This document shows positions 1 to 42,012 of a stretch of DNA of 42,012 bases, in pieces. The notes beneath the pieces are model-generated. The model saw only the letters and a list, made by a program, of their open reading frames with translations. It searched no databases and had not been told where the DNA came from. The stretch comes from Desulfobacteraceae bacterium. Lineage in GTDB: Bacteria > Desulfobacterota > Desulfobacteria > Desulfobacterales > Desulfosalsimonadaceae. The stretch lies in contig JAABSH010000032.1 of the NCBI GenBank assembly GCA_011390465.1, positions 1-42,012 of the forward strand, written 5' to 3'. Position numbers and translations under genes: made by a program. Each line of letters starts with the position of its first letter. The stretch's first letter is position 1.

Positions 1-150
1 TCCCTGCTGGGACAGGGCAAAATGGGTGCCTTCGGGATCCACCGCGTCAAACCAGGGCGGAGAATAGTAAACAAGGGCAAATAAAAAAATCCCGGCAAAG
101 AGCGCGATGATTTTTGTCAGGCTTTTCTTTTCTTTTTGAAGGCTTTCCAT
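1..150 (-). CDS. DASS/SLC13-type anion:sodium symporter, N-terminal part (runs off the window)
   Basis: Fifty open codons run from an ATG at 150 to the window edge. An AAGGAGG ribosome site lies about 9 bases upstream, at roughly 160-166. The start is a charged MESLQKEKKS segment, then a hydrophobic helix (about residues 13-30), then a PPWFDAVDPEGTHFALSQQG stretch. That order resembles the beginning of DASS (SLC13) dicarboxylate/sulfate transporters, where an amphipathic ALSQQGK-like helix precedes the first conserved membrane block. It lies 72 bases behind a CBS-domain gene on the same strand and probably shares its transcript, so the CBS protein may sense adenylates for this transporter. 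The family call is moderate because only the first 50 residues are visible. Confidence 0.6.
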   Translation of the reverse strand, partial: MESLQKEKKSLTKIIALFAGIFLFALVYYSPPWFDAVDPEGTHFALSQQG

Positions 151-222
151 TTATTATATCCTCCTTGGGACCGGCGGGATCAGATTTAGGGGATGTGGCC
201 GGTATTTTTTTTGAATCGGTTT

Positions 223-783
223 TTAATCAATACCGCACTCATGCATGGTATTGCTGATGGTGGTGAAAAGGTCCGTGAGTCTCAGAATTCCGACGATATC
301 ACCGGATTTATCCGTCACCAGCAGGGACTGGTGCTGTCCCATGACCAGCTGATGAATGGCCTCGTCAATAGAGGCATCCAGATCCACAAATTCTCCTTCT
401 GTGGGTTTGACCACGAAATTGACGACTTTGGACTGGCCGGCTTTTTTGCAGATATTGATCATGGCCCCGTCCAGCAGGTGGAACTTGTCCATCATGGATT
501 TCATGAACTGCTTGCTGAAGCCGTAACTTCTCATGCCTTCCCGGTTCTGGATTTCATAGTATTTCGGTTCAAGGGCCTTGAGAACATCCAGCTGTCCCAG
601 TTTGCCGATGACTTTTTTATTTTTGTCGTATACCAGGATTCCCCGGTGTTTGTAGGGGCTTTCCCTGAAATTTTTCTGCGCCGCTTCCAGGGCCGTGACC
701 GCCTCATACAATGTGGCATCTTCGGAAACACCGGCATATTCCGAAAGGGAAATCATTAAATCTTTAACTTTGAATGATTTCAT
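223..783 (-). CDS. CBS-domain pair protein (copy 1)
   Basis: A 186-residue soluble protein made almost only of a CBS (Bateman) pair, at about residues 8-75 and 118-182. The CBS signatures GILVYDKNKKVIGKLGQLDV and SLLVTDKSGDIVGILRLTDL are visible. Bateman modules usually bind AMP, ATP or SAM and regulate a partner protein. No catalytic domain is present, so it is probably a sensor or regulatory subunit. The ATG at 783 has a strong AAAGGAGG site just upstream. It is paralogous to the gene at 2606-3160, sharing length, domain order and the motifs GQLDVLxALEP, ICxKAGQ and AIHQLV. The transporter start at 150 lies downstream on the same strand. Confidence 0.85.
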   Translation of the reverse strand: MKSFKVKDLMISLSEYAGVSEDATLYEAVTALEAAQKNFRESPYKHRGILVYDKNKKVIGKLGQLDVLKALEPKYYEIQNREGMRSYGFSKQFMKSMMDKFHLLDGAMINICKKAGQSKVVNFVVKPTEGEFVDLDASIDEAIHQLVMGQHQSLLVTDKSGDIVGILRLTDLFTTISNTMHECGID

Positions 784-1029
784 TCTGACCTCCTTTATTC
801 AAATTTCGCAAAACCGTTTGTTTTTATGTAACGATTGTTTTGTTATCCTCAAAATATTGATTAAAATGCAAAAAAAACCAATACTATGAAAAAAACCATT
901 AATCAAGGAGAACCGGTTTCCGCTAAAAAAATTATAACAGTCTGTATTTATAGTGGAAACGGATTGAGGTACCGCAGGATTATCCAAAGGGCAGGCGATT
1001 TTTATCCCCTGAAAAGACGGGTGCCGAGC
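784..1029. other. AT-rich intergenic stretch upstream of CBS copy 1
   Basis: No gene is supported between the CBS copy 1 start and the terminator at 1030. The 784-960 part is AT-rich and is the natural place for the promoter of the minus-strand CBS/transporter unit. Several TTG-type -35 look-alikes occur, but none pairs with a convincing -10, so no promoter is called. Confidence 0.4.
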
Positions 1030-1068
1030 AAAAACCCGCCCGGGTTTTTTAACAAAACCGGGGCGGGT
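1030..1068 (-). terminator. Rho-independent terminator of the hexapeptide-protein gene
   Basis: On the minus strand an ACCCGCCCCGGTTTT arm (plus 1054-1068) pairs with AAAACCCGGGCGGGT (plus 1034-1048). This makes a 15-pair stem with one central mismatch and a 5-base loop, followed by TTTTT (plus 1030-1034). It lies about 40 bases past the stop of the gene at 1106-2533. It separates that gene from CBS copy 1, so the two CBS genes probably belong to different transcripts. Confidence 0.8.
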
Positions 1069-1105
1069 CTGGTGCCGCAGATGGACACGCAAACAGGTAA
1101 AAGGC

Positions 1106-2533
1106 TTACGGCTGAATAAGAATGGTCGGAAACAGTCCTTCCTGGTCCCCTCTGGGATAGGGCTGGATGGTGTTGAAGCTCATGTTCTGGTTCCGCTGGG
1201 CATGGCCCTGGCCGGTGTTGGCGTCTTTGTTATAAAAGGCGCCGTTGGCTTCCAGAATATGATGGATGCGGCCCTTGAAAGCGGATACAAAATCCGAACC
1301 GCTGCCTTCAAAAAACATGCTGCCTCTGAAAAAAGCGGTTTCAACGGCTGCCAGTTCGCTTAGCGGCATGCTGTTGGTCTTGAGGTCGTCTTTGTTTTGA
1401 ATCAGGCCCCAAATCAGGTGGCCCGGCGGCACCGTGAGCGGTGCGGTGATGTCGATGATGGTGTGGGGCATGACAATGCATTCGCTGCCGATGGTCAGCC
1501 GGCTGTCCGCCTGACCCCGGAGAAAACTGTTGAATCCCACAAACACATCAGCCCCCATGTCCGCTTCAATGATTTTTGCGCCATGGGCCGTGACATTGTT
1601 GCCTTCCAGCCAGGAGTTGATGATGAAACAATTTTCCTGGGCATTGGCCCCTTTGCCGAGAACGGAATTTTCCAGATAGGCCCGCTGGGATACCAGGACA
1701 TTTTCCCCGATTTCCACCACCGAGTTGACCACCGCATAACGGTCCAGGGACGCGGTGGCCGGGATGTTGGCCGGCGGATCAATGTTTACCACGTCAAATA
1801 CCCGCTGGAAATCCTGTTTCCGGTCTTCCACAAAATCCATGAGAATGCCTTCCGGCTGCTTTCCGGCCTCAAAGTGGATGTATTTTTTCAGTTTTTCCAG
1901 GGGGAACCGGTAGAGAAAATTAAAGGAATGGGGGCTGTTTACCCAGACCGTGCCCGGATCCACATTCAGGTGGCTGATTTCGCCGGCCTGTACATAGGAG
2001 AAGGTGCCGATCACGCTGTCCCGCATGGTGGTAAGGTCAACCGTGGAAAACGGCCCCAGAAAGCATCCGTCGGATGGGGAGCCATGAATATTGGCGTAAT
2101 GGGTGGAAATGGTGTCCTTGATGAAAAATTTTTCCAGGGTTTCCGGGTCGTGGGAATAGTTGTGAATCAGGGTTTTCACAAACGCGCTGTCCTCGATAAC
2201 GATTTCCTCATCTTTGGACACGGGAATTTCGAATTTGCCGAACTGGAAGTGGTCATCCTTTTTTTTCAGTTCATCGCCGCGCACGTCGGTTTTGTAGAGC
2301 AGGGAATTGGTCACCTGGATTTTACCCAGGAAATAACTGCCGGCCAGCCCGGAATGCCGGAACTGCAGGTTCAGGGGGTGGTCCGGGGAAATGCCGTAAA
2401 AGGCATAGAATTTGGTCATCTGGCTTTTGGGGATCAGGTCCCATACATAGGGTCCGGCGTCAAATTCCTGCTCCCGCAGATTGATATTGATCCGCTGGAC
2501 AATGCGGGTAAAAAGTTTTTCAAGTGCGTTCAT
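1106..2533 (-). CDS. Hexapeptide-repeat (left-handed beta-helix) transferase-like protein
   Basis: A 475-residue soluble protein. Residues about 265-385 carry irregular hexapeptide-like turns (VNSVVEIGENVLVSQRA, LGKGANAQENCFI, GADVFVGFNSFL, IGSECIVMPHT), the pattern of left-handed beta-helix acyl- or nucleotidyl-transferases and their non-catalytic relatives. A second run of similar turns around 150-195 includes HGSPSDGCFLGPFSTVDL. The N-terminal half is unlike the usual LpxA/GlmU enzymes. I cannot name a substrate. The ATG at 2533 has an AAGGA site. It follows CBS copy 2 by 72 bases on the same strand, so the pair is probably co-transcribed, and it ends at a clear terminator. A regulatory or scaffold role with the CBS proteins is possible but unproven. 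Confidence 0.7.
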   Translation of the reverse strand: MNALEKLFTRIVQRININLREQEFDAGPYVWDLIPKSQMTKFYAFYGISPDHPLNLQFRHSGLAGSYFLGKIQVTNSLLYKTDVRGDELKKKDDHFQFGKFEIPVSKDEEIVIEDSAFVKTLIHNYSHDPETLEKFFIKDTISTHYANIHGSPSDGCFLGPFSTVDLTTMRDSVIGTFSYVQAGEISHLNVDPGTVWVNSPHSFNFLYRFPLEKLKKYIHFEAGKQPEGILMDFVEDRKQDFQRVFDVVNIDPPANIPATASLDRYAVVNSVVEIGENVLVSQRAYLENSVLGKGANAQENCFIINSWLEGNNVTAHGAKIIEADMGADVFVGFNSFLRGQADSRLTIGSECIVMPHTIIDITAPLTVPPGHLIWGLIQNKDDLKTNSMPLSELAAVETAFFRGSMFFEGSGSDFVSAFKGRIHHILEANGAFYNKDANTGQGHAQRNQNMSFNTIQPYPRGDQEGLFPTILIQP

Positions 2534-2575
2534 AAAATGGTGTCCTTTCCTTGTTCAGGGATGGGCTTTTTTATG

Positions 2576-2607
2576 GTCTTCAGCGTTCAGTCTTCAGCCT
2601 TCAGCCT
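2576..2607 (-). repeat. GGCTGAAGGCTGAAGACTGAA-type repeat at a gene 3' end
   Basis: Read on the minus strand, the CBS copy 2 stop codon (TAG, 2606-2608) runs straight into near-tandem units of GGCTGAA, GGCTGAAGACTGAA and CGCTGAAGACC. The same family follows the rubrerythrin-like gene (36377-36400) and forms the end of lnt (41964-41994). See findings. Confidence 0.75.
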
Positions 2608-3160
2608 AAATTTCACATTCTTTCATGGTGTGAAAGATGGCCGCAAATACATCCGTGAGCCGCAAAATGCCCACGATTTCATTGTTTTCCGTTACCAAGA
2701 GAGACATGTGGGAGCCCCGCACCAGCTGGTGGATGGCAGTGTTCAGGGAGGTGTCGATGTTGATAAATTCGTCTTCTGTCGGGGTGATCATCAAATCTTC
2801 CACTTTGACCTGCCCGGCTTTGCGGCAGATATCGGTCAATGGTTCCGCCTGCATCTGGTATTTTTCGCGCAGGTGGATGATAAACTGAGCGCTGAAGTTG
2901 TATTTGCGAATATCTTCAAATAATTCGTAATTGGCGTTATTCGGCTCAAGGGCGCGCAATACATCCAGCTGGCCGACTTTTCCGATCACATTGCCGTGTT
3001 GATCCAGCACGAGAACGGCGCGGTGGCGGTATTTGTTGTGATCATATTCCTCCTGGGCTTTTTCCAGGGCCAGGTAGGCTTCAAACAGGGTGGCGCCTTC
3101 GGAAACCGTTGCATATTCCGAAATCGGCACCATCAGGTCTTTAATCTGATAAGTATCCAC
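2606..3160 (-). CDS. CBS-domain pair protein (copy 2)
   Basis: A 184-residue CBS pair protein, co-linear with copy 1. CBS motifs VLVLDQHGNVIGKVGQLDV (first) and SLLVTENNEIVGILRLTDV (second) are present, and the linker again carries ICRKAGQVKV. The start is a GTG at 3160 with a GGAG site 7 bases upstream; no ATG gives a better N-terminus. It lies directly upstream of the hexapeptide-protein gene, so an adenylate-sensing role towards that protein is a reasonable inference. The stop codon lies at the edge of a TGAAGGC-type repeat. Confidence 0.85.
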   Translation of the reverse strand: MDTYQIKDLMVPISEYATVSEGATLFEAYLALEKAQEEYDHNKYRHRAVLVLDQHGNVIGKVGQLDVLRALEPNNANYELFEDIRKYNFSAQFIIHLREKYQMQAEPLTDICRKAGQVKVEDLMITPTEDEFINIDTSLNTAIHQLVRGSHMSLLVTENNEIVGILRLTDVFAAIFHTMKECEI

Positions 3161-3283
3161 AATTCAACTCCGGTTGGGGGTTATTGGGTGATGTACGATG
3201 GTTTTTATGAATCAAATTTCCTTTATCATTTGCCGCAGCCAAGATCAAGGATGATGGAGCGCCAGTTAAACTATAGCTTAATT

Positions 3284-3673
3284 TTATTTTTTTGGATACG
3301 AAAACCGTTGTTTTTGCCGGTCGTTAAAGGTTTTCAGCACAAACCGTCCGGCAAAATCCGGGTGGGACAGATACGGCCGGCTGTAGGTGAGAAAGGTATC
3401 CATGAGCTGGTCAAAGACCGCTGCTTTCTCCCGGTTGTCGATAAAGTTGCGCTGTTTTTTTGTCTCATAGATCGCTGTGTTCTCCAGGACCTGCCGGATT
3501 TCAGCGGCTTTCGCCGGATCCAGGCGGGTTTTGGAAATCGCCTCATCCACCGGCACCGCCATCCGGGCCACCAGGGTCACCTGCCACCGGTCTCCGGCAA
3601 TTTTTTTGGACGCGTCAAACAGTTCAAGGGTCAGGTTGTTTTCAAGGGAAATGGTTTTTACCAGTTGTTCCAT
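3284..3673 (-). CDS. Conserved small protein of unknown function
   Basis: A 129-residue protein beginning MEQLVKTISLENNLTLELFD, a typical free N-terminus. I chose the ATG at 3673 because an AAAGGA site precedes it by 6-7 bases. The frame stays open further upstream to a TTG at 3796, but those 41 residues are a fragment of a different family (DUF2442-like; separate entry). The protein is mixed alpha/beta with a charged C-terminal helix and has no signal peptide, membrane segment or catalytic motif I recognise. Proteins with a DASKKxAGDRW motif occur in other deltaproteobacteria, as far as I recall. If the upstream TTG is used instead, the product is a 170-residue fusion. Confidence 0.65.
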   Translation of the reverse strand: MEQLVKTISLENNLTLELFDASKKIAGDRWQVTLVARMAVPVDEAISKTRLDPAKAAEIRQVLENTAIYETKKQRNFIDNREKAAVFDQLMDTFLTYSRPYLSHPDFAGRFVLKTFNDRQKQRFSYPKK

Positions 3674-3796
3674 TTTTTTCCTTTTTCCAATCTCAAGATA
3701 AGGTGATACATCAAAACATCGTTTTTCCTGGTTTTCAAAAGTGATAATAAGCTTATATCCATCAACAGGTTTTACTTTTTTTACGGCCAGATACAA
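3671..3796 (-). pseudogene. Truncated DUF2442-like gene, open into the following gene
   Basis: A TTG start at 3796 has GGAGG 7 bases upstream. The 41 codons read MYLAVKKVKPVDGYKLIITF and then FDVSPYLEIG, which matches the first half of DUF2442 proteins (a beta-sheet unit of about 80 residues, often from toxin-antitoxin-like loci). The second half is absent: after LEIGK the frame enters the start region of the next gene. Either a deletion fused two genes or this is a decayed leader. Translation could still initiate here. Confidence 0.5.
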
Positions 3797-3830
3797 ACCC
3801 CCGCCTCCCTATTTTAATGGTTTTAAACGG

Positions 3831-6800
3831 CTAAAACAAGGTCATCTGCACCTGCTTTTTTTTCTTTTTATGGACCGGGGTTTCACATTCCAGCAGTCTG
3901 GCTTCAATATCCGCCACAAACGGCGAAATCTGCCGGAAATCGGTTTTTCCGTACAGGGTGCGTTTTTTGGCCCGGGTGAGAAACAAATGGTCCCGGGCCC
4001 GGGTCATGGCCACGTAAAAGAGGCGGCGCTCTTCATCAATGTCTGATTCCATGCCGTTTCGGATAAACGGGATCAGCCCGTTTTCGCATCCGGCAATAAA
4101 CACCACGGGAAACTCCAGGCCTTTTGCCGCATGGATCGTCATGAGAGAAATTCTCTGGCTTCGGGCGTCAAATATATCCGGGTCGGTTTGGAGGGCCGCG
4201 GTTTCCAGAAACCCGGCAGTGTTTTCGCCAAAGGTTTCCGCTGCGCGGATGACGTGTTCAAATGCTTCGCGCACTTTGGGATCGGATTTCAGACGGTGCC
4301 CGTTCCGGGCCTGTTTTGCCAGATAGACGAGCTTTTCTTTTACATTCATTGCCCTGACGTGCCGGGCAAACCCTGCAATGAATTTCAGCATCACATCCAG
4401 CCGTCTTCTGCCGTTGCTGGTAAGCCCGTCCCTGGTAAGTTCCTCAAGGGCAAGCCCGTTAACGGCCATGCGCTCCGCTTCCGCCATGAGGCCGTTTAAG
4501 GGATATTGATGCCCGTATCCCCATTTTTTAAGGGCCGCAAGATCCTTTTTTTCAATGCCGTGTTCAATAATGGCATTGACCCGCTCAAAATCAATATAAG
4601 CGCCGGCTCCCTCCACAATTTTTAAAAGCGACAAAAGCTCCTGAATGCCTTTGGCGCAGAACGCGTTTTCCTTGCTGGCCCGCTGACAGGGCAATCCGGC
4701 TTTCTCCAGCACGTCGCAAATGAGTTCCCCTTGAGCCTTTGTCCGGTAAAGCACGGCAAAATCCGAAAACGCCCGGTATGTGTCGTGCATGGCGGCGGTT
4801 TTGGGGCCGGCGTTTTTTGGGGAGCTGAAATCGTCAAAATGAAACCCCGTGCCGCCGATCATCTGTTCAATGGTTTTGCCGATGGCCACGGCTTCGGCTT
4901 TTTCCGACGGTGCCTCGATCACATTAGCGGTTTTAACTCCGGTGATGCCGGAATAGACCCGGCCGTAAAAATCATTTAAGGTATGTTTTTCAATCACCTG
5001 ATGGGCCGCGGCCAGGATGGTTTCCGTGGATCGGTAATTCCGGGCCAGCCGGATTTTTTCAGCTGATGGGAAATCATCTGAAAATTTTTGGAAAAACGCC
5101 ACATCCGATCCCCGGAACCCGTAAATGGACTGGTCCGGATCACCGATCACGCAGATATCGCCGTCTTCGGGCGCAAGGGCCCGGATGATGCGGTACTGCC
5201 CGAAGTTGAGATCCTGGTATTCATCCACAAAAATATAGGGATAGTGGTTTGTGTATACCTGTTTGAGCTCCGGATCGGATTCCAGAAGCCGGACCACGTT
5301 AAAAATAAGATCCTCATAATCATAGAGACGCTGAACCGAAAGCAGGTGCTGATATGCTTCGTATACTGCGGCAAAATCCGCCAAGGGAATGCCTTCCGCA
5401 ACAGGGGCCAGGTCATCATCCGGCAGCAGGAGGAATTGTTTGGCCCGGGTGATCAAATCTGATGCGATAGCAGGGGTTAGGGCAAGATCAGCAATATAGT
5501 TTTTAACGCTGTCAACGGCTTCGCCCACCAGCAGTTTTCTGTCATAATCGTCAATAATGCTGTGGCCTTCCCCGGCATGAACATTTTTTAAAAGACCAAA
5601 ACAAAACCCGTGAAATGTCGCTGCCAGGGGCAGGGAGGCGGCACTTCCCAGCATGCCGGAAAGACGCTGGCGCATCTCTTCAGCCGCCTTGTTGGTGAAG
5701 GTGACGGCCAGTATATTGCATGGGTTCACTCCCCGGTTTTTGACCAGATGGGCGATGCGGCAGGTCAGGGTCCGGGTTTTGCCGGTGCCCGGGCCGGCAA
5801 CAATCAGCAGCGGCCCGCTGGCGTGGGTGACGGCTCTTAACTGATCGTCGTTTAACCCGGCTAAAATGTCGGATTCGCCGGCTGTTTTTTTGTCCGTATC
5901 CGGCCCCATATCCGGCCCGGCCGGGACCGGATGTTCTGTTTTGTTTGTCTTTTTATTTTCTTCGGTTTGCTGGGGCGCGTTTTTTCCGGGTGCTGGATTT
6001 TTTGGTTTATTTGCTGCCGCAGTTGATTTGGGGACTTGGAAAAGTTCTTTCTGTCCGGTCAACCGGTCTTTTTCTTCAGGGGCAAACACATTAATCCGGC
6101 CGTATTCCCCGTCATACCCGGGGAAAATGTGCACATCCCCGGCCCGCATGCGGCGGATGGCTTCTGCCAGAAACGGCACGGGCGCGGATTTGATCTGTTC
6201 TATCGGCAGGGTGTGGAGAATGGGCAGTTCCGGTCCCAGTGCTTTAATGGCGTTATCATAATGATAGGCCACTTTTTTGGTTTTCACGCCGCAGCCCACG
6301 ATTTCCGAGATGATTTCCGCCAGCGGAATGGCGCTGAAAAACGGATGGGTTTTTTCCGGTTTTTCTCCGGGGTTGCGGGTGGCCAGTTCCGCCACCCGGT
6401 GAAGCACGCCCAGCGTCATGGGCCGGCCGCAGACCGGACAGATATCGTGAACGGCAAAGGACTTGTCCGGCGGGAGATTGATGTTGCATTTCCGGTGGCC
6501 GTCGTGATGGTATTTCCCTTCCTGGGGAAAAAATTCAATGGTTCCGAGGAATTGATCTGGATCGCCGGTTTTCAGGGCATGGTGGATGGCGGCATAGGAA
6601 AGATCCGTATCAAAGAGGTTGGCTTCCCGGCCCAGATTGGCCGGACTGTGGGCGTCCGAGTTGGATACCAGGGTTCTGCCGTCGATATTTCCCACCTGCC
6701 AGTTCATGGGCGGGTCCGAGGACAGGCCGGTTTCAAGGGCGAAAATATGGGGGGTGAGATCCTCAAAGCATTCTTCAATGGCATTAAATCCGGATTTGGA

Positions 6801-7322
6801 ACCGAAAAGAGAAAACCAGGGCGTCCAGATATGGGCCGGAATCAGGAACCCCGCATCTGATGTCTCCAGCACGATTTCCAGAAGATCCCGGGCATCCAGC
6901 CCCAGAATGGGCCGGCCGTCGGATTTGATGTTGCCGATCTGGTCCAGCCGGGCATTGAACCGGCGGGCGGTGGCAACGTCCGGCAGAAACACCAGATTGT
7001 GGTTTTTGCGCACCGCGCCGGCTTTTTTGTAAATATTGCTGATTTCACAGCTCAGCATGAACCGCACCGGCAGTTTTTCCGAAAACGGCAAAATTTTGTC
7101 GCAGGCCGCGGCCAGATCATCCCGGAGTTTGAACAGGCCGGGTTCCGCGGGCATCAGGTGCTCAGCAATTTCTTCTATCCAGGCCGGGTGGGTGAAATCC
7201 CCGGTGCCCACCACGTTGATGCCTTTCATGCGGGCGGCCATGTATAAATTTTTAAAATCCAGGTTTTTGGCCGTGGCTCTGGAAAAACGGGAATGAATGT
7301 GGAGATCGGCAATAAATTTCAT
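3831..7322 (-). CDS. Endonuclease Q-like PHP nuclease fused to UvrD/PcrA helicase
   Basis: A 1163-residue, two-enzyme protein. Residues 1-420 are a TIGR00375/EndoQ-type PHP domain: DLHIHSRFS (metal ligands H8, H10), GTGDFTHPAW (39-48), LSCEIS (90-95), SNSDAHSP (220-227), and a zinc site with C279 and the CPVC pair 295/298. EndoQ cuts 5' of deaminated bases and abasic sites. A low-complexity Pro/Lys/Asn linker (about 430-485) leads to an SF1A helicase: AGPGTGKT (509-516), VDEYQD (699-704), GDPDQSIYGFRG (727-738), MTIHAAKGLEF, and a final YVAMTRARDHLFL motif. The last five residues, QMTLF after a Lys run, resemble a beta-clamp-binding motif. Likely role: recognition of damaged DNA, incision and strand unwinding in one polypeptide. 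The ATG at 7322 has only a weak GAG site. Confidence 0.9.
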   Translation of the reverse strand: MKFIADLHIHSRFSRATAKNLDFKNLYMAARMKGINVVGTGDFTHPAWIEEIAEHLMPAEPGLFKLRDDLAAACDKILPFSEKLPVRFMLSCEISNIYKKAGAVRKNHNLVFLPDVATARRFNARLDQIGNIKSDGRPILGLDARDLLEIVLETSDAGFLIPAHIWTPWFSLFGSKSGFNAIEECFEDLTPHIFALETGLSSDPPMNWQVGNIDGRTLVSNSDAHSPANLGREANLFDTDLSYAAIHHALKTGDPDQFLGTIEFFPQEGKYHHDGHRKCNINLPPDKSFAVHDICPVCGRPMTLGVLHRVAELATRNPGEKPEKTHPFFSAIPLAEIISEIVGCGVKTKKVAYHYDNAIKALGPELPILHTLPIEQIKSAPVPFLAEAIRRMRAGDVHIFPGYDGEYGRINVFAPEEKDRLTGQKELFQVPKSTAAANKPKNPAPGKNAPQQTEENKKTNKTEHPVPAGPDMGPDTDKKTAGESDILAGLNDDQLRAVTHASGPLLIVAGPGTGKTRTLTCRIAHLVKNRGVNPCNILAVTFTNKAAEEMRQRLSGMLGSAASLPLAATFHGFCFGLLKNVHAGEGHSIIDDYDRKLLVGEAVDSVKNYIADLALTPAIASDLITRAKQFLLLPDDDLAPVAEGIPLADFAAVYEAYQHLLSVQRLYDYEDLIFNVVRLLESDPELKQVYTNHYPYIFVDEYQDLNFGQYRIIRALAPEDGDICVIGDPDQSIYGFRGSDVAFFQKFSDDFPSAEKIRLARNYRSTETILAAAHQVIEKHTLNDFYGRVYSGITGVKTANVIEAPSEKAEAVAIGKTIEQMIGGTGFHFDDFSSPKNAGPKTAAMHDTYRAFSDFAVLYRTKAQGELICDVLEKAGLPCQRASKENAFCAKGIQELLSLLKIVEGAGAYIDFERVNAIIEHGIEKKDLAALKKWGYGHQYPLNGLMAEAERMAVNGLALEELTRDGLTSNGRRRLDVMLKFIAGFARHVRAMNVKEKLVYLAKQARNGHRLKSDPKVREAFEHVIRAAETFGENTAGFLETAALQTDPDIFDARSQRISLMTIHAAKGLEFPVVFIAGCENGLIPFIRNGMESDIDEERRLFYVAMTRARDHLFLTRAKKRTLYGKTDFRQISPFVADIEARLLECETPVHKKKKKQVQMTLF

Positions 7323-7550
7323 AAGGACGTCTCAATTTACAGTTAATCGGGTGGCGTTGGATTTAAGCGTATAATTTCCAGTATGTACCAGATCAAAACA
7401 TATTTCTACCACTGCCGACATTATTTTAACAGGAAAAAAACTTGCCTGGAACCTGGATAGAAGATAAGGAGGGAGCTTGTCTTTTTGAGCGTATTCAGAA
7501 TCCTGACGCATTCATCTTTATGGGAAAATCAGGATAAAACGGGTCTTGAT

Positions 7551-7627
7551 AAAACCACAGAGTTCACGGAGACCACAGAGGGCTTTTATTAAAAATCTCT
7601 GTGTGCGCTGTGTTCTCTGTGGTTAAA
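7551..7627. repeat. CCACAGAG/CTCTGTGG inverted repeat, copy a
   Basis: AAAACCACAGAG, a GGAG unit and CCACAGAG on the left face CTCTGTG, GCTGTG and TTCTCTGTGGTT on the right around an AT-rich centre, giving an imperfect hairpin of about 75 bases. It lies in the 357-base gap between the divergent helicase and rdgC genes; the rest of that gap (7323-7550) shows nothing I can name. Relatives are at 12063-12132 and 23688-23811. Confidence 0.75.
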
Positions 7628-7679
7628 ATAATTTTTATAAAAATTTAAACGGTTGTTATTTTCTCAGGAGTTTTTATTT

Positions 7680-8306
7680 ATGGGCGTTTTATCATCAAGT
7701 GTCTCAATTACCCGGTACCGGGTGCAGGGCGAAATCGAAGACGGGTTTATGGAAACCGTAACCGCAGCGCTGAAAAATAACACCATCCGGGAAATCGACA
7801 ATGAACCGGATGACAAGAGCGTGGGCTGGACCAGTTTCCAGTCTTCGTTCCAGCCGGATTTTGAGGGGTCGTCGTTTGTGATCGGCACCCATCTGATTTT
7901 TTCCCTGCGCATCGACAAAAAGTCCCTTCCCGCCAAAGTGGTGGACAAGCAGGTGAAAATGGCCATTGCAAAGCGGCTGGCGCAGTCCGAGCGGGAAACC
8001 CTGCACCGGAACGAAAAAAGCGAGATCAAGGACGAGGTGCTGCGGCGCCTTTATATGCGGGTGCCGGCCACCCCCAACATGTATGATCTCATCTGGAATT
8101 ATGAAGAAAAAGTCCTGTGGTTTTTCACCAATCTCAAGGCCGCCAATGAGGAGCTGGAAACCCTGTTTGCCAAATCCTTCAAACTGTCTCTTGTCCGGAT
8201 GTTCCCGTACACTGAAGCCCTGATGACCGCAGAACTCGCGGATGAACAGAAAGACCGGCTGGAAAAACTTTCACCCACCACATTTTACAGGGGGTCCCAT
8301 GCTTGA
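7680..8306 (+). CDS. rdgC: RdgC-like recombination-associated protein (N-terminal portion family)
   Basis: A 208-residue protein starting MGVLSSSVSITRYRV. RdgC binds double-stranded DNA as a ring and restrains RecA. The KSLPAKVVDKQVKMAIAKR and KSEIKDEVLRRL stretches match the arrangement in E. coli RdgC (LPSPVIKQALEAKIAKLE, KDSLKDEVLHSLL), followed by a WNYEEKVLWFFT strand. The ATG at 7680 is preferred over one at 7653 because CAGGAG lies 9 bases before it. E. coli RdgC is about 300 residues, so this protein lacks the C-terminal third, which the overlapping next gene may supply. The 8-base overlap implies coupled translation. Confidence 0.8.
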   Translation: MGVLSSSVSITRYRVQGEIEDGFMETVTAALKNNTIREIDNEPDDKSVGWTSFQSSFQPDFEGSSFVIGTHLIFSLRIDKKSLPAKVVDKQVKMAIAKRLAQSERETLHRNEKSEIKDEVLRRLYMRVPATPNMYDLIWNYEEKVLWFFTNLKAANEELETLFAKSFKLSLVRMFPYTEALMTAELADEQKDRLEKLSPTTFYRGSHA

Positions 8307-8835
8307 TGTATCTGTAGCCTATAATCGGTATAAATTTCTGGGCCATGAATTTTTGACCTGGCTCTGGTACATGATTGACACTGACAAGGACAAACTGCTG
8401 GATCCGGCAGCGGAACTGGAAGATTTGTTTATCGGCAACCGGGTGGTGCTGGAAAACAGCAGCCACAACCGGGACGAGGTCATTACCATCAAAGGGGACG
8501 GCGCGGGCTTGGAAGAAGGGGTGATCGCCCTGCAGAAAGGCGCCAAGGTGACCGAGATCAACCTGGTGGTCCGGGCCGGGGAAAATGAATGGCGGTTTAA
8601 CCTCAAAGGCGAGAGCCTCAACCTCAGCAGTCTCAAAACCCCGGAAACCGGACGCGTGGAGCAGGCCGAAGATGTGGAGGGGGCAGTGCTTGAAAAAATT
8701 TATCTCTATGAGAAAGCGGTTGATTTGACCCGTCATCTCTACCGGCTGTTTATCCATTCCCGGCTCAGCCCGGAATGGGAGCAGACCGTGGTGAAAAATA
8801 TTTCCGGCTGGATCAGCCGGACAGCGCAGAAGTAG
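8299..8835 (+). CDS. RdgC partner protein, probable C-terminal part of a split RdgC
   Basis: A 178-residue protein whose ATG (8299) overlaps the rdgC stop by 8 bases behind an AGGGGG site. It starts MLDVSVAYNRYKFLGHEFLTWLW. The middle (LDPAAELEDLF, LEEGVIALQKGAKVTEINLV, EWRFNLKGESLNLSSLK) has the same order of elements as the C-terminal part of E. coli RdgC (LDEAELKSLL, EITNHIEAGKVVTKLAL, IQFVMCDDGSLKRLKF). Identity is low, so this is an inference from order and position. No signal peptide or membrane segment. It converges on the mntP remnant, 18 bases apart. Confidence 0.65.
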   Translation: MLDVSVAYNRYKFLGHEFLTWLWYMIDTDKDKLLDPAAELEDLFIGNRVVLENSSHNRDEVITIKGDGAGLEEGVIALQKGAKVTEINLVVRAGENEWRFNLKGESLNLSSLKTPETGRVEQAEDVEGAVLEKIYLYEKAVDLTRHLYRLFIHSRLSPEWEQTVVKNISGWISRTAQK

Positions 8836-8853
8836 GGAAGGTTTCAGACAACT

Positions 8854-9147
8854 TCAACCCATCAAATCGCCGATCAGAATCCGCACCCCGATCCCGATTA
8901 AAATCACGCCGTCCACGAGTTCCATGCGCGGGCCGAATTTCTTGCTGAAAATTTTTCCCGCCCGGATGCCGATAAAAGAAAGCAGAGCCGTGACAATGCC
9001 GATCATGACCGCCGGATACCAAATTCCAGCCTGGATCATGGCAAGGCTCAGCCCCACAGCCAGGGCGTCGATGCTCGTGGCAACGGATACGGCAAAGGCA
9101 TCCATGGCCAGGCCCACGGCAATGATTAAAATTTCAGGCGTATTCAT
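8854..9147 (-). pseudogene. mntP: mntP manganese exporter with internal deletion
   Basis: The 97-residue frame begins like MntP (MNTPEILIIAVGLAMDAFAVSVA, helix 1). It passes at once into TSIDALAVGLSLAM and the last two helices, ending GVILIGIGVRILIGDL. Normal MntP has about 188 residues and six helices. Helices 2-3 and the cytoplasmic loop are missing without loss of frame. MntP is an internal duplication, and the join falls exactly where the two repeats carry MDAFAVS and SIDALAVG. A repeat-mediated deletion is therefore likely. The start has no clear ribosome site, and the upstream gap is full of repeats. A half-size functional protein cannot be excluded. Confidence 0.7.
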
Positions 9148-9178
9148 CGCACGGTAAATTTGTTCTGTCTTTTTTTGA

Positions 9179-9251
9179 GGCAGGCGCAGTGGCCTGCCCT
9201 ACGAACCGGTCAAGGCCTCCGTGCGTTGTAGGGACGGCCACCGTGCCGTCC
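9179..9251. repeat. Paired mini-hairpins GGCAGGC/GCCTGCC and GGACGGC/GCCGTCC
   Basis: Two 7-base perfect stems with 6-base loops, GGCAGGC-gcagtg-GCCTGCC (9179-9198) and GGACGGC-caccgt-GCCGTCC (9232-9251). Each stem is flanked by CTAC or GTAG. The two hairpins differ in three stem pairs yet both stay fully paired. No T-run follows, so these are not terminators. Confidence 0.7.
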
Positions 9252-9390
9252 TGTAATATGACAAAAGACCTATGGTTATGGGCTTTGAGGGTAGAACAAA
9301 TTTATCCTGGTATTCATCGGATAATGCTTGAAAAACAATTTAAAAACAGGTTGAATATTTTGTTTATTTATACGCCGTGAGCGGAGAATA

Positions 9391-9422
9391 TGCAACCTGC
9401 AACCCGATGTCATTAGCTTAAG
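9391..9422 (-). repeat. CTTAAGCTAATGACAT...GGTTGCAGGTTGCA repeat, partial copy
   Basis: Read on the minus strand: CTTAAGCTAATGACAT, then GGGTTGCAGGTTGCA. The CTTAAGytAAyGACAT block recurs at 30250-30266 ahead of ACCTGAAACCTG units. A related plus-strand copy is at 9516-9550, so two copies face each other around the hairpin at 9433-9503. Confidence 0.6.
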
Positions 9423-9432
9423 AGGTTTCAAT

Positions 9433-9503
9433 GTAGGGGAGGGGTTTACCCCCTCCCGCGAAAAAGGAGACCCATGCCGGGAGGGGATAAATCCCTTCCC
9501 TAC
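9433..9503. repeat. GTAGGGGAGGG nested inverted repeat
   Basis: GTAGGGGAGGGG-ttta-CCCCCTCCC (9433-9457) forms one hairpin and GGGAGGGGAT-aa-ATCCCTTCCC a second. The outer ends GTAGGG and CCCTAC also pair, giving a two-armed structure. It lies upstream of the thiolase gene. The rest of the 9252-9390 gap shows no gene. Confidence 0.65.
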
Positions 9504-9515
9504 GCATATGGCCTA

Positions 9516-9550
9516 TGTTAATGACACTGACCTGCAACCTGCAACCTGTT
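9516..9550 (+). repeat. GTTAATGACA(CTG)ACCTGCAACCTG repeat
   Basis: GTTAATGACACTGACCTGCA followed by two more ACCTG units. It matches 30256-30288 (GTTAACGACATTAACCTGAA and further ACCTG units). Both copies are also followed within 50 bases by a CCCGGCGC motif and TGGATT. Confidence 0.65.
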
Positions 9551-9639
9551 ATCTCTGCCCGGCGCATTGATGGATTCGCAAACCAGTCGATTTTAATTTT
9601 AATATTATTTCAAAGCAACACAACACAAGGAGGATGAAT

Positions 9640-10890
9640 ATGAAGGATGTAGTCATTGTATCTGCCTGCCGGACAGCCATCGGCGGTTTCGGCGGAAGTA
9701 TGAGAGATTTGAACGGCGCAACCCTTGCCAGCGTGGTGATGAAAGAAGCCATTGACCGGGCCGGCATTGACCCGGCCACCATTGATGACGTGCGCTTTGG
9801 ATGCTGTGTGGAATCCAGCGACACATTAAACGTCTGCCGGGTGGGTGCGCTCATGGCGGGGATTCCTGAAACAATACCGGCAGTTACCATCAACCGGGTC
9901 TGCATTTCCGGCATGGAAGCCGTGATTTCCGGCATGGCCATGATTCAGGCGGGCATGGCGGATATTATTCTGGCCGGCGGTGTGGAGCATATGTCCAGTG
10001 TCCCCTATGAAGTGCCGGGCGCTCGCTGGGGCTGCCGGCTCCAGGATCAGGTGTTTAAAGATGCCATGATCCACGCCCTTCACTGCGGCTCCCATGTGAT
10101 GCCCCTGCCGGAAAACGGACCGGTGGATTCCACCCAGGCGCCCTATTCACACTTTATCGGAAAGCCATATATTATGGGCCATACCGCGGAATTTGTCGCC
10201 CAGAAGCACAATATCAGCCGGGAAGCCATGGATGAAGTGGCCCTGCGCAGCCATAACAACGCGGAACGGGCCACGGTAAACGGTGATTTTGCAGATGAAA
10301 TCGTGCCGGTGTCCGTGCCCCGTCGCAAAAAAGATCCCCTGATTTTTGACAAAGACGAGCATTTCCGGCCCGGCATTACCCTGGACGTTCTGAGCAAACT
10401 GCCCCCCGCGTTTATTCCGAAAACCGGCAAAGTCACGGCCGGTAATGCCTCCGGCTTAAATGACGGGGCCACGGCCATGGTCATCATGAGCGCGGAAAAG
10501 GCCAAAGAACTGGGGCTCACCCCCATGGCCCGCATCAAGGCCACGGGCAAGGGTGCCTGTCATCCGGCGGTGATGGGGCTTTCTCCGGTGCCCGCGGTCA
10601 GGGATCTGCTGGGCAGGAGCGGCATGAAACTGGATGATTTTGAACTTATTGAGCTGAACGAGGCCTTTGCGGCCCAGTACCTGGGCTGTGAAATCGAGCT
10701 GGGTCTGAACCGGGAAGTCACCAACGTGAACGGTTCCGGCATCGGCCTGGGCCATCCCGTGGGATCCACCGGCGCGCGGGTCATGGTGACCTTGCTCTAT
10801 GCCATGAAAAATCGCGGCAAGACCCTGGGCATGGCGACCCTGTGCGGCGGCGGCGGGGTGTCTATGGCGACGGTGCTGGAAATGATGTAG
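9640..10890 (+). CDS. Acetyl-CoA acetyltransferase / 3-ketoacyl-CoA thiolase
   Basis: A 416-residue type II thiolase, the usual size being about 390-430. The nucleophile C88 lies in INRVCISGM. The NEAFAAQ, GLGHPVGSTGAR (His) and final LCGGGG (second Cys) motifs are all present. The enzyme joins two acetyl-CoA or cleaves 3-ketoacyl-CoA in fatty acid or butyrate-type metabolism. I start at the ATG at 9640, because AAGGAGG (9627-9633) abuts the ATG at 9634 and can only serve the later one. About 50 residues around RWGCRLQDQVFKDAMIHALH form a loop longer than in short bacterial thiolases but normal for many. It stands alone, with repeat DNA on both sides. Confidence 0.92.
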   Translation: MKDVVIVSACRTAIGGFGGSMRDLNGATLASVVMKEAIDRAGIDPATIDDVRFGCCVESSDTLNVCRVGALMAGIPETIPAVTINRVCISGMEAVISGMAMIQAGMADIILAGGVEHMSSVPYEVPGARWGCRLQDQVFKDAMIHALHCGSHVMPLPENGPVDSTQAPYSHFIGKPYIMGHTAEFVAQKHNISREAMDEVALRSHNNAERATVNGDFADEIVPVSVPRRKKDPLIFDKDEHFRPGITLDVLSKLPPAFIPKTGKVTAGNASGLNDGATAMVIMSAEKAKELGLTPMARIKATGKGACHPAVMGLSPVPAVRDLLGRSGMKLDDFELIELNEAFAAQYLGCEIELGLNREVTNVNGSGIGLGHPVGSTGARVMVTLLYAMKNRGKTLGMATLCGGGGVSMATVLEMM

Positions 10891-10962
10891 CAGATTGTTG
10901 AAAAACGATTGCGCTTGCCACTGCGGCGTTAAAATTTTTCTCAACATAATCGTTGCAAGTGA

Positions 10963-11055
10963 ATCTTAAAAAAACCTTATTTCGCGCAGAGCCGCAGCGC
11001 TCGCAGAGAAAAAAATCTCAGCGCCTCAGTGTCCCTGCGGGATAAAAAATGTGAT
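10963..11055. repeat. CGCAGAGCCGCAG...CTGCGGGATAAAAAAT repeat, copy 1
   Basis: About 90 bases from CTTAAAAAAACCTTAT through CGCAGAG units to TCCCTGCGGGATAAAAAAT. It aligns along its whole length with 14057-14150. The ends CGCAG and CTGCG pair, and the interior contains tandem-like CGCAGAG/CTCAGCG units. A shorter relative is at 23623-23661. The stretch 10891-10962 just before it (TTGTTGAAAAACGATTGCG and on) also has weak inverted symmetry. Confidence 0.75.
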
Positions 11056-11070
11056 GGTCAGGAATTTTAC

Positions 11071-11103
11071 GCCGGGTTCCCACGGTCTCCGTGGGAACCC
11101 GGC
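11071..11103. repeat. Perfect 15-bp hairpin GCCGGGTTCCCACGG-tct-CCGTGGGAACCCGGC
   Basis: Both arms are exactly complementary over 15 bases with a 3-base loop. No T-run follows on either strand, which argues against a terminator. GTTCCCACG...CGTGGGAAC hairpins are, to my knowledge, a widespread bacterial intergenic repeat. It lies 20 bases before the next gene and could affect its translation. Confidence 0.8.
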
Positions 11104-11123
11104 AAGGATTTAAACCGTAAACC

Positions 11124-11396
11124 ATGACCCAAACAGACCAGGCGCAAAAACAAAAACAGGGAAAAACCATCAAGCTGCTTTTCTGGTGCCTGGTGGCACC
11201 GGCCCTGTTTTTTGTGTTTATGCGGCTGTTTTTTGTTTTTTTCGGATTTTTATACACACCGTTGATTTCATACATTACCGGCCACCCGGCAGATAAATCG
11301 CTTTTTATACTGGCGGCAGCAACTGCGCTGGTGTTTACGGTCGGGATTATCGGTGTTGTTTATCAACAGTTGAAAAAACATATTATCGAAAGCTGA
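11124..11396 (+). CDS. Small two-helix membrane protein, unknown function
   Basis: A 90-residue protein with a polar, Gln/Lys-rich start (MTQTDQAQKQKQGKT) and two hydrophobic helices at about 17-50 and 58-80. I see no family signature. The ribosome site is poor: AAGGA is about 15 bases upstream, inside the end of the 15-bp hairpin. It precedes the DUF3786 gene by 29 bases and may be co-transcribed with it. Existence as a gene is likely, but function is unknown. Confidence 0.5.
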   Translation: MTQTDQAQKQKQGKTIKLLFWCLVAPALFFVFMRLFFVFFGFLYTPLISYITGHPADKSLFILAAATALVFTVGIIGVVYQQLKKHIIES

Positions 11397-11425
11397 ACCA
11401 ATCTGCACGAATCAGGACTTGTTTC

Positions 11426-12052
11426 ATGACCAATCCCGCTGAAATTTTTGAAAAAAATTATCAAACCTATTGCGACCGGCTGGCCCGGGTGGATTTTGAC
11501 GCGGTAAAAGACATTCTGGGCCTGGTTTCCGACGGCGGCCGGATGACCGTCCCGTTTTTTGACCGCTCCTATCAGGTATCTGCCGACGGCATTGCGGGCG
11601 ATCAGGGAAACCGCCTGGATTATCATGCCTTTATTATTCTGGCCCAGTATATTCTTCTGTGCCCGGACAGGGTTTATGAGGACCCGGAGTGGGCCGCCTA
11701 TAAAGATCTCAAGCGGGCTTCCCATTTTACCAATGTGAATTATTTTACCACGGACGCGGAACAGGCTGTTGAAAAACCGTTTTCCGGCAACCTTGCGTCC
11801 CTGATCGCGGCAGGGGAGGTCCTGGGGGGCACCCCGGAAAAATTGGATGTCGCCTATGATGCGGCCATGCGGTTTGCGGCCCTTCCCCGCATCTCTCTGC
11901 TTCTGCTGTTTAATGACGCGGATGAGGAGTTCCCGGCCAACTGTTCCGTGCTGTTTCAGCGGCAGGCGGAATTTTATCTGGACCCGGAATCCCTTGCCAT
12001 GACCGGGGCGTATCTGGCCAAACGGCTGGCGGAAGTCGCCCAGGCGGGTTGA
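11426..12052 (+). CDS. DUF3786 domain protein
   Basis: A 208-residue soluble protein with VPFFDRSYQVS, a DYHAFIILAQYIL helix and a central SASH/FTNVNYFTT-type segment, which I recognise as the DUF3786 pattern found mainly in anaerobic deltaproteobacteria and clostridia. The biochemical role is not known to me. The ATG at 11426 has AGGA 8 bases upstream. No membrane segment. A CACAGAG inverted repeat begins 11 bases after the stop. Confidence 0.7.
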   Translation: MTNPAEIFEKNYQTYCDRLARVDFDAVKDILGLVSDGGRMTVPFFDRSYQVSADGIAGDQGNRLDYHAFIILAQYILLCPDRVYEDPEWAAYKDLKRASHFTNVNYFTTDAEQAVEKPFSGNLASLIAAGEVLGGTPEKLDVAYDAAMRFAALPRISLLLLFNDADEEFPANCSVLFQRQAEFYLDPESLAMTGAYLAKRLAEVAQAG

Positions 12053-12062
12053 AAAAAATTTG

Positions 12063-12132
12063 TCACCACAGAGGTCACAGAGAGCGCAGAGGGCAAAGGA
12101 TATCTCCGTGAACTCTGTGACCTCTGTGGTGA
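12063..12132. repeat. CACAGAG inverted repeat, copy b (perfect 20-bp arms)
   Basis: Left arm TCACCACAGAGGTCACAGAG (12063-12082) and right arm 12113-12132 are exact reverse complements over 20 bases, with a 30-base centre that includes AGCGCAGAGGGC. No T-run follows. It sits between the DUF3786 gene and the oppositely oriented gene at 12206. Confidence 0.9.
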
Positions 12133-12205
12133 TATACGATATTCGGATAGGCGGACTTGCAGTTATTTGTCAGTGGATAAACCGCAACGTTCATCGCGCA
12201 AATTT

Positions 12206-12646
12206 TCAGAATACTTTCATATACCAGGAAAATGCCGTGACGGTCCGCTTAAACCACCACCCGGTGACCGGGGAGTGGGAAAACTTGTAATACCCGGTTT
12301 TGTCTTCTTCCCCGTCCGGCGTAAATACGGTATAATCCGCCCGCACAACAATGTTTTCCCTGCTTCCTTTCATGGCCAGATCATTGATGGTGACGTTTCG
12401 TTTCAGGGTGCCCTGGGCGATGTCTTCTGCTGCGTCCATATTGCCTGCGGCCATGGCGGCCTTTATGGCGTCAGTGTCCGCGGAGATGTCTCCGGCGATT
12501 TCCACCATGAGGTGCATTTCCAACTGCCGGCGCAGCTTTGGGTTGTCCTTTAGGTCATTTGCAAGAAACATGCGATAGGCCAGGCTGGCTGCAATGATGA
12601 TGACAGCGACAATAACAGCGGGCGTTCCTTTGAGATTCATTTCCAT
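12206..12646 (-). CDS. Membrane-anchored protein of unknown function
   Basis: A 146-residue protein with one N-terminal helix (PAVIVAVIIIAASLAYRMFL, about residues 9-28) and an extracytoplasmic domain of mixed helix and strand. The C-terminal half (VRADYTVFTPDGEEDKTGYY, WWFKRTV) looks like a small beta-sheet. I recognise no family. The ATG at 12646 has AGGAG 6 bases upstream. It is divergent from the PH-like gene at 12742. Confidence 0.6.
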   Translation of the reverse strand: MEMNLKGTPAVIVAVIIIAASLAYRMFLANDLKDNPKLRRQLEMHLMVEIAGDISADTDAIKAAMAAGNMDAAEDIAQGTLKRNVTINDLAMKGSRENIVVRADYTVFTPDGEEDKTGYYKFSHSPVTGWWFKRTVTAFSWYMKVF

Positions 12647-12741
12647 GGGCGGCTCCTGTGCTTGCGTTTTTTTGATTGATGCAGATGATGAAAATGTGAT
12701 TTTATATCATTGTTCAGTGATAAGAACAATGGAATATGCAA

Positions 12742-13197
12742 ATGAAAAAAACCCTGCTTTACCGATGGTTCGGCATCGGCGCCATTCCCAAAAAGATCCG
12801 CCCGGCCCTGGAGACCGAGGGAATTGTGGCGGCAGATGAGGGCATGGGCGGATGGTTTGTCGCCAAAAACGTGAAAGGCCCGAAAAAGCGGTACATTCGC
12901 CGCAGGGAAGGGTTTGTCGGCTGTCTGGTGATCACCCGGAAACGGATTGTCTGTTATACCTTTGGGAAGCGCCAGATGCACATTAGCGTGGATGATCCGG
13001 CAATCGCTGATCTCTGTGCGGATCTTCCGGAAAAAGAAATTTTGGCCGTGTCTTTTGACGCCGGCCGGTTTCGCAGCGGGTGGCAGGGGATTCTGGAATT
13101 TCGGTTCAACACGGATCAGGCGGCCCGGCTTTACCAGGCACTGACCGCGGCCGGGGTCCGGCCGGGCCGTGCGGATGAGGAGGATGAACAAGCATGA
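12742..13197 (+). CDS. Conserved protein, possible PH-like fold
   Basis: A 151-residue soluble protein. The strand pattern GWFVAKNVKG, FVGCLVITRKRIVCYTFGK, ILAVSFDAGRF and GILEFRFN, closing with a helix DQAARLYQAL, suggests a bacterial PH-like domain. This is a pattern judgement only. I start at the ATG at 12742, 8 bases after GGA, rather than at 12736, which is too close. Its stop overlaps the next ATG (ATGA), so the three genes 12742-13821 are a coupled operon with two lipoproteins. Confidence 0.6.
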   Translation: MKKTLLYRWFGIGAIPKKIRPALETEGIVAADEGMGGWFVAKNVKGPKKRYIRRREGFVGCLVITRKRIVCYTFGKRQMHISVDDPAIADLCADLPEKEILAVSFDAGRFRSGWQGILEFRFNTDQAARLYQALTAAGVRPGRADEEDEQA

Positions 13198-13496
13198 AAA
13201 ACATTCACTATGTCATGGTGATCTGTCTGGTCATGGCGGCTCTGGGCTGCCAGGGATGCGCCTACAGCCACATTCAGGGGCCTCTGGATACCAATTTTGA
13301 AAATACCCAATTGGGGGACAAAGTGGGCCGGTCCCACACCCGGTCCGTGCTCTGGCTGGTTGCCTGGGGCAACGGCGGCACCCGGGCCGCGGCGGATGAC
13401 GGGGGCATCACCACCATCACCCATGCGGATTTTGAATATACGGTATACCTTTTTGGCATTTATACCCGGGTGACCACGGTGGTGTATGGCTTTTAG
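13194..13496 (+). CDS. TRL-like family lipoprotein 1
   Basis: A 100-residue secreted protein. A hydrophobic leader ends in AALGC (C19), a weak lipobox, with C22 just after. The mature part carries the TRL-family order: YSHIQGPLDTNFENTQLG, SVLWLVAWGNGGTRAAADDG, GITTITHADFEY, then LFGIYTRVTTVVYGF. The TRL family is named for tRNA-linked loci, but there is no tRNA here. Function is unknown; probably an envelope protein. Starts 4 bases inside the previous gene. Confidence 0.75.
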   Translation: MKNIHYVMVICLVMAALGCQGCAYSHIQGPLDTNFENTQLGDKVGRSHTRSVLWLVAWGNGGTRAAADDGGITTITHADFEYTVYLFGIYTRVTTVVYGF

Positions 13497-13821
13497 GTAT
13501 ATGGTGATGGCGGCAGTAATGCTCTGCCTGGCGGGGTGTTCCATGTCCGGCCCCGGTCGGCTTTATACCCATGTGACCCAGCCGTATTCCAGGGATTTTA
13601 ATCGCACCCCGGCGGGCTCAAAGCAATGTGTGCTGCGGGCGGCCCACCAGATTAAAGAGCCGGTGAGCGGCTACGGCGTGACCGTGGAGTGGAGCGCGGA
13701 CCAGATCCAGGCCGCGGCCCGCCGGGCCGGGATTTCGCAGATCCGATATATGGATCTCCAGACCACCAGTTTTGTGCTGGGCATCTATACCCGGCGGAAA
13801 CTTATTATCTGCGGCGATTGA
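13486..13821 (+). CDS. TRL-like family lipoprotein 2
   Basis: A 111-residue protein with a canonical lipobox LAGC (C18), so it is very probably lipidated by the Lgt-Lsp-Lnt pathway (lnt is in this window). The mature part resembles lipoprotein 1: YTHVTQPYSRDFNRTPAGSK, then SQIRYMDLQTTSFVLGIYTR. It overlaps that gene by 11 bases. An ATG at 13501 would also leave a complete signal peptide. The pair looks like a tandem duplication that has diverged, with the Gly/Ala-rich TRL core replaced by a more helical segment. Confidence 0.7.
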   Translation: MAFRYMVMAAVMLCLAGCSMSGPGRLYTHVTQPYSRDFNRTPAGSKQCVLRAAHQIKEPVSGYGVTVEWSADQIQAAARRAGISQIRYMDLQTTSFVLGIYTRRKLIICGD

Positions 13822-13956
13822 TGGGGTATAATCTGCGGTCGGACGGTACCGAGCGTTTGGGGTGGCGGGGGTGATGGGTGGTGATTAATACGCAAAAAGC
13901 TCAAGCAAACAATTGACAATCTTTATCCGGACGCTTTGGGAAATGACACCCGGTTT

Positions 13957-14056
13957 TTGACGGCTTTTTAAAAAGATCAAATTTTTTGTTGCACCTCATC
14001 CCTTGCTGCTTCATCGTACGCGAAGCATCCCGCCTTGTCGGGGCTCGGGATTTGCA
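13957..14056. repeat. Degenerate copy of the TTGACGGCTTCGTAAAAAGTC element
   Basis: TTGACGGCTTTTTAAAAAGATCAAATTTTTTGTTGC..., then GTACG at the centre, then GGGATTTGCATACC. It follows the 14654-14800 element piece by piece but has lost the right terminal repeat. A CGCAGAG-type repeat directly abuts it. Confidence 0.65.
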
Positions 14057-14150
14057 TACCTTAAAAAAATCTTATCTCCCGCAGAGCCGCGGAGCTCGCG
14101 GAGAAAAGAATCCCAGCGCCTCAGCGTCCCTGCGGGATAAAAAATATCAT
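14057..14150. repeat. CGCAGAGCCGCGG...CTGCGGGATAAAAAAT repeat, copy 2
   Basis: It aligns end to end with 10963-11055, including the flanking CTTAAAAAAA and the final CCCTGCGGGATAAAAAAT. Differences cluster in the CGCAGAG units. The precise shared left edge suggests a discrete element rather than drift of simple sequence. Confidence 0.75.
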
Positions 14151-14303
14151 AAACAGAAATTCTTATTGGCCCATTCAGCAGCAAAAATGCGTTCAAAATT
14201 TTCTAAGATTTTATTAAAAATTATGGTTTGAGGCCAATTGGTGCCCCTTTTCACCGGCATAAAATACCATGATTTCAGCGGGTTTTGTCCCTTCATGCTC
14301 ATC

Positions 14304-14408
14304 ATTTTTTTAGACGCGGATTGCGCGGATTTGCGCGGATTTTTTTTTCCGCAAATGCGGGAATCCATTACCCCATCCGTGAAATCCGCGACATCCGTGT
14401 CAAAAAAA
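14304..14408. repeat. GCGGAT/ATCCGC inverted repeat, copy 1
   Basis: TTTTTTTAGACGCGGATTGC and further GCGGATT units on the left face ATCCGTGAAATCCGCGACATC and CGTGTCAAAAAAA on the right. The whole forms an imperfect palindrome of about 105 bases flanked by T- and A-runs. Confidence 0.7.
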
Positions 14409-14559
14409 CACTATTCTGTTTTATATAACATTTTTTTGAAGGAAAAACTATTTTTTTTCAATAAGTTCTGAGCGTTGAGATGAATTTTGAGCGGATTCAG
14501 CGGGGTTTCCGGCAAAAACGTTCATGTAATGTCATTATCCACATTGGTTATGGTGTTCT

Positions 14560-14618
14560 GGCTTGTAGTGACGCCGTAAGGCGTTATATGATATGCCCTC
14601 ACGGGCACACTACGAGCC
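14560..14618. repeat. Three-way cruciform: GGCTTGTAGTG/CACTACGAGCC with two inner hairpins
   Basis: The outer arms 14560-14570 and 14608-14618 pair over 11 bases with one G-T wobble. Inside are two perfect 5-bp hairpins, ACGCC-gtaa-GGCGT (14571-14584) and TGCCC-tcac-GGGCA (14594-14607). The inner stems abut the outer arms, so the DNA or RNA folds as a compact three-way junction. Confidence 0.8.
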
Positions 14619-14653
14619 GGAAATGTCCGGCTGATCAAAAGATTGATAAAAAA

Positions 14654-14800
14654 TTGACGGCTTCGTAAAAAGTCCAAATTCTTTGTTGCGCTGCATCCCC
14701 AGCGGCTTCAACGTACGCAAAGTACGCCTCATTGCTGGGGATTTGCGCGCCTCGAATTTGGAGCTTTTTTCTTTGCCGTCTGAATTCGACTTTTTACGAG
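14654..14800. repeat. MITE-like nested palindrome with TCGTAAAAAGTC terminal repeats
   Basis: Terminal arms TCGTAAAAAGTC (14663-14674) and GACTTTTTACGA (14788-14799) are exact. Nested inside are CAAATTC/GAATTTG, ATCCCCAGC/GCTGGGGAT and a central CGTACGCAAAGTACG. The left flank GACGGC is answered by GCCGTC (14775-14780). No open frame of note inside. A degenerate relative lies at 13957-14056. Confidence 0.8.
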
Positions 14801-14830
14801 AACATCAAAAATTTTGATCATCCATGATTC

Positions 14831-14908
14831 AGCCGCGGATGAACGCAGATCAACGCGGATAAAAACGCCAATCCGTGTTAATCCGTGTGCATCCGCGTCT
14901 AAAAAAAA
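14831..14908. repeat. GCGGAT/ATCCGC inverted repeat, copy 2
   Basis: AGCCGCGGATGAACGCAGAT and AACGCGGAT units on the left, ATCCGTGTTAATCCGTGTGC and ATCCGCGTCTAAAAAAAA on the right. Same family as 14304-14408, but with different spacer letters between units. Between here and the kinase gene (14909-15112) I see only AT-rich DNA that probably holds its promoter. Confidence 0.7.
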
Positions 14909-15112
14909 CGGGTTGCCCGCAAGTTAAGTTGCTTGATATACAACGCTTCAGTATCTGTCGCCTGATGATGGGGGATTTTTATGCTTGTGTTATTTTGTAT
15001 TAATAATTAATATCAATAAGTTGATGATTTTCGCCACCTGCGGGAAGGTGTCGGCTGCTGACAATCAAGTCAGTTTTGACGGACATTTTTTTTAAAAACG
15101 GATAATCCCATA

Positions 15113-17644
15113 ATGTTGTCTAAAAACGGAAAGCCACGGGTAGACACGCTGGTCCGGTTCAATTATGTTCCCCGCATCATTGGATTTGCGGTCCACGGCG
15201 TTATTTTGACCCAGCTTTTCGGGGACAGCAGTAATATATTTTTGTGGGCGGCGATTTTTGTCCAGAGTCTTGTGTGGCCGCATCTGGCGTATTTGCTTGG
15301 CAAATACAGCAGGAACGGGAGAAAAACCGAACACCGGAATCTGTATCTTGAGGCGTTTCTGGTGGGGGTCTGGATAAACCTGGCTGCTTTTCAGCTCTGG
15401 CCGTCAACGGTTTTTTTTGTGGGCGTATCCATCAACCTGCTGGCTACCCGGGGCATAAAACCTTTTATCAATTCGGTGGCGTTTGTGGCTGCCGGCATCC
15501 TTTTAACGGGTGTTTTTAACGGGTTTACGTTTGTCCCCCATTCCAGCCTTCCGGTAACCTATGCGTGCATCGGGTTTATTGTCATCTACTCCTCTGTTGT
15601 ATCGTTTTTAAGCTTTCAGATTTCAAACAAATTGCGCACAAGCCGCCAGCGCACAGAGGCGATTTTTAATTCCATTCAAAGCGGCGTATTCGTGGTGGAC
15701 GGGAAATCCCACGAAATTATCGCTGCAAATCCTTCAGCCGCAAGAATGCTGGGGGTGGCCCGGGATGAGATCGAGGGGCATGTCTGCCATCAGTTTTTGT
15801 GCCCGGCTGAGGCGGGAAAGTGTCCCATCAGTGATCATAAAATGCGCATGGACAGTTCAGAACGGATTCTTCTGAATAAGGATGGTAAAGAAATTCCGAT
15901 TCTTAAAACCGTGGTGCCGTTTATCCTGCAGGGCCGGGAATGTCTGCTGGAAAGTTTTGTGGATATCAGTGACCGCAAAAACATGGAAGAGGAATTGCGG
16001 CGCCTGGCCCGGGCCGTGGAGCAGTCCATCGACGGCATTGCGGTGGCGGACATGGACGGAAAAATCCAGTTTGCAAACACTGCCTGGGCAAAAATGCATG
16101 GGTGCCGGCCAGCGGAAGTGCTTGGCAGGCCTATCAGCATTTTTCATACCCGGGAACAGCTTGATGCAGAGGTCAAGCCCTTTAATGCCCTGGTGAAGGA
16201 AAATGGCAGCAACGAGGGAGAGGTCGGGCATATGCGAAAAGACGGCACGATTTTTCCCACATGGATGACGACGACTCTTTTAAAGGATGATAGCGGCCAG
16301 CCGGTGGGGCTTCTGGGCATTGCCCGGGATATCACGGATCGGAAACACGTGGAAAATGAACTGCGCCTCACCCTTGAAAAAGTTGAGACCATCAACCTTC
16401 ATCTGGAAAAACAAACCGCCCTGGCCAATGAAATGGCAGTGCAGGCGGAAGCCGCCAATATCGCCAAAAGTCAGTTTCTGGCCAATATGAGTCATGAAAT
16501 CCGCACCCCGATGAACGCGGTAATGGGGATGGCATATCTGTTGTCAGATACCCGGTTAACGGATGAGCAGCAGTATTTTGTGAAAACCATTCAGCAAAGC
16601 ACGGATTCGCTTTTGAACATTATCAATGACATTCTGGATTTTTCCAAAATTGAAGCCGGCCGGCTGGATCTGGAAATTATTGACTTTGATCTGGTGCAGC
16701 TGCTCGAAGAAATAAACAATATGCTGGAAATTGATGCCCGCAAAAAAGGCCTGGCATATTCGTGCCGGGTGGCGCCGGCGGTGCCTTGCCGGGTTTCCGG
16801 TGATCCGGGCCGGATTCGCCAGATACTGGTGAATCTCATCGGCAATGCCATCAAGTTTACTGAAAAAGGGGGGGTGGAGATTCAGGTGGATTTGGGTCCG
16901 GATCAAGGCCCGCGCGACCTGAGGGCCGATGATCCGCAGGTCACGCTGATGTTTCGGATCAGCGATACGGGTATTGGTATTTCTGAGGGAAAAATAGAAA
17001 CGCTTTTTGACGCGTTTACCCAGGTGGATGCCTCCACCACCCGGAAGTTCGGCGGCACCGGCCTTGGGTTGTCCATCGCCAGAAATCTGATCGGGATGAT
17101 GGGGGGGCAACTGAAGGTTGCCAGCCGGCAGAAAAAGGGCAGCACGTTTACGTTTACAGTGAACCTGAAAAAATCGGCCCCCCAGGCCGGCGCATTTATG
17201 AAACCGGAACTCCCCGGCACCGGGGTGTCTGAAAAAGAAGCGGCCATGCAGCCAACGGGGCCGCTCCATATTCTTGTTGCCGAGGACATGGCGGTCAACC
17301 AGGAAGTGGTGCAGGCGTTTCTGGAATCATTCGGATTTACGGCGCATGCGGTTGAAAACGGCCGGCAGGCCATCGAGGAACTGGCGCGGCATCACTATGA
17401 TCTGGTGCTCATGGATGTCCAGATGCCGGAGATGGACGGCATGGAGGCCACCCGGGTGATCCGTGATCCGGCATCAGCGGTCCTGGATCATCGTATTCCC
17501 ATTATCGCATTAACCGGGCACGCCATGGAAGGGGACCGGGACCGGTATCTTGATGCGGGAATGAACGATTATCTGTCCAAACCCATCAATCGGGATGCCC
17601 TTTATGGCGTGGTGATGCGGAACTTACCGGACAACCGGAAATAG
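15113..17644 (+). CDS. MASE2-PAS-PAS hybrid sensor histidine kinase
   Basis: An 843-residue membrane sensor. Residues 1-170 match a MASE2 domain, with WPHLAYL (55-61), the ExRNLYLE segment and GVWINLAAFQLWPS. Two PAS domains follow (about 178-290 and 296-412). The HisKA box is SHEIRTPMN (phospho-accepting H461). The HATPase has GNAIKF (577-582), SDTGIGI (617-623) and GGTGLGLS (647-654). A C-terminal receiver carries D768 in LVLMDVQMPEMDG and the K of LSKP. It should autophosphorylate H461 and pass phosphate to D768, then onward to an HPt protein not encoded here. PAS1 has an odd C225/C230/C237 cluster (see findings). The nearby 3' end overlaps a dnaJ remnant on the other strand. Orphan: no response regulator nearby. 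Confidence 0.92.
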   Translation: MLSKNGKPRVDTLVRFNYVPRIIGFAVHGVILTQLFGDSSNIFLWAAIFVQSLVWPHLAYLLGKYSRNGRKTEHRNLYLEAFLVGVWINLAAFQLWPSTVFFVGVSINLLATRGIKPFINSVAFVAAGILLTGVFNGFTFVPHSSLPVTYACIGFIVIYSSVVSFLSFQISNKLRTSRQRTEAIFNSIQSGVFVVDGKSHEIIAANPSAARMLGVARDEIEGHVCHQFLCPAEAGKCPISDHKMRMDSSERILLNKDGKEIPILKTVVPFILQGRECLLESFVDISDRKNMEEELRRLARAVEQSIDGIAVADMDGKIQFANTAWAKMHGCRPAEVLGRPISIFHTREQLDAEVKPFNALVKENGSNEGEVGHMRKDGTIFPTWMTTTLLKDDSGQPVGLLGIARDITDRKHVENELRLTLEKVETINLHLEKQTALANEMAVQAEAANIAKSQFLANMSHEIRTPMNAVMGMAYLLSDTRLTDEQQYFVKTIQQSTDSLLNIINDILDFSKIEAGRLDLEIIDFDLVQLLEEINNMLEIDARKKGLAYSCRVAPAVPCRVSGDPGRIRQILVNLIGNAIKFTEKGGVEIQVDLGPDQGPRDLRADDPQVTLMFRISDTGIGISEGKIETLFDAFTQVDASTTRKFGGTGLGLSIARNLIGMMGGQLKVASRQKKGSTFTFTVNLKKSAPQAGAFMKPELPGTGVSEKEAAMQPTGPLHILVAEDMAVNQEVVQAFLESFGFTAHAVENGRQAIEELARHHYDLVLMDVQMPEMDGMEATRVIRDPASAVLDHRIPIIALTGHAMEGDRDRYLDAGMNDYLSKPINRDALYGVVMRNLPDNRK

Positions 17645-17722
17645 AAACCCTCCAGCCTGTTTGATTTTGGTTAAGTTGGCCCCCCGGCTCACACCGAGAA
17701 CAACATAATAATCAATGGCCAT
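17624..17722 (-). pseudogene. Truncated DnaJ-domain gene (J-domain start only)
   Basis: An ATG at 17722 with a GGGAGG site about 6 bases upstream starts MAIDYYVVLGVSRGANLTKI and continues KQA. This is an unmistakable beginning of a J-domain (helix I and the start of helix II). It then departs into GGFLFPVVR and a stop inside the antisense of the kinase 3' end. The HPD motif and everything after are missing. It begins 24 bases after the citrate synthase stop, as a downstream operon gene would. The break at about 17650 coincides with the end of the kinase gene, so this marks a deletion or rearrangement junction. Confidence 0.75.
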
Positions 17723-17745
17723 GGCGCACCTCCCTGTATACAGTT

Positions 17746-19161
17746 TTATTCCCGCTGATCCGCGGGCACATATTTTTTATTGAAATCCCCTGTATAAAGG
17801 GCCCGGGGCCGGAAAATCCGGTTTTTCTGAATATATTCAAACACCCGGGCTGTCCATCCGGCCACCCGGCTGGCGGCAAACAGCGGTGTGAACAATTCAT
17901 CCTCCAGGCCAAGGCAGCTGTAAACCAGGCCGGAATAAAAATCCACGTTCGGGAAAATATTCTTTTCCAGGGCCAAAGGCGATGCCAGCATGGTTTTTTC
18001 AAGCGACTTCGCCACTTCATAGCGCTTTTGATTTTTGGGATTGTCATGGATCAGAAACTGCGCCAGGGGTCCCAGCACTTTGGCCCGGGGATCATAGACT
18101 TTGTATACCCGGTGGCCGAACCCGCTGATTTTGGCTTTTTTGGAGAGTTTTTCCGCCACCCAGGATGCGACCTTTTCTTTTGATCCGATTTCCCGGATGT
18201 TTTTCATGGCTGCCTCATTGGCACCGCCGTGGAGGGGCCCGCTCAGGGCCGCGATGCCGGAGCCAACGGAAAAGTAAATATCGGAGAGAGTGGACGCCAC
18301 CACCAGAGAGGCGAAGGTGCTGGCGTTCATGCCGTGATCCGCGTGCAGAATGAGCGCGATGTCCATGATGCGCTCTTCCACCGGCGTGGGCGGTTTACCG
18401 GTGATCATGTAAAGCAGGTTGCCGGCGTGGCTCAGGGACGGGTCGGGTTCTAACGGCATCCGTCCCTGGTGAATGCGGGAAACCGCCCCGATAATGGTGC
18501 TGACCCCGGCGATCAGGTGGTAACAGGCCTCCATGGCGCTTTGTTTTTCAAAATACCGGTCGCTGCGCCTGGCGGTTTTTTTGCGGTCGCCCTGATTTTT
18601 GATTTTAAATTCATAAATAGCGCGTTTTCCCCCTGTGGGCTGGCATTCCATGGCAATGGAGTCTTCATCCGCGCAAATGGCATTGACTGTTTTGGGGCGG
18701 CCGGCGGCCTTGTCCATGTCCGTGAATTCCTGGCGCATGAGGTTGGTGCCCAGGCGAAGGGCTCCCATGACGCTCATCTCTTCCACCGGGAACCCCATGA
18801 GCATCCGCAGGGTGTCGTTGAGATGCATGTCGTCGAACAGCCGGCGTTTATATTCAGAGAGTTCCGCCGCATTGGGCAGTTTCCCGTGCAGCAGAAGATA
18901 GGCGACTTCTTCAAACGTGGCATTGGCGGCCAGATCAAAAATATCATATCCCCGGTACACCAGCCAGCCTTTGGCGCCATTTACGTATCCCACCTGGCTT
19001 TCGCAGGCAATGGCCCCTTCCAGGCCCGGGCCGACCTTGCAATCAATGGGCCATTGGGATGCGGCTGGTTTTTCCGGCACAGGTTCGCTTTGGGTTTCCA
19101 GGCGGGCTTTTTCCGCGGTTTCAAGGATGATATTTCGGATGGATGTCAAGGCATCGTGCAT
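17746..19161 (-). CDS. gltA: Citrate synthase
   Basis: A 471-residue type II-like citrate synthase, condensing oxaloacetate and acetyl-CoA. Catalytic residues are seen as H276 (ILHADHGMN), H311 (GPLHGGANE) and D407 (PNVDFYSG). H350 of GFGHRVYK fits the oxaloacetate site. Usual bacterial lengths are 370-435. The excess comes from a long N-terminal extension (about 1-38) and an extra charged segment at about 160-212. The ATG at 19161 has GGAGG upstream. A TTGACA at 19233-19238 (minus strand) may be its -35, but no good -10 pairs with it. Downstream, a dnaJ remnant shows the operon was once longer. Confidence 0.93.
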   Translation of the reverse strand: MHDALTSIRNIILETAEKARLETQSEPVPEKPAASQWPIDCKVGPGLEGAIACESQVGYVNGAKGWLVYRGYDIFDLAANATFEEVAYLLLHGKLPNAAELSEYKRRLFDDMHLNDTLRMLMGFPVEEMSVMGALRLGTNLMRQEFTDMDKAAGRPKTVNAICADEDSIAMECQPTGGKRAIYEFKIKNQGDRKKTARRSDRYFEKQSAMEACYHLIAGVSTIIGAVSRIHQGRMPLEPDPSLSHAGNLLYMITGKPPTPVEERIMDIALILHADHGMNASTFASLVVASTLSDIYFSVGSGIAALSGPLHGGANEAAMKNIREIGSKEKVASWVAEKLSKKAKISGFGHRVYKVYDPRAKVLGPLAQFLIHDNPKNQKRYEVAKSLEKTMLASPLALEKNIFPNVDFYSGLVYSCLGLEDELFTPLFAASRVAGWTARVFEYIQKNRIFRPRALYTGDFNKKYVPADQRE

Positions 19162-19495
19162 ATTTGTGCCTCCTGTTTTAACGGGTTAACCATGCAGGAA
19201 TATAATACATAAATTAAAAACGAATTTTACAATGTCAAGGGAGCGGCAGAGCCTTTAAATACCGCTGTTTTTGGCGATTCTCTTGTTAAAATGGCAGATA
19301 AAGCGTATTTTGTTGTTTTGTGCGTGTCTCAGACCCGTAAATCAGCCGGTTACGCGGATTGAAATCATAGATCCTTTGTTTTCATTTCTTTTGCCGGGTT
19401 TCGGGCCATAAACCCCACAGATAAAAAGGGGGTAAAAGCTGTTTTACTTATTGAAATTTCAAATAAATATTTTTTATTCAGCCGTCATAAAATGC

Positions 19496-19526
19496 TTGAC
19501 ATGGTGACGACTTGAGATCATATATC
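19496..19526 (+). promoter_or_regulatory. Sigma-70-type promoter of the kamA operon
   Basis: A perfect TTGACA at 19496-19501 is followed, 17-19 bases on, by CATATATC (19519-19526), which offers an acceptable -10. Transcription would start near 19532, about 70 bases before the kamA ATG. The rest of the 438-base gap after citrate synthase holds AT-rich DNA and no gene. Confidence 0.55.
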
Positions 19527-19599
19527 AGGAAAACCGGAACGATAGTGAATGTTAAAATAACTATTTGATTTTATTTTAAAAAAAATGAGGAAAAACATC

Positions 19600-20916
19600 A
19601 TGCAGGAATTGACGTCCAATCAGGAAGAATCCGCGTTAATAGAACTGGAGAAAGATGACGAACCTCCCAGCGAGCCCCCTTGCCCGGCGCCCCGGCTTGT
19701 CAAAGAAGGTCTCCCCCGCTATTCCCGATCCATTGTTTTTAAAAAACCCCGCAATATCAATAAAGACGCCATCCAGCGCACCCGCGCATTCCGGAAACGC
19801 TTTTTCCCGGAAGTGGCGGACAAGGACTGGAACAACTGGCACTGGCAGGTGCGCCATCGTATCTGCTCGCAATCCCAGTTAAAACGCTTTCTTCGCCTTT
19901 CCGCTGAAGAAGAAAACGCGTTTACCTGCCTGGATACCAAAATTCCCCTGGGCATTACCCCTTACTACATGAGTCTCCTGCCCGAAGACATACCGGAACA
20001 TCCCCTGCGCCGGACCGTGGTACCCACCCTGCATGAATTTTTTAAAATGCCGGGAGAAGAAAATGATCCCCTGGGTGAAGACACCCACAGCCCGGTACAC
20101 GGCCTGGTGCACCGGTATCCGGATCGGGTGCTTCTCTTGTTGACCGATTTTTGCGCGGCCTTCTGCCGGTACTGCACCCGGTCCCGGATGATCGGGCGGG
20201 GTACCATTAATGCCGGCGGGGCCCGGCTGGAAAAAGCGTTTGAGTATATCCGGAATACCCCGGCGATCCGGGATGTGCTGCTGTCCGGGGGGGATCCCCT
20301 GACCCTGAGCGACGCCCGGCTGGACTGGATACTGGCAAATCTGCGCAGCATTCCCCATGTGGAAATCGTGCGTATCGGTTCCAAGGTGCCGGCGGTGCTG
20401 CCCCAGCGGGTGACGCCGCAGCTGGTGAAAATGCTGCGCAAATACCATCCCCTCTGGATGAGCCTGCATTTTACCCATCCGGACGAATGCACGCCGGAAA
20501 CTTATAAGGCCTGCCGGATGCTGGCCGACGGCGGCATTCCTTTGGGCTCTCAGACGGTGCTGCTCAAGGGGATCAATGACAACAAGGAAACCATGACGGC
20601 CCTGGTCCACCAGCTCATGAAAATGCGCGTCAAGCCCTATTACCTGTATCAGTGCGACCCGGTGACCGGCACCGGGCATTTCCGGACACCTGTGGAAAAG
20701 GGGATTGAGATTATCCGGAGCTTGCGGGGGCATACCTCCGGGTATGCGGTGCCCCATTATGTGATCGACGCGCCTGGCGGCGGGGGAAAAATTCCGCTGA
20801 TGCCGGATTATGTGGTCGGTAAAACCGCGGACGAGATTCTGCTGACAAATTATGAAGACAAGATTTTTTCTTATCCCCTTTCGGAGAAACATAATGAAAA
20901 TCGGCCTGACCTATGA
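19600..20916 (+). CDS. kamA: KamA-family radical SAM enzyme, probable lysine 2,3-aminomutase
   Basis: A 438-residue radical SAM, PLP-dependent aminomutase. The [4Fe-4S] cluster site is C185-AAF-C189-RY-C192, followed by LLSGGDPL. The PLP lysine is K397 in APGGGGKIPL. D353 (YQCD) and D390 (VIDAPGG) correspond to the two Asp that hold the substrate amine in clostridial lysine 2,3-aminomutase, so lysine is the expected substrate and beta-lysine the product. I start at the ATG at 19600, since GAGG lies 9 bases before it, rather than at 19585. It begins an operon with two ATP-grasp ligases whose genes overlap it and each other. The first 45 residues are an acidic, Pro-rich extension. Confidence 0.88.
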   Translation: MQELTSNQEESALIELEKDDEPPSEPPCPAPRLVKEGLPRYSRSIVFKKPRNINKDAIQRTRAFRKRFFPEVADKDWNNWHWQVRHRICSQSQLKRFLRLSAEEENAFTCLDTKIPLGITPYYMSLLPEDIPEHPLRRTVVPTLHEFFKMPGEENDPLGEDTHSPVHGLVHRYPDRVLLLLTDFCAAFCRYCTRSRMIGRGTINAGGARLEKAFEYIRNTPAIRDVLLSGGDPLTLSDARLDWILANLRSIPHVEIVRIGSKVPAVLPQRVTPQLVKMLRKYHPLWMSLHFTHPDECTPETYKACRMLADGGIPLGSQTVLLKGINDNKETMTALVHQLMKMRVKPYYLYQCDPVTGTGHFRTPVEKGIEIIRSLRGHTSGYAVPHYVIDAPGGGGKIPLMPDYVVGKTADEILLTNYEDKIFSYPLSEKHNENRPDL

Positions 20917-21904
20917 CCTGCGCAGCGAATATCTGGCCATGGGCTACAGCGAGGATGAAACCGCGGAATTTGACCGGGATGACACCATCAGCGCCATTGA
21001 GAATGCGCTGAAGACCCTGGGGCATAAGACAGATCGCATTGGAAATGCCAAAGCCTTGACCCGGCGGCTGGTTGCGGGGGACCGGTGGGATCTGGTGTTT
21101 AATATCGCCGAAGGACTTTTCGGCATTGCCCGGGAAGCCCAGGTGCCGGCCATCCTGGATTTGTATGAAATTCCCTATACGTTTTCCGATCCCCTGATCC
21201 TGGGGCTCACCCTGCACAAGGGAATGACCAAACAGGTGATCCGGGAAAGCGGATTTACGACACCGGATTTCACAGTGGTGCCAACAGCTAAGGATGCCGC
21301 GGCCCTGAAATTTCCTCCCCCGTATTTTGTCAAACCCGTGGCCGAAGGCACGGGCAAGGGGATCAGCGAAAAGTCCATTGTCCGGGACCCGCGGCGTCTT
21401 GCGGCCGTTTGTGGTGAACTCCTGAAACAATACCGTCAGCCCGTGCTGGTGGAAACCTATCTTTCCGGCCGGGAATTCACGGTAGGCATCGTGGGCACGG
21501 GTCCGGACGCGGAAGTGCTGGGCGCTCTTGAGGTAATCCTGCTTCCGGGTGCGGAAAAAGGGGTGTATTCCTATGTAAACAAGGAAAAATGCGAGGAACT
21601 GGTGGAATACCGGCTGGCTTTGCCGAACAGTGATTTGCCTGTCAAAAAGGCCGAGGCCCTGGCCCTGGGATGCTGGCGGGCCCTGGGATGCCGGGACGGC
21701 GGCCGCATCGACATCCGCTGCGATGAAGCGGGAAACCCGTATTTTCTCGAAGTCAACCCGCTGGCCGGGCTGCATCCGGAACACTCGGATCTGCCCATTC
21801 TCTGTAATCATCTGGGTATCCCCTATGGAGAGCTCATCCGGCGCATTGTGGATTCCGCTGTCCTGCGCATGATGCCGGAAAATCGGGGGCAATGGGTCCA
21901 ATGA
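20894..21904 (+). CDS. ATP-grasp ligase, D-Ala-D-Ala ligase-like
   Basis: A 336-residue Ddl-type ATP-grasp protein. Visible are DLVFNIAEG (66-74), the ATP-binding YFVKPVAEGTGKGIS (144-158), VETYLSGREFTVG (186-198) and the metal ligands D273, E286 and N288 in RIDIRCD / FLEVNPL. The enzyme should join an acyl phosphate to an amine, forming a dipeptide-like bond. The ATG at 20894 has GGAG 7 bases upstream and lies 23 bases inside kamA, so translation is coupled. Its place next to kamA rather than among cell-wall genes argues against peptidoglycan synthesis. A beta-lysine or derivative is a likely substrate (inference). Confidence 0.88.
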   Translation: MKIGLTYDLRSEYLAMGYSEDETAEFDRDDTISAIENALKTLGHKTDRIGNAKALTRRLVAGDRWDLVFNIAEGLFGIAREAQVPAILDLYEIPYTFSDPLILGLTLHKGMTKQVIRESGFTTPDFTVVPTAKDAAALKFPPPYFVKPVAEGTGKGISEKSIVRDPRRLAAVCGELLKQYRQPVLVETYLSGREFTVGIVGTGPDAEVLGALEVILLPGAEKGVYSYVNKEKCEELVEYRLALPNSDLPVKKAEALALGCWRALGCRDGGRIDIRCDEAGNPYFLEVNPLAGLHPEHSDLPILCNHLGIPYGELIRRIVDSAVLRMMPENRGQWVQ

Positions 21905-23475
21905 AAATTGCCATTGCCCATAATGCGGTGGATGCGGCCAGTGCGCCGGATGAGCAGGATGTGCTGGTGCAGGCTGATGCCGTGGCCGAGGCCCTGATCG
22001 AACTGGGGCATGCACCGTTTCTGCTGCCCTGTGATCTGGATCTGGCCGGTGTCACGCAGGCAATTGAAAAACTGGGCGTGGATCTGGTGTTCAACCTGGT
22101 AGAATCCCTGGGGGGCACGGGCCGGCTCATCAGCGTGGTGCCGTTTCTGCTGGAGGCCCTTGCCATTCCCTTTACCGGCGCGCCGGCCCTCGCCATGCAG
22201 GAGTCGTCCCATAAAGTGCTGGCCAAGGCAAAAATGCGCCATGCCGGGCTTTCCACCCCGGCCTGGATCGGCCCCTTTCCCCGTGAAGGCTGTTCGGTCG
22301 AGGCGCTGAAATCAATGCCGGAGAGCAGCCAATGGATCATCAAATCCACCTGGGAGCATGCTTCTTTGGGGATCAGCGCGGACGGGATACGAACCGCGGC
22401 GGATGGGGAAGCCCTTTTGCCGGTGCTGCGGCAGCGGGCCGACGGCCTGGGGGGAAGCTGTTTTGCGGAGCAGTTTATTGACGGCCGGGAGTTTAATCTG
22501 TCCATCCTTGCCGGACCCAACGGGCCGGAGGTGCTGCCGCCTGCGGAAATTCTGTTTGACGGCTTTTGTGAAAACCAGCCGCGCATTGTCTGTTACAAGG
22601 CCAAATGGGACGAATCCTCATTTGAATATACCCACACCCCCCGGCGGTTTGATTTTCCTGATGCGGATAAATTCCTGACAGATACCCTTGTCAGCATCGC
22701 CCTTAAATGCTGGCAGGTGTTTGACCTTCGGGGGTATGCCCGGGTGGATTTCCGGGTGGATGGTGAGGGCCGGCCCTGGATTCTGGAGGTGAATGCCAAC
22801 CCCTGCCTGTCGCCGGATGCAGGGTTTGCCGCGGCTCTTGACCGGGCGGATATTCCTTTCCATTGCGCGGTTGGCCGCATCATAAATGATGCCACAGAAG
22901 ACGCCACGGGAAAATATGACAGACCTGTTGAACCTGCGGCCGTGTCTCCAAAAGCGGAAAAGCCCGCAAAAAACGTGAACCTTTTGAATTCATTGCCAGA
23001 TGCGGTTTTCCGGCATGAAGCGCGGCCCGGGGATGGGGAAGCGGTCCGGGAAATGTGCGCGGCAACGGGTTTTTTTCATTCATACGAGATTGATGTGGCC
23101 GTAGAGCTGCTGGCGGACCGGCTTGAAAAAGGGGCCGCAAGCGACTATGAATTTGTGTTTCGCGAAAAAGCGGGCCGCTTGTTGGGATATGCCTGCTACG
23201 GCCGGATTCCCTGTACCCTTTCCAGTTATGATATTTACTGGATTGTGGTGGCGCCGGACCGCCAGGGCCATGGCCTCGGCCGGATGATGTTGGCTGAGGC
23301 GGAATCCCTGATTCAAAAAGCCGGCGGCACCCGGATTTATGTGGACACCTCCCAGTCGGAAAAATACCGGACCACCCGGGCGTTTTATCAGCAGTGCGGA
23401 TACCATTGCGAATCCATTCTGCCGGATTTTTACGCGCCGGCAGACGGAAAGGTGATCTTCTGCAAGAAATTATAA
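21901..23475 (+). CDS. ATP-grasp ligase fused to GNAT N-acetyltransferase
   Basis: A 524-residue two-domain protein. Residues 1-330 are a second Ddl-like ATP-grasp: DLVFNLVESLGG (61-72), WIIKSTWEHASLGIS (145-159), FAEQFIDGREFNLS, and metal ligands D283, E296 and N298 in RVDF / ILEVNANP. A Pro/Ala/Lys linker (about 335-360) leads to a GNAT domain (366-524) with the acetyl-CoA motif APDRQGHGLGRMML (451-464). KamA plus an acetyltransferase recalls ablA-ablB, which make N-epsilon-acetyl-beta-lysine in methanogens, but the ligases are extra. I start at the ATG at 21901, giving MKIAIAHN and an ATGA overlap; one at 21892 is possible. Confidence 0.85.
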   Translation: MKIAIAHNAVDAASAPDEQDVLVQADAVAEALIELGHAPFLLPCDLDLAGVTQAIEKLGVDLVFNLVESLGGTGRLISVVPFLLEALAIPFTGAPALAMQESSHKVLAKAKMRHAGLSTPAWIGPFPREGCSVEALKSMPESSQWIIKSTWEHASLGISADGIRTAADGEALLPVLRQRADGLGGSCFAEQFIDGREFNLSILAGPNGPEVLPPAEILFDGFCENQPRIVCYKAKWDESSFEYTHTPRRFDFPDADKFLTDTLVSIALKCWQVFDLRGYARVDFRVDGEGRPWILEVNANPCLSPDAGFAAALDRADIPFHCAVGRIINDATEDATGKYDRPVEPAAVSPKAEKPAKNVNLLNSLPDAVFRHEARPGDGEAVREMCAATGFFHSYEIDVAVELLADRLEKGAASDYEFVFREKAGRLLGYACYGRIPCTLSSYDIYWIVVAPDRQGHGLGRMMLAEAESLIQKAGGTRIYVDTSQSEKYRTTRAFYQQCGYHCESILPDFYAPADGKVIFCKKL

Positions 23476-23513
23476 AATTTAATGGTTGTCCACTTTGCTC
23501 AATTTCAGCCATT

Positions 23514-23567
23514 GAAATCGGTATCGGGATCGAAATCGCTATCGAATCCGATCCCGATACCGATTTC
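23514..23567. repeat. Perfect 19-bp inverted repeat of ATCGGGATCG type
   Basis: GAAATCGGTATCGGGATCG (23514-23532) and its exact reverse complement (23549-23567) enclose a 16-base loop. A further GATCCCGAT unit extends the right side to 23576, followed by AAAAAA rather than T's. It begins 39 bases after the ATP-grasp/GNAT stop. Confidence 0.85.
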
Positions 23568-23622
23568 GATCCCGATAAAAAAGCACGGCAGTTTGAGGGA
23601 AACAGATAACCAGATAAAATTT

Positions 23623-23661
23623 CATCCCGCAGAGACGCAGAGATGCTGAGATGCTGAGATT
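23623..23661. repeat. CGCAGAGACGCAGAGATGCTGAG repeat, short copy
   Basis: CATCCCGCAGAGACGCAGAG followed by ATGCTGAGATGCTGAGAT, a tandem of 9-base ATGCTGAG units. It is related to the CGCAGAG elements at 10963 and 14057 but lacks their right half. Confidence 0.6.
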
Positions 23662-23687
23662 TTTTTCTGTGAGGCAGGAATTTTTTT

Positions 23688-23811
23688 AACCACAGAGAGC
23701 ACAGAGAACACAGAGAAAATATGGTTTTCTGGTTTTCACGAGACAAGTGGAAAATCTCTGCGGAAGCATCAAAACGATCGCCGTGTCCTCTGTGAGCTCT
23801 GTGGTTTTTAA
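23688..23811. repeat. CACAGAG inverted repeat, copy c (wide spacing)
   Basis: AACCACAGAGAGCACAGAGA and ACACAGAG on the left face GTGTCCTCTGTGAGCTCTGTGGTT on the right, about 60 bases apart. The outermost CCACAGAG(A)GC and GCTCTGTGG pair almost exactly. The 23812-23940 remainder of the gap shows no gene. Confidence 0.75.
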
Positions 23812-23951
23812 GGTTTTAAGTTAAAAAAAATTTGGTTTTTTGTGAGCTTTTGATTTTTGAATGGTTGAAATAATCCTTGGCTGGAGAACAGTGGTCAGTC
23901 GTTTCATCAGCAAATATGCCCTGGTGGCAGCGAGCTATCCGGAGGAGGTAG

Positions 23952-25085
23952 ATGAAAATGGATTTTGGAAAAATTTCAGACGATCTTCTGGCGGTTGCTT
24001 TTGATTCCACCAACGCCTTCACGGGTGCGCCGGAGGAACTCTGGTCTTGCTGGTTTGCGGTGTCGGAATCGGTTTTTTGGGAGTTCAACCCGAAATCCCG
24101 GCTGCCGGACCGGAATGCGGCAAAGCGCCGGATGTCCGTGGCCAGCCCCCTTTACCGGACCGAGCGATTCCTGGTGTTTAATCACGCAAAAACACCGGTG
24201 GCGGTGATGTCCTTTGGCTATGAAACCGAACGCTCCCCCAGTTATGAATTGGACAAAAACATCTGTCATATTAATATTCTGGTGGAAAAAGGGTTCCGTC
24301 GGCAGCGGATTGCTACCCGGCTGCTGGCGGAACTGCTGAAAAAAGCCCGCAGCATGCAAAAAATCACCATTGCCGGAGAAATCGACAACACGCCGGCCAG
24401 AAAATTTTGCGAAGCTTACAATGGGGAAATGGTGCACAAGGAAGTACAGCACCGAATGTACATGGACGGGGCTGACTGGGAGGCAGCCGCGGAGTGGCGG
24501 ACAAAGGGGAGAAAAAAATTTCCGGACACCACTTTTGAGTTTTTTCAGGATTGCCCGGATGCGGACATTGAAGCGTTTTGCCGGACCTACACGGAAATTA
24601 TCAATGAGCGCCCCACCGGCGACATGCAGCAGACCCTCATTACCACGCCCCAGTCCCGGCGGATCGAAGAAGAGAATCTGAAAAAGAAGGGAGTGCAGTG
24701 GTATACCCTGATCTCCCGGGAAAAGAACGGCGATATCAGTGCCATGACCGATATCATGTATCACCCCCGGGAGCCGCACAAAATTGTCCAGTATTTTACC
24801 GGCGTGTCTGCCGGACACCGGCGAAAGGGGCTTGCCAAACGGCTGAAAGCGGAAATGCTCTATGTGATGCAGGAAAAGTTTCCGGAAGTGGAATACATCA
24901 CCACCACCATGGCGCCGGACAACCGCCCGATGCAGGCCATCAACGCGAAGCTGGGATTTAAGCTGCGGAAGACCGATTGTGTGTATCAGTGGGCGCTTAC
25001 GGATCTGGAGACTCAGGTGGCAGCGCGCCTTCAGACCGCAGGGAGAAGACGGAAAAGGAATTGTCAAACGGGTTTCCCCGGGTGA
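23952..25085 (+). CDS. Tandem-GNAT acetyltransferase
   Basis: A 377-residue protein with two GNAT folds. The first has LVEKGFRRQRIATRLL (about 110-126), the second has VSAGHRRKGLAKRLKAE (about 280-296) followed by TTMAPDNRPMQAINAKLGF. Each holds an R/QxxGxG/A-like acetyl-CoA loop; the first, RRQRIA, lacks the usual Gly and may be inactive. The domain ends near residue 350; the last 27 or so residues, basic and of low quality, overlap the opposite gene's 3' end. A GGAGGAGG ribosome site fits the ATG at 23952 or the one at 23958. The substrate is unknown. It follows the kamA operon by 476 bases of repeat DNA and may be independent. Confidence 0.8.
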   Translation: MKMDFGKISDDLLAVAFDSTNAFTGAPEELWSCWFAVSESVFWEFNPKSRLPDRNAAKRRMSVASPLYRTERFLVFNHAKTPVAVMSFGYETERSPSYELDKNICHINILVEKGFRRQRIATRLLAELLKKARSMQKITIAGEIDNTPARKFCEAYNGEMVHKEVQHRMYMDGADWEAAAEWRTKGRKKFPDTTFEFFQDCPDADIEAFCRTYTEIINERPTGDMQQTLITTPQSRRIEEENLKKKGVQWYTLISREKNGDISAMTDIMYHPREPHKIVQYFTGVSAGHRRKGLAKRLKAEMLYVMQEKFPEVEYITTTMAPDNRPMQAINAKLGFKLRKTDCVYQWALTDLETQVAARLQTAGRRRKRNCQTGFPG

Positions 25086-26082
25086 TGTGAAAATCAAGGG
25101 CGTGAAAATCCATGATCAGGGTCGCTACCGTAATGGAGGTGTCATCCGTAAGCCAGGGATGGGAAAACCGCTTGCGGCAGATGGGTGCGGTCTCATCGCC
25201 CCGGTCCTTTAAAATCTTTTTCATGGCCCTGATGGAAGGGGTGGAAACCGCGTCCATCAGTTCCGACGCCCGTCGGAAGCGGCCCGTGGAATTGGGAAAA
25301 AGCTTGAGATCATAATCGACTTTGGTGAGGAAATGGTTGGTGTGGACAAACCGGTCTTTCACCGGAAGGCTGAAAAATTCATTGCCCGCAATTTCAATGT
25401 TTTCCATTTGTCCGTTTTTGTCCGCAATCAGCAGATTGCAGACTTTGCCCAAACAATGGGAGGTGATGACCGACCGGGCAGCAGCAAGATCTTTGCTTTC
25501 AAGAATTGCCCGCAAGAGCACATGCAGGGGAATGCCGCCGGGTGAATAATTTGCAATGCTCATAAAGTTGAGGCAAACCCCGACGCCGTGGCTGTTCATG
25601 CCGATTTTACCGATCATCCCGGGTTCGGTCATGGTCAATATCCGGGTGCTGGTGTGGGTTTCAATGTCCGGTATTTCAATATCCGGTATTTCAATGTCAA
25701 GGATCACCGCCAGCGATTCTATTTCCATGTCCCAGTCCCAGTTCTGGCCCATGAGTCCCTGCTTTTTAAAGGCGATGGTTGTGCATTCCATGGGATTGAG
25801 GTTCAGAAGCTCGGTGCGTCCGTTCAGGGCGTAAATCCACAAGGGGTCCACATCGGCTGCGTCTGCCAGTGCTTCAATTTCCAGGAACAGATTCGTGCAA
25901 AACGCCCGGGTGTTGGCTTGAAATCCCCGGGAAATACCTAAGATATCTTTTTCCGGGATCAGAAACTGGTTTTTATAGAATTCAACGGTTCGGTGGATTC
26001 GGTCTTTGAGCTGCCGGCCGTGCTGGCGGCCGCGTTCTTCAGGGGTGCCGCGGAGTTTGATGACGGGGAAATACGGTTCCAT
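24997..26082 (-). CDS. C45-family Ntn hydrolase (isopenicillin N acyltransferase-like)
   Basis: A 361-residue member of the acyl-CoA:6-aminopenicillanate acyltransferase-like (C45) family. It has the nucleophile C100 in NPMECTTIAF, then GQNWDW (112-117), GMIGKIGMNSHGVGVCLN and HCLGKVCNLLIAD in the family order. These Ntn enzymes self-cleave before the Cys and hydrolyse or transfer acyl groups from small amides. Three tandem IEIPD units (about 130-141) form an unusual insertion. The start lies 11 bases after the stop of the MBL gene with no clear ribosome site, suggesting translational coupling. Its 3' end overlaps the convergent GNAT gene by 89 bases. Confidence 0.8.
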   Translation of the reverse strand: MEPYFPVIKLRGTPEERGRQHGRQLKDRIHRTVEFYKNQFLIPEKDILGISRGFQANTRAFCTNLFLEIEALADAADVDPLWIYALNGRTELLNLNPMECTTIAFKKQGLMGQNWDWDMEIESLAVILDIEIPDIEIPDIETHTSTRILTMTEPGMIGKIGMNSHGVGVCLNFMSIANYSPGGIPLHVLLRAILESKDLAAARSVITSHCLGKVCNLLIADKNGQMENIEIAGNEFFSLPVKDRFVHTNHFLTKVDYDLKLFPNSTGRFRRASELMDAVSTPSIRAMKKILKDRGDETAPICRKRFSHPWLTDDTSITVATLIMDFHALDFHITRGNPFDNSFSVFSLRSEGALPPESPDP

Positions 26083-26093
26083 TGAGAAGTGCG

Positions 26094-26942
26094 TTAAAAA
26101 TTATAAAAATGCCACTGACGGGCCAGCCCCTGAAATCCATAGGCTTTGACGGTTTTTTCAAAATCTTTCCAGTCGTCTCCGTAATGCATCAGGATCATTT
26201 TTTCTTTGATGTCCGCGGGCAGGGTGTTCAGCTCCTCAATGCCGGCATGAACCCCGCCGGTATAAAACTGGCAGTCGTGAAAAATGCATTCCAGGTCGAA
26301 AAGCGGGCAAAAGGTCTCAAATAATTGCGGATCAAACCGGGTGTCACTGGTGAACATGACCCGGTCGTCAACGATCACGCCGCAGCTCCAGAAAGCGCTT
26401 TCCCAGTCCGGCGAGATGTCCGGGGTGTGTTTGGTGCGGAATAATTTCAGGTTGATGCTGCCGACATCGGCTTCATGGGTCTGGCGGGGATACTCCGGCC
26501 GGAACCGGGGCCGGATGATATGCCACAGATCGCTGAAAGTGGTTTCCGGCCCGTTTCTTTCATCATTAAACCCGGCCCCGCCTCTCAGGGAAAGATCCCA
26601 CAGAATGTGCTGGTATTTATTGTCAATAACAATGGTGGGTTTCTGTTTGCTGATAAACCGGCCGGTGAGCATGACTTCTTCAAGTCCGCCGATATGATCG
26701 GCATGGGAATGGGTGATGAGAAAGGTTTTGATGTCCGTGACGCTCAGGCCGAGTTCGTAAAGGGCCTGCGGTGCTTTGGTGCCGCAGTCAATCATGATGT
26801 GATCATTGCCCTTGATGATAATAACGTTGTTCTGAAAATGCTTTCGGGTAAACGCGCTGCCCACTCCGACAAAAAAGAAGGATAAATCACCGGTATTGGT
26901 AAGCGGCAGGGTGGCACCGGGTTTCAGCTTTTTAATTTTCAT
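26094..26942 (-). CDS. Metallo-beta-lactamase-fold hydrolase
   Basis: A 282-residue MBL-fold protein with the metal motif THSHADHIGG (H78, H80, D82, H83), TSDTRFD and a C-terminal LMHYGDDW supplying the last His. HDCQFYTGGVHAGIEEL is a variant of the HxxH-type region seen in phosphodiesterase or RNase Z-like members. Probably a hydrolase of a phosphodiester or small amide or ester. The ATG at 26942 has AGGGA about 9 bases upstream. It is first in an operon with the C45 acyltransferase. Confidence 0.85.
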   Translation of the reverse strand: MKIKKLKPGATLPLTNTGDLSFFFVGVGSAFTRKHFQNNVIIIKGNDHIMIDCGTKAPQALYELGLSVTDIKTFLITHSHADHIGGLEEVMLTGRFISKQKPTIVIDNKYQHILWDLSLRGGAGFNDERNGPETTFSDLWHIIRPRFRPEYPRQTHEADVGSINLKLFRTKHTPDISPDWESAFWSCGVIVDDRVMFTSDTRFDPQLFETFCPLFDLECIFHDCQFYTGGVHAGIEELNTLPADIKEKMILMHYGDDWKDFEKTVKAYGFQGLARQWHFYNF

Positions 26943-27007
26943 TAAAAACGATCCCTGGAAATTCTGTGGCTGAACAGTCTGTTAAGTTTTTTGTGCGAAA
27001 GTGCTAC

Positions 27008-27037
27008 AGAGTATCAGTAAACAGGAAAACTTGTCAA
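27008..27037 (-). promoter_or_regulatory. Candidate promoter of the MBL/C45 operon
   Basis: On the minus strand a perfect TTGACA (plus 27032-27037) is followed after 18 bases by TACTCT (plus 27008-27013), a partial -10. The leader would be about 60 bases. Position in the divergent gap supports it; the -10 is weak. Confidence 0.4.
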
Positions 27038-27082
27038 AACAATATCATTATTTAAATTAAAACGGAAATTTTTTATTTTAAA

Positions 27083-27112
27083 TTGATTAACATATGAAAA
27101 AAAAATTAGTAT
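27083..27112 (+). promoter_or_regulatory. Candidate promoter of the yqeY-like gene
   Basis: TTGATT (27083-27088), an 18-base A-rich spacer and TAGTAT (27107-27112), each with four consensus matches. The predicted start is about 35 bases before the ATG at 27154. Confidence 0.35.
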
Positions 27113-27153
27113 GAATTTTTTTTAATGAATCTTTAAACGGCAGGAGAAATAAA

Positions 27154-27552
27154 ATGACATTGCAGGAACAGATTAAAAAGGACCTGAAGCAGGCCATGAA
27201 AGATAAGGACGATGAGCGGAAGAACGCTTTGCGCATTATCATGGGAGAATTTGCCCGGGGTGCGTCAAAAAGCCTTTCAGATGATGCGGCAGTGCAGGTT
27301 ATCAAAAAGATGGTGAAATCCGAGCGCGAAACCCTGGAGCGTTCCGGGCAGGCGACAGACACCCGGTATCTTGAAATCCTTGAATCCTATTTGCCGAAGC
27401 TGGCATCAGAGGCGGAAATCGAAGAATGGATCAGCGCCAATATCGATTTTTCAATATACAAGAATAACATGCAGGCCATGAAGGACATCATGGGCCATTT
27501 CGGGTCTGCTGCCGACGGCAGCCGGGTCAAGGAAATCCTGCAGAAGCTGTAA
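27154..27552 (+). CDS. GatB/YqeY-domain protein
   Basis: A 132-residue helical protein with the YqeY pattern: LQEQIKKDLKQAMKDKDDER at the start, LRIIMGEFA, the VIKKMVKSERETLERS helix and ILESYLPKLASEAEIEEWI. YqeY is homologous to the tRNA-binding tail of GatB and is thought to influence tRNA-linked processes, but its precise role is unsettled. It is slightly short of the usual 147-150 residues. The ATG has GGAG 7 bases upstream. Confidence 0.85.
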   Translation: MTLQEQIKKDLKQAMKDKDDERKNALRIIMGEFARGASKSLSDDAAVQVIKKMVKSERETLERSGQATDTRYLEILESYLPKLASEAEIEEWISANIDFSIYKNNMQAMKDIMGHFGSAADGSRVKEILQKL

Positions 27553-27657
27553 TATGCTGGTTTCAAAAGGTATAAAAGACAGTTGCCGCAGGTTTTAAAA
27601 CGGGAAAACAGAAAATAGCAGCTTGGTCTAAAGCTCAGGGAATCGGGGGAAAACGAT

Positions 27658-28551
27658 TTGTCTTATCATCTGCGCGGTATGCTCACGCTTTTGATTTTTA
27701 TTTGCTTTACCGTTATTATTTTTGTCCTGTTTGTATTTGTCACAATTTTTAAGCTGCTGGTGCCCCATCCCAAAGCAAAGGCCCTGGCGGTCCGGATCAT
27801 GGATATTCTCAGCAGCCGGTGCTGGGTGTTTTGCGCAAACCTCACCCACCGGATTCTGGGAAAAACAACATGGCACATCCATTGGCCCGAGGGAAATGCA
27901 AAGCTTAAAACCGACAAATGGTCGGTTGTTCTGCTCAATCACCAGAGCTGGGTGGATATTCTGGTGCTGGTCAAGGTGTTTTACAAAAGGATTCCGCCCT
28001 ATAAATTTTTTATCAAAAAACAGCTGCTCTGGATGCCCCTGATGGGCCCGTGTTTTTGGGCCCTGGAGTATCCGATTATGAAACGGTATTCCCGGGAGTT
28101 TCTGGAAAAAAATCCGCATTTAAAAGGCGAAGACCTGGAAGCTACCCGAAAGGCCTGTGAAAAATATAAAAACCTGCCGGTCACCATTATTAATTTTCCC
28201 GAAGGCACGCGGTTTACCCCGGAGAAACACAAAAAACGGCAGTCCCGATACCGGCATCTGCTCAATCCCAAGGCCGGGGGAACGTCCCTGGTGTTGTTTG
28301 CCATGGGCGAGGTTTTGGAAAATATTTTTGACGTTACCATTGTGTATCCTGAAGGGGTGCCGGGGTTATGGGCATTTTTTTGCGGCCGGCCCCGGAATAT
28401 CGTGGTGGATGTCAAACACTTGAAAATGGATCCCGCGCTTTCCGGCAATTATGCCACGGACGCGGCCTGTAAAGCCCATTTTCAGAAATGGCTGAACCGG
28501 CTCTGGGCGGAAAAAGATCAGCAGATTGCCCGCCGGAAAGACGCATTATGA
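27658..28551 (+). CDS. PlsC-family lysophospholipid acyltransferase (YihG-like)
   Basis: A 297-residue membrane acyltransferase. An N-terminal helix (about 8-34) precedes the catalytic NHQSWVD box (N94, H95, D100), and FPEGTR (180-185) binds the acceptor phosphate. It should move acyl chains onto lysophospholipid or lysophosphatidate at the inner face of the membrane; the sequence looks closest to E. coli YihG. The start is TTG at 27658 with GGGGGA 7 bases before it; the next ATG (27679) would cut into the first helix. Its stop overlaps the patatin start as ATGA, so acylation and deacylation enzymes are made together. Confidence 0.87.
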   Translation: MSYHLRGMLTLLIFICFTVIIFVLFVFVTIFKLLVPHPKAKALAVRIMDILSSRCWVFCANLTHRILGKTTWHIHWPEGNAKLKTDKWSVVLLNHQSWVDILVLVKVFYKRIPPYKFFIKKQLLWMPLMGPCFWALEYPIMKRYSREFLEKNPHLKGEDLEATRKACEKYKNLPVTIINFPEGTRFTPEKHKKRQSRYRHLLNPKAGGTSLVLFAMGEVLENIFDVTIVYPEGVPGLWAFFCGRPRNIVVDVKHLKMDPALSGNYATDAACKAHFQKWLNRLWAEKDQQIARRKDAL

Positions 28552-30245
28552 CGCAAACGGAAAATAACGTAAAACTTGGCCTGGCCCTGTCCGGGGGCGG
28601 GTTCCGGTCCGCCTTTTTTCATGTGGGGGTGCTGGCCCGGCTGGCTGAAGCCGATATTTTGCGCCAGGTGGATGTGATTTCATCTGTGTCCGGCGGGTCG
28701 ATTATCGCGGCCTATTATTATCTCAAGGTGAGAAAGCTGCTGGAATCCTCTTCCGGTGCCGACGCTCCGGGCCGGGAGGCGTATATTCGTCTGGTGGCGG
28801 AGATCGAGGCGGATTTTCTGGCAGCGGTTCAGAAAAACATGCTCATGCGCACGTTTCTGGACCCGGTGAAAAACGCCCGGATGCGGGCCGCGGATTTTTC
28901 CAGCACCGAACGTCTGGGGGAGCTTTTTACGAAATATTTTTTTCTGCCGCTCATGGGAGAGTCGGGCAAAGACAAAAAAAACCGGATTTTTTTAAAGGAC
29001 ATTGCGGTTTCAACCTCATCAGAAGATACGGCTGCGGACACCCGGGTGCCGTTTCTGATACTTAACTGCACCTGCCTGAATACGGGGCATTTGTGGCAGT
29101 TTACCAGCCGGTCCGTGGGGGAAAAGCGCACCAAAAATGAGGCAGGCCACGATATTGCGTTTCTGGAAAATTTTCAGATTGACGATGACGGCCTGACCCG
29201 GGGGCAGCGGGAAATTCTGGACAACGTGACCCTTGGCCAGGCAGTGGCGGCATCCTGTTGCGTGCCGGGGATTTTTGAACCCCTGAAAGTCAGAAATCTT
29301 TACAAAAACGGAGACCGGCCCCTGACGGTCCGGCTGGTGGACGGCGGGCTCGTGGACAACCAGGGTCTGACGTCTTTGTTTGCTGAAGAATGCACCCACG
29401 TTATCTGCAGCGACGCCTCGGATATTCTGCAGTTTGAGCAGCATCCGTCCATTCAGTTTCTGGACGGGGCCATGCGGGCAAACGATATTCTGATGGACCG
29501 GATTCGCAGCAAAAGTTTAAATGAACTCTTTGACTACGGGCGCAAGCGCTATCTGCTGTTTGACCTGGGAGATCACGACACTCGGGATCACATTTTCCCG
29601 GAAGATTCCGCCGATCTGGTGCACGCCCTGACCCGGATTCGCACGGATTTGGATTCCTTTACAGACCGGGAAGCGGATACGCTGATGTATTACGGGTATC
29701 AGTTCAGCAAAAAGGTAATTGAAAAGTGCGAATTTGAACTGATTCAGGACAAGCCCCAGGCCACCGGGGAGTGGCGGTTTCTGAAAATTAAAGACCTGTT
29801 TTTAACGGATTCCGCCCGGCGGCGGGAATTGCTCTACCATCTGGACGTGGGGTCCCGGCAGATGTTTAAAGTGTTTTTATTTAAAAAAGCCATGCCTTAT
29901 CTGATTCTGCTGCCGTTTCCGCTGGTCGTGACCCTGATTCTGCTCTATCTGGTGTTTCGCATGTCACCCTTGGCGTTCTGGGGGATTCTGGTATTTTCCG
30001 GCGGGTTGCTGATTTACACCCAGAATCAGAAGATTCTGAAATTAATGGACAATGTGACATTTTTGCGAAAATTCAAGCGCCGGATGTTAAAAATCGTGGT
30101 CACCCTTCGCCTGCCCGAGCCGTTTTCCTATGTTCTGGCCCTGGCGTCATGGATTCAGCTTACTGTGTTTGATCCGTTGTTTTTGAGATACGGACGGATC
30201 AGGAAAATGTCCGGCAAACCAGGATTCGATAGAAATGATCGCTGA
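28548..30245 (+). CDS. Patatin-like phospholipase with C-terminal membrane anchor
   Basis: A 565-residue patatin-family hydrolase. It has the oxyanion loop SGGGFRSAFFHVG (15-27), nucleophile S48 in SVSGGS and partner D265 in DGGLVDNQG, the usual Ser-Asp dyad. The first Gly of GxSxG is Ser, as in a known subset. Two hydrophobic helices near 450-495 should anchor it to the membrane. The likely reaction is release of fatty acids from membrane phospholipids. I start at the ATG at 28548, which overlaps the acyltransferase stop, rather than the earlier in-frame ATG at 28488. Together the two genes could remodel phospholipid acyl chains. Confidence 0.88.
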   Translation: MTQTENNVKLGLALSGGGFRSAFFHVGVLARLAEADILRQVDVISSVSGGSIIAAYYYLKVRKLLESSSGADAPGREAYIRLVAEIEADFLAAVQKNMLMRTFLDPVKNARMRAADFSSTERLGELFTKYFFLPLMGESGKDKKNRIFLKDIAVSTSSEDTAADTRVPFLILNCTCLNTGHLWQFTSRSVGEKRTKNEAGHDIAFLENFQIDDDGLTRGQREILDNVTLGQAVAASCCVPGIFEPLKVRNLYKNGDRPLTVRLVDGGLVDNQGLTSLFAEECTHVICSDASDILQFEQHPSIQFLDGAMRANDILMDRIRSKSLNELFDYGRKRYLLFDLGDHDTRDHIFPEDSADLVHALTRIRTDLDSFTDREADTLMYYGYQFSKKVIEKCEFELIQDKPQATGEWRFLKIKDLFLTDSARRRELLYHLDVGSRQMFKVFLFKKAMPYLILLPFPLVVTLILLYLVFRMSPLAFWGILVFSGGLLIYTQNQKILKLMDNVTFLRKFKRRMLKIVVTLRLPEPFSYVLALASWIQLTVFDPLFLRYGRIRKMSGKPGFDRNDR

Positions 30246-30249
30246 AACC

Positions 30250-30290
30250 GCTTAAGTTAACGACATTAACCTGAAACCTGAAACCTGACA
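30250..30290 (+). repeat. CTTAAGTTAACGACATTAACCTG repeat
   Basis: CTTAAGTTAACGACATTAAC followed by CTGAAACCTGAAACCTGACA. It matches 9516-9550 and, inverted, 9391-9422. It starts 5 bases after the patatin stop. Confidence 0.65.
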
Positions 30291-30388
30291 CCGGGCATCC
30301 CGTTATTTTCGTCCCGGCGCGTGGATTGCGGATTTCCCGCGTTGGATTGCGACATTACTATCTGGAATTTTATAAAAAGGAGTTTTTT

Positions 30389-30877
30389 ATGGAAAATTGT
30401 CCCTGCGGGTCTGGAAAAAATTATGCGGACTGCTGTGAACCGATTATCAAAGGGGCTGTGGCGGCTGAAAAGGCCCAGCAGCTGATGCGCGCCCGTTACT
30501 GCGCATACGCGAAAAAACAGACGGATTTTTTGCTGGAATCCCTGCATCCGGATCATCGCGAAGATTATGACCCGAAGCAGACCCAAAAATGGGCAGAGGA
30601 ATCCGAGTGGGGCGGACTGGAAATCATCAGCACGGAAAACGGCGGCCCGGAAGATACGTCGGGAACAGTTGAATTTATCGCCGATTATACGGTAAAGGGC
30701 CGCAGAAACCGGCACCATGAACTGGCGTCCTTTGAAAAGCATGAAGGCGCCTGGTATTTTACAGACGGCGCGGCCGTCCCGCCCAAGCAGGTGGTCCGCA
30801 CCGGTCCGAAAATCGGGCGCAATGATCCGTGCCCCTGCGGCTCGGGCAAAAAGTACAAAAAATGCTGTGGCAGCTGA
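30389..30877 (+). CDS. YchJ-family protein with two SEC-C zinc motifs
   Basis: A 162-residue protein with a Cys-rich zinc motif at each end. The N-terminus is [13 protein letters not shown] and the C-terminus [16 protein letters not shown], both SEC-C type, which bind zinc and in SecA contact SecB and ribosomes. The core ([18 protein letters not shown] to GAWYFTDG) is the UPF0225/YchJ NTF2-like domain. The function is unassigned. The ATG at 30389 has AAAGGAG 6 bases upstream; the earlier in-frame ATG at 30326 has none. Confidence 0.88.
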
Positions 30878-30921
30878 ACCGCTTATTTTAATAAATTATC
30901 AATTATAACAGGAAGATATTC

Positions 30922-32439
30922 ATGGGATACAATGATTTTACCTTTTATGATCTGATCCGGCGCAATGCAACGGTATTTTCGTCCACCCAGGCCTGGCATG
31001 AAGCAAGCACCGGCAGCGCGCTGACATTTGATGACATAAAAAACCGCGTGGACTACCTGGCGGCCGGGTTGCAGGCGGCGGGCATTAAAAAAGGCGACCG
31101 CCTGGGGGTTTTGGGGAAAAACAGCCTGGCGTATTTTCTGCTCTACGGAGCGGCGGCCGCGGTGGGGGCCATCGTGCTGCCGGTGAACTGGCGGCTGAGC
31201 CCGGAGGAAATTGTCTATATTGTAAATGACGCAACCCCCAGGTTTTTGTTTGTGGATGAAGCCTTTCAGGAGAGGATTTTCACGCATCGCCGGAAACTCA
31301 CGTCAGTGGAGCGGTATTTTAACCTCCATGATGACGTCGGAAAAATGGAATCCTTGGCCCCGCTGCTGAACAAAGAACCCTTGGTATCGCCCACGTCGGT
31401 GAATAGCGATGACGGGTTTGTGATTATTCATACGGCCGCTGTCAGCGGTTATCCCCGGGGTGCCCTGCTGAGCCATTCCAATATGCTGTGCGCCTGTCTG
31501 CATCTTGATTATTATCTGGGCATTGAATCAAAAGATGTTCATTTAAACCTGCTGCCCATGTTTCATGTAGCCGGCCTGTTTATGGCAGTGGCCGCGTTTG
31601 GGGCCGGTGCCCTGAATGTGAATGTCGCTCAGTTTGAAGCAGATACGGCTGTGGCGCTTATCAGCCGGTTTAAGGTATCGCTGTTTTTTGATTTTCCGCC
31701 GATACTGGCATCCGTGCTCAAGGCGGCCGGCGAGGCACCGGATCGCCTCCGTTCGCTTCGGGCGGTGATCGGGCTGGGCACGGCCGATGACATTGAAAAA
31801 TATCAGAACATCACCGGCGGCAGGTATTATTGCATGTACGGGCAGACGGAGACCGCGCTGCTCTGCACCCTGGGAGCATATAACGAGGCCCCGGGGTCAG
31901 CCGGAAAGCCCGTGATGTTTGCGACAGTCCGGACCGTGGATGATGCCGGCCGGCCGGTGGGCGGCGAACCGGGAGAGATCGTTATGCAGGGGCCACTGGT
32001 GTTCAAAGGATACTGGAATCTGCCCGAAGAAACCGCGCAGACATTCCGGGACGGGTGGCATCATACCGGGGATATGGGGCGGTTTGATGAAAACGGGGTA
32101 CTGTATTACGCAGGCCGGAAACCGGAAAAAGAGCTGATCAAGCCGGGCGGGGAAAATGTGTATCCCGCGGAGGTGGAGAAAGTGATTCTCCAGCATCCGG
32201 CAGTGGAAAAGACCGTTGTCATCGGTGTGCCCGACCCCCGGTGGAAAGAAGGCATCAAGGCGGTCTGTCAGCTCGTGCCGGGCAGAACCCTGGCAGCGGC
32301 GGAGCTCATTGAATTTGTGGGCGGGCGGATTGCCCGTTATAAAAAACCCCACCATGTACAAATTGTGGATGTGCTGCCGTTAACCTCAGAGGGCCTGCCG
32401 GACCGGGAAAAAATCAAATCCCTGTATGGTAGTCCGTGA
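30922..32439 (+). CDS. Acyl-CoA synthetase-like AMP-forming ligase
   Basis: A 505-residue ANL-superfamily protein. The A3 loop is HTAAVSGYPRGALLSHSN (170-187) in place of the usual YTSGTTGxPKG. A5 YGQTE, A7 HTGDMG and A8 GRKPEKELIKPGGENVYP are good. The A10 lysine that catalyses adenylation is replaced: EGLPDREK has L492 where GK is expected. It probably activates a carboxylic acid as acyl-AMP or acyl-CoA, but activity is less certain than fold. The ATG at 30922 has AGGA 8 bases upstream. It precedes the POR operon with a 196-base gap. Confidence 0.85.
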   Translation: MGYNDFTFYDLIRRNATVFSSTQAWHEASTGSALTFDDIKNRVDYLAAGLQAAGIKKGDRLGVLGKNSLAYFLLYGAAAAVGAIVLPVNWRLSPEEIVYIVNDATPRFLFVDEAFQERIFTHRRKLTSVERYFNLHDDVGKMESLAPLLNKEPLVSPTSVNSDDGFVIIHTAAVSGYPRGALLSHSNMLCACLHLDYYLGIESKDVHLNLLPMFHVAGLFMAVAAFGAGALNVNVAQFEADTAVALISRFKVSLFFDFPPILASVLKAAGEAPDRLRSLRAVIGLGTADDIEKYQNITGGRYYCMYGQTETALLCTLGAYNEAPGSAGKPVMFATVRTVDDAGRPVGGEPGEIVMQGPLVFKGYWNLPEETAQTFRDGWHHTGDMGRFDENGVLYYAGRKPEKELIKPGGENVYPAEVEKVILQHPAVEKTVVIGVPDPRWKEGIKAVCQLVPGRTLAAAELIEFVGGRIARYKKPHHVQIVDVLPLTSEGLPDREKIKSLYGSP

Positions 32440-32538
32440 GAACAGGCAGAGGATGAAATCCGTATCGCGTTTAGCTTCCTGATTTATACTGGCTTTCACA
32501 TCAGAACCATTTTTCCCCGGGATTGTCTGAATAGACCC

Positions 32539-32567
32539 TTGATTCTTCTGCCAAATTATTTTATAGA
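32539..32567 (+). promoter_or_regulatory. Candidate promoter of the porGDAB operon
   Basis: TTGATT (32539-32544), a 17-base spacer and TATAGA (32562-32567), each with four consensus matches. The leader of about 60 bases contains a GCCCGGC/GCCGGC bulged hairpin at about 32588-32609 that may be a weak terminator for the upstream ligase or a leader structure. Confidence 0.45.
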
Positions 32568-32635
32568 AGCAGGCTATTTTAAAAAAAGCCCGGCAGGCCC
32601 ATCGCCGGCATGATTTTTATATTTGGGAGGAATCC

Positions 32636-33211
32636 ATGGCAAAATTTTATGAAGTCCGGTGGCATGGCCGTGGCGGCCAGGGAACGGTTACCGGCGCAAA
32701 ATCCCTGGGCGAGGCGGTTCAGGGAGCGGGAAAATTTGTGGTGGCGTTTCCGGAATATGGTCCGGAAAGGCGCGGCGCGCCCCTGCGGGCGTTTAACCGG
32801 TTTTCCGATCACGAGATCCGGATCCACACGCCGGTTCAGAATCCGGATGTGGTAATTGTGGTGGACCCCACCCTCATCGGCAGCGGTGCCATTGTTTCCG
32901 GCATAAAACCGGAAACCGCTTATATCGTCAATACCCGTCAGTCGGCCGCGGAAATTAAAAAGCTGCTAAAAGCCGATACCCAGAAAGTGTTCACCACACC
33001 GGCAAACCGTATTTCCCGGGACCTGTTTAAGCGGGAAATTCCCAATTCCGCCATGATGGGGGCGTTTGCCAAAGTCTGCCCGCACATTATTGTCATTGAT
33101 GAACTGGAAAAACAGGCCGCCCATGTGTTTTCAAAAATGCTTGGCCCGGCCCTGGTGGAAAAAAATCTTGAAGCCATGCGGCAGGGCTTTGCCCAGGGGG
33201 ACATGATATGA
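32636..33211 (+). CDS. porG: Pyruvate:ferredoxin oxidoreductase, gamma subunit
   Basis: A 191-residue gamma-type subunit with the family opening RWHGRGGQGTVTGAKSL (8-24) and FPEYGPERRGAPLRAF. The gamma domain binds CoA-side and assembly surfaces in archaeal-type POR. A GGGAGG site lies 5 bases before the ATG. It is first of four genes in the order gamma-delta-alpha-beta, the arrangement of four-subunit PORs, and its stop overlaps the delta ATG. Confidence 0.9.
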   Translation: MAKFYEVRWHGRGGQGTVTGAKSLGEAVQGAGKFVVAFPEYGPERRGAPLRAFNRFSDHEIRIHTPVQNPDVVIVVDPTLIGSGAIVSGIKPETAYIVNTRQSAAEIKKLLKADTQKVFTTPANRISRDLFKREIPNSAMMGAFAKVCPHIIVIDELEKQAAHVFSKMLGPALVEKNLEAMRQGFAQGDMI

Positions 33212-33546
33212 AAGAAAAATACCGATTAAAAGACTGGCAGGAACTGCCCATCGGCGGTGTGGTGGCCGACGGCGGAAATTCCGCGGATTATGAAACCGGC
33301 ACCTGGCGCACGTCCCGTCCCATATGGCACGGGGAGAACTGCATCAATTGCCTTACCTGCTGGATTTTCTGCCCGGAAGACGCGTTTATCCTCAAAGACG
33401 GGGTGACAAAATCCGGCAAATCCAGAAAAGAAATTGACCATATCAATTATTACCACTGCAAGGGGTGCGGCCTTTGCGCGCGGGAATGCCCGGTGAATAA
33501 AAAGGGAAAGCGGGTAGCCATTGAATTTGTGAAAGAAGAACATTAA
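33208..33546 (+). CDS. porD: Pyruvate:ferredoxin oxidoreductase, delta (ferredoxin) subunit
   Basis: A 112-residue 2[4Fe-4S] subunit. The clusters are held by C45, C48, C51, C55 (CINCLTCWIFCP) and C84, C87, C90, C94 (CKGCGLCARECP), both with the classic CxxCxxCxxxCP spacing. It relays electrons from the TPP site in beta to external ferredoxin. The preceding 40 residues are the usual POR-delta lead. It overlaps porG by 4 bases, then a 81-base gap follows before porA. Confidence 0.92.
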   Translation: MKEKYRLKDWQELPIGGVVADGGNSADYETGTWRTSRPIWHGENCINCLTCWIFCPEDAFILKDGVTKSGKSRKEIDHINYYHCKGCGLCARECPVNKKGKRVAIEFVKEEH

Positions 33547-33556
33547 AAAAAAATTA

Positions 33557-33580
33557 AACATCCAACATCGAACGTGAATC
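33557..33580 (+). repeat. AACATCCAACATCGAACG repeat inside the por operon
   Basis: AACATCCAACATCGAACGTG just after the porD stop is built from near-tandem AACATCsAA units, a type of simple intergenic repeat. It sits in the only sizeable gap of the operon and looks like a later insertion. Confidence 0.45.
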
Positions 33581-33627
33581 GTTTGTTTCACCCTCCATGC
33601 TGGACTTTATGTATACTGGAGACTGTT

Positions 33628-34809
33628 ATGAGTAAAATCGTTGCCATCACCGGCGCCGGGGCCATGAGCGAATGCATGCGCCAGATCAATCCGGATGTGG
33701 TGCCGGCGTTTCCCATTACCCCGTCCACCCAGGTTATTGAGGATTTTTCTCAGTTTGTGGCGGACGGCCGGGTGGATACGGAAATGATCACCGTGGAAAG
33801 CGAGCACAGTGCCATGAGTGCCTGCATCGGCGCGGCCGCGGCCGGCGGGCGGGTAATGACCGCCACCAGTTCCGCGGGCATGGCCCTGATGTGGGAAATG
33901 CTCTACATTGCCGCCAGCATGCGGCAGCCCATTGTCATGACCCTGATCAACCGCGCCCTGTCCGCGCCCATCAATATCCACGCGGACCACGGCGATTCCA
34001 TGGGGGCCCGGGATGCCGGCTGGATTCAGCTTTACGCGGAAAACAATCAGGAAGCCTATGACAACCTGATCATGGCCCCGAGAATCGCGGAAGCCATGAA
34101 CGTCCGGCTGCCGGTGATGGTCTGCATGGACGGATTTATTATTTCCCATTGTGTCCAGACCATGCAGCTGGAAGATGACGACCGGGTCAAGGCCTTTATC
34201 GGCGAATTCGCATCCACCTATCCGGTGCTGGATACGGACCATCCGGCCACCTGGGGGGCGCTCGATCTTCAGGATTATTACATGGAGCACAAACGGGCCC
34301 TTCACATGGCCATGAAAAATTCAAAGACCGTGATCCAGAATGTCAGTGCGGAGTTTGCGGATGTGTTTGGCCGCAAGTATGACCTGTTCGAATCCTACCG
34401 CCTGGATGATGCTGATCGGGTGATTGTGGCCATTAATTCCGTGGCCGGGGAAATCAAGGAAGTGATTGACGAGCGAAGAGATGCCGGCGACCGGGTGGGG
34501 CTTTTGAAAATCCGGGTTTTCCGGCCATTCCCCTATGCGGAAATTGCAGCCGCCCTTGAAGGCGTGAAAATTGTTACGGTGCTGGACCGGTCCGAAAGCA
34601 TGGGCGGATACGGCCCCTTGTTTTGCGAGATCCGCGCGGCCCTGTTTGACGCCCCGGAAAGGCCCCTGGTGTACAGCCGGACCTTTGGTCTGGGGGGACG
34701 GGAGCTGTTTATGGCGGATATTCATGATATTTTTGAGGAAAATAAACGCTATCTTGAAACCGGTACGGTGGAAAAGACAGCTGATTATTTAAAGGTCAGG
34801 GGAGGTTGA
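33628..34809 (+). CDS. porA: Pyruvate:ferredoxin oxidoreductase, alpha subunit
   Basis: A 393-residue alpha subunit beginning MSKIVAITGAGAMSECMRQI. It has the pyrimidine-binding domain FPITPSTQVIEDF, VESEHSAMSACIGAAAAGGR and the domain II DRSESMGGYGPL. Together with beta it forms the TPP site that decarboxylates pyruvate to acetyl-CoA, CO2 and reduced ferredoxin. I start at the ATG at 33628 (GGAG 6 bases upstream), not the in-frame ATG at 33574, which lies in the repeat gap. Confidence 0.92.
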   Translation: MSKIVAITGAGAMSECMRQINPDVVPAFPITPSTQVIEDFSQFVADGRVDTEMITVESEHSAMSACIGAAAAGGRVMTATSSAGMALMWEMLYIAASMRQPIVMTLINRALSAPINIHADHGDSMGARDAGWIQLYAENNQEAYDNLIMAPRIAEAMNVRLPVMVCMDGFIISHCVQTMQLEDDDRVKAFIGEFASTYPVLDTDHPATWGALDLQDYYMEHKRALHMAMKNSKTVIQNVSAEFADVFGRKYDLFESYRLDDADRVIVAINSVAGEIKEVIDERRDAGDRVGLLKIRVFRPFPYAEIAAALEGVKIVTVLDRSESMGGYGPLFCEIRAALFDAPERPLVYSRTFGLGGRELFMADIHDIFEENKRYLETGTVEKTADYLKVRGG

Positions 34810-34811
34810 TG

Positions 34812-35762
34812 ATGCCCAGTTTACAGGAAATGGCAACAAAAGAAAGCGCCTTTGCCGGCGGCCACCGCATGTGCGCCGGATGCCCGGTGCCCATTCTCAC
34901 GAAAATGCTTACCCGGGTGACCGACGGATATGAAATCGTGGCGGGCAATGCCACCTGCTGCCTGGAAGTGGCATCCTCCATTTTTCCGTATTCCGCGTGG
35001 AAAATTCCATGGATTCATACGGCTTTTGAAAACGCCGGCGCTTCCATGAGCGGCGTGGAAACCATGTACCGGGCCCTGAAGAAAAAAGGCAAGATCACCA
35101 AACCCTACAAATTTATCGCCATCGGCGGTGACGGCGGCACCTATGACATCGGCCTGCAGTCCCTTTCCGGGGCCATGGAGCGGGGCCATGACCTGGTCTA
35201 TATCTGCTACGATAACGGCGCGTACATGAACACCGGGGTCCAGCGCAGCAGCGCCACGCCCCTGGGCGCCACCACCACCACCACGCCCGCCGGGGAGCGC
35301 AGTTTCGGCCGCCAGGGCAATCGCAAGGATTTGTCCCGGATCATGGTGGCCCATAATATCGGATACGTGGCCCAGGCCAGCATTCATGATCCTGTGGACT
35401 TGTCTGAAAAATTGAAAAAAGCCATTGATCTGGACGGCCCGGCGTTTATCAATCTTTTGTCGCCGTGCGTTCCGGGCTGGAAAATCGGGCCGGACATGGC
35501 GGTTGAAGTGGCCCGCCTGGGAGTGGAATGCCGGTACTGGCCCCTTTATGAGGTGATCGACGGCGCGTATAAAGTAAATTATGAACCCAAAAAAAAGGTG
35601 CCGGTGAAAGAATGGATGGCCCTCCAGGGCCGGTTCAGGCACCTGCTCAAGCCGGAATACGCGGAAGTGGTGGATGCGTTTCAGAAAGAAGTGGACCGCA
35701 ACTGGCATTGGATTGTCAAGCAGGAGGAGTTGAGCGAGGTGCTGGCGGGCCGGGTGAATTGA
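34812..35762 (+). CDS. porB: Pyruvate:ferredoxin oxidoreductase, beta subunit
   Basis: A 316-residue beta subunit with the TPP/Mg motif GGDGGTYDIGLQS (105-117) and N135 region YDNGAYMNTG. Cysteines C21, C24 and C49 or C50, plus the one in SPCVPGW, are placed to hold the proximal [4Fe-4S]. The block NTGVQRSSATPLGA is typical of pyruvate-specific enzymes. The start is chosen as the third of clustered codons (TTG 34806, ATG 34809, ATG 34812), because GGAGG at 34801-34805 gives 6-base spacing there. Confidence 0.92.
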   Translation: MPSLQEMATKESAFAGGHRMCAGCPVPILTKMLTRVTDGYEIVAGNATCCLEVASSIFPYSAWKIPWIHTAFENAGASMSGVETMYRALKKKGKITKPYKFIAIGGDGGTYDIGLQSLSGAMERGHDLVYICYDNGAYMNTGVQRSSATPLGATTTTTPAGERSFGRQGNRKDLSRIMVAHNIGYVAQASIHDPVDLSEKLKKAIDLDGPAFINLLSPCVPGWKIGPDMAVEVARLGVECRYWPLYEVIDGAYKVNYEPKKKVPVKEWMALQGRFRHLLKPEYAEVVDAFQKEVDRNWHWIVKQEELSEVLAGRVN

Positions 35763-35799
35763 TTTAAGTGCGCTTTTTCTGTATAAAAAAATGAAACCC

Positions 35800-35829
35800 G
35801 TGGCAATTGCGGGTAAAATTAGATATAAT
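35800..35829 (+). promoter_or_regulatory. Promoter of the rubrerythrin-like gene
   Basis: A perfect TATAAT at 35824-35829 with GTGGCA (35800-35805, four consensus matches) 18 bases before. The leader of about 45 bases ends in AAGGAGG. Confidence 0.55.
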
Positions 35830-35882
35830 AAAATTTTTAAGAACCCAGTTGAATTTTACAGCACATACAAGGAGGATGGATC

Positions 35883-36383
35883 ATGATGTATGATTTTAAT
35901 GCGGCCGAAGTTTTCAAAGTGGCTGTGCGGATAGAGGAAAACGGGGCGGAATTTTACAGAAAAGCGGCGGAATTGCAGTCTGATCCGGAAAACAAAAAAT
36001 TTCTGGAAAAATTGGCCGACATGGAAGACACCCATAAATCAACTTTTTTAAAAATGAGCAAAGACGTCACCGAAGCGGAAAAAACCCAGCAGGTGTTTGA
36101 TCCTGAAGGAGAGGCCGGGTTATATCTTACAGCCATGGCGGATACCCACGGGGGCGAAGGCAGCCCGTCCGCGGCGCAGCAACTCACGGGCAATGAATCC
36201 ATGGAAGAAATTCTTAAAATTGCCATTGGCCTGGAAAAGGAATCCATCCTGTTTTATCTGGGCATCAAGGAAATGGTCCCGCCCAAATTCGGCCAGGACA
36301 AAGTGGATGCCATTATTGAGGAAGAGCGTCGTCATGTAATTCAGCTCAATGGATTTCTCAAGAAAATGAAAAGCGCAGGCTGA
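35883..36383 (+). CDS. Rubrerythrin-like ferritin-fold protein
   Basis: A 166-residue four-helix di-iron-type protein. The ligand pattern is E18/E23 (RIEENGAEFY), MEDTH (E49, H52 region), LEKESILFY and EEERRHV, giving two ExxH-bearing helix pairs. There is no rubredoxin CxxC domain, so it belongs with 'ferritin family' erythrin proteins that handle peroxide or iron in anaerobes. The ATG at 35883 has AAGGAGG 7 bases upstream. It follows the oxygen-sensitive POR genes, which fits a protective job (inference). Its GGC TGA end merges into a TGAAGGC repeat. Confidence 0.85.
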   Translation: MMYDFNAAEVFKVAVRIEENGAEFYRKAAELQSDPENKKFLEKLADMEDTHKSTFLKMSKDVTEAEKTQQVFDPEGEAGLYLTAMADTHGGEGSPSAAQQLTGNESMEEILKIAIGLEKESILFYLGIKEMVPPKFGQDKVDAIIEEERRHVIQLNGFLKKMKSAG

Positions 36384-36400
36384 AGGCCGAAGACTGAAGC
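36377..36400 (+). repeat. GGCTGAAGGCCGAAGACTGAAG repeat overlapping a stop codon
   Basis: The stop of the rubrerythrin-like gene (TGA, 36381-36383) is the first TGA of GGCTGAAGGCCGAAGACTGA. Same family as 2576-2607 and 41964-41994. Confidence 0.7.
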
Positions 36401-36468
36401 CCGTAAAGCAGGTGGTACCAGGGTGACGCAGATGTAAGGCATCAGATGCGGTGCCCTGTGACCGCCGC

Positions 36469-36606
36469 TTACCATTTCTTGATGTAGCGACTGACGGGCA
36501 CTGCATCCATCTGCTCTGGTTTTAAAAACCGGTTGCTGTAAGAAAGATATCCGCCGCTGGTCAGAAACAGTTCAAACACATTCCGGTCAATATAATATCC
36601 CCTGCT
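36469..36606 (-). pseudogene. Possible gene remnant in frame behind rfbC
   Basis: Directly after the rfbC stop, the same frame stays open for 45 more codons with good coding character: GYYIDRNVFELFLTSGGYLS, then NRFLKPEQMDAVPVSRYIKK, W and TAA at 36469-36471. There is no start codon or ribosome site. It reads like the C-terminus of an unknown protein that lost its beginning, or an rfbC extension cut by a nonsense change. I do not recognise the family. Confidence 0.35.
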
Positions 36607-37182
36607 TCAACTGTCATAAACCGGCAGATGATGTTGGGGCGCCTGAAGCAGTCCCGGATTTTCAAGGTCTTTGGCAGACAGTATCGGGGCCGCAACCGGC
36701 CATTGAATGGCAATCTCCGGATCAGACCACAGAATGCCGTATTCATCGCCTGGCGCATAAAGGGCCGTGCATTTGTAAATCACATCCGCAAATTCGCTCA
36801 GCACTACAAACCCGTGGGCAAACCCTTCGGGGACATAGATCTGCCGGTGGTTTTCAGCGGACAGTTCCGCGCCAGTCCAACGGCCGAAGGTGGGGGAGCC
36901 CCGCCGGATATCCACTGCCACGTCAAAGATGGTGCCGGTGACCGCGTACACCAGTTTTCCCTGGGGCTGGCGCAGCTGGTAATGAAGGCCCCGGAGCACC
37001 CCTTTTGTGGAGTGGGAATGGTTGTCCTGGACAAAGTCCCGGTCCAGTTTTTCATATAGGCCGGCGGCCGCGTATTTTTCCCGGTGAAAGGTTTCCATGA
37101 AAAATCCGCGATGATCTGTAAAACACGGCGGCTCTATTAAAAAAACCCCGGGAATTTCCAGCCGGGTAAGGGTTAAAGCCAT
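36607..37182 (-). CDS. rfbC: dTDP-4-dehydrorhamnose 3,5-epimerase
   Basis: A 191-residue RmlC cupin. It has the [10 protein letters not shown] segment, the catalytic H67 in GVLRGLHYQ, the [10 protein letters not shown] strand (116-125) and Y142. It epimerises C3 and C5 of dTDP-4-keto-6-deoxyglucose on the way to dTDP-L-rhamnose. The ATG has GGAG 8 bases upstream and overlaps the rfbA end by 10 bases. It is last in the rfbDBAC operon. Confidence 0.93.
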
Positions 37183-38066
37183 TTCATCATCTCCGACGGG
37201 GTCAGTTCGGCAATTTCAGAGAGATACTGGCCGTAATCATTTTTAATCATTTCCGCGGCAATGGTTTTAAGCTGGTCACTGTTGATGTATCCCAGACGGT
37301 AGGCGATTTCTTCGACGCAGGCGATTTTAAACCCCTGCCGGTTCTGGACGGAACGTACAAAAGCCGCGGTCTGCTGCATGGATTCATGGGTGCCCATGTC
37401 CATCCAGGCAAATCCCCGGCCGAGAATTTCCACTTTCAGGGCATCCTGCTGAAGGTATTCGCGGTTGACATCCGTGATTTCCAGCTCCCCCCGGTCCGAG
37501 GGTTTCAGGTTTCTGGCGATGTCAATAACCTGGTTGTCATACACATACAGACCGGCCACCGCATATTTGGATTTGGGATTTGGGGGTTTTTCTTCAATGC
37601 CGATAACGTTTCCGGCGGCGTCGAATTCCACCACGCCGTAACGCTCCGGATCATTTACCCGGTAGCCGAACACCACGCCGCCGTGATTTACCTGAAGGGC
37701 ATTTTTTATAATGCCGCTCAGGTTGTGGCCGTGGAACATATTGTCCCCCAGGATCAGGCAGACCGGGTCGCTACCGATGAATTCGGCACCAATGATAAAT
37801 GCCTGGGCCAGACCTTCGGGCCGGGGCTGTTCCGCATAGGACAGGTTAAGGCCCAGCCAGCTGCCGTCGCCCAGGAGCTGTTTAAAATTCGGCAGATCCT
37901 GGGGGGTGGAGATAATCAGAATATCGCGGATGCCGCCGAGCATGAGCACGGACAGGGGATAATAAATCATGGGCTTGTCATACACCGGCAGCAGCTGCTT
38001 GCTGGTGACCCGGGTGAGGGGATAGAGCCGGGTGCCGGAGCCGCCGGCCAGAATAATGCCTTTCAT
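37173..38066 (-). CDS. rfbA: Glucose-1-phosphate thymidylyltransferase
   Basis: A 297-residue RmlA. It begins [18 protein letters not shown], the nucleotide-binding signature, followed by [32 protein letters not shown] and [10 protein letters not shown]. It makes dTDP-glucose from dTTP and glucose-1-phosphate, the first step of the rhamnose pathway, and is usually inhibited by dTDP-rhamnose. I start at 38066: the upstream in-frame ATG (38084) only adds six residues, and its GGAGGAA serves better as the ribosome site of the second ATG. Confidence 0.94.
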
Positions 38067-38139
38067 CAGGGGAAGTTCCTCCATCAGGTTGGGGGGTTCA
38101 ATTTTTCAGATGATAATCAGATGATAAAAGGTTTCGGGA

Positions 38140-38219
38140 GTCAGGTGTCAGGTGGCAAAAAAAAACGGATTTCGCCAGACATCTGACACCAGACACCAGA
38201 CACCTGAACACTGACACCT
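38140..38219. repeat. GTCAGGTGTCAGGTG / CACCTGACAC inverted repeat
   Basis: GTCAGGTGTCAGGTGGC on the left faces ATCTGACACCAGACACCAGA and CACCTGAACACTGACACC on the right. The units are near-tandem GACACCA steps. It fills the gap between rfbB and rfbA within the operon. Confidence 0.65.
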
Positions 38220-39268
38220 TATACCGTTGCATACTGCCGGGCGATCCACTCCCGGTAGGCCCCGCTTTTCACCCGGGTGACCCAGGTGGGGTTTTCCAGA
38301 TACCAGTCAATGGTGGCGGCAATACCGGCTTTAATCTCTGTTTCCGGGGTCCAGCCCAGGTCGGTTTTGATTTTTGCCGCATCAATGGCATAGCGCAGGT
38401 CATGGCCGGGCCGGTCTTTCACAAATGTAATCAGGTCCCGGGTTTTGCCAATGGACCTGCCGAGTTTTTTGTCAATACCGTCGCAGATCATTTCCACCAG
38501 GGTGAGGTTTTCCAGCTCGCAGTTGCCGCCCACATTATAGGTTTCGCCGACGCTGCCCTGTTGGATGATGTCCCAGACCGCGCGGCAGTGATCATCCACA
38601 TAGAGCCAGTCCCGGACATTTTTGCCATTGCCATATACGGGAAGGGGTTTTTCGTCAACCGCGTTTAAAATCATCAAGGGAATCAGTTTCTCCGGAAACT
38701 GGTAAGGCCCGTAATTATTGGAACAGTTGGACAGGGTCACCGGCAGGCCGTAGGTGGCATGATACGCCCGCACCAGGTGGTCGGAGGCTGCCTTGGATGC
38801 TGAATAGGGACTGCTGGGCCGGTACGGGGTGGTTTCCTTGAAATACCCGTTTTGTCCTAAACTGCCGTAAACTTCGTCCGTGCTCACGTGGTGGAATCGC
38901 TCAATCCGGGCCTTGCGGGCCCGTGCGATTTCCAGAAGATTGAACGTGCCCAGGATATTGGTGTTGATAAAATCATCCGGCGCCACAATGGAGCGGTCCA
39001 CATGGGATTCCGCGGCAAAATGGCAGATAGTGTCAATGTCGTGGGCGTCAAACACCGCGGCCATTTTGTCTTTGTCGCAGATATCGGCCGGCACAAAAAT
39101 ATACTGGTTTGGAAATTTTTTTTCAATGTCTGTCAGGTTTTCCGGGTTTCCCGCATAGGTGAGCCGGTCCACATTGATGATTTTTCCGGTAAAATCCGCT
39201 GCGGTTAACAGCCATCGGATAAAATTGGTGCCGATAAAACCGCATCCGCCGGTGACAAGCAAATTCAT
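38219..39268 (-). CDS. rfbB: dTDP-glucose 4,6-dehydratase
   Basis: A 349-residue extended SDR enzyme. It has the NAD loop TGGCGFIG (6-13), HFAAESHVDRSI (83-94), STDEVYG (129-135; D131/E132 act in dehydration) and the catalytic Y155 and K159 of YSASK. It converts dTDP-glucose to dTDP-4-keto-6-deoxyglucose. The ATG has AGGAG 8 bases upstream, and rfbD lies 21 bases before it. Confidence 0.95.
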   Translation of the reverse strand: MNLLVTGGCGFIGTNFIRWLLTAADFTGKIINVDRLTYAGNPENLTDIEKKFPNQYIFVPADICDKDKMAAVFDAHDIDTICHFAAESHVDRSIVAPDDFINTNILGTFNLLEIARARKARIERFHHVSTDEVYGSLGQNGYFKETTPYRPSSPYSASKAASDHLVRAYHATYGLPVTLSNCSNNYGPYQFPEKLIPLMILNAVDEKPLPVYGNGKNVRDWLYVDDHCRAVWDIIQQGSVGETYNVGGNCELENLTLVEMICDGIDKKLGRSIGKTRDLITFVKDRPGHDLRYAIDAAKIKTDLGWTPETEIKAGIAATIDWYLENPTWVTRVKSGAYREWIARQYATV

Positions 39269-39289
39269 TGGGGTTGCTCCTGTTGATGG

Positions 39290-40168
39290 TTATGGGCGGC
39301 ATTCGGCCAGCAGCCGGTCGCCATATTGCCGGACGTAATCGTCTACATTTTTTTGCCAGTGATCCATGATATTGAGATTTTCTTTTTTCAGGCGGTGGTT
39401 GTCTAAAACTGAACACCGGGGCCGTTCGGCCGGGGTGGGATACTCTTCTGTGGTGCAGGGCACAATATCGCATTCAACGTTCAGTTTTTCAAGGAAATAT
39501 CTGGCAAATTCATACCAGGAGCAGTACCCTTCGGATGAGGCATGGTACAGCCCCTGGCCGTTGTTTTTGATGAGATGGTCGATCTGAAGGGCCAGGCGCC
39601 AGCTCCAGGTGGGGGAACCGAACTGGTCGTTTACGATTTTTATGGGGGTTGTTGGATTGCTCAGGGCCTTTTTCAGGATGGCTTTGAGAAAATTATGGCC
39701 GTAAAATCCATACAGCCAGGCCGTGCGCAGAATCATAAAATCAGATGCATTGCCCAGAACGGCCCGTTCCCCTAAGAGCTTGCTGCGTCCGTATTCGGTA
39801 AGGGGACCCGGAACGTGGGCTTCGCGATAAGAATAAGTGGACGGTTTTTTTCCGTCAAACACATAGTCCGTGGAAATATGGATCAACAGGGCGCCGAATT
39901 TCCGGGCGCTTCTGGCGACATAAGCCGGTCCCTTGCCATTAATGGTCCATGCCTTGTCTGCTTCAGATTCGCATTTGTCCACCTGGGTAAAGGCCGCGCA
40001 GTTGATGATAATGTCCGGCCGGGTGCTTTCCACCACGGCTTCCACCTGCGCCGGATCTGTGATGTCAGCATCCTCAATATCAATGCTGGTGATGTTGTAA
40101 TGGTCTTTGAATACCTTGTGGCAGTCTTTTCCCAGCTGACCGTTCCCGCCGGTAATGAGTAAGTTCAT
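39290..40168 (-). CDS. rfbD: dTDP-4-dehydrorhamnose reductase
   Basis: A 292-residue RmlD. It has NADPH loop TGGNGQLG (6-13), INCAAFTQVDKCE (55-67), STDYVFDG (99-106) and catalytic Y126/K130 in EYGRSK. It makes the final reduction to dTDP-L-rhamnose. The ATG at 40168 has AGGA 7 bases upstream and a strong promoter close by; an earlier in-frame ATG at 40273 would lie before that promoter. It is first of the rfbDBAC operon. Confidence 0.94.
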   Translation of the reverse strand: MNLLITGGNGQLGKDCHKVFKDHYNITSIDIEDADITDPAQVEAVVESTRPDIIINCAAFTQVDKCESEADKAWTINGKGPAYVARSARKFGALLIHISTDYVFDGKKPSTYSYREAHVPGPLTEYGRSKLLGERAVLGNASDFMILRTAWLYGFYGHNFLKAILKKALSNPTTPIKIVNDQFGSPTWSWRLALQIDHLIKNNGQGLYHASSEGYCSWYEFARYFLEKLNVECDIVPCTTEEYPTPAERPRCSVLDNHRLKKENLNIMDHWQKNVDDYVRQYGDRLLAECRP

Positions 40169-40186
40169 GATTTTTTCCTGTTTCAG

Positions 40187-40215
40187 ATTAAAATAATAAG
40201 AATCGTGTCCGTCAA
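40187..40215 (-). promoter_or_regulatory. Promoter of the rfbDBAC operon
   Basis: On the minus strand TTGACG (plus 40210-40215), a 17-base spacer and TTTAAT (plus 40187-40192), each with five of six consensus matches. The start would fall near 40180, leaving a leader of only about 12 bases that is almost all ribosome site. Confidence 0.65.
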
Positions 40216-40412
40216 GGGAATCCCTATAGCGCAAAATTTGTATTTTTACAAAGCATAGCAACGGAAAAATCATTTTTAAATTTTCGGGAAATCTGCTACG
40301 AAAAGATCAAAATTTTTGTTCAGCCCGAACCATCCGGTTTCACGAACAGTTTTGCGTAACCCCAAGCATTCAGCATCTGATGAATCCGCACCCCCAACAG
40401 GGACCCAGATAA

Positions 40413-41984
40413 ATGACCCTAAAAACCGCAGGAATCTGCCGGGAAAAAATATTTTTGGCCGCCATCACCGGGATTTTGCTGACCCTCAGCTTTCCGCAGC
40501 CCGGCATCTCCTATGCCGCGTGGGGCGCTCTGGTGTGTCTGCTTTTTGCCATTCGGGACGTGTCTGCGCGTGACAGCTTTTTTCTGGGGCTGGCGGCCGG
40601 AATGGTGCATTTTGCCACTCTGTTGTACTGGCTTATCCAGACCATGCATGTTTACGGGTTTCTGCCCCTCTGGCTGAGCGGAATTGTCTTTATGCTGCTG
40701 GTATTTTACCTTGCCCTGTATGTGGCCGTATTTTCAGGACTTTTGACATTTTGCCGCCAGGGGCCTTTTTTTTCGTTTATGATGATGCCGGTGTTCTGGG
40801 TATTGCTGGAATACGTTCGGTCCTTTGCGTTAACAGGATTTCCCTGGGGGCTGATCGGGTATACTCAGTTTGAACAGCTTCGGCTGATTCAGATTGCGGA
40901 TATGTTCGGTGTGTATGGCGTGTCGTTTGCGGTTTTGCTGGTCAATGGCGCTGTTTTTTTTGCAGGGCTTGGGCTGACAGGGAAAAAATGGCAGGGCCGC
41001 AATATCTCCGGTCTGCAGGTGGCAGCAGCAGGGATTGTCGGGGTTGCGGCAGTGGCCCTGATGGCGGCCTATGGTGAAAATCGCCTGAAAGTCGCAGATT
41101 CTTTGATTGCGGAAACGGAAAAAACCACCGTGGCCGTGGTTCAGGGCAATATCCCCCAGATATTGAAATGGGATACGGAGTTCCGGATCCAGACCATTGA
41201 TACCTATGTGCGGCTGTCTCAGCAGGTCAATGAGATGCGGCCGGAATTGATTGTGTGGCCGGAAACCGCCACGCCGTTTTACATGAAATATAATATTGAG
41301 CTGACAAAAATTGTGCTCCAAGCGGTTCAATCCATGGGCGCGTCGTTTGTTGTGGGCAGCCCCACGGTGGAATTGACGGACACCAGCGAGTATTACTTTA
41401 ACAGCGCCTATCTGATTACGCCGGAGGGCGATATTGCTGATAGAAATGACAAGGTCCACCTGGTGCCGTTCGGAGAATATGTGCCCCTTAGAAAGTGGCT
41501 CCCGTTTGTCAATCATATCGTGGCCCAGGTGGGGGAATTCCGGCCTGGCCGGGCCGGCAACACCCTGGACTGGCCCCGGGCGGATATCGGCATGCTGATC
41601 TGTTATGAAATTATTTTTCCGGAACTTGCCGCCCGGATGACGGCAAATAATGCCGGGCTTCTGGTGAACATCACCAATGACGCCTGGTTCGGAAAATCCA
41701 GCGCGCCCTACCAGCATTTTTCCATGGCCGTGTTCCGGGCCGTGGAAAATCGCCGGTCTATTGTGCGGGCCGCAAATACCGGCATCAGCGGGTTTATTGA
41801 TCCGGCCGGCCGGGTGCTGGAACAATCCCTGTTGTTTCAGGAAGCGGCCATGGCCTGCCCGGTTCCCCTGATCAACGGGCATCACAGTTTTTACAATCGC
41901 CATCCCCACCTGCTGGTTCTGTGTTGCTTTCTTGTTGTTGGCATTTGTATAATAATGAGGATAAAGCTCAAAGCTGAAAGCTAA
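40413..41984 (+). CDS. lnt: Apolipoprotein N-acyltransferase
   Basis: A 523-residue inner-membrane enzyme with about seven N-terminal helices (11-225) and a periplasmic nitrilase domain (238-490). The catalytic triad is E284 (WPETATPFY), K347 (RNDKVHLVPFGEYVP) and C397 (LICYEIIFPE). It adds the third acyl chain to lipoproteins, which implies a diderm envelope and fits the lipoproteins encoded at 13194-13821. The ATG has AGGGA 9 bases upstream. A last helix ends in RIKLKAES, whose codons come from an AAAGCTGAAAGC repeat. Confidence 0.94.
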   Translation: MTLKTAGICREKIFLAAITGILLTLSFPQPGISYAAWGALVCLLFAIRDVSARDSFFLGLAAGMVHFATLLYWLIQTMHVYGFLPLWLSGIVFMLLVFYLALYVAVFSGLLTFCRQGPFFSFMMMPVFWVLLEYVRSFALTGFPWGLIGYTQFEQLRLIQIADMFGVYGVSFAVLLVNGAVFFAGLGLTGKKWQGRNISGLQVAAAGIVGVAAVALMAAYGENRLKVADSLIAETEKTTVAVVQGNIPQILKWDTEFRIQTIDTYVRLSQQVNEMRPELIVWPETATPFYMKYNIELTKIVLQAVQSMGASFVVGSPTVELTDTSEYYFNSAYLITPEGDIADRNDKVHLVPFGEYVPLRKWLPFVNHIVAQVGEFRPGRAGNTLDWPRADIGMLICYEIIFPELAARMTANNAGLLVNITNDAWFGKSSAPYQHFSMAVFRAVENRRSIVRAANTGISGFIDPAGRVLEQSLLFQEAAMACPVPLINGHHSFYNRHPHLLVLCCFLVVGICIIMRIKLKAES

Positions 41985-41994
41985 AGGCTAAGGC
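41964..41994 (+). repeat. AAGCTCAAAGCTGAAAGCTAAAGGCTAAGG repeat, coding the end of lnt
   Basis: Near-tandem units AAGCTCA, AAGCTGA, AAGCTAA and AGGCTAAGG. The lnt reading frame runs through it (KLKAES) and stops at TAA 41982-41984. It is a variant of the TGAAGGC family at 2576 and 36377. Confidence 0.6.
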
Positions 41995-41995
41995 A

Positions 41996-42012
41996 ATGAA
42001 GCGTTTCCTGCA
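41996..42012 (+). CDS. Start of a further gene (MKRFL..., cut by the window end)
   Basis: An ATG at 41996 follows AAGGCTAAGG at a suitable distance and reads MKRFL before the window ends. It is too short to identify; it may be co-transcribed with lnt. Confidence 0.3.

Follow-up and report, generated by a model that had tools for sequence, protein, structure and literature searches.

The stretch of DNA analysed here (the window) comprises positions 1–42,012 of a contig of Desulfobacteraceae bacterium (JAABSH010000032.1, assembly GCA_011390465.1), in which three overlapping genes encode a KamA-type radical SAM aminomutase, an ATP-grasp ligase and a second ATP-grasp ligase fused to a GNAT acetyltransferase domain (Table 1). 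The first two genes (KamA and ligase 1) overlap by 23 bases and the second and third (ligase 1 and ligase 2–GNAT) by 4 bases, with the fusion forming one open reading frame at 21901–23475, while a GAGG directly 5' of 19600 makes this start of KamA plausible. Pfam domains were Radical_SAM and LAM_C for KamA, Dala_Dala_lig_C for ligase 1 and Dala_Dala_lig_C with Acetyltransf_1 for the fusion. Open reading frame coordinates and domain matches thereby reproduced the three-gene set, the overlaps and the domain types given in an initial annotation of this DNA. Its claim of one good promoter did not hold up, since the region 19000–24100 contains three promoter-like sites versus 3.2 ± 1.9 in shuffled sequences. 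The site 5' of KamA (19178–19206) ends about 390 bases before the gene, beside the start of a divergent citrate synthase gene, and a perfect TTGACA at 19496 is without a good second hexamer.

Table 1. Genes and domains of the cassette and of two possible accessory genes in the window
Feature	Position	Strand	Description
KamA-type radical SAM aminomutase	19600..20916	+	predicted lysine 2,3-aminomutase; alternative start 19585
ATP-grasp ligase 1	20894..21904	+	Ddl fold
ATP-grasp ligase 2	21901..22920	+	Ddl fold; N-terminal part of ligase 2–GNAT fusion
GNAT acetyltransferase domain	22990..23475	+	C-terminal part of ligase 2–GNAT fusion
Double-GNAT protein	23952..25085	+	two GNAT domains; possible accessory
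C45-family autoproteolytic acyltransferase/hydrolase	24997..26082	-	NF040521 212.9 bits vs cut-off 85; possible accessory

KamA matched the solved lysine 2,3-aminomutase 2a5h with 480 bits, and its Asp pair D353/D390, previously singled out as the pair expected for lysine, indeed aligns with D293/D330 of this structure. In 30 cassette KamA rows, chosen from the window and 69 full-length named sequences, C125/C129/C132, R134, D293, D330 and K337 (2a5h numbering) are kept in 30/30 cases, and R202 is K in all 30. Cassette KamA therefore carries what we take to be the cluster cysteines, the PLP lysine and the lysine-binding Asp pair of lysine 2,3-aminomutase; the Asp pair is also found in 7/10 other aligned KamA paralogues and is thus, by itself, not cassette-specific. 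KamA stays below the cut-off of the NCBIfam AblA equivalog model TIGR03820 (488 bits, cut-off 525.4) and matches the LAM_C profile over positions 1–63 of 127 only, rather than as a full domain. It likewise scores below the models of glutamate aminomutase (441.1 versus a cut-off of 650) and of EpmB (TIGR03821, 240.9 bits versus 369.3), which argues for the proposed action on free lysine rather than on glutamate or EF-P, so that, judged by its sequence, KamA looks like a free-lysine enzyme.

Both ligases possess the Ddl fold and keep the ATP/Mg residues of Ddl, and their closest structural matches by VIA-align are Ddl-type small-substrate chains, which alone occupy the 50 rows listed and thereby leave room for other ligase families. 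On the Ddl subfamily model NF002378 (cut-off 243 bits) they score 146.1 and 85.6, whereas a true Ddl elsewhere in the same genome reaches 347.8 bits. The GSS loop, AKY and acceptor loop, which we take to be the substrate residues of Ddl, are replaced by GTG/NKE in ligase 1 and by HAS/AKW and SPDAGF in ligase 2. The ligases thus resemble Ddl in fold and ATP/Mg residues but depart from it in the substrate site and in scores far below the cut-off, and, with a separate Ddl present in the genome, they do not represent the Ddl of this cell. Plasmid ligases (18 records with about 30–36% identity, two of them annotated as Ddl) were considered as relatives and set aside; all these records come from Rhizobium, Sinorhizobium, Bradyrhizobium, Mesorhizobium or Shinella, and KamA and GNAT are not listed in the incomplete gene table of the two plasmid ligase regions read. 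A viral collection gave 25 pattern matches, with no relative of ligase 1 among them.

Among 40 related genomes, 17 contain both the cassette KamA (at least 61% identity) and ligase 2 (at least 45%), with both copies being fragments in G003, and 23 contain neither, a split with a Fisher p of 1e-11 if relatedness of the genomes is ignored. A tblastn search of one-per-species genomes yielded at least 577 relatives of ligase 1, which need not all be orthologues. The best 80 of these at least 577 loci, chosen by their ligase 1 match, contain KamA in 74, ligase 2 in 71, GNAT in 62 and an acetylpolyamine amidohydrolase in 34 cases, where adjacent pieces of the same family were counted as one and pieces of broken frames (e.g. 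L044, L047, L059, L095, L096) were left in pieces. Where enough flank is available, KamA is present in 69/71 and GNAT in 46/55 ligase 1 loci. The three-gene order is therefore conserved well beyond the window, and both the enzyme classes and their co-conservation are well supported. At high score cuts, 148 genomes drawn from the phylum divided into 21 with KamA and ligase 1, two with KamA only, five with ligase 1 only and 120 with neither. Of the five ligase-1-only genomes (G179, G151, G063, G055 and G099), the first three were inspected: KamA adjoins ligase 1 in G179 and G151 at 453 and 449 bits, and was not found within 13.7 kb in G063 (L156). Ligase 1 is present in the KamA-only genome G183, split over two frames, and was not found in the other, G122 (L158), which has KamA and ligase 2–GNAT. 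In L084 and L106, KamA was not found in the room available upstream. Five loci with KamA and ligase 1 only were traced in their genomes, and ligase 2 turned up away from the locus in four of these (L082, L097, L098, L112); it was not found in the record of L118. By their draft-genome labels, taken as given, the best 80 loci belong to Desulfobacterota, Planctomycetota and other phyla, and a named strain, Desulfatitalea alkaliphila M08but (L072), carries the cassette. Record names span groundwater and deep-mine as well as marine and saline sources, a mixture of habitats that does not indicate a plain role in salt stress.

A pairing of aminomutase and acetyltransferase is familiar from methanogens, where a lysine 2,3-aminomutase-type enzyme and an acetyltransferase from one operon, ablA-ablB, make the osmolyte N-epsilon-acetyl-beta-lysine (PMC1224877). 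The cassette shares this arrangement and might be thought to make the same solute, with the ligases as a loosely linked second pathway. However, AblB (TIGR03827) was not found in the window's genome, with Methanosarcina acetivorans as positive control, and exceeded the cut-off in 0/40 relatives. Additionally, ligase 1 is tied to KamA at least as tightly as GNAT is by the counts above, in loci that were chosen by ligase 1, and the cassette differs from ablA-ablB by two added ATP-dependent ligases, by the amidohydrolase of many relatives and by a KamA below the AblA cut-off. We consequently regard the methanogen-type osmolyte as decidedly unlikely. In the asnO-ngg system for N-acetylglutaminylglutamine amide, one protein both acetylates and forms the peptide bond, giving a small acetylated amide (PMC8070244). 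The cassette, too, would assign both reactions to a single protein and yield a small acetylated amide, and it differs in having no asparagine-synthase-like gene among its three genes and KamA instead. Ngg (TIGR03103) reached at best 28.9 bits, at another locus, versus a cut-off of 569, which the control genomes all failed to reach as well. With no AblB in the genome and no Ngg over its cut-off, neither known route to an acetylated solute explains the GNAT.

The closest solved relative of the GNAT domain is 2r7h (132 bits over 153 residues), and in other loci the domain is a separate gene or fused to the amidohydrolase. Matches fused to MazG in two genomes (L140, L141) indicate a GNAT family that is wider than the cassette. 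The double-GNAT gene downstream, whose product is weakly EctA-like in its C-terminal half (37.4 bits versus 120.6), occurs in 4/40 relatives, all of them cassette-bearing, and adjoins the cassette in L074. The C45 gene is placed tail to tail with it and has an orthologue (at least 71% identity) in the same four genomes, and G025 has a single, more distant match (35%). In L126, the citrate synthase gene found beside KamA (65.6% identity) likewise neighbours the pair of C45 and double-GNAT genes, which may reflect no more than an ancestral gene neighbourhood.

Neighbour families were defined by blastp as those present in at least 4 of the 80 loci and named by eye, except for Pfam-named members of F8 and F9. 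A CxxCxxCC protein is a further cassette partner, absent from the initial annotation. Families F6, F8, F9, F10, F11 and F13 occur in 4/80 loci each, one F8 member being OsmC and two F9 members ABC transporters; F4, F7 and F12 were dropped as reading frames opposite cassette genes. An exported metallophore or antibiotic built from beta-lysine, a constituent of several antibiotics, could draw on the ABC-transporter family, which in L055 lies directly behind ligase 2–GNAT. No transporter family, however, recurs beyond 4 of the 80 loci, and since this one has no fixed place, it lends little support to export, to which we attach very little credence. In other bacteria the beta-lysine for EF-P comes from KamA-type enzymes, and some ATP-grasp ligases tag proteins, a background against which one may picture ligases that attach beta-lysine to protein or cell wall, as an EF-P modification or peptide tag, instead of building a free solute. 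Yet the EF-P ligase EpmA is over its cut-off in 17/17 relatives with the cassette and also in 19/23 without it, and because it is common in the latter too, the EF-P system is independent of the cassette. Many genomes, with or without the cassette, carry another KamA of lower identity, the best structural matches of the ligases among the rows listed are small-substrate enzymes, and none of the neighbour families is a candidate protein substrate, rendering such attachment very unlikely.

The amidohydrolase shares one reading frame with GNAT in 27 of its 34 loci. Its nearest solved chains are the acetylpolyamine amidohydrolases 9gkz and 6phr (250 bits), PF00850 matches three of the proteins with 253–259 bits, and the GHH, DxH, Asp and Tyr motifs, presumably catalytic, are conserved to at least 90% in 32 score-selected rows. 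Judged by these matches and motifs, the cassette partner is closest to acetylpolyamine amidohydrolases, from which it differs by an additional GNAT-like domain at its N-terminus and, in most cases, by the attached cassette GNAT. It is found in 7/17 relatives with the cassette (4 of them unlinked) versus 0/23 others (p = 0.001); in the window's genome no close amidohydrolase was found, the best matches having 34–38% identity.

A further connection to polyamines comes from a sister operon, in which a ligase pair related to the cassette ligases lies beside polyamine-forming genes. It was seen in three (L160, L161, L162) of 14 fetched loci, a count that leaves out at least as many further genomes in which ligase 1-like genes score similarly (e.g. 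G069, G104, G107, G143). Pyruvoyl arginine decarboxylase is over its cut-off in all three, agmatinase in L160 and L161, while beside the operon in L162 agmatinase was not found. A deoxyhypusine-synthase-like gene follows in all three, then the ligase pair nearest to those of the cassette, and two of the three operons have a GNAT of 119–133 bits. In the tree, ligases 1 and 2 group with the ligases of the polyamine operon on a weak branch (75/92), and the second ligases of these operons do not form one group. Both the sister operon and the frequent GNAT–amidohydrolase fusion would suit a protecting-group route, in which GNAT acetylates beta-lysine solely against self-condensation during ligation and the amidohydrolase removes the acetyl group, leaving a cationic beta-lysyl peptide or polyamine analogue. 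Such a remover would be needed everywhere, yet 10/17 cassette genomes lack the amidohydrolase and would have to rely on the C45 hydrolase or some other enzyme; we consider this route unlikely.

We propose a model, to which we assign about an even chance, in which the cassette is a dedicated intracellular pathway to an acetylated beta-lysine conjugate. KamA would, with strong backing from its sequence, turn L-lysine into beta-lysine. At the cost of ATP, ligases 1 and 2 would then form one or two amides between beta-lysine and small carboxylic or amino acids, a step suggested by their fold, the kept ATP/Mg residues and co-conservation. GNAT would acetylate one of the amino groups, in all likelihood that at N6. 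Beta-lysine has four carbons between N3 and N6, the same spacing as between the nitrogens of putrescine, and an N6-acetyl-beta-lysyl unit may for this reason resemble N-acetylputrescine to an enzyme. In many relatives the amidohydrolase, usually part of the same polypeptide as GNAT, would remove the acetyl group again, which may switch the charge of the molecule or serve breakdown of the solute. This step does not apply directly to the window's genome, where a close amidohydrolase is missing; here, deacetylation is perhaps carried out by the C45 hydrolase/double-GNAT pair, or missing. From these enzymes we infer the ligase partners, the product and its role as osmolyte or polyamine-like solute; probably the product is a compatible solute or a polyamine-like solute, with the role as the least certain part.

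The initial annotation had read the genes as a candidate pathway to an acetylated beta-lysine peptide. Its gene order, free-lysine KamA and non-Ddl ligases stand at the sequence level, and the outcomes it had named as fatal (missing co-conservation, D-Ala-D-Ala ligases, a KamA for glutamate or EF-P) are not indicated. The amidohydrolase, the CxxCxxCC protein, the C45/double-GNAT pair and the sister operon, all missed earlier, shift the peptide to a diamine conjugate, and given the N–C4–N spacing shared with putrescine, we interpret the genes as diamine conjugation that leads to an N6-acetylated beta-lysine amide. More tentatively, the cassette might belong to a widespread diamine-conjugation family, in which the same module of two ligases and an acetyltransferase works on putrescine-type polyamines or on beta-lysine in the guise of carboxylated putrescine, and makes amide solutes of an as yet undescribed class with their charge set by the fused acetyltransferase/deacetylase; this wider reading is possible but doubtful.

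A literature search gave no account of this gene set among the matches listed, and no paper on KamA with ATP-grasp was found. Such operons may be covered by the 2009 ATP-grasp amidoligase survey of Iyer and others, and priority for the gene set is therefore not assured. So common a pathway probably yields an abundant metabolite, nameless as far as the searches show, which would form a bridge between beta-amino-acid solutes and polyamine metabolism. The cassette offers a small set of enzymes, together with a named carrier strain, for a direct search for the product.

The three genes described in the initial annotation were borne out as reading frames in the window, overlaps included. Pfam and NCBIfam assign the first to the radical SAM enzymes of the KamA family, the second to the Ddl-type ATP-grasp ligases (ligase 1) and the third to the same ligase type with a C-terminal GNAT domain (ligase 2-GNAT). 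The suggestion that the ligases are other than Ddl is supported by a separate Ddl in the same genome, which could be confirmed. The promoter claimed for the cassette could not be upheld, the promoter-like signal not exceeding chance level. Co-conservation, which had been proposed as a check, was observed among 40 related genomes, of which 17 carry both ligase 2 and the cassette KamA and 23 carry neither; one of the 17, G003, is known from fragments only. Ligase 2 and GNAT are fused in 12 of these 17 relatives and separate in the other five. In a phylum sample of 148 genomes, with cuts of at least 590 bits for KamA and at least 430 bits for ligase 1, KamA was found in 23, ligase 1 in 26 and both in 21, and in these 21 genomes as well as in G183 ligase 1 lies directly behind KamA, with profile matches 16 to 387 bases apart. 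Genome G122 lacks ligase 1, although KamA and ligase 2-GNAT are present.

Named public genomes hold at least 577 ligase 1 relatives, and around the best 80 of these we found KamA at 74 loci, ligase 2 at 71, GNAT at 62, an acetylpolyamine amidohydrolase-like enzyme at 34, a CxxCxxCC-type protein at 25 and the pair of C45 hydrolase and double GNAT at one. Where the flank sufficed, the fractions were 69/71 for KamA, 65/71 for ligase 2, 46/55 for GNAT and 23/54 for the amidohydrolase. Five loci with KamA and ligase 1 only were traced into their own genomes: ligase 2 lies at another place in four (L082, L097, L098 and L112), three of which also have a GNAT, once as a MazG fusion. In the L118 record ligase 2 was not found, and a GNAT is present as a MazG fusion. 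The cassette is spread far beyond what one window could reveal, and its enzyme classes, gene order and co-conservation are shown at the level of sequence.

Coordinates of features in the window and at individual loci of other genomes
Locus	Position	Strand	Feature
Window	17746-19161	-	citrate synthase, divergent, adjoining KamA
Window	19600-20916		KamA
Window	20894-21904		ligase 1
Window	21901-23475		ligase 2-GNAT
Window	23952-25085	+	double GNAT
Window	24997-26082	-	C45 hydrolase
Window	26094-26942	-	metallo-beta-lactamase-fold protein
L037	11797-13773		Ddl-type ATP-grasp protein
L038	8738-10717		Ddl-type ATP-grasp protein
L039	9061-11040		Ddl-type ATP-grasp protein
L049	3590-4159		OsmC-like protein
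L055	9826-10746		ABC-transporter family
L064	6439-7023		CxxCxxCC-type protein
L126	7933-9399		citrate synthase
L140	2800-4296		cassette-like GNAT fused to MazG nucleotide pyrophosphohydrolase domain
L141	3319-4767		cassette-like GNAT fused to MazG nucleotide pyrophosphohydrolase domain
L147	3325-5420		ATP-grasp gene, 4-base overlap with gene before
L148	2807-4998		ATP-grasp gene, 4-base overlap with gene before
L151	5086-12228		ligase 1-like, two-component genes, KamA, ATP-grasp
L153	5693-12816		ligase 1-like, two-component genes, KamA, ATP-grasp

The only solved KamA relative found was the lysine 2,3-aminomutase 2a5h (480 bits). In an alignment with 30 cassette rows (that of the window plus 29 chosen from 69 full-length named sequences), 12 of 17 checked positions are the same as in 2a5h in all rows, among them C125, C129, C132, R134, D293, D330 and K337, and position 328 is the same in 29. 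Positions 173, 187, 202 and 289 differ from 2a5h or vary, R202 being replaced by K throughout. The Asp pair is also found in 7 of 10 other aligned KamA paralogues and is therefore no marker of the cassette alone. The window KamA stays below the cut-offs of the AblA (488 bits vs 525.4), glutamate aminomutase (441 vs 650) and EpmB (241 vs 369) models, and its LAM_C match is confined to the first half of the profile. Judging from these residues and scores, we read the cassette KamA as a lysine enzyme of a separate subfamily, in line with the earlier assignment. Many relatives have a second KamA of lower identity (50% for G000:C80 in the window's genome). Since the EF-P ligase EpmA exceeds its cut-off in 17/17 cassette relatives and also in 19/23 others, the cassette does not look like an EF-P system.

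The amidohydrolase is a cassette partner that the initial annotation overlooked. It occurs in 7 of 17 cassette relatives (unlinked in four) vs 0 of 23 others (p = 0.001), and is absent from the window's genome. Its closest solved relatives are acetylpolyamine amidohydrolases, its catalytic motifs are at least 90% conserved over 32 rows, and its N-terminal domain resembles the cassette GNAT (87% probability). At L031, L032 and L033 a GNAT is fused C-terminal to this histone-deacetylase superfamily enzyme; among the best 80 of at least 577 loci, such a fusion is seen in 27 of the 34 with an amidohydrolase and in 0 of the 13 whose GNAT is encoded in one reading frame with ligase 2. In place of the amidohydrolase, the window has the C45 hydrolase and double GNAT, tail to tail and adjoining the cassette, as the pair also does at L074. 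This pair is present in 4/17 cassette relatives vs 0/23 others (p = 0.026; a distant C45 match in G025, 35% identity, is excluded), and none of the four carries the amidohydrolase. The citrate synthase at L126, 65.6% identical to that of the window, adjoins such a pair.

Several further combinations were observed. The window's metallo-beta-lactamase-fold protein matches Pfam Apyc1 (anti-Pycsar protein; 116 bits vs cut-off 50) and is probably a ribonuclease Z-like hydrolase. The ATP-grasp proteins of L037, L038 and L039, three relatives without the cassette, are 659-660 aa long, those of L037 and L039 with an N-terminal methyltransferase domain, and a 719-aa ATP-grasp protein lies close by in L037. 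In L151 and L153 (L152 is partial), a histidine kinase and a sigma-54-type response regulator, both identified in L151 only, stand between the ligase 1-like gene and KamA, hinting at regulated expression. The overlapping partner in L147 matches a putative zinc metallopeptidase family. Among the best 80 of at least 577 loci, the CxxCxxCC-type protein (PF03692; above cut-off in L118, slightly below in L064) lies in the KamA/ligase 1 interval at 22 of its 25 loci, before ligase 1 at the contig start at two and downstream at L087; an OsmC-like protein, its Pfam name resting on L049, is found upstream of the cassette at four (L049, L056, L064, L077), and an ABC-transporter family, named from L055 and L110, at another four (L055, L104, L110, L115), directly 3' of ligase 2-GNAT at L055.

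Three of 14 further loci (L160, L161, L162) have a related pair of ligases arranged with polyamine genes in what resembles an operon. Pyruvoyl arginine decarboxylase exceeds its cut-off in all three and agmatinase in L160 and L161, with no agmatinase seen at the L162 locus; all three also have a gene resembling deoxyhypusine synthase, which is above a cut-off in L161 and L162. Downstream in L160 and L162 lies a GNAT that scores 119-133 bits, against just 20-23 bits for the next GNAT in that row. The tree places the first ligases of this sister operon on the side of ligase 1 and the second ligases on that of ligase 2, but the branch between the two sides is weak (75/92), and the second ligases are not a single group.

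We propose a model in which KamA would convert lysine to beta-lysine, the ligases would form amide bonds and the GNAT would acetylate N6, with deacetylation by the amidohydrolase in genomes that carry one. AblB, the acetyltransferase of the methanogen N-epsilon-acetyl-beta-lysine route, is absent from the window's genome, nothing there exceeds the cut-off for Ngg, the NAGGN synthetase, and the record names of the at least 577 ligase 1 relatives suggest no strict salt habitat. Arginine decarboxylase and agmatinase together yield putrescine, and beta-lysine is structurally putrescine plus a CH2COOH group, with two nitrogens four carbons apart. This resemblance would provide a single reason for KamA occurring with this ligase pair, for the acetylpolyamine amidohydrolase partner and for the sister operon. 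A polyamine-like or charge-switched solute is as possible a product as an osmolyte.
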